Of a stretch of 64,000 bases of DNA, positions 1 to 64,000 are shown in pieces. Both the position numbers and the translations under genes were made by a program. The notes below the pieces were generated by a model. It saw only the letters and a program-made list of their open reading frames with translations, was not told the DNA's origin and did no database searches. How positions within the stretch are numbered: position 1 is the first letter of the stretch; every line of letters begins with the position of its first letter. Source of the DNA: Coffea arabica (Eukaryota; Streptophyta; Magnoliopsida; Gentianales; Rubiaceae); NCBI RefSeq assembly GCF_036785885.1, contig NC_092317.1, positions 8,000,501 to 8,064,500 of the forward strand. The letters are read 5' to 3'.

Positions 1-289
1 AGAAAGTGTTGTTGCTTATGGATCTTCATGTTTTGGATGCTGGATGAAATCAATATATACCTACACATGAACTTTACCTTACTACATGAAAACGTAGACC
101 ATGATGGTAGCAGCCATTGTCAAAATTGTCTTTTTTTTTTTTTCCTTTGCTTCTCTCTTTTTACTCTTTATTCTTGATATCTTCCTGCACAAAAATTAGA
201 ACTTTTGGCAATTTAAGCTTTAATTTAGTGAAGTACAGAAGGTAAAAGTAAATACAAATCTCATTTTGTTTTTTTTTTCCCTTGCTCAG

Positions 290-2204
290 TTGCCTGCAGA
301 TAGCACGGGCATTTGGGGCTTCTGAGATTATTGCTGTGGATGTCCAAGATGAGAAACTGCAGAAAGCAAAAACTCTTGGAGCTACTTATACCATAAATGC
401 ACGAAATGAAGATGCTGCTAAAAAAATTAAGGTAGTTGATCCTTTTCTTGTGTATTTAATTTGGAGATATGAACAATTTCTTATTATAGGACTTCTGAAA
501 CAATAATGTTTTACACTTTTTGTCATGTTAAACTGGTTTCTTGAAAAGATTGGCTTAGGCATGTAAAGTCCTGCCAACGAAGTAATTGAGCCTTCTTTGC
601 AGGTGGGCATGTGGTTCACATTTTGCTTTTCTTGGGTGTATGTTCTTACTTTTTTGCTAATTTAGATTATACATACATGTGTTTCAATGTGTTTCATATC
701 TGATATTTTAATTTTCATGCTGAGTTATTGTTCTATGGATTTGCATCCTGATGAAAACATACCTAAGCTTGAATCTTTCTGATGCAAAACCTGAACTATG
801 GCATTCTTCATGCTGCTCTATTAGATAGTTTTGACTTCATACAATTTTAATTAGCTTTCACAAGTACCCACCTTATCGATCTAGATTGAAAAGTAGCTTT
901 CCTAGATTAATTGCTGCTGCACACCCCTCTAGTCTTGTGCAAACAGATTCAACAGTTTCTCTCTCTCGGTATCTGCTTTTCCATTTCTCTCTCCTTTTGA
1001 CTTTCTATATGTGACTGCCCATAGATTTATGTCTCTGACAGAACATTATACTTGATTGGCAATCATTTGAAGCTAGAAGCTGCATACAAGTTCTTAATTA
1101 AAAATTCCTTGTAAAGAGAAGATTAAATGTTCCGCGGATAACAGGTTTATTTTAACAGGAAATAACAGGGGGAATGGGTGTAGATGTTGCTGTGGAAGCC
1201 TTGGGAAAACCACAAACCTTTAATCAGTGTGTTCAGAGTGTTCGAGATGGAGGAAAAGCAGTAATGATTGGCCTTACACTCTCTGGTGCCAAAGGCGAGG
1301 TTGACATAAATCATTTGGTTCGTAGACAGGTGTGTGAATTATTTCATAGAAATTAAAATTTCTGTTTTACATAATGAATTTTTATTCTAAAGTAGTAGTA
1401 GTATTTTTCTTTACTTGAAAGCACAACATGGACCCTTTTAAATAAACAATTTTGTTTAGAAATTTGAATCGTTCAGGGAAGGGGTAATTTAGTTGGCAGG
1501 CCCATGCTAATTGTGTTAAATGTAAATTTCTAGATTAGACATGGTGAAAACTAGAAGGTACCAACTAGTTACTGGAATTGAGGTCGTGCTTGTAACAAGT
1601 GACATCTGAGTTCGTCTAGCTTGGCGATAAAAAGCACCAGTATCAATCTCTATTTGCCAGTAAAAACTAAAACTGGAAATTACTGGCCTGTCTACATGGT
1701 AATTGAGGTTCCTTGTGAAGACCTTCTTTTGTTTGACCTGTCACGAGTTGCATCTTGTATTCATTCACCTTGCAATTCAGATTGTCAGTTGCCCTCCTAT
1801 TGCCAGTTACACAGTCAAAAGTTCTTGTGCTTCCCTTTTAGTAAGAGGACCGTAGGAATATGATTCTGTCATTCAGACAATTCATTGTCAATAGCTTTTT
1901 CCTTGCTCAAGTTCTCCGATAATGCACATTAGGCTTCTAGATTATCAGATTACCTTTTCCATTTCATGTTTGTTGTGCGTAATATACTTCTTTTGGCATT
2001 TGCATGGTGCAGATAAAAGTAATTGGATCATATGGGGGTAGGGCGAGGCAAGATTTGCCCAAGTTGGTTAAACTAGCAGAAAGTGGCATATTCAATCTCA
2101 AGGCAGCTGTTTCCAGGACATTGACGTTTGAAGAGGCTGATAAAGCATACAAGGACCTTGACAAGGGAAACATTATTGGACGTGCTGTTGTGGAGATCAT
2201 GTAA
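290..2204 (+). CDS. Zinc-type alcohol dehydrogenase-like protein, C-terminal part (gene begins upstream of window)
   Basis: Three exons are visible: 290-431, 1159-1329 and 2013-2204, with stop TAA at 2202-2204. All introns are GT-AG and phases agree (the first visible exon opens with the last base of a codon). Together they encode the last 167 residues of a medium-chain dehydrogenase/reductase. The first exon reads CLQIARAFGASEIIAVDV, the nucleotide-binding Rossmann segment, with the acidic D of AVDV ending beta-2. The second holds the GMGVDVAVEALGKPQTF strand and GGKAVMIGL. The third closes with the helix-rich C-terminus (TFEEADKAYKDL, GRAVVEIM). The catalytic zinc ligands lie in exons before base 1. 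The best family match from memory is the Arabidopsis GroES-like ADH At5g63620 (HER2, hexenal response) rather than classical ADH1. Substrate cannot be deduced here. Confidence 0.85.
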
Positions 2205-3074
2205 TTTCGCACTCTGAAACTTTGAAAGAAATGGCTCTTGCCATGCCACAGTGCCGGCCTATAAGTTCTTGTTGTCTGTGAAACTAGAGTTCAGTTTGTA
2301 GAGAAACAACTCTTTCTGAATCTGGAAAGACAATGGAAAATACTTTTGCTTTTTAGTAAGTAACATTTTAGCACTTGATTTTACCCCTTTATAACTTGCA
2401 GTGGTCTTTTTAACTTGCAGATAATGTAACTTCTGCAAAAATGCATTTAGATGTTCTCCTTTATATCTAGAAATCTTCCATTCAAGAAAAGCATTATCAA
2501 ACTGCTATTATTCATGCAGAGCAGTCATTGTGCATATTGTACTGAATGGACAAATCAGGGTTTGGATTGCGGTTTCATGCAAAAAATTTTTACGTTTTTC
2601 GTGAACACATTTTTCAATTATCTTTTTACCTTATATGTATCAAATTATTACAACATATTTTTCTACAAAAACTTCTAAAAATAATAATCCAACCGACAGA
2701 CCTGAACATTCTCTTAGGTGCAATTTGTCTTCTTAGCTTAACAACAGGCTTGTGGAGAATGAAAAGAGAAATTCCAAGATAAAAAGAATTACTAACAGAG
2801 AGGTTATCTGGAAGATTGATCAAATAAAGTAGGTAGAATTTTGTTTACAAAAATGGATTTATACTTCATGTCCCATCTATATTAAGTTTTTTCTTTTTAA
2901 ATTTATTTTTATTTAGAAAAGGAGTGATGGGAAGGGCGCAAAATTAACCTTAGGCCGCGTTAGCGCCTTTCCCCCTCGGCCTCCTTCCCTCTCCATTTTA
3001 AACAGAAAACACAAACCCTAACACACACTCACACACTTCCTCCCGGCCCTCTCGCTCGCTCTCAGACAAATAGA
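2205..3074. other. 3' flank of the dehydrogenase gene, an old MITE relic and the SURF6 promoter/leader
   Basis: Bases 2205-2450 are the probable 3' UTR of the dehydrogenase. Bases 2553-2700 resemble a decayed MITE: a TTTGGATTGC end at about 2561, a degenerate middle, and a converging AATAATCCAA end near 2690. The same end sequences occur in a better-preserved element at about 6306-6482. Bases 2940-3074 are C/T-rich with an AAACCCTAA-type motif (telo-box) near 3013-3021, a promoter element that plant ribosome-biogenesis genes often carry. No coding sequence was seen. Confidence 0.5.
3010..3023 (+). promoter_or_regulatory. Telo-box-like promoter motif
   Basis: The sequence ACAAACCCTAACAC lies about 55 bases before the SURF6 start codon, just ahead of a CT-rich stretch. 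AAACCCTAA (telo-box) is an established element of plant promoters for ribosomal and ribosome-assembly genes; its role here is inferred. Confidence 0.55.
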
Positions 3075-4169
3075 ATGAAGAAGAAGAAGCAGAAGACGAC
3101 CGACTCGTCGGCCGCAGCTCTTATTCCTACACGTTCTACGGCCGATCTCAAAGCCCTAATTCAATCTCACAGCGACTTCTTCGACAGGCTAATCGAACTC
3201 ATCCCAGCAAGATTCTACCTCCCACCTGATGACGACGTTTCTGACAATCCCAAGCCCTACTTCCACGGCCTCTCCAAAGCTGCCAAAGCTTCCCTCAAAC
3301 GCCAATCCAAGCAAAACCTCAAACTTGCCCGCCGCAACCGCCTCGACCCGGACAAAATCTCCCATTCCTCCACCCTCGACCTTCTCAAACAATCCCTGGA
3401 CACCAGTGCCCATGGCGGTGAGGTTGCTGAAATACCCCCGCAAGACGTCCCGAGGGCTATTGATTTAGAGGAGAAGAATGGTGGGGATGGTAATGATGGT
3501 GAAAAGGGTCAAGAAAAGCAGGTTACTTACGAAGAATTGCGTGAGAAATTGAGGAAAAAGATTGAGTTGTTACGCGGGAATCGAGGCGAGGGGAATAGGA
3601 GTGCTAGGAAGGGGAGGGAGGATGATAAGGATAGAGATAATCATAGAGGAGAAAAGAAGAGAAAGAGGGATGGTGAAGGGAGCAGTGGGAAGGGTGTTGA
3701 AGTGGTGGAAAATGACAGTGAAGAGATAATAGAGTATGGGAAAGTGAAGATAGGGGACGATGAGATGGAAGGGAAGAAGAGGAAGAAGAAGAGGAAAATG
3801 TCGAAGGTGAAGGAGTGGGATAGAGCTAAGCGGTTGGAGGAGGTCAAGAAAGAGAATCCCAGGGTAGCAGAGAGGGAATGGTGGAGGGCAGCTGAGAATA
3901 GGGCAATGGGAGTGAAGGTGCATGACGATCCAAGGTTGTTGAGGGAGAGTATGAAGAAGGAGAAGAAGAGGAAGGAAAAAAATGCAGAGAAGTGGAAGGA
4001 GAGGATTGAGGGCCAGGAGAAGGCTAAGGAGGGGAAGCAGCAGAAGAGGAAGGAGAACATTGAAGGGAGGATTAGGGATAAAAAGATGAGGAAGATTGCT
4101 AAAAGGGAGAAGAAGCTCATGAGGCCTGGGTTCGAGGGGCGCAAGGACGAGTACATTACGAAAGATTAA
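3075..4169 (+). CDS. SURF6: SURF6/Rrp14 family ribosome-biogenesis protein
   Basis: This is a single-exon reading frame of 364 residues. Residues about 20-75 (ADLKALIQSHSDFFDRLIEL, ARFYLP) match the Rrp14 N-terminal domain, which in this family precedes the SURF6 domain. Residues about 155-360 form the SURF6 domain: VTYEELREKLRKKIELLRG, then long K/R/E-rich helices ending with KKMRKIAKREKKLMRPGFEG. The extreme basic charge and alternating Lys/Glu are typical of this nucleolar protein, which takes part in 60S (and early 90S) pre-ribosome assembly by binding rRNA. Length is close to plant homologues of about 360-390 residues. The ATG at 3075 follows a C/T-rich leader containing a telo-box-like motif near 3013, in keeping with co-regulation of translation genes. 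The long antisense open frame at 3641-4156 is a by-product of the purine-rich codons. Confidence 0.9.
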   Translation: MKKKKQKTTDSSAAALIPTRSTADLKALIQSHSDFFDRLIELIPARFYLPPDDDVSDNPKPYFHGLSKAAKASLKRQSKQNLKLARRNRLDPDKISHSSTLDLLKQSLDTSAHGGEVAEIPPQDVPRAIDLEEKNGGDGNDGEKGQEKQVTYEELREKLRKKIELLRGNRGEGNRSARKGREDDKDRDNHRGEKKRKRDGEGSSGKGVEVVENDSEEIIEYGKVKIGDDEMEGKKRKKKRKMSKVKEWDRAKRLEEVKKENPRVAEREWWRAAENRAMGVKVHDDPRLLRESMKKEKKRKEKNAEKWKERIEGQEKAKEGKQQKRKENIEGRIRDKKMRKIAKREKKLMRPGFEGRKDEYITKD

Positions 4170-6305
4170 GGTTAGGGGAAGTAAAACTTTTTTCTGGAAA
4201 TGGTATTTGTGTTTTTGGGGTAATTTGTTTTGGCGAAAATAATATGTTTTAGGAAAGGATTGAATTTTCGCTTTGTAATTTAGATATATTTATGCAAATG
4301 TTGTCGTAGATTGCTCTTTAATAAGGCTTCTCATTTTGTGAAGAGTCTTGGTTGGAACAAGGAACTTTATAACACAATTGTTATATTGTAAAATTTCAGT
4401 TGCTGTTCGTCTGGTTCTCATGTGAAGCAATTATCAGTTTGTTTTACGTTAGAATAATTATTAGTTTGTAAGAAAGTTCTATGAGTGTACTGGTAGCTTT
4501 AGTGATAGGATAATTAGTTTTTCTGTACAATGCCATATTTGAGTTTGTAATTGCTGACATCTTAACACCAAACCCTTATTTGTTATGATCTACCATTTGA
4601 TAAAAATGCAAAATGAAAAATGAATTTTAGCTGGGGTTCTGACGTTCTGTGACTTGACATAGCCGGGAAATGATTCTAAATTATGCTGCTGCATTTTTGG
4701 CCTTGTAGAGTCCAAGTTGCTTCTGGCTCGAAAGATCTTTGACAAATGAGTCAATCCTGAACATCTATACTACATATGAGGCATTAGCATTTCTTTTGGT
4801 GTAATTTCCTCACAGCGTGTGATTCCATAGATACCCTTCCCCTTATTTCTCCCGTGACGTTAAATACAATTAACTTCCTCCAGCATTGCACCAACAAACA
4901 TTAAATAAGTATACACAAGCCAAAAACTAGTTAGTTAAAAAACCAGTGGAAAGTTGATAACTAACAGCATTGCAGGATTGCTGTTACATACTAGTCATTG
5001 CAGCATCATTCACCAGCTGGTAATGCAAAATTAGTAGATGAAAAAATAATGGCACTTTGGGATATGATTGATAGTTGAGAAGGTAGCCGCGTTCTTCAAA
5101 AGTTCTAGTGTATATATTTGTCCATGATAAACTTTTATTGGTGATTATTTGTCTAATTTTTTGCTAGTTGAAGGGTATGAATTTACATTTCATATACATG
5201 GGGAATGAACTATTTACCTCTGGCCTTGGTATCATGCTCCCCAATGGATTTTATAACTTAATGCCCTGACCTAAACTGAACTATTATTGCCTTAGCTGCC
5301 TTCGTACTATAAGTTGGCACCTGATTTGCTTGGAGTAAGATCTGTAGGAGAGAGAATTTCTTTTGTTGAAGAAGCATGCTGCATAGTGGTGCGGAATGTG
5401 CTGTTTAATTTGGGACTAGGGCTTGTGATCCTTCTCTTAGCCGGATAAGAAAGTTAGACATAAGAGCTCCCAATGCAAGCTTGAAATTGTAGACCAATCC
5501 TCTAAAGACAGTATGAGGTCTTTCTTTTTTATCCTAAGCTGTGAACTAAATAAGCAAATGGCTTCCCAGGTGGGTTTTTCGGGGGTGGATAATGTGAGAA
5601 GCATGGCTATTTTACACTTTCTCTTTAAATGAAAAATCCAAAATTTGATAATGCAGTGAGGTTATCTACTGCTGCTAGTTTGTTTTCTTTTTGAATATCA
5701 CTCACTGCTTAAATATCTTGTTGGAATATATCGTCTTTCAGTTTAAGATAGAATGTTATGCTCCTTCTAGTCTGCTGTCCTTGTAGACCAATTTACTTGG
5801 GAATTATTGACAAATTTTTCCTTAATTTTCAGATTCTCATTTCTTTTTGGTGCCTGTTGATTTGGGTTGTGCAATATCCCATGCTCAAATAGTGATGTCT
5901 GCAACAAGGCGGTTCTGGTCTTTTGGTGTTATGTGCGTATCATTTAGGTAGATTTCTGATATCCTCCTCCTCAGATGTGTTAAAGAGTTGAGATGATCCT
6001 CAGTCTCTGCATTTTGGCCCGTCATAGTCATGAGATCACTACTCCATACAGGATGTTGAGAGCTGGTCTATGCAGCGTAATTGATTTTTGCCTTTTGTAT
6101 TTGTTACTGATGTAACCATTGATAGTGTTGCCACAATATTTGTTACTGATGGAACCATTGATAATCTTGCTACAAAATTCAGCATTCCTCTTGGCTATGA
6201 TTTTTTTTTTCTTTTTATAATTTAGAGACTTTCCAGCTGAGCTTTATATCAATTAGACTATAAAATACTGAGTTGTTCTCTGCACTTTCTCTGGTCTTGT
6301 AATTT
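4170..6305. other. Intergenic, unannotated
   Basis: This is the 3' flank of SURF6 followed by AT-rich single-copy-looking DNA. No coding frame with family resemblance was seen. A short tandem duplication of about 38-39 bases lies at 6098-6175, with two copies of a TTTGTTACTGATG...AACCATTGATA unit. Confidence 0.4.
6098..6175. repeat. Short tandem duplication, two ~38-bp units
   Basis: TATTTGTTACTGATG followed by AACCATTGATA recurs 38 bases later with a few substitutions. No coding role is evident. Confidence 0.7.
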
Positions 6306-6482
6306 GAGGGTGTTTGGATTGCCATTTTCTGCCAAAAAATTGCATCGTTTTCCGTGATCACATTTTCCTATTACCTTTTTCCTTCACATACATCAAATCG
6401 TTACAGTAATTTTTCCATGAAAAATGATGGAAAATACAATCCAATCCATGGAAAATGACGAAAAATGCAATCCAAACGGGTT
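6306..6482. mobile_element. MITE with GTTTGGATTGC terminal inverted repeats
   Basis: The left end GGTGTTTGGATTGCCATTTT and the right end, read in reverse complement as CCCGTTTGGATTGCATTTTT, form inverted repeats enclosing about 175 bases. Inside are poly-A/T tracts and the internal motif TTACAGTAATTTTTCC. Relics of the same family are recognisable near 2553-2700, 23848-23995 and 29210-29295. No clear target-site duplication was identified, so the superfamily is left open. Confidence 0.7.
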
Positions 6483-6984
6483 TCGGAGCTGTAAATGGTA
6501 GCATTAAAAACAACTTTTAGGAGTTAGAACAAAGCTCTAGTTACTGCTGCTTTTTTATTCCAAAAGACAGTACACCGTGTACGCGTTTTGTGAGTTTGAT
6601 CAGTTTATCTGCATCATTTCTGGTCAAGTAAAGAATCTTTTCTCCACTCTACTTCTTGTAAACTATAAAAGAATTTTCTTTCTACTTTATAGGTTTACAC
6701 ATATTATGAGTTATTGCTAGCCCAAGTATAAAATATTATTGTTCATCATTTCAGATGCAAGTTGAACCAAGAATATTTTGAATCATCGTATGGATTTAAT
6801 TGAGAGTGATGTGACAATAAATTGTTCCTAGCCTTTGCAAAATCAGCCTATGGTAATAATTGTTAGTTGTTACTCTCCGTCCTCATTGCTTGCCAATTTA
6901 CATATGCCTAAAAGATAGATTTACGGGAAAAAGAAGAAGAAATGCCAATATCTTAACATGATTATTAATAGTATTAATATTCTA

Positions 6985-7156
6985 GAGAAATGTTATTTAC
7001 ACTCTATTTTTTATTATTTACATTTTATTTTTTGTTATTTATATTTTCATCATTTATTTTATCATATAATCTAATAAATAAAAATTATATAATTAAAATG
7101 ATAGTGAAAATGTGATTAACAGAAATAAGAATGCAAATTAGTGAATAACATTTCCC
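6985..7156. mobile_element. Small MITE, ATGTTATTTAC-type ends
   Basis: The left end GAGAAATGTTATTTAC and the right end GTGAATAACATTTCCC are inverted repeats (14 of 16 positions) around an AT-rich, partly palindromic core of about 140 bases. A larger element with a 9-bp duplication (7163-7852) is inserted immediately beside its right end. A similar end occurs near 61098. Confidence 0.65.
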
Positions 7157-7162
7157 ATATCT

Positions 7163-7852
7163 AGGGATGGCAACGGGGCGGGGGACCCCTCCCGCATCCC
7201 CCGCCTCGCTGCCTACAAACTCCTCCCGCCCCGCCCCGCTTCTCCCGCGGTGGTTAATAAAAATTTGTTATATAATTTTATTATGGTTAAATTTTAGCAA
7301 ATAATCAGGTACTAAAATATCAACACATCATCAAATTATTATTCATTGTAATTTTACAATTGAAACTTATAAAAACAATCAAATAAAAATTATTTGAATA
7401 CAATCCAACATTATGAAATAAATATAACTAAAGTAGTCAAGTTTTCACTTTTAACACAAATACAATCACTAATTCATTATTGTACTTGTGCTTTTTTTAA
7501 GAAAAAAATGTTATTGTATTAAGTGTAATTAGGGATTTAGTATAAATGTATTAGTAAATTTAGTATAATTAATTAATAATTTATATTAATACACGTATAT
7601 AATTATTAGTATAATTAATAATATCAATTATATTATATATACTAATAGACATTATATAATACATATAACTAATAATATCATTATTATAAGTTTGTGACTA
7701 ATTAAATTATATATTATATATATAATTATATACATATATATTATATATTTATTTTTTTAAAGCGAGTGGCGGGGGACAGGGAACACTCCCGTGCCCCACC
7801 CCCGCCCCAACGCCTCCCCATTAGCCCCCGCGGAGCACACTTGCCATCCCTA
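7163..7852. mobile_element. Non-autonomous Mutator-like element (690 bp) with GC-rich ends
   Basis: The termini AGGGATGGCAA (left) and TTGCCATCCCTA (right) are perfect inverted repeats. The element is flanked by the 9-bp direct repeat CCCATATCT at 7154-7162 and 7853-7861, the duplication length characteristic of Mutator-like transposition. The outer 90-120 bases at each side are very GC-rich (runs of CCCCGCC and GGCGGGG) while the 480-base core is almost pure AT. No transposase frame is present, so it must be mobilised in trans if at all. Confidence 0.85.
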
Positions 7853-7861
7853 CCCATATCT

Positions 7862-8547
7862 TATCAAAAAGAAATCAAGAAATGCTTCTCCCAATTCATA
7901 ACCGTACGAGTGATTTCCAATGCTAGCCAAACAAGCATAAGATTCAAAGTGACACCCTATTCGGCAATCTACCATTCAAATAAAAAAAAAAAGGTGGGAA
8001 AGAAAGACAGAAACAAAACAAAAGGCAAAAAGATTTTTTTTTTTTTTTGTTGTGTTTTGTAATAGTTTCTTCATTAAACAATTTTTAGCCTAAAAGTACT
8101 GGAAACAAATTTTTTATCCTACCAAAGAAAAAAAAAACTCAAAATTAATTTTTGGGATATTTCCCAAAGCACGGCCATGGAAAAAAAAAAAAAGCCAGCT
8201 CAAGGTATTTTTTGTCTGCTTTGTTTTGTTATACTACTAATTGTCTCTGACACACCAAAAGTCCAACCGCTTCCCTACTCACGCACACACTCTCTCTCCC
8301 TCCCTCTCTCTCAAGAAACAAAACGGTAAAGCAAAAGCGCGCACACACACACACACACACACACACTTGGAGAGAAAGGGAGAGTGTAGGTGACGAAACG
8401 CAGCAATTCTTTGCCTACCCATTTCTTCAATTTTATAGGATTATTGGTTACTGATTAAGTTTGATCAAAAGGAATTTTGAAGGAAAGTTAAACCGACTGA
8501 CAGAGAATCAAAAGGAAGCGGTGGAGGGGGTGTTTTGATCGTTGAAG
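7862..8547. other. UBC27 promoter and 5' UTR with microsatellites
   Basis: The region is A/T-rich with poly-A and poly-T runs at 7980-8050 and 8110-8195. A CT-rich block covers 8290-8312 and a perfect (CA)n run covers about 8341-8366, roughly 180-200 bases before the UBC27 start codon. The CT/CA blocks probably lie in or near the transcribed leader. Confidence 0.5.
8341..8366 (+). repeat. (CA)n microsatellite upstream of UBC27
   Basis: About 13 uninterrupted CA units follow a CT-rich tract. It lies 182 bases before the UBC27 ATG, so length variation could alter the leader or promoter. Confidence 0.9.
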
Positions 8548-13253
<4,706 letters not shown>

Positions 13254-14249
13254 CACCTGTTGCTCAACTTCTGCTGGAATTTGAACTTTAATTTCTTGTC
13301 ATTGAACTTTCTTTTTGCGATAAGAGACTCAACATTATAGAAAGGCTCAAGGAGAATTGAATATAGGTTATTACTTACAGGGGTTTTTGCATGCATTTCA
13401 CCCCTCATGAATGCTTACTGATACTTTTTCTAAGTGAAGACAATGAAATTGCATGTTAATTACTGTGATGATTGGGAGCTTCCCCTCAATGTCTTTTTCA
13501 GTTATTGAGTTACGACTTCTGCTTGGTATGCTGGAGGCTTGAAATGTGCCAGCCAGTAGCTATAACCTGAGCTGCTACTTGGTGAATCATTCGTATCGTG
13601 GCTTTGACCTTGGGAGTGCACTGAGCCACAGAATAAGTTTTGCTCATTTCTGTTTCCGCCAATGCAATCCTAAAGATACCGTTTGGATGACTGGAAAAGT
13701 AAGGGGAAGTTACTAATTCATTTTGCTCTCTCTTGAATCTTGGATTGCAGGAAGCAGAGCTGATTAGAAGAAGAATTCTCCAGCCGGAAAACGTTTCCTA
13801 TCATTGGAAAAACTTAATCACATCCTCTTAAAACTACCAATGTTTTCTCTCTCTCTCTCTCTCTCTTGTTCTTTTGTCTAATGAACTCGAGAGAAAAACC
13901 CTTTATCTTTTTTCCTTTTCTTCAATTCAAAATTTTCCTACAAAAAGTGATTAAGAAGTACAATTTATGAGATACGATTTGTTAAAAATTGATTCAAAAG
14001 TACGATACAACGAGACAGACATACATAATTATAAGAAAACATCGTTCTTTTTGCTTTATTGAAGTTTATACTGCCGGAAGATTAAAACAAAAAAAAAACA
14101 CAGAAAAATGGGTCAATAATAATACTCCAGTCCGGCTCCTTCGACTCCAACAAGACGTAATTGTAAAACAAAATCTAGTATCCGAATAAAAAAATTATTT
14201 GTAAATCTTTTTTATTTTGAGATTTTTTTAGACATCTTTTTGTTTTTCT
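13254..14249. other. UBC27 3' flank and A/T-rich spacer
   Basis: Bases 13254-13680 are the likely 3' UTR and downstream flank of UBC27. A (CT)n run lies at 13846-13866. Bases 13960-14249 are A-rich with no recognisable coding sequence. Confidence 0.4.
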
Positions 14250-14262
14250 AATTGGATTTGAA

Positions 14263-14527
14263 AACCACCCGCTCTTGGACTGGTGGCCACCACCAAGCCC
14301 TTAAGACTTTGGTGGGGTGGGAGCAAGGCTTTGATGGGGTGGAAGGCAAGGGTCAAACCTTGCCTCCCACAAAAAATGCCACTCTTGTGGCTCTGCTTCA
14401 AATCCAGACGGGTGCTCTCGCACCCGTCTGGTCTGGTGGTGGTTCTGTCCCTATCGGTTCTCATAAGTTCAGTTGAGCCTCCTCGTAGATAGAGTAGGAG
14501 CAGAGATGACAATCGAAAAAAAAAAAA
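14263..14527 (+). mobile_element. SINE inserted just upstream of the UBA2-type gene
   Basis: The 265-base insert ends in a poly(A) run and is flanked by the perfect 13-bp direct repeat AATTGGATTTGAA at 14250-14262 and 14528-14540. Its head contains tRNA-like promoter boxes (TGGACTGGTGGCC as a degenerate box A, GGGTCAAACCTTGCC as box B), and CCTCCCAC follows box B. A second copy of the family at about 18787-18965 shares the box B to CCTCCCACAAA...TGCCAC...TTGTGGC block. The insertion ends 138 bases before the start codon at 14666, so it lies in promoter or 5' UTR. Confidence 0.85.
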
Positions 14528-14665
14528 AATTGGATTTGAACTATTCCAAGTCGTATTCCAGTTTGGGCGATGGGAATTCCAAGTCATATTACGACTGCTT
14601 GCAAGGGGTTTAAGAATCGCGGGCACAGCAACCAGTCACAGTCAGTAAAACCCTATTCTCCTTCA

Positions 14666-16030
14666 ATGGCGGGAAAGCGAAAAGCGGACGACGAAAACTC
14701 TTCCTCAGAAGATACCTCTTCATCGTCCTCGTCAGAAGAGGAATCTTCATCTCCAGATGGAGATGGAGATGAAGATTCCTCCTCGTCCGGCTCCGAATCG
14801 TCGTCTTCATCCGAAGAAGAAGAAGGAGAAGAGGTTCAAAATAATGGCAATGATTCGTCAAAAAAGCAGAAAGTTGTAAAAATCTCCGATGAAGAAGAAG
14901 AGGTTCAAAATAACGACGACGAATCATCAAAAAAGGAGAAATTAAGGGAACTTTTGGAACCCTTGTCCAAGGATCAGATTTTAGGGTTTTTAAAAGAAGA
15001 GGCCCTAAAGGACCCATCTATTCTCTCTCGGATCGTCGAGAAAGCCGAGTCCGACCCCACCCACACCCACCGCAAAATCTTCATCCACGGCCTCGCCTGG
15101 GATGCCACCGAGGACCAAGTCCTCCAAGTCTTCGAACCTTTCGGAGAAGTTGAGGAGCTCAAGCTAATAACTGATAAGGTTACAGGCCGGGCAAAGGGTT
15201 ACGCTTTTCTCCTCTTCAAAACTCGGGCTGCCGCCAAAAGTGCGCTGAATAATCCTCAGAAGAAAATTGGCAACCGGACTGTCAGTTGCCAGCTCGCGGT
15301 TCTCGGTCCTGCTGCCGGTTCTGCCCCGGCAGGACAGGCTGCCGAGGTTAGTAAGAGGAAGCTCTTTGTGGCTAACGTTGGCCCGAATGTTAATGTGGAG
15401 AGGCTTCGGGCTTTTTTTGGGAAGTTTGGGGAGATTGAGGATGGGCCGTTGGGGTTGGATCCTTCTACGAACAAGCCAAGAGGGTATGCGATTTTCGTGT
15501 ACAAGTCAGTTGATGGGTTGAACAAAGCATTGGAGCAGCCTGCTAAGTTGTTTGAGGGGTCGCAATTGAATTGCAAGAAGTTTGTTGAAGGTTTTAACAA
15601 TAATAATAATAGTAAGAATGGTGGTAGCAAGGGCAGTAATCAACAGCAGAATCAGGGTAGTGGTAATCATGGTTTAGGCATAAATCCAGGCTATTTGGGT
15701 TCTGGTTTGAATGCTGGAGGGATGTTCATGCAGCAGAATCCTGGCATTGGGTTGGTTGGGAATCCAATGCTCGCAGCTGCTTTGAATCAACCAGGCTTGG
15801 CTGTTGCTGCAATGGCTGGGATAGGTGGGAATTTTGGGTTGAATAATTTAAATCCTGGTATGATAGGAAACTATGGACCGCTAGCGGCTTTGCTAGGCCT
15901 AGGGGCTTTACAAGGTGCTGAAACGGGGCAGTCTTCTGTAGGAGCAAATGCAGCTGGAGTAGCGGTAGGGACTGGATCAGCTCAGCCTCAGTCTGATATT
16001 GGATCATCAGGGATGACTTTACCTTCATAG
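14666..16030 (+). CDS. UBA2: UBA2-type RNA-binding protein with two RRMs
   Basis: An uninterrupted frame of 454 residues. Residues 1-95 are acidic and Ser/Glu-rich after a basic start (MAGKRKADDE). Residues about 95-130 (LRELLEPLSKDQILGFLKEE) match the conserved helical segment that precedes the RRMs in UBP1-associated proteins UBA2a/b. RRM1 spans about 136-210, with RNP2 KIFIHGL and RNP1 KGYAFLLF. RRM2 spans about 232-305, with RNP2 KLFVANV and RNP1 RGYAIFVY. Residues 310-454 are a Asn/Gly/Ala-rich low-complexity tail (NNNNSKNGGSKGS, then GLG repeats). The family binds U-rich 3' UTRs in the nucleus, stabilises mRNA, and is linked to ABA and wounding responses in Arabidopsis. An in-frame ATG at 14570 would add 32 residues lacking family character and starts close to the SINE duplication, so 14666 is preferred. 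Absence of coding introns agrees with UBA2 genes. Confidence 0.85.
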   Translation: MAGKRKADDENSSSEDTSSSSSSEEESSSPDGDGDEDSSSSGSESSSSSEEEEGEEVQNNGNDSSKKQKVVKISDEEEEVQNNDDESSKKEKLRELLEPLSKDQILGFLKEEALKDPSILSRIVEKAESDPTHTHRKIFIHGLAWDATEDQVLQVFEPFGEVEELKLITDKVTGRAKGYAFLLFKTRAAAKSALNNPQKKIGNRTVSCQLAVLGPAAGSAPAGQAAEVSKRKLFVANVGPNVNVERLRAFFGKFGEIEDGPLGLDPSTNKPRGYAIFVYKSVDGLNKALEQPAKLFEGSQLNCKKFVEGFNNNNNSKNGGSKGSNQQQNQGSGNHGLGINPGYLGSGLNAGGMFMQQNPGIGLVGNPMLAAALNQPGLAVAAMAGIGGNFGLNNLNPGMIGNYGPLAALLGLGALQGAETGQSSVGANAAGVAVGTGSAQPQSDIGSSGMTLPS

Positions 16031-17713
16031 TTCGTACTTTATTTAGATGATTGAGTTTTTCTTCTTTCATGGATGTCACATTCTTTAAATAGCATTCACT
16101 GCTTTTTGTTCTTAACCTTCTCAGTTCGTAGGGAAGAAATTTTAGTATTTTATGAACACTGCGCTGACTGAAGCATGGTTTGCTGTCTAACTTAGGTCAT
16201 TAGGTCATTCATTTATTCAGCGTGGGGATGTGGATATTGATTGACATTTACCGTTGTTCTTTTTATTGTTTGGAAAATTTTGCCAACTTGCTATAGACTA
16301 TTGGCTCATGACAACTGTTGGAAACTGCCAAACTAGGTCATATGACAAAATTACCAACCTCATCTTGATGGATGTAGTTGGATAGTACAATTGTCTATTA
16401 CAATTGTTCTTCTAATGCTTTGTGGATCCATAAAATTGGCCTGATTCTGCAACTCTTCCTGTCAATTTCCATCTTCACTCCCTCTCTTTTTCAATTTAAA
16501 GGTATTATTAGATCTTATGTCTTTCAGATATTCTTTACTGGCTTCTGAATCATGTCATACAGGTAAAGCTTGGAACTCTTTTTCTTTTAGTCCAGACCAA
16601 CCAGTAATTTGTCTCTTCTTAAAGCCCTGGTTGGGTAAGCTGGAAATTTATTAGGGCCAGTGTACTTGTGTGCTTACCAACACATTCTAGGATAGAACAA
16701 GTGCCCTTGAGCAACAATTTAGATGAATTGATTGACATTTAAGTTGAATGTCAAACCTAATTAATGTCCTTTACACATTGGTTTATATACGTACATTGTG
16801 AAATGAAAATTGGTTTAGGTGATGTTGCAGAGTCTGAATTCATCAACGAGTTCAAATTCATCCGCCAGCTTAACGATTTACATACTGACCTTGCCCGCAG
16901 TCCAGCTTTAGTGGCACTCGGTAGCCATATCAGGTGCCAATTGTGCGCTGTTGCGCTACTAGAAAAAGTGCACGATTGGCTATTTAGTGCTCAAGAATAT
17001 GTGGGGTGGAATTACTTGCATTTTGTTTGATATTTGACATTAAATCTTATTCAACTGTCCAAAGAAATTGAAACAATTCTTGCTTTTAGGAAGAATCGCT
17101 GGAACTCATACTTCTTTCTTCTTTTGACTCTACTACTCCCCTGTATTTAGAAGGGAAAACAGAAAATAAAAAATGTAGTCCAGACTCCAGCCTCTATATG
17201 AAAGGAAAGTGAAGGGACGGTGAAGGAGAGAATTAGGAGAGTCACTGAGGGGCTGCGAAGACGGTTTACATTAAATAAATAAATAAATAAATAAAGGATA
17301 GAAAGGGAAAGAAAACGAAGCATTTGAAGGGAGATAATAGCAGACTTGCCAAAAATCTGGTAAAAAACAGGTGCAGAAGGTTTTACTTCACTTACAGTTC
17401 TGAAAAGCCGACCATCTGCAAAACTTGCTTACAAAGAAGTCTCTGCAGCAGAATGGTCAAAGAATGATTTGTCTGACATTGAAGTCTCAAGAGCTAGATA
17501 CAGCAAAGATGCTTGCATATCATTTAGACATATCTTCTCTAGTATTGGCACAAACTTCGTTCTAAACCAAAAGACAAGAAAATAGAAAAATCAATCCAAG
17601 TTTTACGATACATATGGTTCTAACACAAGTAGTTACTTGGAAGAAATCTCTGATCTCCGATCGATATGGGAGCGATGGTGAATGAGTCATGAGTCTAGTA
17701 TACAAATAGGAAG
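16031..17713. other. 3' flank of the UBA2-type gene and intergenic DNA
   Basis: The first several hundred bases are U-rich and probably 3' UTR; UBA2 genes are known to have spliced 3' UTRs, which cannot be checked here. An open frame of 75-88 codons around 16764-17030 has no recognised family and no supporting splice or promoter context. An (AAAT)n microsatellite lies at about 17273-17296. Confidence 0.4.
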
Positions 17714-17860
17714 TTAGCAGTCGCAACGATAGTGAACTCTGACTCTTCTTGTTTGAGGTGGACAAACGATGAAAAGCAGCAGTGCCAATAGCAGGAGCAG
17801 CACCAAATTTAGCAGCAGACTATGATCATCACCACCTGAGCCGCAGCATGCGCTTCCCAT
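17714..17860 (-). CDS. Possible 48-residue single-pass membrane peptide
   Basis: Unrecognised. On the minus strand an ATG (complement of 17858-17860) opens a 48-codon frame ending at 17714. It starts with MGSACCGSGGDD, continues with a strongly hydrophobic stretch of about 18 residues (roughly 15-32, mostly Leu), then a basic tail (TRRVRVHYRCDC). A Gly at position 2 followed by Ser and two Cys is compatible with N-myristoylation plus palmitoylation, and the rest with a type I or II single-pass segment. The frame could be extended upstream by 22 codons to an ATG near 17926. Leu codons are partly CTGCTG repeats, so chance simple-sequence origin is possible. Confidence 0.3.
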   Translation of the reverse strand: MGSACCGSGGDDHSLLLNLVLLLLLALLLFIVCPPQTRRVRVHYRCDC

Positions 17861-18786
17861 GCTATTTCTTCTGCTGCAGAAAATCTCCTGAAAAAAACAG
17901 CCGAAACGTCGCTGTGGTGCGAACAAGAAATCAGAAGACTTTCAGCTCCAAAGCAGCAAAAATAAAGAAGGAAAATGATAGAGATCTTGAGTGTTTAAGA
18001 GGCTTGCAAACATTAACTGAAGGTAGGTACCAGGGAAAGCCAATTCAACAGCTCTATGATTGTTTATGATGAGATTAAGACCAGAGGTTGCGAGGGATGG
18101 ACGAAAGGTATATAGAGAAATTGAAAAGCAAATTCTATCCTCAGTGTATGGCATCCAATTGATGATTGACACGTTAACCAATTTGCTTTGCATATTTCAT
18201 TTTCAGTTCTGTCTTAATGTTCGTACGTTCTGTGGCTTTGTGTGGTTCAGTGAAGGAAGGTCATGGCATAGGAGTGCAGCTCTTTTCTTCAGTGTTCCGC
18301 CCTTGGTGGTTACGTGTATGCTCTGGGACGAGACGACGAAAGCAGCCAGACATGGAAACTGTTGTTTGCGTATACGTCAAAAGCTAGTGGAAATAAGCAT
18401 GTGCATGAGTTTTAGGTTATAATAAAATAAATAGATAGCAAATGGCACTGCTGTTGGTAATAAAACTGTTTAAAATTACCAATTTTGGTTATTAAACTTT
18501 TTTATTTAATTAAATTAATTATTCAACTAATTTTTAATAGCTTTTATTTTTTTAATAGTGGGAGCGGAAGTGTTCGAACTGATTATTCAACTAATCAAAA
18601 CATATAATTTTGGACTGAAAAAATGTATATGAATTTATTGTAACTTTCTAATTCTTGCAAAAGTGTCTCGATACATATGTCAAAAAACTTTTCTATTCTT
18701 ATTGGACAGCTGTAAGGAATAGGAATAGATAGGTTGCAACACACGTCAAAAACTTTCTATTCTTATTGGACAGCTATAAGGAATAA
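17861..18786. other. Intergenic with a short tandem duplication
   Basis: No convincing gene. Two copies of a block beginning GTCAAAAA, with CTATTCTTATTGGACAGCT and AAGGAATA, lie at about 18678-18723 and 18747-18790 (period about 67 bases). A frame at 18060-18422 has no family resemblance. Confidence 0.45.
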
Positions 18787-18965
18787 GGAAAGCCACTGGC
18801 CATTTGATCCAGTGGTCATCACCATTAAAGGTGATGCTGGAGGTCAGGGGTTCAATCCCTACCTCCCACAAATTTGCCACAATTTGTGGCGGTCTTAATT
18901 GACTTTCATCGATAGAGTCTGTACTCACATCGAACCCCCTCCCCTTCCCCTTAGACTAGGCTAGA
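18787..18965 (+). mobile_element. SINE copy without recognisable tail
   Basis: GCCACTGGCCATTTGATCC resembles a diverged tRNA-like head and GGGGTTCAATCCCTACC a box B. The CCTCCCACAAATTTGCCACAATTTGTGGC block matches the SINE at 14263-14527 in order and spacing. It ends in C/T- and A/G-rich sequence instead of poly(A), and no target-site duplication was found, so it is probably old or truncated. Confidence 0.6.
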
Positions 18966-18989
18966 TTAGGTTATAGGACATCTATCGTT

Positions 18990-19860
18990 TCGACAATATG
19001 TAGGCCCGGGTCAATCGGGCTAATGAGCCGAGATTTCATAAGATCGAGTTCAACTCGTTTAATTTGTAACATCTTAGAGTTTTAAGTTATGAGTTTCAAA
19101 TTAATAACTATGAAATTCATACTCAACTCACATAATATTTGGGTCGTGAGTCTCATTAAGAATTTAGGCCAAATTCACTTATTATTTAATTTGCTTAATA
19201 TAATTGCTATAACTATTAAGTTATAAAACTAATTTAATATTCACAATACTACAACATTAAAACTAAATTTGAAAGAGTAATAATTCTTAAAAAGTCTATA
19301 AATCAAGAATTAAGAATTTTTTCAACAATATATATATATCTAATTCGTTCAAAGTACATAGAAAATAAGAATAAAATATGTGATCATAAGCTAATATATT
19401 TTCAAATATTGGAACTTCTTCATAATCTTGTGACTTGAATCCAAACATGCCAACACAAAAAGAAAGCAATCAATATTATGCCAATACAAAAATTTACTCA
19501 ATGAATAAGAAAAAATTTGCTCAACGAAAATATTGTATGATTGGATATAGAATTGATTAATTGTATATAATATAATACCAAAACATAAATATTATATATA
19601 ATACCTATATATATGATTATATTACCAAAATATAAACATTATAAATATTACCTATATTATATTATATTAATATATTATATATACAGGGCCGGACCTATAT
19701 AGGACTTAAGTGAAGCCCAAGCTCAGCTCATAGTATCTGAGCCTAGTTTTGAGGCCCAACTTCAGCCCGGCTCACTGATATTGTAGGTTTATTGGGCTTT
19801 TTATCGGGCCAAATGGATCGGACTCGGACTAACCCGGACCTATTGACAATCCTACAAGTA
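18990..19860. mobile_element. Probable non-autonomous TIR element with GGCCCGGGT-type ends
   Basis: The left end GTAGGCCCGGGTCAATCGGG and the right end, reverse-complemented as AATAGGTCCGGGTTAGTCCG, face each other across about 850 bases. As in the Mutator-like elements elsewhere in the window, ends are rich in CCGGG/GGGCC and the core is AT-rich. No 9-bp duplication was identified, so superfamily assignment is inference. Confidence 0.5.
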
Positions 19861-21713
19861 TGTCTATCATCATCTAATTGTACTGAAATTTTCACGACGG
19901 GAATCAAAAACTGAATCGGGGCACTAAAGAGTTTCCTCTAGCCAAGGGGTAACTATTTCTTCTTCGTTGGAATCGACACTCGTTTTCCATTTTCTGTATA
20001 TACAAAAGATCCTGGGTTTGACAAAATACGGGTTGGAGACATCTTCAGTCCCTTGTCCAAATAGTCATCTGAATCCAGTTGAGGAACAATAATCGAGTGA
20101 GAATGGTAGGCCCAATTGGTTTCGGGTCTTTTGCATTAAAAGCCAACACAATTGAACGGTGCGGTAAAACCACCCATCGCTCCGTTCATCATTACTTTCA
20201 GATCGAGTTTGTGTTTTGAGTAATCCAGTTTAAAAAATGCCACACTGTGGATACATAAAGTCATTCAAAGTTAAAAGCCCCAAAACAATGTGCACAAGGC
20301 ACCATTTGTACTTAACCAACCGCTTTTGAGTAGTTAGCCACTGCCAAAGACTATAAGTTTTGATAGGATTACAGATCAAAGATTCAAAATGTACCTCTTA
20401 TCGATATTGTTGATGGTAATTCAGTACTCATCAATTCCTCCGGTTGGTTCAATTGGGCCTCGGCTCTCCTTAGAATAAGCTAGAATACAAGTAAAAGTAG
20501 GAATAAAGTAGATATTGTTGTTTAACCAAAAAGAAAAAATGAAAAAAAGACACCATATGTACTTGTATATACACTTTTATATTAATAGGTATTTTTTTCT
20601 CTTTTTATTTTTTACCCTCTTGCCTCTCCCCGTACCTCCAACGGTTAAAGGCACCGCTAATTGTCAGATACAAGATTCGAACTTTGAATTTGATAATGAA
20701 AAAGATTCTAAGAACTTTCGCTTCACCATTGAACCGGCTCGAATCGTTTCTATATAGGTATTCAAAATTGGTTTGTGCTAATATGTAGAAACATTTAACC
20801 TAGTCTAGCTATTCATATTTCTATGTAAAATACAATTTATCGAACTTATCATATTCCATGCATTTCAACCTTTTGCAAAGATATGCTTGCAGTTTTTTTT
20901 TTTTTTTGCATATTTTTCTTTTAGAAAGATAAATTCAATGTAGTATATAATTTCAACAAGGAGAAAAGAATCGTAACTTATTATTGGGGAATAGTGACTG
21001 AGCTAACCCGTGAATTAACCCCTGTTATATTTCAAATTAAGAAGATTGAGTATTAAAAACATACACTCTTGTACTTGGACTCATGCTCCTTTTAAGCAAT
21101 TTTAGTTGGATTTATTACAAAAAAAAATGTGCTTCATGCTACACTGGTTTCTATCCAGTTGTTAATTCTCTTATATTTTATCATGAAAAAAACAAATTAA
21201 TAGGAAATTATGGGGTATTTACTTCTAGAATAAAGATCGGTACTTGTTTTGTTTGGATAGCCTATTACTTGGAAAACAAAAGAAAAAATTTGTTGCATCG
21301 TAAAGAAGTTTTTAAATCACATTTTTATTTTTTTGATTATCTTTTTATCTCACATTATTATAAAGAAATGCTACAATATTATTTTAAAAATTTTTTTCCC
21401 AAACTTTCTTCTATCCGAACACGCAAAAATTTCCTAGATTTTCAAAAGGTCCTCATTCAAATTACTACATTTTTTTTCACCCTCCCACTCCAAACTGTTA
21501 GGCTTGGATTTGAATCCTGAATCGAGTCTCTCCCTGACCACTAGATTGACCCCCTTATCTTTCTCTCAGTCTCTTGCAGAAAGCGTGTGCATTGGACTTA
21601 CAAAAGCGTGTGCCATGAACTCTGCGACATTGACTTTTTGAATTTTCTCTGCCACTGCGGTCTCTCTTTAGATTATTTGTTCCACTAGTACAATGCACAG
21701 GTTATTGATTATT
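19861..21713. other. Intergenic, no gene seen
   Basis: AT-rich DNA. A stretch near 20605-20757 resembles a reverse-oriented, decayed SINE (T-rich run followed by an AGATTCGAAC box-B-like complement). The open frame of 145 codons at 21083-21520 is Phe/Lys/Tyr-rich, as expected by chance in AT-rich DNA. Confidence 0.4.
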
Positions 21714-21767
21714 GAATACGTCTATTCTTCCCCCAGCCAAAAAAAAAAAAAAAAAGAATACGTCTAT
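21714..21767 (+). mobile_element. Micro-retroposon: 30-bp poly(A)-ended insert in 12-bp direct repeats
   Basis: GAATACGTCTAT is present at 21714-21725 and 21756-21767. The intervening 30 bases are TCTTCCCCCAGCC followed by an uninterrupted A run. This is the structure expected of an extremely 5'-truncated retroposon. Confidence 0.65.
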
Positions 21768-24650
21768 AACTCTACAACTTATTCTAGAATCGTACTGAAG
21801 TTCCAAAATTTTTCAAGAACATTTTTTTAATTTTTTTATCTTACATATATAACATTGCTATGGTAAATTTTTTAACAAAAACTCCAATCAAAATGGACTC
21901 TAAGCATTTAACTGCTCCAATAGTTTGTAACAATGGCCCTTCTTTTTTTACTTGGAAAATGATACATAAAAATATGCATCCTTCACAAGCGCCAATGATA
22001 ACTAGTGTACTTAGTATGAGTAAGTATTCTAAGTGTGCTGGGACAATTTCGAAGTCAAAATTAACAGATTAAGACAGAATAACAACAGAAGACCTTGAAA
22101 AGTTTCGTGTCAATTTCGAATGAGAAACTTTCAGATTATAAATTTCTCAAGTAGGACCATCTGGTTGAACTGAGGGAATAGTTTTTTTTTTTTTTTTTTG
22201 GGCCACTTTTAAAGCAAGAGCTACAAGTTATTGCAGTCTAATTTCAGTAGTGTGTTGTTGAAGCAAATGTCAAAATTGCAAGCTGCATTACAACTACATT
22301 TCAAACTTTCAACCATTCAAAAACATGCATTTTGACAGTAGACCCTGGTTTTAAGATTACGATATCTGAAGAAAATTTTGTTCTTTCTTTGAAATTCAAC
22401 GAGAATGCAAAAGAACAGAGAATTATAATAAGTACAAAGAGTTGATGGATGCTTAGACTTTGCATGTAGAATGGTTCTTAATTGTCCAAAATTGTCAACC
22501 ATGATTTAGACAATCGTGTTAATATGGAATCTGTGTCTTAGTATTTCAAAATAATATTGCAGAAAATTTTATTTATTTTTTTTTTGTAATTCTATTTTAC
22601 CTCTTTTTCCTTCATCAAATTTTCGACTTTGTGATGTCTTAGAAGTTAGAAGAAAGAATGTTCGAACCCTACTACATTGACTATCCTACACTTCCTTGCT
22701 TTCTGCAAATTGTAACTTTCTTCTTCTTCTTTTTTTTTTTGGGCATATGTTTTAGTTGCATTACAAACACAATTTTCAATCAACCTTTTAACCACTTTTT
22801 TATTTTACACACATCGCTTTCCAATAAGTACTACAATAATTATTCCAAATAAGCTCCTATCCAACCAGACTCGTTATCATTAGAGATCCTTCATTTTACA
22901 GAAGTCTCAATAATTATGGCAAATATCAGGGACACATATTTATTTTTACTGTATGCATTCTTTAACCATGAAAAAATAATAAAAACAAAGATTTTTTTCC
23001 CTCTTCTTTTTTTTTTTCTATTTTAGTAATAATAAAGTTCGCAGCTAAACTTCAAGTAGTCTTTAGTTAAAGGGAAAATAACATTCGTGGTATTCGAATT
23101 TCACAAAAAGCAAAAAAAAAAAAAAAGAAGATATTCATGATATTCTATGCTTCAACTAGGACTAGTAATTTGACATGCAACATGAGCTTTTAAGGGATGC
23201 TTTTGCTTTCATTTTGAAGAAAGAGGAGTTGAGTCATTAACGAAAAAGCCTCAGCATATCTTTTGATTGGGAGTTCAGAAGTACTAATTATTTTTCTCTA
23301 CGTGCTAAAGAAATCATAGTAAAAGTTTTACAAGTGCATCTGCAATTAGCTCTTCATCAAAAGTATTTCTCCATACTGATTCTCATCATGACATATTATT
23401 ACAAATTGCTTTTAACCCAATTGAGAAGGCTTTATAAGTAAACAAGAGGATTAATACGTGCATCAGATGTTGCTTTCGTTAATTATCACTTATGGATGGC
23501 ATGATGACAACGAAAGCTCGACAAGTTAATTTATTAGTTAGAACATCTTCTTGATTACTCAACTAATTAAACATATTATTCTTATCATTCTCAAATTAAT
23601 CAGACTTAAAGAACCTTTTGCATTGTAAACTCATGATACTTCCACAATGCACCTTTTGTTTTGTATGTAAGGAATCATTTGTTTGGGACCTCACAGCTTA
23701 ATTATTGTTGAAGAATTTTGACACTGGATGCAGCGAGTCAGATACAAATTCTTTGGAAGGGATAAGATGAAAGTAGCCTTTTTAAGAAAAACCAGGGTTT
23801 TTATCGCAAGCTCTTACAATCTGGGTTCTGTGAGTTTTAAGTTTGGATTGCTATTTTCTGAAATTTTTATAGAAAAACGTACTACACCGATTTGATAAAT
23901 GTGAGGTAAAAAAATGATTGAAAAATATATTTATGAAGAGCGTAAAATTTTTTTTGGACCAAAATGGCTTTCCAATATAAATGCACTCTTAATTTGGTTT
24001 TTAAAATGGCTAGTTAAAACTATTTGCATTTGAAAAATTTTAAGAAAAATGAACATTTATAAAAATGATTAGCCTTTACTGTACTAACGGTATATATATA
24101 TATATATATGTGAGTTTAGATTCATGACGACTTTTGACAGTGTAAATACTATCAATATAAGAAAGATTAATCCAAATAATATTGGGGCTTATTTTTTAAA
24201 TGTCAAAAATACCAGTACTGTTTTTAACGTGTATGACAAAGAAATCTTCATCTCAATCTTGGCTGAAAGAAATTTTCATCTCAATATTGGTTGAATATAT
24301 GATTCTGTAGAATCAATTTTTTTAAAAAAAAAAAAAATCAGTTCGCAAAGATCGGAAAAAAAATTTCATTTTTTTTTAATTTGAGATGATTTTCTTTCTT
24401 CTTTTTTTTTTTTGTGATAATGTTGTCTCAATCTTTTTCCCCTCAGCCACGTTGAAGCCTGGCCTTGTGCTTTACCCGTCTGACTGGTGCCTCAAGCAAG
24501 GGTGGCTTAGATTGAATAATTGACTTTGTTTTTTGTACAAAGATTCCAGACCATACTTCTTATTTGGGACCACTAATTCCATGAATATTTGCGCTTGTGT
24601 TATCCAAACTGAAATCCCTTTGTTTTATGGTTGCAACGAACTAATATAGG
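21768..24650. other. Intergenic, decayed repeats
   Basis: No gene seen. Relics of the GTTTGGATTGC MITE family lie near 23848-23995. A (TA)n run lies at 24091-24109. A half copy of the MITE described at 26100-26242 lies at about 24136-24170. At 23080-23160 a poly(A) run is bracketed by similar ATTCGTGGTATTC / ATTCATGATATTC sequences, a possible older micro-retroposon. Confidence 0.4.
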
Positions 24651-25376
24651 GTTCTTTTATTTAAACCATTCCCATGCTGCCTTGATTGAATTTGAAAATT
24701 CATTACTTTGTTCCTGTTAGGATAAGCTTAAAATAAAACTACAGACACATTACGTCTGATATTGATGAAACACTAAAAATGACATATTTGCCAATTGAGA
24801 TTCTGTCCATGTAATTCTTGAATTAAAAACTCTAATCACGCATCTCAATCTTTTTTCTTTTTTTTTTTATCAACATGGGAGGGTTGGAGCGGGAGAAGCG
24901 AGGAGGGGGGGGGGGACAATTGATTTAAACTCAGATTCTCTAATTCTCGAAGTCTCAACCTTTAGTTATTTATATATTTGACTGAGAGTTAATTCTTTTA
25001 TTGGATCTGTCTAACAGGTGCCTACATGGCACGCGTCAATATGTGTTTCAGATGTTGGATTTTTAGAAAAGTATAAAATTAATTAAGAAAAATATATAAA
25101 TGTAAGAGAGAACAGTAATTATTAGTGCGTGTGTGTATATGATAGTTTGGGTGAAATTTAGGTGTGTTAACGACCGACTAAAAAGCCTTCTTTATTTAAA
25201 CCATTCCCATGTTGTCTTCATTGAATTTGGATTTTCATTACTTTGTTCCTGTTAGGATAAGCTTAAAACTACAGACAAGTTGTGTCTCATATTAATGAAA
25301 CACTAAAATGGCATACTTGCCAATTGCGATTCTGTCCATCTAATTCTTGAATTAAAATCTCTGACCATACATCATA
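24651..25376 (+). repeat. Segmental tandem duplication, period ~540 bp
   Basis: The block at about 24651-24845 (TTTATTTAAACCATTCCCATG, TTACTTTGTTCCTGTTAGGA, GATTCTGTCCAT, AATTCTTGAATTAAAA) recurs at about 25192-25376 in the same order with roughly 10% differences and small gaps. It is non-coding. The DNA between the copies includes a poly-G run (24904-24914) and one arm of an inverted repeat. Confidence 0.75.
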
Positions 25377-25606
25377 GTGTTAAGGGTTTTTCTAACGGGT
25401 GCTGTATGGACACTTGTTAACATACCTATATTCCATTCAACCTATCATGTATATATACATATATATATTAATAATTACTATTTTTTTTGTATTTATATAC
25501 TTTCTCTAATTAATCTCTTTACATTTATATATATTTTTAATTAATTTTATATTTTTAAAAATCTAACAGTTGAAGTGCATTTATTTTATGAGCACTTGTT
25601 AGACAG
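25014..25606. repeat. Inverted repeat / MITE remnants around the tandem duplication
   Basis: A left arm at about 25014-25124 (TCTAACAGGTGCCTACATGG to AGTAATTATTA) is complementary to a right arm at about 25469-25603 (TAATAATTACT to GCACTTGTTAGAC). Within 25390-25606 a complete MITE with TCTAACGGGTGCT / AGCACTTGTTAGA ends can be delimited. Two related elements inserted near each other, or one duplicated with the flanking DNA, would explain this. Confidence 0.55.
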
Positions 25607-26099
25607 GCGGCAGTTTTAATTATGTATATAGCCGAATGAGATGTTAGTTCTTTATTAATCTTTAAATGGAGTGGATCCCAATTTCTTCTACCACGGGACA
25701 AATTCAAACTGTTGTGAAATAAATGCATAGGATGCTCCATTAAATACGTTCAGCGAGGTTGGCGGCCTCACGTTTCATTTTTGGCTCTTTTCCAAGTTCC
25801 AATTTATTGCACCTTCCTTAAAAGTGCAATTCATCTGCCAGAATTAACCCTCTGGTGAAAATGAACAGACAAAATTTACCGACCTTTTACCGCATCATAC
25901 CATTAAAGAAAGGGGAGGATAAGAAATTAATGTAAGAATAGAGGATTATTAATTTTACAGCACTGTACTTTTTGATGACTATTTCTGTGCATATTATTTT
26001 TCTTTTCGAGAAAAAAGGTTTAAGAGGACAATTATCTCAATTCTAAGGGCAAGCTACTAGCGCAATTTTCAGCTACTTAGAGGATTATTCTAATGAGTA
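25607..26099. other. Intergenic, nothing recognised
   Basis: AT-rich sequence without gene, repeat or regulatory signal that I can support. Confidence 0.4.
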
Positions 26100-26242
26100 A
26101 ATCTTTCCTACACTGACGGTGTATACACTATCATCGTTAGATTCATGACATGTGTGCAAAAGTTGAATTTCAAATTCAAATTATGCATAGTTGTCAATCA
26201 TCCAACTCTGATAGTGTATACACTGTCAGTGTAGGAAAGATT
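26100..26242. mobile_element. 143-bp MITE with 34-bp near-perfect inverted repeats
   Basis: AATCTTTCCTACACTGAC at the left is matched in reverse complement at 26209-26242; 33 of 34 positions agree (one change in GACGGT versus GACAGT). The interior carries CAAATTCAAATTATG and a CATGACATGTG block. A second, diverged copy lies at about 47671-47800 and a half copy at about 24136-24170, so this is a dispersed family. Confidence 0.8.
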
Positions 26243-26896
26243 AATCCTATTCTAATAGACTAATTACTAATGAGAAATTGTTAGCAGCAAATTAGGAACC
26301 TCAACTTTTCTTAGATAAGGCGAATCATTTTACTAGTTGAGTCAACCCCATTTACTTTCCACACGTATTATAAACTTATTAAGTCAAACAAAGTTTACAG
26401 TTGTACTAGACTAGATAGTTATTTCAATGAACATTAATCTTTCTTGATCAACTAGCACAACCGTGTATGACAAGAAGTAGGAAAGACAAAAAAATAGATA
26501 CGAAAACTACTAAAGTCTAAAGATAGGGCTACTGGAAAGAAATGGACAAAAGGGTTTTTTTTTTTGGCAATATCGATAAATTTACCGTGGGCAAAGAGGA
26601 GGAAATTGCCTTCCAAAATTTGTAAGAGAAAAGTTGGGAAATCAAAAAGTATTCATACTTCCAGTCATGCGTGATTGTGGCCTATTTATTTCTTGAAAAT
26701 TTGACAATTTACAGACCCATTCAAAAATCTTTGTATGAGCTGATTGATATTTCACTTGGAAACAAAAATTGAGTTTGACTAATATGTCGATGACAATTAT
26801 TATTGATAGGAAAAGGGCATCTTTACTTTTCTCTGTTTACTTACTATCTTTTATTTCTTTACTCTAATCTAATATTAACATTCTCATAAAATCTAG
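26243..26896. other. Intergenic, nothing recognised
   Basis: AT-rich, no gene seen. Confidence 0.4.
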
Positions 26897-27222
26897 AGCA
26901 AATTATCTGACTACTCACTAAACTTTTTGAATAGTAGATTTTTAACCACTCAACTATTAAGAGCATGTATTTGTCTACTAAATTATCAAAAATATAAATT
27001 TTGGATCATTTCATCTATTTTCAACGTCACATCTATCAAATTTTTAAGGAGAGTCATGGGGACGTAACGGTAAAAATAGACTACATGGTAGAAATGGATA
27101 GAATGGCATGAAATTTATACTTTTAATAGTTTAGTGAGTAAATACACACTCTTAAAAATTTAGTGATAGTGCTTAAAATTCAACTATTCGAAAAGTTTAG
27201 TGAATATTTGGATAGTTTATTG
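26897..27222. mobile_element. MITE with ~50-bp inverted ends
   Basis: The left end (CACTAAACTTTTTGAATAGT and following bases, 26927 onward) pairs with the right end (ACTATTCGAAAAGTTTAGTG, 27183-27202). The outer parts (GAGCAAATTATCTGACTAC versus the complement of GATAGTTTATTGT) are more diverged. The interior includes a second pair, TTTGTCTACTAAATTATCAA with TTTAATAGTTTAGTGAGTAA. A DNA-transposon-derived MITE is the simplest reading. Confidence 0.65.
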
Positions 27223-28545
27223 TAAAAACTATAATAAACATACGTTTTTGCTTCTGTCATGATTAAGAATCGCACCAAAAGAAAAAAGAAAAAAAGGAGA
27301 AAACTACTCCATCGATGAGAATTTACCATATGATTGATCTGCATTCGACACTCGTAGGTTAAATTCTGCCCATGGATCCAAATGGTAAAATCATGGATTG
27401 TCTCATCTAAATTTTCGTATGTCAATAACCTCAATCAAAAAATGAGTCAATATACCAAAACTAATAATAATATCTGTAAAATCTGTATGTCGATATTGCA
27501 ATTGATAGTTTAAGGGCTTAGTTGAAATCTTGGATAACTTTTATATTGAGAATGAACTGTTGCAAAAGTTTTAAGGGCCTTCATAATAATTTATCCTACT
27601 AAACTAGTTCTATACAAAATATCAACTAGCATTATACAATTGGTTGAAATTGTCATAGGCTGAGTGTATTACAAGAAAACAATTGACAAAAAGGTCTAAA
27701 ACAAAACTATATTTACGTTGAATTCAACAACTTGAATTGAAGTACACCTAATTGAAGTCATTAGAATGCATCTGACCTAAAAATAGATGGTCAGGTTTGT
27801 CTTTCACTTGTTCCTTTCTAAATGTCCAACTCATAATAGTTGTTAAGAAGGAACAGGTCATATTTCTGTGTGTTGTTCATAAATGTACAGGCATTTTGTT
27901 GGACCATCTCAAGTGAACAATTCCTCTATAATTTTTATGAAAATGATGGTCAGAATGAAAGTTCAATACCCAACAATAGTTAACTAACCACTCCAAGTAC
28001 ATTAAATTCAGTATTGATTACCTTCATCGCATGAATTTATTGGGCATATGGATAACCAAGAAGTATTGAGGTACAGAATCAATCATAAAAGGCATGACTC
28101 TATAGTTTTGTGAATTGCGATATTTGCCTTTAGCCACAATGGCATATCTTGTCTTGTGTGGGATAATGGAGGCAAATCACCCCGATTGACGTGACTTTGG
28201 CTCTAGAAGTAATAAATGAGCTTAATCAAGCTTTAACATTCTAATATTTAAATTTATTTATTTATTTTAACGAGTTTGAAATTGTACTCATACTTTAATG
28301 CATTTTTTTGAATCAAACTAAAATTTAAATGATTTTTTAGCCGGTCGAACTTGAGTAATTTGAATTTTTACATATTAATTTTAAATTTTATGCTAATTAG
28401 GCCAAAGTCCAGCTGAATTTGAATCTTTATCGAACACAAAATGATGTTCATGTTTAACCTAATTTGTTGATAAACTAAACTAAACGAGCTCTTATTGAGT
28501 TAAACTTGTTTGAGTATCCAATAATTCGAAGTGTCTCTTTGCCTT
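27223..28545. other. Intergenic, no gene seen
   Basis: AT-rich spacer. The 84-codon frame on the minus strand at 27180-27434 overlaps the MITE end and is not credible. Confidence 0.4.
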
Positions 28546-28554
28546 ACTTGGCTC

Positions 28555-28960
28555 TAGGGGTGTTTCGCATACGAGCTCGACTCGAGCTCGTCAATATCGA
28601 GTTCGAGTCGAGCTCGAACTAATTAAGTCGATCTCGAACTCGAGCTCGAGCTCAAAAACATTAAGCTGTTGGCTCGCGAGCGGCTCGCGAGCTCAATTAT
28701 ATATTTTTTTTTATTTTTTATTTTTTATTTTAATAGTAAAATTACATATATATCCCTAATATTTTATTATTTGTTAAAAAAATTATTGTTTTATTCATTT
28801 TTTAAAAAAAATTATTTTTTATTTTTCAAAAATAAAATAATAATAATTATTTTTTTTTATTTTTTAAGCTCGAGCTTGATATTTTGAGCTCGTCGAGCTC
28901 GAGTTCGAGCTTCACAAAATTAACTCGAGCTCGACTCGAGTTCGGCTCGTTTGCACCCCT
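28555..28960. mobile_element. Non-autonomous Mutator-like element (406 bp) with CTCGAG-rich ends
   Basis: It begins TAGGGGTG and ends CACCCCT, flanked by the 9-bp direct repeat ACTTGGCTC at 28546-28554 and 28961-28969. The outer about 130 bases on the left and 90 on the right consist of many overlapping GAGCTCGAG/ACTCGAG motifs, themselves palindromic, around an AT-only core. No coding capacity. Confidence 0.85.
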
Positions 28961-28969
28961 ACTTGGCTC

Positions 28970-30017
28970 CCATCAACTCGGTTTCTCAAACCCTAGTAAA
29001 TCATGAAGTTCTCATTGTACAACGTGACCACTTACACAATTTTGCTATTTAATTTCAGTAATCAAAAATTTAACATGCATGTAAAATTTCTTTTAATACG
29101 ACTTATTGAGCATTAATTGAACAAATCTATCATGAATCATTTTGTTTCGTTAGCATGATTTGCAAAAAAAAAATTCAAATATTATTGAATTTATATCATA
29201 AATACGATTTTTAATCATCTTTTTACTTCACAAAAAAAATGTTACAGTAATCCAAATGACCTTTTTCAAATAATCTCTTATCCAAACACATCCAATTAAT
29301 TATTGTAATCTAACACATAGATTTCAATTCCCATGCCCATGAGTAATTGAGTATGACATTCCCTTGTCATTTTCATCTAAAGGTTATTAATTTACCTTTC
29401 AACTAAGCTACCAAATATTAATTGGGGGGTGGTAATATTTGTAAGACAAGTCAAAATTGGAGAAAAGATTTACTCACTCAGTCCTACTCGCAATTTTGAC
29501 TTTTGCACACGGACTCAACACTCATGCCATCATTATCCTTGAGCCTCTCACACCTCACAAGTCGTAACGTGACCTCAGCAAAATAGTGGCATTATCGTCT
29601 ATAAACCCGAAAATCATGACCCTTTCTTTAGTACTTTCCAGCCGCAGACAAAAAAATCCCGTTCAATTCATAGATGCCCCCAACTGCTAAACTGCAACTT
29701 CCTCCTTTTCACTCTCCTAGAAAGTTAACCTTTTTCACACACACTCAAATACACCCGCATTAACACACTCTGAGAAATAAATACTCAAATGGGTTTTGCA
29801 GGAATTCGATGAAAGGAGCTGAAAGCCAGCCCTCAAGTGTTGATTTTTAATGCAGAGAAAAAAGAAAAAAGAAAAAAAGGGAAAACAAAAACAAAAACCC
29901 ATCAGTTGTTTTCAGTTGAGCTGTTTTTCTTGCATGTTCTAGATAAGTGGTATTCCGATTACTGGTTTGGAGGCAAACCCATATGGCAAAGCTAAGATAA
30001 GGAGCAAGAAAAGCGAT
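28970..30017. other. Intergenic and kinase-gene promoter/leader
   Basis: Bases 28970-29450 include a relic of the GTTTGGATTGC MITE family around 29210-29295. Bases 29690-30017 are the probable promoter and leader of the kinase gene: C/T- then A/G-rich, with a short TAAATACTC sequence at about 29778. No upstream coding exon with family resemblance was found. Confidence 0.4.
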
Positions 30018-30696
30018 ATGGGGTGTGTTCTTGGGACGAGGGCTGCCGGAGAAACTGGGACAGCTACTCGCCGGAGAGGAGGAAATGGACGCCGGAGAAG
30101 AATTGGTCAACGGAGACCGGGTACTGAGGTGGTTGGAGTTCAAAAACAGGGCGAAGGAAAGGAGAGGACTGCAGAATTTCCGGCGCGGGAGCCTGACCGG
30201 AGGAAGCAAACGGCGGCGATACTGGAGTATTCTCTGAGGAATATCACTGCTACTAATCAGCAAGGATGGCCGACTTGGCTAGTTGCTGTCGCCGGAGATG
30301 CTATTAAGGATTGGACTCCTCGCCGTGCCAATACTTTCGAGAAACTCGATAAGGTGATTGAAAAAAAAATGGCTTTATTATCCGCTAATATACGGACGGA
30401 TTTTTTTTTTTTTTTTTTTTTTTTGCATTGGAGGATTAAGGTACAACTGTTAAGGAATGACGTACAACAGTGGACTGCTGTACTTTCGTTCACACTATTA
30501 ATTCTGTTATTGTGTGTTTTATTTTTCCAAACATTGATATTTTTATAAGAAATTGCAGAAATGTTGTTGCTTTTATTTCTATTTCCAAATGACGGAAATA
30601 TATTCTTGAGAATTAAACTTTAAAGTGAATCCTGAGAGATTGTTAGGGGGAAAAAAAAAGCAAAAAGATTTCCCTCTATTGGGAACACAATTAGAA

Positions 30697-30733
<37 letters not shown>

Positions 30734-33700
30734 AATGACCAGTAAAAGGTCAGTATTTGGGAAATAACCTAAAGAGTGTCATGTATTACTCAAGTTACAA
30801 GTTCCAATGTATAATGTACAACTCCTTGGTGCAGTATTTGATTTGGTCAATGACAATTTTTTTCTTGGGATGCTGGAAAAGGCGCATTATTTTATCACTT
30901 GCTTGTGTTATGCTTAATGAATTTCATTTTTGCTCTTATATCAATAATTTTTTTATTTGGGATGTGTAGATTGGGCAAGGTACTTACAGCAATGTATACA
31001 AAGCAAAGGACTTGATAACAGGGAAGATAGTGGCATTAAAGAAGGTCAGGTTTGATAACTTGGAGCCGGAGAGTTTGAAGTTCATGGCAAGAGAAATTCT
31101 TGTGTTGAGTAAGTTGGATCATCCCAATGTCATAAAGCTTGAAGGGCTGGTCACTTCAAGAATGTCATCTAGTCTTTACTTAGTTTTTGAGTACATGGAG
31201 CATGATCTTGCTGGGCTTTCGGCGGGCCAAGAGATCAAGTTCACTGAGCCCCAGGTAATATTCAACAGAAGATTTGTTTTCCTGGTTAAATGATTTTTAC
31301 GATAATTACAGCTGTCAAAGTGTTGTAGATTAGTGCTGTTATTTTGAAACTTCTAAGATTTTAATAATAGTTTGATTCGCATTTTGGTAGTTTTTATTCC
31401 CTTGACTACCCTTTCTTAGTTTGCAAGTGGCCAGAGCTGTGATTTTGCACTTCTATTTAAGGACTGTGGCCAAGATATTCTGATAATGCATCTGTCTTTT
31501 AGTTTTGATTCTTCTGCTTTCTGAGGTTGCAATGGGACATTAACTAAACTGTCGGGTCCATGCCTGCTACTCCTTTGGGTATCCAATGCTGTGGCTTTTT
31601 CCGGTTGTGATGATTGGGTCTATTGATGTTCTCTAATGGTGAAGAATTCACAGTTTTGGGTCCATGAAGTTAAAAAGCTCAATTGGGTGTCTGCTTACTC
31701 AGACCATTTTAATCACTCTTAGGGGGAAAATTTTGACTGTTAAGTTATAGGTATGGTATCTGTACTAACATATTTCTAGCCAATAATGCCTGTCAACAGT
31801 GTCTTAGGATATGAGATTCTTATCTGAACTTAAGTTGCAGTTTTAATACGTTTTTACATGCTTAGTTCCTATGGGTTTTATTTTATTTTATTTCAATTTA
31901 TCTTATGTTTTTGGCATGTCATAGTGTAAAGTACCTACTGCTTTGGATAACTTCAGCACTTGATTTGGTTAAACGTTTGTTTACTTTGCCTTCTTTTTTT
32001 TTTAATAATCTTGTATACCAAAAAATTAATTCAAATATGTAGGATTTATTCACTGCATGCAAATATTGGTATGCTTGTAAATTTGTGCAAACAAAATAAC
32101 TCGCTTCTGCAAATCATGTTACAATAATGGTTCAGGTCTACTCAATCCAACAGGGCTTTTTCCTCAACGCTAGAGTTATTCTTTTATGGAAATTGTTAGT
32201 TTAAGTGTGTCAGATTCTCCTTGCACGAATTCTAATCCTTTGGCCCTTTTAGATTATCTCTATGCCACAGATTTTTCTTCTCTTCATGTTGAACATGAGA
32301 AATTAATCTTCCAATGCACTTCTTATTGCAGGTGAAGTGCTATATGCATCAGCTGCTTTCTGGCCTTGAACATTGCCACAATAATGGTGTGCTACACCGA
32401 GATATCAAATGCTCCAATTTACTCATTGACAATGAAGGAAATTTAAAAATTGCTGATTTTGGCTTAGCTTCTTTTTATGATCCTGAACAGAAGCAGCCCA
32501 TGACTAGTCGTGTTGTGACCCTCTGGTACCGGCCACCAGAACTTCTCCTTGGGGCCACTTCTTATGGTGTCGGAGTTGATCTGTGGAGTGCTGGCTGCAT
32601 TTTAGCTGAATTACTTGCTGGGAAGCCAATAATGCCAGGAAGAACAGAGGTATCTTTTTTCTTCTCAGTAATGTCCTTTTGCTTCGTTGATGAAGCCATT
32701 CCATTGCCTCTAATGCTTCTGGTGGGGTTAGTTTGATTGATCGCAAGTCACTTGATAGCATTCTTAGTCCAGCATCCTCTTTGCTTATTTTTCCTTTACA
32801 CATTGTATTTACATCAGATAGGGGGAACTTTTGCAGCTATTCATCGCTGAATAATATTAAGGGGGATTACAACAATAACTGAGATTCTTGCTCATTTATG
32901 TGAAGCTTTATATACTTGTATTCTTCCTCAATTCAAGACAAGCCCTGATTGTTTTTTGTTTTCAAGGGGTTTGGCCTGGAGGATTATTACTTTTTCCTTT
33001 CTTGGCAACTGTGAATAGAAATCTTTCTCTTTGAGAAGCTAGTCTTCTAGTATTATTTTGTATCAGTGTTCTAACACCTGATGACTGATTTAAAAGATGT
33101 TATGCTTAGTCTATGAATCCTTGTGCATGGATATCTCATCTTTTGTTTATGCAGTCAATGAGCTAAATGTGGCATTTTTGTTCATGTTAGGGATTAAGCT
33201 GAAAGTATATTAATACAGCATAATTTTATGTGTTATATCAACATCAAATCTAGTATTTTTCCCAGAATCTGTTTCATATTTGTCGGAGAAAGAAAATTGG
33301 ACGGGAGAGAAAATTATTCAGTTACTGTTGATTTCACTTCTAATCAATTCATTGTTGAGCATAATACGGTTATCTGCTTTGTGCTTTTAAGCCTTTTTTG
33401 TACCGGATGCAAGGCCATTTGATAATTTAGACTTTTTGCTGTTAGGTTGAGCAACTCCACAAGATATTCAAGTTGTGTGGTTCTCCGTCGGAGGAGTATT
33501 GGAAGAAATCCAGGTTGCCAAATGCTACTCTTTTTAAACCACAGCAACCTTATAAGCGCTGCATATCAGAAACCTTCAAGGATTTTCCACCCTCTTCTCT
33601 CCCCTTGATTGAAACACTTCTTGCTATCGACCCCAAAGATCGAGGCACTGCTACAGCTGCTTTAAATAGTAATGTAAGTATTGCATAACTGTGCAAATTT

Positions 33701-35774
33701 CGCAAAAAGCAGAAATATCTAGTTACAGAGGTTGCTCATCTAACTGCTTCATATTTGTGTCTCAAAGTTATATTTGTATTCAGCTATTAGTCTAGTCAGC
33801 TATGTATGACTTATGTTTGGGGCTGGCTATTACTCTAGTCAATGATAGGCAAGCAGTGCGTTAGGTAAATTAATCATGAAGGGTCCAAGGGGAATGAACT
33901 ATATGTTGAATGTTCTCCAAATGTTGGTGGTCTTTGAAGTCATAGTTACTTGGCCATCATCCTACTGCATTAACTTTAGCATCCTTTGTTCTCTTTCTTG
34001 GTCTGCAATTTTGATTCTTGGACTGTTATTGCCCTTTGAGTTATCTGGTCTTAGACAGCAAACAGAATTGACAGAACATTGTTGCTTTTATGAAGTTATC
34101 CAGTCCAATGATGAGCCTCATTGGCCACCTTTTGAGTATATTGCTGGGATAGTGACCTTCTTTCCTCTCTAAAACACAAACCTGACAAATGCTAGATGCA
34201 AACTGCTTCATCGGTGGAAAACTTCTCTTTAACAATATCTAAAGCTGATCTTTACTGTCTGCTGTACTCCTTTTCTTCAGTATCATCAAATTCTGAATGG
34301 AGGTGTTTAAGGGAAATGGACCGTATCTTTTCCTTGATCTTCTAGAAACCTGAAGATGAATGAACGGAAATACTTCTAATAGGTTTTGGCAGTGACTTAT
34401 CACTCAGTACAATCAAATATATGCATATTACTTCAGGGTATCTTGTTTCATCTTTTGAACTTCATTTTACATGTACACATGCAAGAAAATTGTGAGTGTA
34501 TAATTTCTGTTTCTGATTGACTTTCTTATTACCTGTTCCTCTTTATATTTTCTTTTAGCATTTTGGCTTTTGTATCACATTTTTTTGTGGCCATTTCTAT
34601 CCTTGAGGAGTTTATATGTTAGTTCAATGTTAGTTGGCATCTGACATTCACGGCAATATGGATACATTCAGACAGCTTTTTACGCTTTTTTTTCCTTTTT
34701 TTTTTTTCAGTTCTTTACTACTGAACCTTTTGCCTGCAACCCATTAAGCTTGCCAAAGTATCCTCCGAGCAAGGAAATTGACCTCAAATTGAGAGATGAA
34801 GAAGCCAGGAGGTACTTTTGCATCCTATCCTCAGAAATTTTCCTACTGCTCTATGTATATACTAACTTGAAGGTGTTTTTAGGCAAAGAGGTTTAAGTGG
34901 GAAACCACATGCTGTAGATGGTGCGAGAAGAGTGAGAGCTCGTGACCGGATTAGTCGAGCTGTTCCAGCTCCAGAAGCTAATGCAGAGAATCAAGCAAAT
35001 TTAGATGTAAGGAAAACAGTATCTACTTCCCTTAAAACTGAATATTAGCCTGCTTAAGTTGATTCTGCTCTCTATTAGTCTAGCTCATAGAATGGAAATT
35101 GCCATTTTCTAATGTCTTGTCAAGTCAGTCCTCATCTGGTTCTGCACCACTGGCTTTGAAGTAACAGGCACAGTCACCTCTAAATCTTAGGTTCCCCTTC
35201 ATTTGTGGTTTCTTGAGTTTTCCATATGATCCCGCTTGCCTAGCTAACAGTAATTTTGCCAAAAAGAATTGAGTAGGAAATTATCTTGAGTCTTTTTTTG
35301 TTTCTTTTTTCATCCTGACATAAAAATTTCAGACAAGGTGTTTGCTTCTAGGTTTAATGAGTTTATCCATCATTTACCCATTTTTTCTACCCGGCATTTA
35401 TATTACTTACTTATCTGCAGAGGTGGAGAATGATGACAGAAGCAAATGCTAAGAGCAAAAGCGAAAAATTTCCACCTCCTCATCAGGATGCGGCAGTAGG
35501 ATACCCTCTCGATAACTCCAATAATGGCCCTTTATCGTTTAATGTGGCTGACAATTCTTTTAATTCATCAATTTTTGATCCAAAGTCATCTCGATCTCTT
35601 AAGAATACTGCAGCAACTGGTGGACCGTCCAGGAGGAGAATTAAGAAAGAAGAACCTCAGATGGTGCCTTCTCGAGGAATTTTTAATGCCTTCCTTCCAT
35701 CTACAGTTAGGTTATCAATGGATCTAAGGTTCAAGAAGGAATCAGCTTCAGAGATTTTTGGTCGCCAAAAGTAG
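30018..35774 (+). CDS. CDK-like serine/threonine kinase, At1g54610/IBS1 type, probably N-myristoylated
   Basis: Seven exons join in phase: 30018-30353, 30970-31254, 32332-32649, 33446-33673, 34711-34811, 34883-35006 and 35421-35774, giving 581 residues. The N-terminus MGCVLGTR fits N-myristoylation at Gly2 with palmitoylation at Cys3. After a basic region, the kinase domain begins at about 107 (FEKLDKIGQGTYSNVYKAKD). It has catalytic Lys136 in VALKK, HRDIKCSNLL with Asp231, DFGLA with Asp249, and the activation segment SRVVTLWYRPPELLLG; it ends at about 395. The C-terminal 185 residues are basic and low-complexity (RRVRARDRISR, GPSRRRIKKEE). The helix equivalent to the cyclin-binding PSTAIRE is EPESLKFMAREI, typical of this plant CDK-like (CRK/CDKL) group, in which IBS1 affects BABA-induced priming. 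Length matches At1g54610 (about 570). Introns 1 and 4 contain long poly-T runs; intron 1 also has a (TA)n run. Confidence 0.92.
30699..30728. repeat. (TA)n microsatellite in kinase intron 1
   Basis: About 14 TA units in a row, 240 bases before exon 2. Confidence 0.9.
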
Positions 35775-36928
35775 AGTATGCATAAGAAATAAAAAGGTTT
35801 TGTGGATCAAAGTGTTTTTTCTGGCATTTAATTTTATTTTTTTTTCGCTCTTCATTTTTTTTATCCATTTTTTGAGCCTTGCAATATTGGAGGCGCTTTT
35901 GTAAATTCTCAAAAGGAACATCTAAGAAATTATGAGTAAAATTTTCTATTGAATTCCCCTCGTTTTTGTACAGTTAATAGTGCTTCTTGTAAAGTTTCAG
36001 AGCTTGGGCCTTCACTTACTTGTAGTTACTTCCTATGTAATGATTCCCCAAATTCAGATACACACATCTTTCTTTGGCTTGGGAAAGTTCTTGTGGGGAT
36101 AAAAACTTGTATCTTGCTGTCTTTTCATCACCTTGATCCTCATTTTAATTTTTAGCTGTAGTACAGTTGAGTGTTTGATTTATGCTAATTCAGAAGTCAA
36201 GAAACGCCCTCGAGCTAGCGGCTTGAATCTTTGCTATCTTCCCTAATTTGTGAGTTTTCTTCAAGAGATGGGACGATGGAAGAAGATGCTAAAAGGCAGG
36301 ATATATGCTTTGATATCTCTTGATCTCAAGAGGGCTGAGGCAGATATAGTAACAAATAACAGGGATTGATACAAGACCTGGAGAAACATTTTGGCAACGA
36401 ATTTTGGTCACAGGTTGCCAAGCCCTTGGCATGGACTCCGTTTGTAACATTCAAGATAGAGTGCTCATGTGACATGTATTTTTATTCTCATTGCTGTAAT
36501 CGTATGCCGCAGGTATGCTTGTAACAAGGATGCCAAATACTGATCTTTATCCTATGCATTGAGATCAGTAGAATCGCATTATTCGCATACTTTTATGGGA
36601 GCCTTCCCTTGAGTTTGTTTAGATTATCTCTTGTAAAGTTTGTAATTTGAATTAGCAATTGATTGAATCTGCAGCTTCGATTGAAAACAATACGTGCACG
36701 AAATCAGAGATTTGGGGATGTTCTTTAGAGGCAAAGGTGAATATGACAGCAAAGGTTGTACATGACGTTACTGCGAGAATTTTTTTTCTTTTTCTGATGT
36801 AACATATCGCACAAATCTGATTCTTTATCTGAACAACTCATCTTCTGTAGTTTTTTGATAAGATTACAAGAATCCACAATAGTGGGATTAATATAAATAA
36901 ATCACAAACTCAAACTAACTCATACAAA
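35775..36928. other. 3' flank of the kinase gene, intergenic
   Basis: The first several hundred T-rich bases are likely 3' UTR. Nothing else was recognised. Confidence 0.4.
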
Positions 36929-37257
36929 CATGGTTCAAAGTTGCGGTTGCGATCGCGATCATGGTCTAAACCGTTCCACATCGATTTCGACATGTCGGCG
37001 AGACGTAAATTTTGAAACATTTAATATTCTAAAAATTGTGAATAATATAAAAAAAAAGATAAATAAAAATAATAAAAAATTAGCAAAAATAATAAAAATT
37101 TAAGTTAATTCGAAACGATTCAGGACAATTCAACCGTTCTTATCCGTCTCAGAGATGTCTCGGCCGAGTTCTCAATGATCCATTATCTTGAAGTTATCTC
37201 GTTCCGATATCGTATCCGAGAGCTCCGTTCCAGTGACGGCCGAGTCTTTGAACCATG
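36929..37257. mobile_element. Small TIR element with CATGGTTCAAAG ends
   Basis: CATGGTTCAAAG at 36929-36940 and CTTTGAACCATG at 37246-37257 are perfect 12-bp inverted repeats. The subterminal DNA is moderately GC-rich with GATCGCGATC and TCGGCCGAG palindromes around a 100-base A-rich core. The flanks (CTCATACAAA left, CTCACAAAT right) are similar but not an exact duplication, so the superfamily is open. Confidence 0.65.
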
Positions 37258-37796
37258 CTCACAAATGAAAGAAATTACAATTCAACATAGCTACAAACTA
37301 ATCACATAAAGTAGGAGAGGAGTCTAACATTAGCGAGACTTGAACCAAAAGTACAGGTCTTGGGACCTCAATCTTAACTATTAGACTAAAGTTTTATTAA
37401 CATCTTTTGTAGATTTAAAGACTATAAGTCATTTTCAACAACCAGTCATGGTAGTAGAAAAATGAGTAAATGTGTTGGTTGCAACTGTGATGAAGAAGGT
37501 AGCTGAAAGAAAACACAGCTGAGGGTGGCAGTTGCTTCCATAATTACTTTTCGAGCTAATAATGCGGTTGGAATCTCGACTGTCGTCCACAACTTTGGGA
37601 ATATTTCAGTCTTGATGCTTAATACTAATGGCTGCAGGTAAGGAGACTGAGAGAACCTCCTAACCCCACCACCTACAACGTGACAATTATGCTAGTGGCA
37701 ATACATTTGAGGTTCTTTATTCTTTGCACGAGAATAAAGACCAATAGACAACATTGCTTGGACAAGGCTCAGAAGCCTCTCCCCTCTATAAATTTG
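37258..37796. other. Intergenic and promoter of the small gene that follows
   Basis: AT-rich spacer that becomes a promoter region just before the TATA box at 37797. CACGTG-type boxes were not found; the motif ACAACGTGACAA near 37675 resembles an ACGT-core element. Confidence 0.4.
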
Positions 37797-37803
37797 TAGT
37801 CAA
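37797..37803 (+). promoter_or_regulatory. TATA box for the 88-residue protein gene
   Basis: TATAAAT lies 80 bases before the ATG at 37877, giving a leader of about 45-50 bases if transcription starts around 30 bases downstream. Position and context fit a small inducible plant gene. Confidence 0.6.
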
Positions 37804-37876
37804 GCCCTCTCAGTTCGCTTCACTATATCTTTCTTATGTAGACTTGGCCAATTAACCTGCAATTAGAGAATTGAGG

Positions 37877-38143
37877 ATGAAACCTCAACAATTCTCTGGT
37901 GATCATCATCACCATCATGACTCTTTGATGAATCGTCGTGACTCAAAGAGGACAGTCACCATACAAGAGAAGCTAAGGTTAGTTTATGAGAAAGCTCTGG
38001 GGAAAATGGCTGCAAGTCAAACTTCGATGGGAGATGGTGGCCGAAATAACATAATCCAGGAACATGAAAGACGAAACCAGCGCTCCTTTATCGAAGATCC
38101 CATCAGGACTATGATCTTCTTGGGCTCCTGGAGCCATACTTGA
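37877..38143 (+). CDS. Small basic plant protein, uncharacterised
   Basis: A single-exon frame of 88 residues with a good TATA box 80 bases upstream. It begins MKPQQFSGD, has five consecutive His (residues 10-14), then a basic region with KRTVTIQEKLRLVYEKALGK (likely amphipathic helix), and ends in DPIRTMIFLGSWSHT. I do not recognise a named domain. Short plant proteins that end in a R-(T/V)-(V/M)-(M/I)-(F/Y)-L-x-x-W motif occur in wound- and stress-responsive unknown families; the similarity of the last 12 residues is from memory and only suggestive. Nuclear or cytosolic location is likely, as there is no signal peptide or membrane segment. Confidence 0.6.
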   Translation: MKPQQFSGDHHHHHDSLMNRRDSKRTVTIQEKLRLVYEKALGKMAASQTSMGDGGRNNIIQEHERRNQRSFIEDPIRTMIFLGSWSHT

Positions 38144-38771
38144 ATCTGCTCCTCATGGCCAGTCAATTAAACATCGTGCAGGGCTTGCTATTCTCACACA
38201 AAAATGCATGATGACAAGGTATATGTCATCTCACCTACCATGTACTTTAGGCAGCAACACAGGGATTTAAAGTATAGAAGAGAAATGTAAATATTTCATC
38301 TGTATGTCAGTTAGCTATATCAATCCTTTATTTACATGGTTTTCTAACCAATATCAATAAGAGTGACAATAACCAATGATCAAGAAGTAGGTATATATAT
38401 TAAATAAACCAATGATGCAACGACTGCAAAAATGTAAATGAGTTGGCTTTCCATAGAAATAACACCATACAATGTACAGAAGAACACTTGAGAAATGACT
38501 TGCTCCCCTCAATGTTTCGCAAAACAAGATACTCTCCTCCAGCAGTGAATGCAGGAAAGTCAAAAAAATACTAGACCTATGATGCCATGCACATTTATTG
38601 TAATGTTTCCGAGTATGAACAGATTAGTTTAGTTAATCCAGTTGCATCAGGAAGATGAGAGTTCCAGACTCCAAACGGCTGGATCAAGATTTGGTTCAAA
38701 AGACTCATTGTTCAATCGATGAAAAAAAAACCGTGAAAAACAATCGCAAGAAAGCTTTGTAATCCAGCAGC
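38144..38771. other. Convergent 3' flanks
   Basis: Shared 3' region of the small gene (+) and the pyruvate dehydrogenase gene (-), containing their presumed 3' UTRs. No other gene seen. Confidence 0.5.
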
Positions 38772-41700
38772 TTAGGCATTTACAGCCACTGGAACTGATC
38801 TATAGCAGGTCCTCTTTGCTGCACGTACAATATCCTCAACCTGTTTGGAGGGAACCCCCAAGTAAAAGCACGCAGATAGATAATGACGAATTTCAGAAAG
38901 TAGACTTACTAAAAGACAATGTAGAGACATAGCTTAAAAAAAATAAAAGTATGCCAAGCAGAAGTCAGTACCACTTGAAACACCCTGTTCATTGTGGAGT
39001 TGAATATTACATATACAACGCACAACACAAAAAACAAGGTGATTATTTTGTCATCCTTTTATTTTCTTTTTGATGTTAAGACTTCTCACTTTCATCTTTA
39101 ATGTCTGATTCTTTTACACAAGCATATATTCAATCCATTCTGTATGTGGAAGTGTGAATGACGTCTACAACTGTTTCTTCCCTTTAAAGCATGCATAACC
39201 CATAGTAACCTCTGAAGTTTTAGCTAAAAAATGTGAAGCTGCAAAAGGAGAAAGAAGTTCAGAAAGAACAAACCTGTGGGACAGCCATTCTCTCAAGATT
39301 GGCTGCGTAAGGCATGGGAACATCAGCCCCTGTAATTCTTTCAACAGGTGCATCAAGATACTCAAAGCTCTCCTCAACAATAGATGCACTGATGAAATGG
39401 ACAATGAGATAATTAAACACATATCAAGAAAAGAGAAGTAGATGCACAATAGAAAGGTTTGAAAGAAAGATAACAAAAAAGAAAATCAACCAGATCTCAG
39501 CCCCAACACCATGTTGTGGAAACCCTTCTTCAACAGTCACAAGCCTGTTCGTTTTCCTAACAGAAGTATTGATTGTGGCTCTATCAAGTGGCCGGATTGA
39601 GCGCAAATTTATAACCTGCAATTTGAAAGAACAAAACTTTTAACACAACAAAGTACATTTTCGTCTTGTTACCACACTGCTTATTAGAATATGGAAGAAC
39701 TTGCAATTTTAATGTACCTCAGCACTGACTCCCTCCTTTGCCAGAATCTCAGCAGCCTACAGATCATTACCTTAGGATTTCAGTAGGTGGATATACAATT
39801 GAAATTAAAAACTCATCATTTTACAGAAAGTATGGGCAAATCGTACAATATCTGAAAAAACAAAGGGTCTGTTTAAATTGGAAGCTTTTCCCAAAACACA
39901 TCTAAAAACACTTCAAATACCATCTCATAAACACCTACCAAAAACACTCATAACAAAAAAAAAAAAAAAAAAACTGCCACCTCTTATTCTTCTCCACCCA
40001 CCACCACCATCTCTCCTCTCCTCTCCTCTCCCCTCCTTCCCCACCACCACCCCACCCTCCTCTCTCTAGCACCAATGCCAATGCCTCGACCAGCAACACC
40101 TCCACCACCTGCACCACTACCTACTCTTCCCCCCTCCTCCTCTCTCCTTCCTCCTCCTTTTCCCCTTCCTTCCCCTCCCTGCCCGTGGCCAGATTTGGTT
40201 GCGATGACCAGATTTGGTCGTGACCAGTCTAAGAGGAAGAGGGAGGAGAAAGGAGGGGAGTGGAGGTGGTGGTGGGGTAGTGCTGCAGCCTGCTGATGGT
40301 GGCTAGGGGAGGGGGGATGGAGAGGGGGTGGGAGGTGGTTTTGAGGTAGGGAGGAAAATTTTGAAAATACCCCAATAAAATTTTAAATTTTAGAAACACC
40401 CCCAATATACATCTACAGTGAGTTTTTAATATACAAAGCTACATTAAAGTTTTCACAAAACACCCGTAAAAACACCTAATCCATACAGACCCTCAAAAGA
40501 TATCTCGTTTCTTCTTCAACTTTTCTGTCATGAAAGTTTAATAATCACACCCAAAAAAAAAAAAAAATCAAAATTTGGTACAGACCATGAAATACTAATA
40601 CTAAAGAATATCACCACAAAAAATGGTGAATGAACAGCTTGACAAAACCTAAAGAGAAACTGCCCACCATGTGGCACATATGGTCATCTTAATCTTAATT
40701 ATCTTGTCAACTATCTGCAGACTGACAATTGACTAATGAAAAGTTGATTTTAACCCTCAAACCACTAACAATAGGGAAAAAAAATAAAAATATACCAGAA
40801 GGGCATGGACACTGAACTACTGTTGAGCATCTTTTATGCTAATTCCCTCAGGAATGTGTTGTATACAGTATATATAGATCAAATTTCTGTAATTATATGT
40901 GTACTTGCAGTAGTTGAAAGTTCTTGAGTGCTTCCTTGATAAGGTCATTTTACTTATCAAAAGAATATAAATATACCTACTCTCAATATACAACTTAATT
41001 GATGCCATAACAAAAATTTACCCATCTGAATCAAGACTACTTCCTAAACTGAGTTTTATACAGATGTCAACAACACTACTCCATTAGGTTTCTTTAGACA
41101 AAGGCCCAAGGTTCATCAAAATTGAATCATCTCTACACGAAAGCTACTACTTGGCTTTAACTTGTAGAATGAGGTCAATCACTCAGACAGACAAAATGTT
41201 GACATTGAAGAGAATAACAAACCTGAAGAGCATAGCCAACCATTTTCGAGAAAGCAACAATAGTCACGTCCTTTCCTTCACGCTCTATCTGCCAATGACA
41301 GCACAGTGAAATGATTGCATTGCTGGAAACAAGGAACACAAAACTACTAGAAGAAATACCTTAGCTTTCCCAATTGGAAGACAGAAGCTGGAATCAAGGG
41401 CCTCTGCCGAAATAGGGAAAGACTCACCATACCTGTGACACGCAAGTGATTCCACACAATATGAATGTTGCCATGTAAAGTGCAGCAATTTTCACTAACA
41501 AAATCACCATACTCAAAACTCTCAGATATTACTTACAGCAATTCATTTTCAAGGAAAACAACAGGATCCGGGTCTCTTATGGCAGCTTTTAACAGGCCAC
41601 GAGCATCCTCTGAGTTGTATGGCACAAGTACCTTCAACCCCGGACATGAAGCATACCATGCTGCATAGCACTGCAAAAAGGTATAAACTTGAGCTGTACA

Positions 41701-44443
41701 AACAAGTGCTGTTTCTGCATCATGTGATGTGAACATTCCCAGTAAATTTACCGCCTCAACTAATCAGTCAACAGACTGGAATACATTGTTAATAGGCATC
41801 TATCAAGCACTAGGTCCAGAAACTTCATGGCACAATGTCTAGATTTTCTAAAATCTTTATGCTCTCCCTTGGAGCATAAGAACGATTTCTTCCTATAATT
41901 CCAGATCGAAAGATATTTATAAAATGACTTAGGAACTAAAACAGGACTCACTAGAACAGGGTTTAGGATCCATCTATTTCAATTTTCAGGAATTCACATT
42001 ATTGACAAAAAATGTCATTTTAAAAAGGAGAATTCTTGAGCTTAAATGCTCCATATATCTGGAAAGGAGCATTACTCTCTATCCACTTTTAAAATTTAGC
42101 TATATTAATCATGAATTCAAAAACATCAAGGCTAACTAGATTACTTCCTCAATTTTCATAGTAAGCATCAGGATAGTTTGACCCATCCTTACTTACAAAA
42201 CCCTTTATTCACTAAGGTCTACTCAGATCAAAAAGTTTCTACGTTTAGCTGCTCTCACTTCTAGCATTCAACATCTCGTAAGTTTTTTTTAATCATCTTT
42301 ATTCTGTTCCTTTAATATCTCACCAACATTATGACCAAAAAACAAAAAATAAATTAAATTCCACCAGTCTCAATAGCCACAAGAAACCTGTCAAGTGATG
42401 CATTTGCGTTTCCCTTGCTATTAGTAAAATTATCAACCTTAAACAACAAAGCTATGACTCTGAATCTCACAACACAGCCATGGAATGAGAATTTGACAAT
42501 TGAAAACTTACCTGGGAATGCTGGGCACCAACTCCAGCAGCAGCTCCATTTGGACCCCTGAAAACAATAGGCACTGAAATCTGACCAGAAGACATATAGT
42601 TTGATTTTGCTGCAGAATTGATGATGTGGTCAATTGCCTGCAAACATTCCCAGCAGAAATCTCTTATTAGATAAGTTATACAGATCAAGCTACATATGCC
42701 TCATAAATCCTCCATCTTGCGTACCCTCAATAGCACTTTCAAAAAATTCATAAGACCAATGAGTTTGTTAAAAGGAAATATAAGATTATTTTAAACCCTT
42801 TGCACACGCAAGACACAAAAACGCTAGGCTATTTACACTGCTGAAGGCTAGGGGCTTATTCCTTTACCATCCTTAAAGGACCAATATCATAAAAGGAAAA
42901 TGATCCATCAACCAGAATGAAGCCTCCTTTATATGTTGAAATAGAAGAGAACAAGAAAGTAATTTACCCCATGGCAGATAGACATCTAGTTCTAAACTAC
43001 ACTAGAGCATATATCCAAATCTATCACTAAAGTCAAGGATAACTAACTTGTTTTCCCCAGCAAAAGGGAAATCCTGAGAACATCCCAAAAGATAGACAAT
43101 GCCTTTTTAGCACAGCATTGAATCAGTCTCTAGCTAAAAATGTAGTGCAGTTCCGCCCAGCCATAAATGATAGATCCATTATATTATACAGCAAATGGTA
43201 TCAATAATGAAAAACTTAAGACCAGCATAATCTTCAAAAGACCATACTAATGAATCAACTAACCATCATAGCTGCTGCTATTCTAAAAGCTTGAACATCA
43301 TGAATCACAAAACAAAAGATATTACACATTATGTAGATAGGAAGCCCAAACGTGTGTAAGTTGGCAATTATTTCACATAAGACTTGAAGGTAAACTACAA
43401 CACTATTAAAAACGCGAAAAAATGATGACACAAACCAAGTTATCAGCACAAGGCCCAAATATGCCTTCAAAAGGACAAGAAATAGTATCAAAATGTACAA
43501 AGAAAAGAAGTTTGACCTGCATTGAAAAGTTAAAAGTCATGAACTCTACAACAGGCCTCAAACCATGGTAGGCTGCACCAACAGCCATTCCTGTAAAACC
43601 AGCCTAAAACAAATATCACACCATTAGACAATACCTTCTTCCCTCTCAGTCAACAGAAAAAAAGTTTTATGTCATTAAATGATTCAAGAACAAGAATCAA
43701 CCTCAGTAATAGGAGTATCGATAACTCTCTTAGGACCATACTTGTCCAGAAGCCCCTTAGAAACCTAGACACCAAGAAACATTAAACCATTGATAATGTT
43801 AGACAAATGATCAAAAAGAAAACATGGCCAAATTTCGAAACCAATGTAATCACCAAGCCCGCATGTCAATGAGTTTCTCTAACCTTGTATGCACCTTGAT
43901 ATTCACCAACCTGATTTCACAAAAAAAAAAAAAAAACTAGTTAACAACCATGAACTTATTCACCACTAAAAAGCTAAACTAAACAATCTAGAATAGCTTT
44001 AAAAATAGATAATAAAGGCAAAATGGGACTATTATACCTCTTCACCCATTAACAAAACAGAAGGATCTGCAGACATTTCCTCATCTAGTGCAGAATTTAA
44101 AGCATCCCTTACTGTCATCTATAAAAGGCCAATAATTAATTTTGTACACGAAAGTCAAATATTGGAAACAATTTGTTATCCAAAAGTTAGTATAAAAATT
44201 GTACAAACAAAAGAAACAGATATCAACATTAAAAGCTTAATCACCTCTTTTCCTCCAGCAGAAGAGGAATAAGTCCTGGATGCAATTACACGAATTCCCT
44301 TCAAAAATTAAAGTTCCCAAATTAAAAAACAAGAAAAAAAAAGAGCCAATAATATTACCCCAAAAAAAAGGGATTTTTTAAGCATTTGGTACCCAAGCGG
44401 GAATTCCTCCAGGTGCGATTATTTTCCTTAAAATTGCCGACAT
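38772..44443 (-). CDS. PDHB: Pyruvate dehydrogenase E1 component beta subunit, mitochondrial
   Basis: Fourteen exons on the minus strand, all GT-AG and in phase: 44393-44443, 44245-44298, 44038-44118, 43884-43910, 43702-43764, 43517-43603, 42512-42637, 41537-41670, 41360-41432, 41223-41288, 39718-39756, 39491-39615, 39274-39388 and 38772-38840. They give 369 residues (Arabidopsis about 363). The first 35 residues are basic, Ser-rich and nearly free of acid ([24 protein letters not shown]), a mitochondrial presequence. The mature part opens [15 protein letters not shown], with the thiamine-diphosphate-activating Glu in [15 protein letters not shown]. It continues [62 protein letters not shown] and [14 protein letters not shown]. 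With E1 alpha it decarboxylates pyruvate and acetylates E2 lipoyl groups in the matrix. The mitochondrial rather than plastid isoform is inferred from close match to Arabidopsis MAB1/At5g50850. Exon 1 is the least certain exon; a leader intron probably starts at about 44647. Confidence 0.94.
39865..40493. mobile_element. MITE in PDHB intron 10 with polypyrimidine/polypurine halves
   Basis: GGGTCTGTTTAAATTGGAAG at the left faces CCATACAGACCCT at the right (reverse complement AGGGTCTGTATGG). CAAA flanks both ends, and the family ends GGGTCTGTTT are shared with the element at 52517-53333. The left half has CT-rich tracts (CTCCTCTCC, CCACCACC) and the right half GA/GT-rich tracts (GAGGAAGAGGGAGG, GGTGGTGGTGG), so the RNA could fold into a long hairpin. 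It sits in the 1.47-kb intron between exons 10 and 11. Confidence 0.7.
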
Positions 44444-44808
44444 ATTCTCTTCTTCTTTTTATTCAACTCACAGAAATAATCCTAGGCAGAATCACAAATA
44501 CAACATTAATCACAACTCCATCAAAAGCAATGCCAGAAAAACACGAACCAGGTGGAAAAATAAACAAAAGAAGAGATTTTTCAGACCTCGATCCCGATAG
44601 GAGGGTATAAATACGTTAAAACAGAAATAGGTTCGTCGTCTTTTACCTCAGCTGGAAGAACAAATCGTTAGTGAGAAAAGGAAGAAAAGCAATGGACTCC
44701 TGATTGGTGAATTACTGATGATGGGGAGGGATGGTGGAATCGGTGTTAGGTGGTGTTTGGAAGGCTTCAACTTTTTTCGCCTACTAATATTTTATTTATT
44801 TATTATTA
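44444..44808. other. PDHB leader intron and promoter region
   Basis: On the minus strand, CCAGCTGAG followed by GTAAAAGACG at about 44638-44655 is a plausible 5' UTR donor site. The acceptor would lie a few bases before the ATG at 44443. The promoter would be upstream of about 44720, abutting a MITE that starts at 44820. Confidence 0.45.
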
Positions 44809-44819
44809 TTATTATTTTG

Positions 44820-45238
44820 GGTAAAAAACAAAAAAACCCCTCTTGATAAATCTAATATACGGAAAAGCCTCCGTAGTTTTAAAACGTATAACATGACACC
44901 TCATATTTTGAATAAAATTATAAAGGTGACGGAATCTGTTAAACTTAATGGAACCTAAAAAAAAATTTTATAGCTAATTTTTAACAAATATACGTATTCT
45001 ATCCCTTAACCCTCAATTCTCTCTCTGTAGAAAAAAAAACAAAATGATTTTATTGTGCTGTCTTTTGCTTAATTATATCAGGGCATTTTTGTCATTTCCT
45101 CCATTTCTGTTAAATTTAACGGATTCCGTCACCTTTACAATTTAATCAAAACACGAGGTGTCGTGTTATACGTTTTAAAACCACGAAGTGCTTTTATGTA
45201 TATTAGATTTATCACGAGAGATTTTTTTATTTTTTACC
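44820..45238. mobile_element. MITE with long inverted repeats, upstream of PDHB
   Basis: GGTAAAAAACAAAAAAACCC at the left pairs with TTTTTTATTTTTTACC at the right, and inverted similarity extends inward over about 130-150 bases (GATAAATCTAATATAC, AAAACGTATAACATGACACC, AAAGGTGACGGAAT). The element is flanked by the 11-bp direct repeat TTATTATTTTG at 44809-44819 and 45239-45249. The first base pairs lie in an AT microsatellite, so the true duplication may be 9 bp, as for Mutator-like elements. Confidence 0.8.
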
Positions 45239-45249
45239 TTATTATTTTG

Positions 45250-47670
45250 TGTATGGGCACTCTCAAGTGATAATTTAAAAATAGTTAAAAACGTACCTCG
45301 TATAAGCCAAATGAATTTTTTTGTCCTTCATTTTTAAAATAGTAATTTTTCGTCCCATAAAAAATCAAATTGGTAAGATTTAGTTCCAATCTAGGTTTTT
45401 GATTTTTTTTTTTATCTTGAATCAATCACGTAACACACACATGATCTTTTTTTGACGTAAAAAGATTAAATCTCAATTGTAGTTAAACAAATTCATACTC
45501 AATTTTGCCCCTAAAAAAATAGGATTTGACTTGAATCATAATCGCTTCTCTTCTAAAAAGTGGGATCTAATCTAATTCATATTCATTTTTACCTCTAAAA
45601 AAAAGTGGAATTTGACTATTTATGCATAAAAAATTACTACATATGGGTTACGTGATAATTTTAAAGTAAAAAATGGTCGAAAACTTAGATTAAGACAAAT
45701 TTTTGTTAACATGAATTTGAAAGAGATATAAAATTAACATTATAAAAGTAAATGACCACAAAAAATTATTTGACAAAATATAAGAAATGTTTTGAACGAT
45801 TTTCCCTTTAAAAATCTAAAGGGAATTTTGAATGCAATGTTTGAACGAGGCCCAAAGGGCCTGAGCCAAAATGTGACTTTTGTTATTTTCTTATGCACCG
45901 TTTGGATTGAGAAAAAGGGAAAATGAAAGGAGACGGCTCTAGTGCAAAAGAAAGCAAATGAAAGTAAATAAAAACGGATCCCATCCATTTTATTTGGATT
46001 AAATACGAAAGAAAAAGAATGAAGCATTAAAAACATTGTTTGAATTAGATAAGGAAAAAAAATCGCCACTTATTGATTACGATTTTATCCATAGTTTGAA
46101 GAGGTTATTGCCAAAATAATTGCCCTTCAAAAACATACACCCAAAGTAATTTAATTTTAAAATTTATTACCATTATGATTCTTTTTTTACCATATAGGCT
46201 GCATATGTGCTAGGATAGAAATAGAGGTAGACTCCATTTCTTTTTTCATCTAATATCTTCCATGATTCTCTCTCACTCTGAACCTACCCACACTTCTTTT
46301 CCTTTCGTTATCTTTCTCTTATCAAACGTAATTCTGAGAAGCCAATATTTATATTAACAATGTCTAAAACTTCAGTATCATACTTAATATTGTTTCGGTA
46401 GATGAAAATATTCTTCTAAAATCAATAATCTCAAGATAAACAAAGATTATTCTCGTCTTTTCTATTGTGAAGCTTATGGAACCTTCCTATGGCCTCCAAA
46501 AAATGGCCATGGTAAAGAAAAATGACGAGAAAGTGGTTACTTTTGATTGGTGAAGCTTGAAGTGCAGAGTATTGGTTCAAATATTTCAACTCTACTTGCA
46601 ATTGGATCACCTATCCGTCTTGGAAATTGTTTTTCCTTGGAAATTTTTTATAGTTATACTATGATTGAGTGTTTTTTCAAGTCATCGTACTCTACTTAGA
46701 GATAAAGAAGAGACGTGTACTTATTTGTCTTCTTGGTTCTCATAAAGTATAACTTTTTGTTATTTTTTTTTGGTTTGTCACCTATTTCAATGATTGCCAA
46801 CTTATTTGAAACTTGTTTTTAGAACCTCAGTAACTAATTCCATCTTGATTTTCTTTCATATTCTGAAATTATGGTTCCTGACTAGCTAGGAAATTGTGCA
46901 AATCATTAAGTAAGAGTGGCAGGGAAAAAATATAAAGGTAAAACATCATGAACAATGCTGGAAAATATTCAATTGGAACTAGAGAAGAAAATTTCAGCTT
47001 GTTTACTTTTTGTAAAAGTTCTTTTCAAGGAGTAGGAAGGATAACATAATCAAATATCATAGCCTTGAAGTTTTTGTGACTTTTTCTTGTTATTGCTTAC
47101 AATTTTCGTTGAAATTTTCATTGAAACTTTCATATTTTTTAAAAATTATTATTAAAAAATTATATGCAATAGGTTTGATTCATTTTAAAAAAAATGTAGA
47201 GACCAATAATTGCAAGGTCAATAATGGTAGAAATTATTTTAAATAATTATAAGGAAATTATCAAAATTATGCTATCTTCTAGTGCCTCTATAATAAAAAA
47301 AATTTTAATTTTTAGTTCATGTTAGAAACTATAGAGTAGATTAAAACTTTCTTTTCTTGTTATCCTACATGGCAATCAGGATAATTAGGTGGCAACAATA
47401 ACATCATTATGGGAATAATATTTTTTTAAAACTGCCTTATTTTGGCAAAAAACTCTAGTTTGAATGTGTAATTTGTAAACATGTAAGTTTTTTTTAGGAA
47501 ATCTTAAAATTTTTGTTAATCTTGTTTTCCTTTCTTTCCATTTCCTTTTACTTTTGGACACAAAGCAGGTTGACAAAAAATAATTAGATTGTATCACCCT
47601 CTATCCCTCCCTAACCTTTCCTTTCCCTCGTCAAAAAACAATCTAAACATACATACATACATATATGAGT
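45250..47670. other. Intergenic, no gene seen
   Basis: AT-rich. Open frames such as the 109-codon one at 45740-46069 (-) are Phe/Leu-rich and without family character. A GTTTGGATT-type MITE end is visible near 45899. Confidence 0.4.
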
Positions 47671-47820
47671 AAATCTTATATACACTGACAGTGTATATAC
47701 TATCACGATTAGATACATGATACATATACAAAATTTGAATTTCAAATTCAAATTCGAATTATGTATCATTCATCTAATGATGAAAGGATACAAGCTGTTA
47801 GTATATAAAAAATTAATTCA
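47671..47820. mobile_element. Diverged copy of the 26100 MITE family
   Basis: AAATCTTATATACACTGAC and GTGTATATACTATCA at the left, then GATACATGATACAT and CAAATTCAAATTCGAATTATG, follow the order of the element at 26100-26242. The right end is decayed. Confidence 0.6.
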
Positions 47821-48006
47821 AATATATATATGTACGTATGTACATACACATGTATGTATATATGTGTGTGCACATACACAAGGAGATTCAAAATATAATA
47901 TAAAATATACATACATATACAAACTTATATATATACATATATACAAGGAGACACACACACATAAACATAATATAAAATTTACAAGGAGATTGAAAATTTT
48001 TTGGTT
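47821..48006. repeat. ATAC/CACA-rich simple sequence
   Basis: Interspersed TATGTA, CACACA and ATATAC motifs with two ACAAGGAGA-containing blocks (about 47878 and 47943, again 47981). No coding role. Confidence 0.6.
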
Positions 48007-48095
48007 CTGTTTTTGGGCTAATTTCTTAGATTATATGTTAAAAAAAAAATAATCCGCCAAATGTACCTCTAACGGGGGGTGTTTCTCATTCTATA

Positions 48096-48280
48096 GCGGC
48101 CGTGCTGACTGGGCACATCCGCATAATTAAAAATTCCACCAGCAACCTGTCTGCAAAAAATTCTGCAAAAAATTCAGGGGAGCAGCAGGTGTCAGAGCGG
48201 ACGTGCTGACTGGGCACGTCCGCGGCTGACTTCGGACAGAGCATGTGTCAGACGCGGACGTGCTGACTGCGCACGTCCGT
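48096..48280 (+). repeat. Three 27-bp palindromes in the left TIR
   Basis: Copies lie at 48096-48122, 48197-48223 and 48254-48280. Each has arms GCGGACGTGC and GCACGTCCGC around a 7-base TGACTGG or TGACTGC loop; the first has C for A in the left arm and A for G in the right. Regular subterminal palindromes suggest protein-binding sites or hairpins. Confidence 0.85.
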
Positions 48281-48529
48281 GGCTGACCAAATTACATCCG
48301 GTCTTTGCTTCTGATGTTTCTGCTGTGAAATCCTTAATTTATTGTACTCCCATAACGAACTTAATTTGTGCCTAAATAAGCCAAACATTTTAACAGTGAG
48401 TAAAAAAAGGCAGGGTCTGATTTGACTGATTTTAATCCTACACCAATCTGCTTTTTGCCAAACTAAGTGGAGCACCATTAGGAAGGATAAACATTAGCAG
48501 CAAAGTTCTCTTGAACTGAAAAAGTTTGG

Positions 48530-50120
48530 GGTTCGTTTGAATTAGCTGTTTTTGAGATTATTTTTAAAAAACAACACTGTAGCATTTCGTTTTTCAAATA
48601 CAAGTCCATTTGGATTAGTTGTTTTTGGGGTTGTTTTTAAAAAACTATATGAAAAACTTTTACTGTAGATGTTTTATGGATTACTTTTAGAATAACATAT
48701 TTTTGATTATTTTTATAATTTATAATTTTTATATTTTTATAACAATATACATTTATACATTTATAATACATTTATAAATATTTATAAATAAATATATTTA
48801 TATAAAAATATATAAATGTATTATACTATATATAATACATAATATAAATATATTTATAAATGTATAAATGTATATTATTATAAATGTATAAATGTATAAA
48901 TGAATATTATACAAATTATAAATTATAAATTATAAATTATAAATTTTATATTTTTATATGTATATACATTTATGCATTTATAATGCATTTATAAATAAAT
49001 ATATTTATATATTTATATATAAATATATAAATTTATTATAAATGTATGATATTATATATAATACATAATATAAATATATTTATAAATTTATAAATGTATA
49101 TTATTATAAATGTATAAATTATAAATGAATATTATATAAATGTATATTATAATTTTTATATTTTATATTTACATACATTATCCATTTGTAATACATTTAT
49201 AAATAAATAAATTTATATATTTATATAAAAATATATAAATGTATTATATTATATATAATACATAATATAAATATATTTATAAATGTATAAATTGAAAATG
49301 TATATTATATAAATGTATATTATAATTTATAATTTTTATATTTTTATATTTATATACATTTATGCATTTATAATAAATTTATAAATATTTATAAATAAAT
49401 ATATAAATGTATTATATTATATATAATACATAATATAAATATATTTATAAATGTATAAATGTATATTATTATAAATGTGTATAAATTATAAATGAATATT
49501 ATAGAAATGTATAAATTAATATATTATAAATATATATTAATATTTTGTATAAATGTATTAATATAATAAATATAAATGTATAAATGTATTAATATTATGT
49601 ATAAATGTATAATTAATATTATGTATATTAATATAAATATATAAATGTATTATATTATATATAATACATAATATAAATGTATATTATAAATATACATAAA
49701 TATATATTATGTATAAATGTACATTTATATAAATGTATAATATATATATAATATATATTATGTATATATTAAATATATAATATATAATATTTATATAAAT
49801 GTATAATTACATATTTATATTATATATGATTTATATAATATATGATATTTATATAAATATATAAAAATGTATTTTATTTAAAATAAAATATTTATAATAT
49901 GTATAAATAAATATATTTAAATTAATATAATATATATATCCTATACATATTTGAAATATACAAATTGAAATAAACATATTAAATATATATTTGGAGTTAT
50001 TTTTCATATATTGTTTGAATATGGTGTTTTTGGAGTTGTTTTTGAAATACACATTTACTGTAGCATTTGGAATGTGAAAAACAGTTTTTCAACAACAGAC
50101 CCAAAAAAAGGAATCCAAAT
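48530..50120. mobile_element. Nested AT-rich element with minisatellite core
   Basis: The left boundary has GGGTTCGTTTGAATTAGCTG with a second similar end (GTCCATTTGGATTAGTTG) 65 bases inside. The right boundary, read in reverse complement, is GGGTCCATTTGGATTCC. Both sides share TTACTGTAGCATTT-like and GGAGTTGTTTTTGAAA-like subterminal blocks. The core (about 48700-49990) is over 90% A/T and contains at least five spaced copies of a TATAATACATAATATAAAT module at about 48831, 49058, 49255, 49423 and 49660, i.e. an irregular tandem repeat of 170-240 bases. Confidence 0.6.
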
Positions 50121-50618
50121 GGACCCTTGGTCTTTGGGATTATTTCTTCTTTTGTATAAATGAGTTCTTTTCTTATTTGTTTATTTTGCATGTAGTTCTT
50201 CATTGATTCTAAAGCTAAGCAAAAATTAGCTTCTGCCCACAAGAAGCCCTGTATTATAAGCGTTACATGACAATTTCTTTAAAGAGTCTTGCTCTTAATA
50301 AAGTTAAATTCCTCTAATAAAATTCTTCGTCCCCCCTCCCCCCAAAATTTTTGGCTAGTGATTCTTCAATTTAATTTTTTCTTTTAAAACTACACCAGGT
50401 TGCTTTCTCCCCAGATACAGGAAACAAGTTTTTTTTTTTTTTTAAATGTGGATCAAAGTCTCCTGTACTAAAAAAGTATAAATTCTTGGATTGAATGGGT
50501 TCTGCATAAACTTTTGCTTTTTCTTTTTGGCGTGAAGCTGTGTTAAGCCAAGATATAACTCATATTTGAGACTGACACATATTTGTGTCTGTGTCAGCCG
50601 GATGTAATTTGGTCAGAC

Positions 50619-50791
50619 ACGGACGTGCTGACTGCGCACGTCCGCGTCTGACACATGCTCTGTCCGAAGTCAGCCGCGGACGTGCCCAGTCAGCACGTCC
50701 GCTCTGACACCTGCTGCTCCCCTGAATTTTTTGCAGACAGGTTGCTGGTGAAATTTTTAATTATGCGGACGTGTCCAGTCAGCACGGCCGC
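50619..50791 (-). repeat. Three 27-bp palindromes in the right TIR
   Basis: Counterparts lie at 50619-50645, 50676-50702 and 50765-50791. They mirror the left-arm set, with the loop reading CCAGTCA in the two outer ones; the innermost copy keeps TGACTGC and has an A for G at its first base. Confidence 0.85.
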
Positions 50792-50880
50792 TATAAAATG
50801 AGAAACACCCCCTGTCAGAGGTACATTTGGCGGATTGTTTTTTTTTTAACATATAATCTAAGAAATTAGCCCTGTTTTTG

Positions 50881-51657
50881 GTTTAGGAAAAGACTCTAAA
50901 CTTTATAGCGAGAAAGAAAAGAATTTGATAATTGAACCATAAATAATGAGAGGTTTGGAGAACTAAACCAAAAACTTTGTGGTCACCTGATTAAAGGCCA
51001 TTCTTTGTGCCAACTAAATTGGGCCTTCGGGACTAGAGATTGCTTCTTATGCAATGTTTTCAAACAAAAAAAAAAAATCTTATGCGATGTTCATTAAAGG
51101 CCGAAGCAATATTGTAACTTTTGTATTTTACCTTAGGGCATCCACAATGAATTATATTAAGTAGAGTGTAATACATATGTCACAACATTACTTTATTATC
51201 CCTTCTTTCGTTACATCTCTCACTTTTACTATAGATTACACTTTATTATAAAGTATAGTAATATGGATTCACAATGAAATCACATATTTATTTTAATAAT
51301 TCACAATACATATTCCATAAAATTTAAAGTTTTTAAATTTGTCGATGGATCCACAACCAGTCTATTATGTATATAATGGCCATATGTATCATGACTATTA
51401 CACTCCCACTATGGGGAGGGTATAATGGTTGGATGTAATAAAGGCTATTAATTTATTTTTGCATTTTTTTTCTTCTTTGGTTTCAAGATGTGTTCCAAAT
51501 TCTAATAGCGTGATGTTTGACAAACGATAGCATAAGGCTCAAAATCAAATGTTTGGATGTAATAGATTAATTGCTTCAGAATTCTCCCAATTTTGTCAAC
51601 TAATCTCTTATTTGCCAAATAAAAGAGTTATTGTTTCCATTTTGACATTTGGTATTT
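50881..51657. other. Intergenic, with a degenerate MITE
   Basis: GGGCATCCACAATG after TTA at 51136-51152 is the end sequence of PIF/Harbinger-type MITEs; a matching right end was not found (nearest candidate around 51410-51440). No gene seen. Confidence 0.4.
51045..51091 (+). mobile_element. Micro-retroposon: 19-bp poly(A)-ended insert in 14-bp direct repeats
   Basis: TCTTATGCAATGTT at 51045-51058 recurs as TCTTATGCGATGTT at 51078-51091 (one difference). Between them are 19 bases, TTCAAAC followed by an A run. Confidence 0.6.
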
Positions 51658-52068
51658 AGACCCCGTTTGAGGTTGCAGTGCTTGTGATAAAAAAGTACAT
51701 TTAGGTGCTAAAAATACTTTTAAAATGTTTGGTAAATATCATCCCATAAAATTAAGAGTAAAGTTTTGGTGTTAAAAACACTTTTAGCATTTAGCGAAAG
51801 CTCAAATTGGTGCTTTTAGAATAACTTTTGTGATTTAAAAAATAAAATATCAAATTTAATCATTTTGTCTTATATTATGAACTAAATAAAAAGATAAACA
51901 CTTTTAAAAATTTTTAAATTACACATTATCCAATACAATAATTATTTATTAAACTATATCTCCAAACAATATATTTAAAGCATTTAAGCAGTTAATAAGT
52001 ACTTTTATTAAAAACTGTACTAATAAAGTACTTTTCAATAAGTTACCCTAATCTCAAATTGGCCCTTA
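51658..52068. mobile_element. Probable MITE, CCCCGTTTGAGGTT-type ends
   Basis: The left end GACCCCGTTTGAGGTTGC faces a right end whose reverse complement is AAGGGCCAATTTGAGATTAGG. Internal blocks AAAAAGTACATTTAGGTGC and AAAGTACTTTTCAATAAGTT are also roughly inverted. No clean duplication was found. Confidence 0.5.
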
Positions 52069-52516
52069 TTTTAATTTTTTAAATATTTCTTGATGTGAAT
52101 CGTTATATTCTTTATTTAAAAAATGAAAGTAATTGTTATACTACAAGAGTTCGATCTAGGCTCAACATGTTGTTTGACCTTACTTGGACTAAGGTCAAAT
52201 AAGCTAAAATTATATCTAATCACGTTTGAGCTATACAATACTCCGTCTCGATTCAGCTTGGTGATACCTCTACACTTCATATTAATGAGCAAATCATTAA
52301 ATGTTTACGTTAACAAAATTTTGAAGAATATTGATGACTAGTTCAGTGATGATGGTATTTTCTTAGACTTGAAATCTATTAACGAAGTATAATTATTTTG
52401 TTGTTCAAGAAAATAAATAAAATCTCTAAGCTTACTTTAGTTCGAACTTATCCGGAAGATGGTAGATAAATACCCTTAGCCCCCTCCAATAATCAAAGTA
52501 TCGTTTTGTCTCAATG
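52069..52516. other. Intergenic
   Basis: No gene, repeat or signal recognised. Confidence 0.4.
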
Positions 52517-53333
52517 GGTCTGTTTGGTTGGAAGTAAAATGTTTTCCTTAGAAAAATATTTTCCGTGGAAGTAATTTTCCATGAAAATCATTTCCCTTTC
52601 ATCATTTTCAGGTGTTTGGTTAGCTTATTGAAAATATTTTCTTACTTCATTTTTCTGGTGTTTGTTTAACTTTTGAAATATTTTCACTTTTATCTCTATT
52701 TTCACTTTCTACACATTATAACTACATACTTCTTCCCATGCAAAATAAGAAAATTTATCTCATTGTTTAACTTTAAAAAATCTTGGAGAAATGTATATAT
52801 GAATAAAAAATATCTCCTTAAGCAATAAACAAATTGCTGGCCATTTAGTGTCAAATATCAATCACATGCAATGCTTATTGTGACATATATCTTGCACTCT
52901 CACTGCTGAAAGTTTCTCTAGAAAAGAATGTCCCTATTATACATAATTAATTACTAGCATAGGATGAGCAGGATGAGGTTTTTTTTTTTTTTTATTTTGA
53001 ATATACTAGGGGGAGGGTTGGGTTGGGTTGGGTTGGGTGGTACGAGGGAGGGAGTGTAAGGAAGAGGTCTTGAGTTCGAGTCCTCCTGTTTACACTAAAA
53101 AAAAAAAAAAGAACATACTACAAGATGTTTTCAGTAAGTTTGGAACATACTACAGGCGGGATGCATGCATTTCGGAAAACAACTTCAGTAAGTTTGGAAG
53201 GGAAGTTGTTTTCCATAAGATGAGTGAAAATATTTTATATAGGAAAATGTTTTCAGTAACTTTTGTGCAACCAAACACGGGAAATTAGGAAAATATTTTC
53301 CTGGAAAACATTTTCACCCGAAACAAACGGACC
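52517..53333. mobile_element. TIR element (817 bp) interrupted by a short SINE-like insert
   Basis: GGTCTGTTTGGTTGGAAG...AAATGTTTTCC at the left pairs with GGAAAACATTTTCACCC...CAAACGGACC at the right over about 45 bases, with AAAATATTTTCC inside each end. CAATG flanks both sides (52512-52516 and 53334-53338). The ends resemble the GGGTCTGTTT family in the PDHB intron. A short insert at about 53008-53114 splits the right half. Confidence 0.75.
53008..53114 (+). mobile_element. Short SINE-like insert with box B and poly(A)
   Basis: Starts after GAATATACTA (about 52999-53008) and ends with a poly(A) run before GAACATACTA at about 53112-53121, a possible 10-bp duplication with one mismatch. It contains a (GGGTT)n run at 53015-53038 and the tRNA-like box B GAGTTCGAGTCCTCC at about 53071-53085. 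Too short (about 100 bases) for a full SINE. Confidence 0.5.
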
Positions 53334-53493
53334 CAATGTCAGTGGCATTTTCCTTGTTTCGGGTAACATCGAGTGTTAAGTCAAACTTGTTATTGTGAGA
53401 CCCTTATACAGGCCATAGAGCAAGGTTTGTTATTTAATGATCTTTTCCAAAAGAGCAAGAAAGAAAAAGAAAGAAAGAAAGAAAGGGAGTAAG

Positions 53494-53731
53494 GTGAGGG
53501 TGTGGGGGCGGGGGTGGATGGGGCTTCCTTCCCACATCGGTTGGATGTGGGTTCTTCAATCTGGGTTTAAGGTCCATAGGGCTCTCGTTCAATTCCCAAT
53601 TGGTTGGATGTGGGTTTCTTGTGGTCCCCCTTAGATTACTTTTAATTGGGTCCTCTGACCGTTAATCTCCTGAGTATTTCTAATCTAATTGGGTGTGTGT
53701 GTTTCTATCTCTCGACAGAAAAAAAAATAAA
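53494..53731 (+). mobile_element. SINE (238 bp) with 16-bp target-site duplication
   Basis: Flanked by AAAGAAAGGGAGTAAG at 53478-53493 and 53732-53747. It has a G-rich head, a box-B-like CGTTCAATTCCC at about 53587, two GGTTGGATGTGGGTT blocks (53540 and 53602), and an A-rich tail after CTCGACAG. A different family from the SINE at 14263, which lacks the GGTTGGATGTGGG blocks. Confidence 0.8.
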
Positions 53732-53747
53732 AAAGAAAGGGAGTAAG

Positions 53748-55719
53748 ATCTCAAAAGTCTGTGAGAATGAATACATTAATTCAACAATCAACCCCCACCT
53801 AACTCTTCTATCCTTGAATAAAAGTTTAAAGATATCATTAAGGTTGTTAGGCTTTTTATGAATGCATTAAGATCTCTCCCTCTTTTCTTTAGGCTTCTCT
53901 ATGCATTAATTACAACGTTCTAAAAGTCTAGGATTATCCATCCTGATTTTGGTTTATTTATTTTCCATTTTTTTACCTATATAAATATTGCAAATAACTA
54001 AACCATAAATTCAGTTAAGAAGACTAAAGGGGCGGAAGGGAAACAACCGATTATTGAGTATAATCAAAGAATCATCTCACAAACCTCACCTCACGAGGTT
54101 TTTAACAATTTCACTAGCCACCGTTGAGAGTTTAGAAATTTCACCCACTTCTAATGTCTATTAAAAATAATAATATTCGCCTTTAAAATAACACTGTAAT
54201 GAAACTCTTTCTTTGATGTCTATTATTCTTTCCTTTTCTTTTTCTATTCTTATTCTTTCCTTTTATATTTTGCAAGTACAACTATGAGACTATCAACACT
54301 GTCCTAAGCCTTCATCATGACCAAATGTCGAACTAGTCATCTTTTTTGACAAGTTAACATTGGATGTGATCCTTTTTTTTTCCTATTTTTGTTTTGATAA
54401 AAAAATAATAACTCAAATTGCAATAGTTCAAAATCACTGTCAAACTATGGTAATTCTACCACTACAAAGATCCATAAACTCTAAAAATTTTATCGTAACA
54501 CTTTCTTATCGTAGTAGAAATCTATATTCTCAATAAAGCAACTTCAAAATGTTTCCTATCTTAGTAATAGGATTAGCATCATAGTTTATTATCAAATGAT
54601 ATAAGTATGAAAAATTTGACACATGTTCCTTATAATTGTGCAAAATTATTTTACAATTGTTTAGAAAAGAAAATTAAGCTTTTATTATATGAATATCTTT
54701 CTCTTTTTATTAAAATTTTAATATATGAATCTATTTTAGGGTATTCATTTAAATTTTTTTGACCAAGTTGAGGAGATTTTGAGGTTCAGTTATTAAAACT
54801 ATCAAATCAGGAAAAGTAGGTATAATCTTTGAAACCTTGAAGAAACTCAATGAAAATGTTAGAAAGCTCAAGAGAGGTTTCTTAAATTATCCCTATAATC
54901 AAAATTTACACAAAAATTCACACAAACGTGTGCATATAAATTTTTGTATTTATTGATGTAAAATATCTATAAATATTATTACTTAAAAAAGTTATCATTA
55001 CATTCTAATAAAGCTTGAATTTGGGCTTCCTGTATTGTCGAACTTACTTGAGTCAAGATCCACTAGGCTAGTTATGCTGAGTAGAGTTCAAGCATTGCAT
55101 TATGCAATGTCAATCTTCGAAGAAGAAAAACGATGCTAAAAGAGAGAGATGTATATGTGCACAATAATTGCTTTAGTTCTCATAGCAAATGAAATATCAA
55201 GTATTTTTAAAGGATTTTCAGATGTTAGTTTTTTCTAAAAAGTAAAATTAATTAGGAAAAGATGTTAGTCTTTTGAAAAAATATAATTAATTAGAAAAAG
55301 TGTCAGAATTCAGGGGTGCAATAACTTAGATGGAATTTAAAGAGATGCCTTTTAGAAATATCACTTTTTTTATTAAGCGGCCTACCATAATAGTCGAGCA
55401 CGAGTAGTTGTTTTTGTATAATGTATGATTAAATTTAACTAAATTTGTCGAGGAGGATTTAGTCTAATGATTAAATTGAAATTTCAAAAATTAGAAGTCC
55501 TGGATTCGAATATTTGTTTTACATGTCATTGCTTGAGCTCAAGCTTCAAACTCAAGCAGATATTTGACCATGAAGCTTGCAAGTATCAATTCATTTACAC
55601 CTGTAGCACGGTGATATGCTCGAATTGATGGTTTAACTTGTAGCAATTTTTGATGTAGGTAAATTGAAAACTCACTAAATATAACAACAAAATTAGGATG
55701 AATAAAGTTGGTCAACATA
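53748..55719. other. Intergenic, upstream of the defensin-like pseudogene
   Basis: AT-rich, no gene seen. From about 55520 the sequence (GCTTGAGCTCAAGCTT, GAAGCTTGCAAGT, TTCATTTACA) parallels 62680-62780 and marks the start of the block shared by the two defensin-like loci. Confidence 0.45.
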
Positions 55720-55721
55720 TA

Positions 55722-56154
55722 CTCCCTCTATCCCATAAAGATAAACTCACTTTGCTTTTGTGTATGTCCCAAATTATAGACTTATTTCCTTCTTTAAAGA
55801 ATAGTTAATTTGTTATTTTACTAATATACCCATACAAATTTTTGAATACATATTAGTTGCCTTCTACTGGGTTCAAATTGAAAAGTTTGATTGTTTGGCA
55901 ATTTTATTTTTGTTATTTATTTTAGTCAAACATGTAACATTCATTTGATTGACTCTTGTATTGAAAAACTAAAGTACCTTAAGTTCCAAGAATAATTTAG
56001 TAATATGTACCTCTTACTTTGAATGAATGATCTAATATTAACAAGGGGTATTTGAGGAAAGTACGAATAAAAAATAATTATTATAACTACATTAGCTAAA
56101 TTTCTTAATTTATGTGAAAAAAGAAAGAGGTCTATCTTTACAGGACGGAGGCAG
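55722..56154. mobile_element. Stowaway-type MITE (433 bp)
   Basis: The left end CTCCCTCTATCCCATAAAGA and the right end, in reverse complement CTGCCTCCGTCCTGTAAAGA, agree at 16 of 20 positions and match the Stowaway/Tc1-Mariner consensus. TA flanks both sides (55720-55721 and 56155-56156). The paralogous locus near 62848 lacks it and has a single TA at the equivalent site. Confidence 0.85.
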
Positions 56155-56329
56155 TAATTAATGCATATAAAGTAATCCCAACAAACTTTACGAGTTATCT
56201 CAAACTTCTATCCTAGGATAGGATGGATGAATGTAGTTGGGGGTTGAATTGATTTATTTTGTTAATATCTCATTTCCATTTCATCTTTAAGAAGACATCA
56301 TTAAAAAGAACACACCACTCTATGGCCTG

Positions 56330-56336
56330 TATAAAG
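56330..56336 (+). promoter_or_regulatory. TATA box of defensin-like copy A
   Basis: TATAAAG, 68 bases before the ATG at 56398. The intact paralogue has TATATAAA 69 bases before its ATG, in the same surrounding sequence (GGCCTRTATAAAGGAT). Confidence 0.75.
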
Positions 56337-56397
56337 GATCCACAAGACACAGTTTCAAGTACCCAACACTTGCATTTGCACCCATCAGTCTTGCAAC

Positions 56398-56970
56398 ATG
56401 TCAAAAGTTCTTCTCCTCTGCTGCATTCTTTCGCTCCTCTTTGTCATGAATCTTGGTACTTTTTCCTTTTCACTCTCTTCTCTCAATCCTTGTTGTTATG
56501 AAAAAGAACAGATAAATGTACGCTGGATTGGCATATATGGCCATCTTAATTAGACTTGCTACACATTGCCTCTCTGACAGAAAACTAGACCAGTTTTAAG
56601 TTACATATATAAAACTGAAATTTTCGCATCGAAAAAACGAAATCAATGCATATGATTAAAAAGAAAAGCAAAAAGGGTTATTGGATTATGAGTTTTTGTG
56701 AACTTAGAATTAATACTAACCTAGAATTTTTCTCACATGTACAGCTGAAGAAGCCCCAAATGCAGGAGGGTTCGAGGATTCCAAAGTTACGCTGAAGAAG
56801 CCCCAAATGCAGGAGGGTTCGAGGATTCCAAAGTTACGCTAAAGCACCTTGGACTCAGATCAAGCGTAGCGCAATGTGTTAGAGATTGCCACGCGAGGTG
56901 GCCAAACTCCACAGCGAGTTGTCCCTTTTTACATGGCCATAGATGCGCCTGCCTGTGCTATGTCCCTTGA
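56398..56970 (+). pseudogene. Defensin-like secreted peptide gene, copy A, frame-shifted by a 47-bp tandem duplication
   Basis: Exon 1 (56398-56455) encodes a 19-residue signal-peptide-like start (MSKVLLLCCILSLLFVMNL) and splits a codon after its first base; GT at 56456, AG at 56743-56744. Exon 2 begins at 56745 with two perfect, adjacent copies of a 47-base unit (56745-56791 and 56792-56838). Since 47 is not a multiple of three, the second copy is read out of frame and a TAA at 56840-56842 stops translation after about 51 residues, before any core cysteine. Downstream, the frame that corresponds to the paralogue stays open to TGA at 56968 and keeps all six cysteines with spacing C-x3-C-x10-C-x7-C-x-C-x-C, identical to copy B. 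Lack of other damage suggests a recent lesion. An alternative acceptor inside the second unit would bypass it (see findings). Confidence 0.8.
56745..56838 (+). repeat. Perfect 47-bp tandem duplication in exon 2 of copy A
   Basis: Units at 56745-56791 and 56792-56838 are identical. The paralogue at 63491 has a single copy of the corresponding segment (residues around PNAGGF), so the duplication arose in copy A. Confidence 0.95.
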
Positions 56971-58665
56971 CTCCCTTCTCTCTAATTATTATTATCAATG
57001 ATAATTTCCGTAAGTGAGAAGGCCTATATAATATATATGTGACTTCTCGGTTTTTATACAGAAAGTATTATATGCTATGAAGGCTTTCTATGCATAATCT
57101 ATATTCCAACAAACTTTACGAGTAATAATCTATATTCTTCGTTCCAAAAGTCAAAGATTAATCATCTAACTGGACCATCATTAATCCTAAAGGCATGAAG
57201 AACAATGACAAATTTTGAAGTTCTAAGATCTAATGGAAATTTGAGTATTAGCTATTCAAAATTTGTTACGTGATCAAAAAGAATGATGGAAAAGAGTTCA
57301 TTAGATCAAATATGAGATCATTAATTTCCAAATTTCTTGAAATTTTTTAAACCCACATAATTTTAAACAAGACAGAAGATAATTCAAGGCACAAATAAGT
57401 TGAAAGGAAAAGACAAAGTGGGTGTGAAAAGGAAATAAGAAAGACGGCCAAAGGCCTGTAATTTGGAGCAAGTAAAACTTTCTTTATGGGATTAAAACCA
57501 GAGCACATATGCATAGAAATTAATAGTTGGCAAGGCCGCCGACTTGGACGTTATATATGAATCTTAGGTACATGGAAATGTAATCCGACTTAAAGAGTAC
57601 ACAGGCACTACAAAACCAATTTTGCATCTTGTCAATTAAACATTGAATAGTCAATAAAATAAAGATACAGAAATTTAAACAAATTCGGGGTCAAATATAT
57701 CATGCCTGAAGGTGTGAATAAAAGGCTCATTCTTGTACCCAATGTCTAGCTTAGTTGGTAGGAATACTAGTACGTGATCATAAAATTCTTGATTTAACTT
57801 TTAAACTCATTTTTTAGAAAAGGTTTGGAATCTCCTCTTAAACTAAAAAAGAAAGAAAGAAAAAAAAATGCTAATCGTTTAGATTCTTGAAAGACACGAG
57901 ATATTGGAGGAAAATTCACGGCATTCATGATTCATTTTTGAATTGCTGTTGATTGACAAAAAAAAAAAAAAAGATTCATTTTTGAGTTGTTGAGGCTTAA
58001 ATTACTGAGTTCTAATATTTTCTTTGGGTTTCAAAATTGTTAAGACAATTAAACTCTATGGTTCAATAATCTCAGTTGTTTAATAAGATCAGCCGTCCCA
58101 TCAACAACAATTGCGTGCCTTATAAAAACACAAGAAAAACAAATCATGCATTAGACTTTGTCTTTTCCCAAGTCAATTGGTTGTTCGAGGCATTATTGTA
58201 TCAAACAACTAATTTCTTGATGGATTTCTCTTTACACAAAAAAAAAAAACCAAAAAAATCAATCAAGAATAAGGGCTGAAGTTTTTTATTCACATTCAAT
58301 TAGGAATCTGTTCACCACATCTCAAGGCTGTCCAGTCCGTGAGTTCACATAGGACGTTAGATAATTTGGGTCATTAGTATTTACCTTCTGTGGGGAACTA
58401 TACAGCGTTTGCGGCCTCTCCGACTGCCGGATAGATCAAATTAGCAGCGCACTTTCATCGATTTCATCCCTTATGGGACTTTCTCCCAAGGGCTATATAT
58501 ATGACAGCAGAGATAGAAAAATTACTAACTAGAATTTGTCAAAGCGAAGCCAAAGTGCTCGAGTATTGCAAGTATATAGTAGTACTAGTATTTTGTGATT
58601 TTCATGATTGGTAGTTTTTGTAATTTTGTATGGTCTGACAACTTAACAATTTTTTGCCTTGGCTT
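56971..58665. other. Intergenic between defensin-like copy A and the SAUR pseudogene
   Basis: 3' flank of copy A, then AT-rich spacer. TATATAT at about 58494-58500 could be a decayed promoter TATA for the SAUR relic. One micro-retroposon at 57929-57990 is listed separately. Confidence 0.4.
57929..57990 (+). mobile_element. Micro-retroposon: 28-bp poly(A)-ended insert in 17-bp direct repeats
   Basis: GATTCATTTTTGAATTG at 57929-57945 recurs as GATTCATTTTTGAGTTG at 57974-57990 (one difference). The 28-base insert is CTGTTGATTGAC followed by an A run. Confidence 0.65.
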
Positions 58666-59173
58666 ATGGATAGTGGAAAGAGCCAATGGAAGAACTATTG
58701 AACGATCAAGAAATTAGTGGTTTCTTTGTCATTTCAAAGCATTCCTCCAAAATCTTCAAGAATGGAGGGTGCTACTATCATTTTTTTGTCGAAGAGTAAA
58801 TCATGGCATTGTGCTGGATCAGCTGAAAAATCCCAGCAATATCATGATGAGTACAAAACAAGGTATAAGATTGCCCCTAAAGGTTGTTTTTCAGTGTATA
58901 TTCAAATGGTATATGTTGGCGCTGCGAAACAAAGATTTGGTATCCACTGTTGAAGATGCTGAATTGGAATATGCATATAGCAATGAAGGCCCTCTTTTGC
59001 TTCCATGTGATATTGATCTTTTTTACAAAGTTTTGGCTGAGATGGATAGCGGGAAAGAGGCCATGGTTGATGATTCTGATTCATCAGCCGGTGGTGGATT
59101 TGCATATGGCTCCCGCAGTCCTTTTAGTCCATACGAACTTCTCACTCCCTCCAGATTGCGGAACATCAATTAG
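58666..59173 (+). pseudogene. SAUR family auxin-responsive gene, degenerate
   Basis: An ATG at 58666 starts MDSGKS, a common SAUR opening, but an in-frame stop follows six codons later (58699-58701). In the same frame further on lies the SAUR core start YKIAPKGCFSVY (from about 58861), a short extra segment, then VGAAKQRF and a stop at about 58951. The remaining core, EDAELEYAYSNEGPLLLPCD and IDLFYKVLAEMDSG, lies in the next frame (about 58951-59046), so about 10-12 codons are missing between the two parts along with a frameshift. The tail ends with SPFSPYELLTPSRLRNIN and a stop at 59171-59173. SAUR proteins are short, usually intronless and auxin-induced, and inhibit PP2C.D phosphatases to promote cell expansion. 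Two independent lesions make function unlikely. Confidence 0.75.
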
Positions 59174-60128
59174 TGCTTCTCATTGCCTTTTCTGAGTTAT
59201 TCTGCCGTGTAGGTGTAGGAATAATGTCTTATTTTAGGCTTTCTCAATAAGTATGGAGTATTGGAATGTGACAAAATGAAACATGAAGGGTTGAATGCCG
59301 TGAAAATTGATTACTCAAGTGTTGATTAAACCTTATCTGCGTGCATGTGTCCAAACTAGGGCTATTTTGAAGTGATTTCGAGGAAGATATGTTCTCAGGA
59401 AAATAGACATACAGTATCTCTCTTCTTGTCTGAAATTTTTAACTGGATTATGAGTTGTGATAATTGTCTAAAAAGCTTTATTTAGTCATATAAAGTTTGA
59501 CAAATATCGCCAAATTCATAATCTCACTCAAACTTTTGGGATTTTGGTTTTCACAAAGAAAACCAGAAAAGATTTTTCTCTTTTTAATTAGATAATTTGC
59601 TCCTCACTTTGTCAACAGAAGTACATAATACATGTATAAGTCGACTTAGTGATTCTGCCTTGAATGATTGGAACTCCCAAATAACACCCAATATTTTATT
59701 CATCCAGGGAAATTGAGTACATCGACTAAACTTTCTGGCAGTGGATCTACTAATATTAGGGTGAGGCATACAACTTAGAATTTTCCAAATTAATTTTCTG
59801 GGCTGATGTCCCATAGAAAATCTCCATATAGGTTTGCCCTTTCCCCGGTTCCCACATCGTTCGTGTTAGGTGTGTGTGAGTGGTACTTAAGGTCCTCAAG
59901 TATACTCAGAACTTAGAAGTCAGCAATTGTCTTTTAGGTATTCTTGTGGAGTTACCTTAGGTAACCGTTTGTGTATTTCTGACAAAAATGGTAGAAAAAA
60001 AAAAGATACAGTATGTCTCATAATCTTTGTAAAGTTGCAACATCCTTGCATTTCAATTTGATGAGCTACAAAGCCTTTAGATTTAGGTTAATCAAGAATC
60101 AAACTAGAAGGCTTATACATGAGAATTA
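59174..60128. other. Intergenic with a possible SINE remnant
   Basis: Bases about 59830-60004 (GGTTCCCACATCG, ...GAGTGGTACTTAAGG, ending CTGACAAAAATGGTAG and an A run) have the appearance of a SINE; no target-site duplication was found. No gene seen. Confidence 0.4.
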
Positions 60129-60985
60129 GGTATGTCAATTGATAGGAGCTTTTCCAGATGCAACCCAGATCTAATGTACTTGGATAGAGTTTGAATTTAA
60201 TTTCTTAAATACAGATCCTATCAAGACCCAGACCATAAAAAAGTTATGGATTTGGATAAAGTCTGATTTTGTGTGATTCATATCCAAATCCAAATACATA
60301 CCAGGCCCAATCTAAACCCATGTATATATAATTAAATTATGAATATATAGTAGTAAATTTATAAAATATTCTAATATTTTATAGCCATTGGATCGAATAC
60401 AATAAGATTTCATGATTGTTTTCTTTTTTCAAACAAATCCTAGTTATCATTGTAATTAGTACAAACTTTTTTATAAAAAGGAGACAAAGTAAAGGCAAAT
60501 AAATGAAAGATTGGACTTAGATATAGTTGAAATTTAAAAAATAAATCGAAGTAGTTAATAATAATTATTTTTTGAGTACATAATATTGCATCCAACTTCT
60601 TGAATATTTATTTTATTATTTAAAAATAAAAATTGGATGGTGTTTATATTTTTTAAAATCTATATATTTTTACTTTAGTATATTTAGAAAAATACAGCGA
60701 ATACCCATTGGGTATCCAGATCCATAAGAGTCTAGATTTGGACTTATTTTTTCAGACCCATAAGGGTTTGGATCTAGATCTGAGTTTAACTAAATTTAAT
60801 GGGTCTGAATCTAGATCAAAGGGATGTAATCTGAGCCCTACCCATTAATATGCCTAATGAGTTTAATGGACTTATTTTTTCAGACCCATAAGGATCTGGG
60901 TCTGGATCTAAATTTAACTAAATTTAATGGATTTGGATCTAGATCAAAGGGATACAATCCAGATTCTACCCATTGATATGACTAA
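60129..60985. mobile_element. Probable Mutator-like element with internal 128-bp tandem duplication
   Basis: The left end GGTATGTCAATTGATAGG and the right end, in reverse complement TTAGTCATATCAATGGG, are inverted. TGAGAATTA (60120-60128) and TGAGAATAA (60986-60994) flank it, a 9-bp repeat with one mismatch. Near the right end a 128-base unit occurs twice, from about 60741 and 60869 (GACTTATTTTTTCAGACCCA, AACTAAATTTAATGG, CTAGATCAAAGGGAT, CTACCCATT). The ends are rich in GGATCTGGRTCT-like motifs. Confidence 0.6.
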
Positions 60986-61543
60986 TGAGAATAATATATC
61001 TTAGTATAAATTTCGTTAGACACGATACAAAACATTACAGATAGTTGAGCTAATTATACCTCCAGTAAATTTTTTCTATTGCTTTTTTTTTTTGGATAAT
61101 GTTATTTACACCCCATCATGTTATCTGCACTTCCACTACCCCATTTTCATCTTGATGAGACTATATTACTACTATTTTAATTTCTTTTCCTACCATATCT
61201 TGTGTTCACATGTAAGGAAGTTGGGTACAATTGTTGTACGTGTCCAAAAGGTAAAAAAAAAAATTAACTTTTGCTTCTTTTTTTCTACATCTGCATAATT
61301 ATTTGTTTAATTTTATTTCATATTTTTATTTTAATTTCAATTTTACAGATTTTTGATGAGCACAATTGAGGTTTCATTGCATCATCTGGTGACTAGATGC
61401 TATTATGCTTTTGTTGGAATATAGTAGAAAGGTTCATTCCTTCTATGGTGGTTATATGAGCTATTCTTAGTAGGTTTTTCGAAGTATTAATGTCCTAATT
61501 TATGAGACATTATAGTTACATTCAGGTTTTGCTCATCTTTGAT
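60986..61543. other. Intergenic
   Basis: AT-rich. GATAATGTTATTTACACCCC at 61097-61116 resembles the end of the MITE at 6985. No gene seen. Confidence 0.4.
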
Positions 61544-62177
61544 TAGGGGTGACAATTCTTGACACGACTCCAAAATACGATTCGAATCTAATATGAATTA
61601 GCGAGTATGGGTTTACTCATCACGAGTTCGGGTCAAATTCAGATCAAATCCGAATGTCCCACTAAGAAAATAGGTCCAATTCAGGTCAACTCACTGGTTG
61701 ACCTATTTGACCTGTTTAATATATAATTTTATAATCTAATTAATAAATTAGAGGCATAAAGTAAATAAAAAAACTAACTAAGGCTATAAATTAGTATTAT
61801 AAGAATGGAATCATGAATATTATGTGAAAATAAGGTATTTTATTTGTGAAAGTGTCGTAATTTTGTTTTTGTTCATAATTTTTTTGTACAAAAAGAAAAA
61901 TAAAAAATTACAACGAGATTGGGTTGTAATTTTATATATTCTTATGGAAACTCCATTATAAAAAAAAATCCACCATACTACCAAGCTGAGAAGGTTAAAA
62001 AAAGTATTAAACAAATAGGTTATTCAAGTCAAGTTCGGATAACCCACAAATTAACGAGTCATGTGGTCAAAAAAATTGACCCATTTAAATTTTTGGGTCG
62101 GATTTGGGTGGACGTGTTGGTTAGAATACCTCAGTCTCAATCCGACCTGCAAACCCACGGCCCGACCTGCCACCCCT
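61544..62177. mobile_element. Non-autonomous Mutator-like element (634 bp), GGGTCGG-rich ends
   Basis: Begins TAGGGGTGACAA and ends CCACCCCT, flanked by the perfect 9-bp direct repeat ATCTTTGAT at 61535-61543 and 62178-62186. The outer regions carry repeated (T)GACC and GGGTC motifs in opposite orientation and the core is AT-only. No coding capacity. Confidence 0.85.
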
Positions 62178-62186
62178 ATCTTTGAT

Positions 62187-63024
62187 GCTTGGGATTTTAT
62201 TTATTTATTTATTTATTTTGGGCTTGAAGTTTAGAATCTATTCATATTACATTGTTAGATTGATCTTTGGCATCTTATAATTTCGTGAAATTTTGTAGAA
62301 AAATACATAATACATATAAGTGACAATTTTAAATTAGTCATTTTAATGTGTAATGGAATAATTAATTTGTTTTAGAATGTAAGAGAAAATCTAGTAAAGT
62401 TAACTCATAGACAACGAAATAAAATTAGAGAGGAGGTAATATTGCCTCCTCAAAATAAAAATGGAATAATAGAAGGACAAATAACATTACTTTTTTTTGA
62501 CATAGATTAGTACCTATCTTTAACAAAATCTTTGTTTCAATCCGGCCCAACTCCTCATGTCTTGTTGGCTTGGTGGATTGGGTCTGACCTAATCAGGAAT
62601 CTTTCAACTGATGCCAATCCTAATAACTCATAAACTTTGTGATTAAACTCTAATAACTTTCAAGTTTCACATAGCATTAATTGTTTGAGCTCAAGCTTTA
62701 AAGTTTAAATTCAATCGTCACCGGGGTCAAGATGACCTTTAACGAAGAAGCTTGCAAGTTCTCGGTTCATTTACAATTACACCCCTAACATAAACTAAAT
62801 AATAGAAAAGGGAAGACGATTAATCCCAGTACATTTGGTTGACCCATAATTAATGCATATTGTGAAAAGCCTAACAAACTTTATGAGTTATCCCAAATTT
62901 TAACAGAGAATAGATTAATGCAATAAGTGTCCAATTAATGAATTCTAAGAGACGCCTAAAGATCTCATTTCCATTTTGTGTTTTGTGGAAATGATCATTG
63001 AATGAAACACACCACTACTTGGCC
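62187..63024. other. Upstream region of defensin-like copy B
   Basis: From about 62680 the sequence follows 55520 onward (GTTTGAGCTCAAGCTT, GAAGCTTGCAAGTTC, ATTAATGCATAT, AAACTTTATGAGTTATCCC, TCTCATTTCCATTT), so promoter DNA was duplicated along with the gene. No other gene seen. Confidence 0.5.
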
Positions 63025-63032
63025 TATATAAA
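63025..63032 (+). promoter_or_regulatory. TATA box of defensin-like copy B
   Basis: TATATAAA, 69 bases before the ATG at 63094, in the same context as in copy A. Confidence 0.75.
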
Positions 63033-63093
63033 GGATACACAAGAACAAGTTTGAGCAGCCAACACTCGTATTTGCACCCATCTTTCCTCCAAA

Positions 63094-63687
63094 ATGTCAA
63101 AAATTCTCATCTTCTGTTGCATTCTCTCCCTTCTCTTTGTCATCAATTTGGGTACTTTTTCTTTTCACTCTACCCTCTCAATCCTTGTTATGATAAGAAA
63201 AATATGCACCATAGTGAAAAAGAACGAATAGTTATTCTGTGAATTAGCATATATTTAGCCATCTTAGACTTGTTACGTATTACCTTTTTGACAAATATAT
63301 GTATACACACACACACACACACCAGTTTAAGTTACATAAAATTGACATTTTCTTATTGAAAAAATGAAACCAATTTCATCATGTAAAAAAAAAAAAGAAA
63401 AAGAAAACAGGGTTATTTTATTATACATTTAGTTAATTTTGTAGACTTAGAATTAATACTAACCTAAAATCTTTCTCACACTTTTTGCAGCCGAAGTGCC
63501 AAATGCAGGAGGTTTTGGGGATTCGAAAACTAGAAGAGTGATTCTGGGAAAGAGATCAAATAGAATATTGTGTATTAGAGATTGCAGCAGACTGTATCCA
63601 AACTCCACAGCCAATTGTTTCAGGTTACGCTTTGGAAAATGCCTCTGCTATTGCTATGTACCGGACAGCCCTTCTTCTCCTCACTAA
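63094..63687 (+). CDS. Defensin-like secreted six-cysteine peptide, copy B (intact)
   Basis: Two exons, 63094-63151 and 63491-63687, with a GT-AG intron splitting a codon after its first base, encode 84 residues. Exon 1 is a signal peptide (MSKILIFCCILSLLFVINL), with cleavage expected shortly after the exon junction. The mature peptide has a linker (EVPNAGGFGDSK), a basic stretch (RRVILGKR), then six cysteines spaced C-x3-C-x10-C-x7-C-x-C-x-C. C-x3-C followed later by C-x-C is the hallmark of the cysteine-stabilised alpha-beta fold of plant defensin-like (DEFL/LCR) peptides, and the intron after the signal peptide is the usual DEFL gene structure. The peptide is likely exported to the apoplast; role (defence or signalling) cannot be told. 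The cysteine region contains PNSTANC, with a possible N-glycosylation site (NST). Upstream TATA at 63025. Confidence 0.82.
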
Positions 63688-64000
63688 TTTATCCATGTTA
63701 ATGTGTCTGAATGAGGGCCTATATGTAACATCCCAGCTTTAATATATATATATATATATCAGCAATTCAAGGTTTATTGGATTATATTATGGGTTAATTC
63801 TACTTTGTCCCCCCAAACTTTGGCTGATAACCCACTTCAGTCCCTCAACTTCAAAATGGGACATTTAAGTCCTTAAACTTGTAAATACCTCCCAATTAAG
63901 GAAAATTGTTGACAGAATCCTGAATGCCGTTGGTGATCGAAATGTCTCATTTTATAAGTTTAGAGATTTAAGTGTCCCATTTTATAAGTTTAGGGATTTA
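63688..64000. other. 3' flank of copy B and start of a repeat cut by the window edge
   Basis: (TA)n at 63741-63759. From about 63793 (GGTTAATTCTACTTTGTCCCC, GTCCCTCAACTT, CATTTTATAAGTTTAG repeated at 63949 and 63977) this looks like the left part of a MITE or other element whose right end is outside the window. Confidence 0.5.

Follow-up and report, generated by a model that had tools for sequence, protein, structure and literature searches.

Palindromic unit arrays with inverting loops in the terminal repeats of a Coffea arabica Mutator-like element family

Why would a DNA transposon carry the same 27-bp palindrome three times in each of its terminal inverted repeats (TIRs), at regular distances from its ends? 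This question is raised by an element in a 64,000-nt stretch of the Coffea arabica genome (positions 8,000,501 to 8,064,500 of NC_092317.1). The whole stretch is called the window here, and positions are counted from its first base. In our best reading, the feature is a Mutator-like element (MULE) with composite, foldback-like TIRs, in which the array of palindromes and the flipping of their loops appear to be new. Host genes elsewhere in the window encode a SURF6/RRP14-like ribosome biogenesis protein (3075-4169) and an RNA-binding protein with two RRM stretches (14570-16030), and a protein kinase exon lies at 32314-32736.

The element and its family

Read directly from the sequence, the locus has the following parts, the palindromic units being assigned to slots numbered inwards from either end:

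48016..50871, no strand assigned: non-autonomous MULE, 2856 bp
48007..48015, plus strand: left 9-bp target duplication, CTGTTTTTG
50872..50880, plus strand: right 9-bp target duplication, CTGTTTTTG
48016..48301, plus strand: left TIR, 286 nt
50598..50871, minus strand: right TIR, 274 nt
48096..48122, plus strand: palindrome in slot 1 of the left arm; stem with two mismatches, TGACTGG as loop
48151..48174, plus strand: 12-bp tandem duplication, two copies of CTGCAAAAAATT, single in the right arm
48197..48223, plus strand: palindrome in slot 2 of the left arm; 10-bp stem without mismatch, TGACTGG as loop
48254..48280, plus strand: palindrome in slot 3 of the left arm; stem with one mismatch, TGACTGC as loop
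50619..50645, minus strand: palindrome in slot 3 of the right arm; its loop is inverted and reads GCAGTCA in TIR orientation
50676..50702, minus strand: palindrome in slot 2 of the right arm; 10-bp stem without mismatch, TGACTGG as loop when read in TIR orientation
50765..50791, minus strand: palindrome in slot 1 of the right arm; stem with two mismatches, TGACTGG as loop when read in TIR orientation
48529..50126, no strand assigned: AT-rich insertion of 1598 bp, nested in the element between TTG at 48526-48528 and TTG at 50127-50129
48302-48525 and 50130-50597: the internal stretches besides the TIRs and the nested insertion

Both ends of the element read GGCTAATTTCTT and its arms are about 95% alike, the difference in their lengths being due to the 12-bp tandem duplication on the left. 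A preliminary description of the locus had given these limits, TIRs of about 280 bp, an exact 9-bp duplication and a Mutator-like identity, all of which are borne out: the duplication is within the 9-11 bp of MULEs, the TIRs are within their range of about 100-500 bp, and parts of a MURA-type transposase, of which the window copy itself has none, are encoded by a relative with the same termini, L031. The TIRs are also built from repeated internal units, as in Foldback-type elements, and these units stand at regular places between unrelated spacers, unlike simple tandem repeats. The element does not belong with the tandem-TIR MULEs, in which all or nearly all of the TIR is duplicated, as the window copy has one TIR per side.

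The nested insertion, which makes up 1598 bp of the element and had gone unnoticed before, has 6% GC across 49001-50000. Its ends are of the form GGGTYC: one side starts with GGGTTCGTTTGAATT, and the other, on the opposite strand read inward, with GGGTCCATTTGGATT. A 1249-bp copy, L009, has the empty site AAGTTTGGTC, and its interior around that site is 97.5-97.8% identical to the window copy; the empty site fits a duplication of TTG, with TTGG as the alternative. Another copy, L010, has the same insertion at the corresponding place and yet a different 9-bp duplication, for which reason element and insertion have most likely transposed together since the compound was made.

The arms are not confined to the window. 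In the genome to which the window belongs (1.198 Gb in 131 contigs), the left arm has at least 61 matches (40 of 302 candidates scored). A first set of 27 fetched stretches plus the window yielded 25 elements with both ends, besides three unpaired arms (L012, L013 and L028). In 25 of 25, both ends start with GGCTAATT, and 21 have exact 9-bp duplications; the exceptions are L017 and L029 (one mismatch each), L016 (a shifted imperfect match) and L011 (none). The pattern GGACGTGC-N7-GCACGTCC occurs at 177 sites in the genome and the reversed control pattern at none, and a chance origin of the palindromes was dismissed on this count. Exact matches to the core pattern were absent from the IMG/VR viral contigs and the GTDB genomes, collections that are not meant for plants. 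Among the pattern matches listed, 16 new loci formed a second set, all 16 of which have a family end by BLAST; in the 12 with both ends, the 9-bp duplication is exact in six, has one mismatch in three and was not found in three. As these loci were selected by a perfect inner unit, they are uninformative on how common such units are, and the selection is neutral to loop orientation. L012 (contig C2) and L013 (contig C1) have arms without a single difference in the part that went into tree building, and neither has an opposite end within the fetched stretch.

The transposase-bearing copy, L031, is 8312 bp long with an exact target duplication. Two open frames on its minus strand match DBD_Tnp_Mut (PF03108), MULE (PF10551) and SWIM (PF04434), so that there is a copy with parts of a MURA-like transposase, the kind of partner that the preliminary description had proposed to look for; the reading frames suggest that the parts are exons separated by introns. 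L031 belongs to another subfamily, about 75% identical to the window copy in the arms. A MURA-type transposase, like the one partly encoded by L031, probably mobilized the window copy in trans.

Parts of the family have moved recently, since L026, which resembles L031 minus its middle, has 99.93% identity with it across 1521 bp, and L024 and L025 have interiors that are 99.8% identical and different duplications. Left-right arm identity is 0.982 in L035, 0.973 in L027, 0.961 in L018 and 0.957 in L031. By arm likeness, the window copy is not among the youngest. The recent activity at which the preliminary description had hinted is thus shown for other copies, such as L026 and L031, and not for the window copy, whose arms are about 95% alike and whose insertion is common to L010.

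Place and conservation of the palindromic units

Each arm of the window copy has three units of 27 nt, built as stem(10)-loop(7)-stem(10). Counted from the left end, they start at bases 81, 182 and 239; counted from the right end, at 81, 170 and 227. These units had been described as palindromes placed alike in both arms. They are present, and only the middle pair has perfect stems, slot 1 having two mismatches per arm and slot 3 one. Nor is the left-right match complete, because the two arms have the loop of the innermost unit in opposite orientations: in TIR orientation, slot 3 reads GCGGACGTGC-TGACTGC-GCACGTCCGT on the left and GCGGACGTGC-GCAGTCA-GCACGTCCGT on the right.

Units recur throughout the family, so the palindromes are conserved between its members. 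The first set has 139 units in 25 elements, with units in 48 of 50 arms. Both sets together have 208 units in 81 arms, at least one in 77 arms and none in four; palindrome number varies, two to four being detected in 68 of the 81. Of the 63 arms with a slot-1 unit, 55 have its first base at 80-82, and slot 2 starts near 170 in many arms; in the arms of L031, the units start at 81, 169/171 and 236/237. Adjacent inner spacings are 65-67 bp in 48 of 71 cases, and the 57-bp spacing of the window copy occurs seven times. Because a joint alignment of 53 arms was gappy (658 columns), the slots were compared unit by unit. In an ungapped comparison confined to the 48 pairs spaced 65-67 bp apart, mean unit identity is 0.92 in the best orientation, against 0.48 for the 36 bases that precede the units and 0.30 for the 36 that follow (47 scored). 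Function is argued for mainly by this contrast: the units kept their sequence and place while the spacers diverged.

These values bear on the view that the palindromes have no function and are mutational by-products, made and maintained by template switching and spread by amplification of the element. According to the available text of PMC8794818, template switching suffices to create and maintain stems. In the Coffea family, the free inversion of the loops and the variable number of units also speak for this view. We nevertheless regard this view as unlikely: spacers that are 0.30-0.48 identical in the 65-67-bp pairs surround units that keep both sequence and spacing, and slot 1 has kept its place in most arms.

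The units might alternatively act as RNA: transcripts of the TIRs would form hairpins there and so supply small-RNA silencing. Small interfering RNAs have been associated with long MULE TIRs (PMC6446971, in the part available). However, two TIRs of such length are able to pair in RNA even without the units, an RNA role would have no need of a 65-67 bp spacing, and zero Rfam families reach the gathering score in the whole window, so that a role of this kind seems very improbable.

Stem pairing and loop inversion

Two features that the preliminary description did not contain, stem covariation and loop inversion, bear most on the mechanism. Located by the inner core alone (CGTGC-N7-GCACG, one mismatch allowed), 206 units were found in the 81 arms. 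All 206 have a TGACT-like loop in either orientation (at most two of five mismatches), the loop not having been a search criterion. Only 93 have a perfect 10-bp stem; the recurring perfect types are GCGGACGTGC (40 units), GGGGACGTGC (27), GCGGCCGTGC (14) and CGGGACGTGC (10). Among 170 distinct units, stem positions 5, 3, 2, 1, 0, -3 and -6 pair more often than in any of 500 shuffles, and positions 4, -1, -2, -4 and -5 do not. It should be noted that this covariation is based on few events, because the shuffles ignore kinship and outer stem types change only about three to four times per slot on the tree.

The ACGT cores in the stems and the TGASTCA in the slot-1 loop resemble bZIP sites. The units could accordingly be host transcription-factor sites that make the TIR a promoter, with bZIP-like proteins as candidates, and the conserved cores GGACGTGC and TGASTCA agree with this. 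MULE TIRs do contain promoters besides transposase sites (PMC3310237, available text). We give this explanation little credence, given that in most arms the slot-1 stems are GGCCGTGC, which has no ACGT core and is still palindromic where compensated, and that units are present in both arms of gene-less copies.

The loops of this MULE family flip repeatedly, as judged from the sequences compared, which is a new point of the analysis. Exactly inverted loops were found in six of 62 matched left/right unit pairs, and five more pairs are closer to inversion than to identity. Five of the six are slot-1 pairs whose loops are one base apart (L014, L015, L029, L030 and L039), and the sixth is slot 3 of the window copy, whose loops differ at five of seven bases. 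Between copies, L016 and L021, with interiors that are 95% alike, have the loops TGACTGT and ACAGTCA. A loop turned in place within a kept stem, the mark of a hairpin-borne small inversion, is what these six of 62 pairs, window slot 3 among them, display. In window slot 3 the G/T stem mismatch common to both arms remained when the loop flipped; this event thus left the stem as a whole un-rematched.

Flips were also counted on maximum-likelihood trees. On a first tree of 43 arms, built without the scored unit and with the slot-1 loop scored in 34, the loop centre (TGACTCA/TGAGTCA) changed at least nine times, eight for C and G alone, while C-G changes numbered at most two in 142 other columns and none in 123 of them. 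A larger tree has 63 arms, 46 of them scored; the other 17 have other slot-1 loops, and another 18 arms of the 81, in which slot 1 has no unit, were left out. Here, the centre changed at least 13 times, at least 11 for C-G changes alone, against a maximum of three C-G changes in 142 other columns and none in 110. When all kinds of change are counted, other columns reach up to eight changes (43 arms) or, in two columns, ten (63 arms, with 13 at the slot-1 centre), and therefore only the C-G kind stands out at this centre. By position bins, in which slot identity is less sure, loop orientation changed at least four times in slot 2, five in slot 3 and three in slot 4. All tree counts of flips are rough, because many forks and the backbone are weakly supported.

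Point mutation as the source of the loop differences was dismissed, as whole 7-nt loops are reverse-complementary (window slot 3; L016 versus L021), and it is also contradicted by the C-G rate at the slot-1 centre, several times that of any other column.

Loops could also flip by exchange or conversion between units, of the left and right arm or of different slots, the palindromes pairing either way. Near-identical units in both orientations within one element speak for such an exchange. The flipped loops, however, retain their slot's own last base (TGACTGC/GCAGTCA in the window; TGACTGT in L016 versus ACAGTCA in L021), which excludes exchange between unlike slots and is still compatible with exchange between the same slots of the two arms. 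We hold exchange to be possible and on the whole rather doubtful.

Proposed mechanism and known systems

On sequence grounds, we favor, with some reserve, the reading that the units are candidate transposase-docking arrays in hairpin-forming DNA, in which template switching would invert the loops and re-match the stems. The transposase, or a host protein used by it, would dock at the 27-bp dyad sites, and docking there would help to bring the two ends of the element together for cutting. The inner core CGTGC-TGACT-GCACG would be kept by selection, as its conservation against the diverged spacers suggests. The unit may fold as a hairpin or cruciform in replication or repair, whereupon synthesis could jump template between the stem halves, copying one half onto the other and reversing the loop in place. 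As single-stranded DNA, the left arm of the window copy does fold well (z = -5.7 against dinucleotide shuffles), and that of L031 still better (z = -12.0). Template switching of this kind would keep the outer stem self-complementary and leave the loop free to turn; the footprints are present in the units, and the process is what we infer from them. Compensatory stem changes and inverted loops are the footprints expected of template switching in RNA genes according to the available text of PMC8794818, where loop inversions are rare and a stem change joined with a loop inversion is very rare in rRNA. Template switching leaves the kept core and spacing unexplained, and a bound protein is therefore indicated; the transposase is its first candidate because the units are in both ends, also in copies without a transposase gene.

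A variant, which we consider decidedly unlikely, is that the transposase or a host helper reads extruded, loop-out hairpins, so that end recognition would be partly structural and the flips would be the footprint of the hairpins. This would fit a TGACT loop that is conserved but orientation-free and an outer stem free to covary, and the flips would record hairpin formation in cycles of transposition or repair.

Known systems were compared through the available parts of the papers cited. Repeated short motifs in MULE TIRs have been reported before, in Muta1 (PMC5225508), in Tm1 (PMC3169594) and as a general remark (PMC3310237). Muta1, an active MULE of Aedes aegypti classed by its authors among the type 2 foldback elements, shares with the Coffea family an 8-9 bp target duplication, TIRs of more than 100 bp and a repeated subterminal motif, with a repeat number that is variable in its derivatives (PMC5225508). 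It differs in its repeat, which is 12 bp long, occurs nine times and is separated by linkers of 3-4 bp, and in an imperfect palindrome of 10 bp located at the extreme end, whereas the Coffea family has 27-bp palindromes from 80 bp inside, about 66 bp apart; loop inversion is not mentioned in the available part of PMC5225508. The Tm1 Mutator/Foldback elements of root-knot nematodes are alike in their 9-bp duplication, composite internally repeated TIRs and a transposase-bearing relative, but their redundant motifs are of about 14 bp rather than long palindromes and their transposase is of the Phantom type (PMC3169594).

In plants, the multiple-long-TIR MULEs of Ferguson and Jiang (PMC3310237) also have repetition within their ends; they duplicate whole TIRs, whereas the Coffea family repeats a 27-bp unit inside one TIR. 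MuTAnT and the FARE-type plant foldback MULEs (PMC4486113; FARE as cited there) likewise have modular long TIRs prone to hairpins, but there the TIR pair forms the hairpin, and in the Coffea family several small hairpins would form per TIR. A loop flipping repeatedly between fixed stem halves is known from the small inversions of plastids, with five to seven state changes at six hairpin-loop sites among 20 plastomes (PMC6824564). Those are mostly in spacer DNA, and the Coffea loops are nuclear and lie within a conserved transposon unit. The short interrupted repeat cassettes (SIRC) of Arabidopsis resemble the units in being short direct repeats with unrelated spacers whose repeat sequences occur in DNA/MuDR elements; they differ in that palindrome arms are 4-9 bp in 211 of them and shorter or absent in most, and the available text does not describe them as TIR sites at set distances from an end (PMC10342631). 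In the open-licence literature searched, as far as its available text goes, we found no account of arrays of palindromic units with inverting loops in a MULE. Since each inversion stays legible in its copy and can be read against that copy's close relatives, the family may offer a natural tally of how often hairpins arise in the nuclear DNA of plants.

To our knowledge, little is known about what a MULE transposase recognizes in a long TIR beyond the motif bound by MURA in maize. That motif is roughly 32 bp long (PMC3310237, available part). In the Coffea family, evolution itself has marked the candidate sites, which are short, at set distances and constant amid changing surroundings, and L031, the transposase-bearing relative, is at hand for tests.

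Two further features of L031 were observed. At 2647-3126 on its plus strand, opposite to the transposase, there is a 159-aa open frame with a GRF-type zinc ribbon below the cut-off (24.9 versus 25.9 bits), possibly a second gene of this copy. A different, AT-richer palindrome with 16-nt arms and an AAAA loop lies at 593-628 of L031 and at matching places in L026 and L035, where it occupies a fourth position in the arms of this subfamily.
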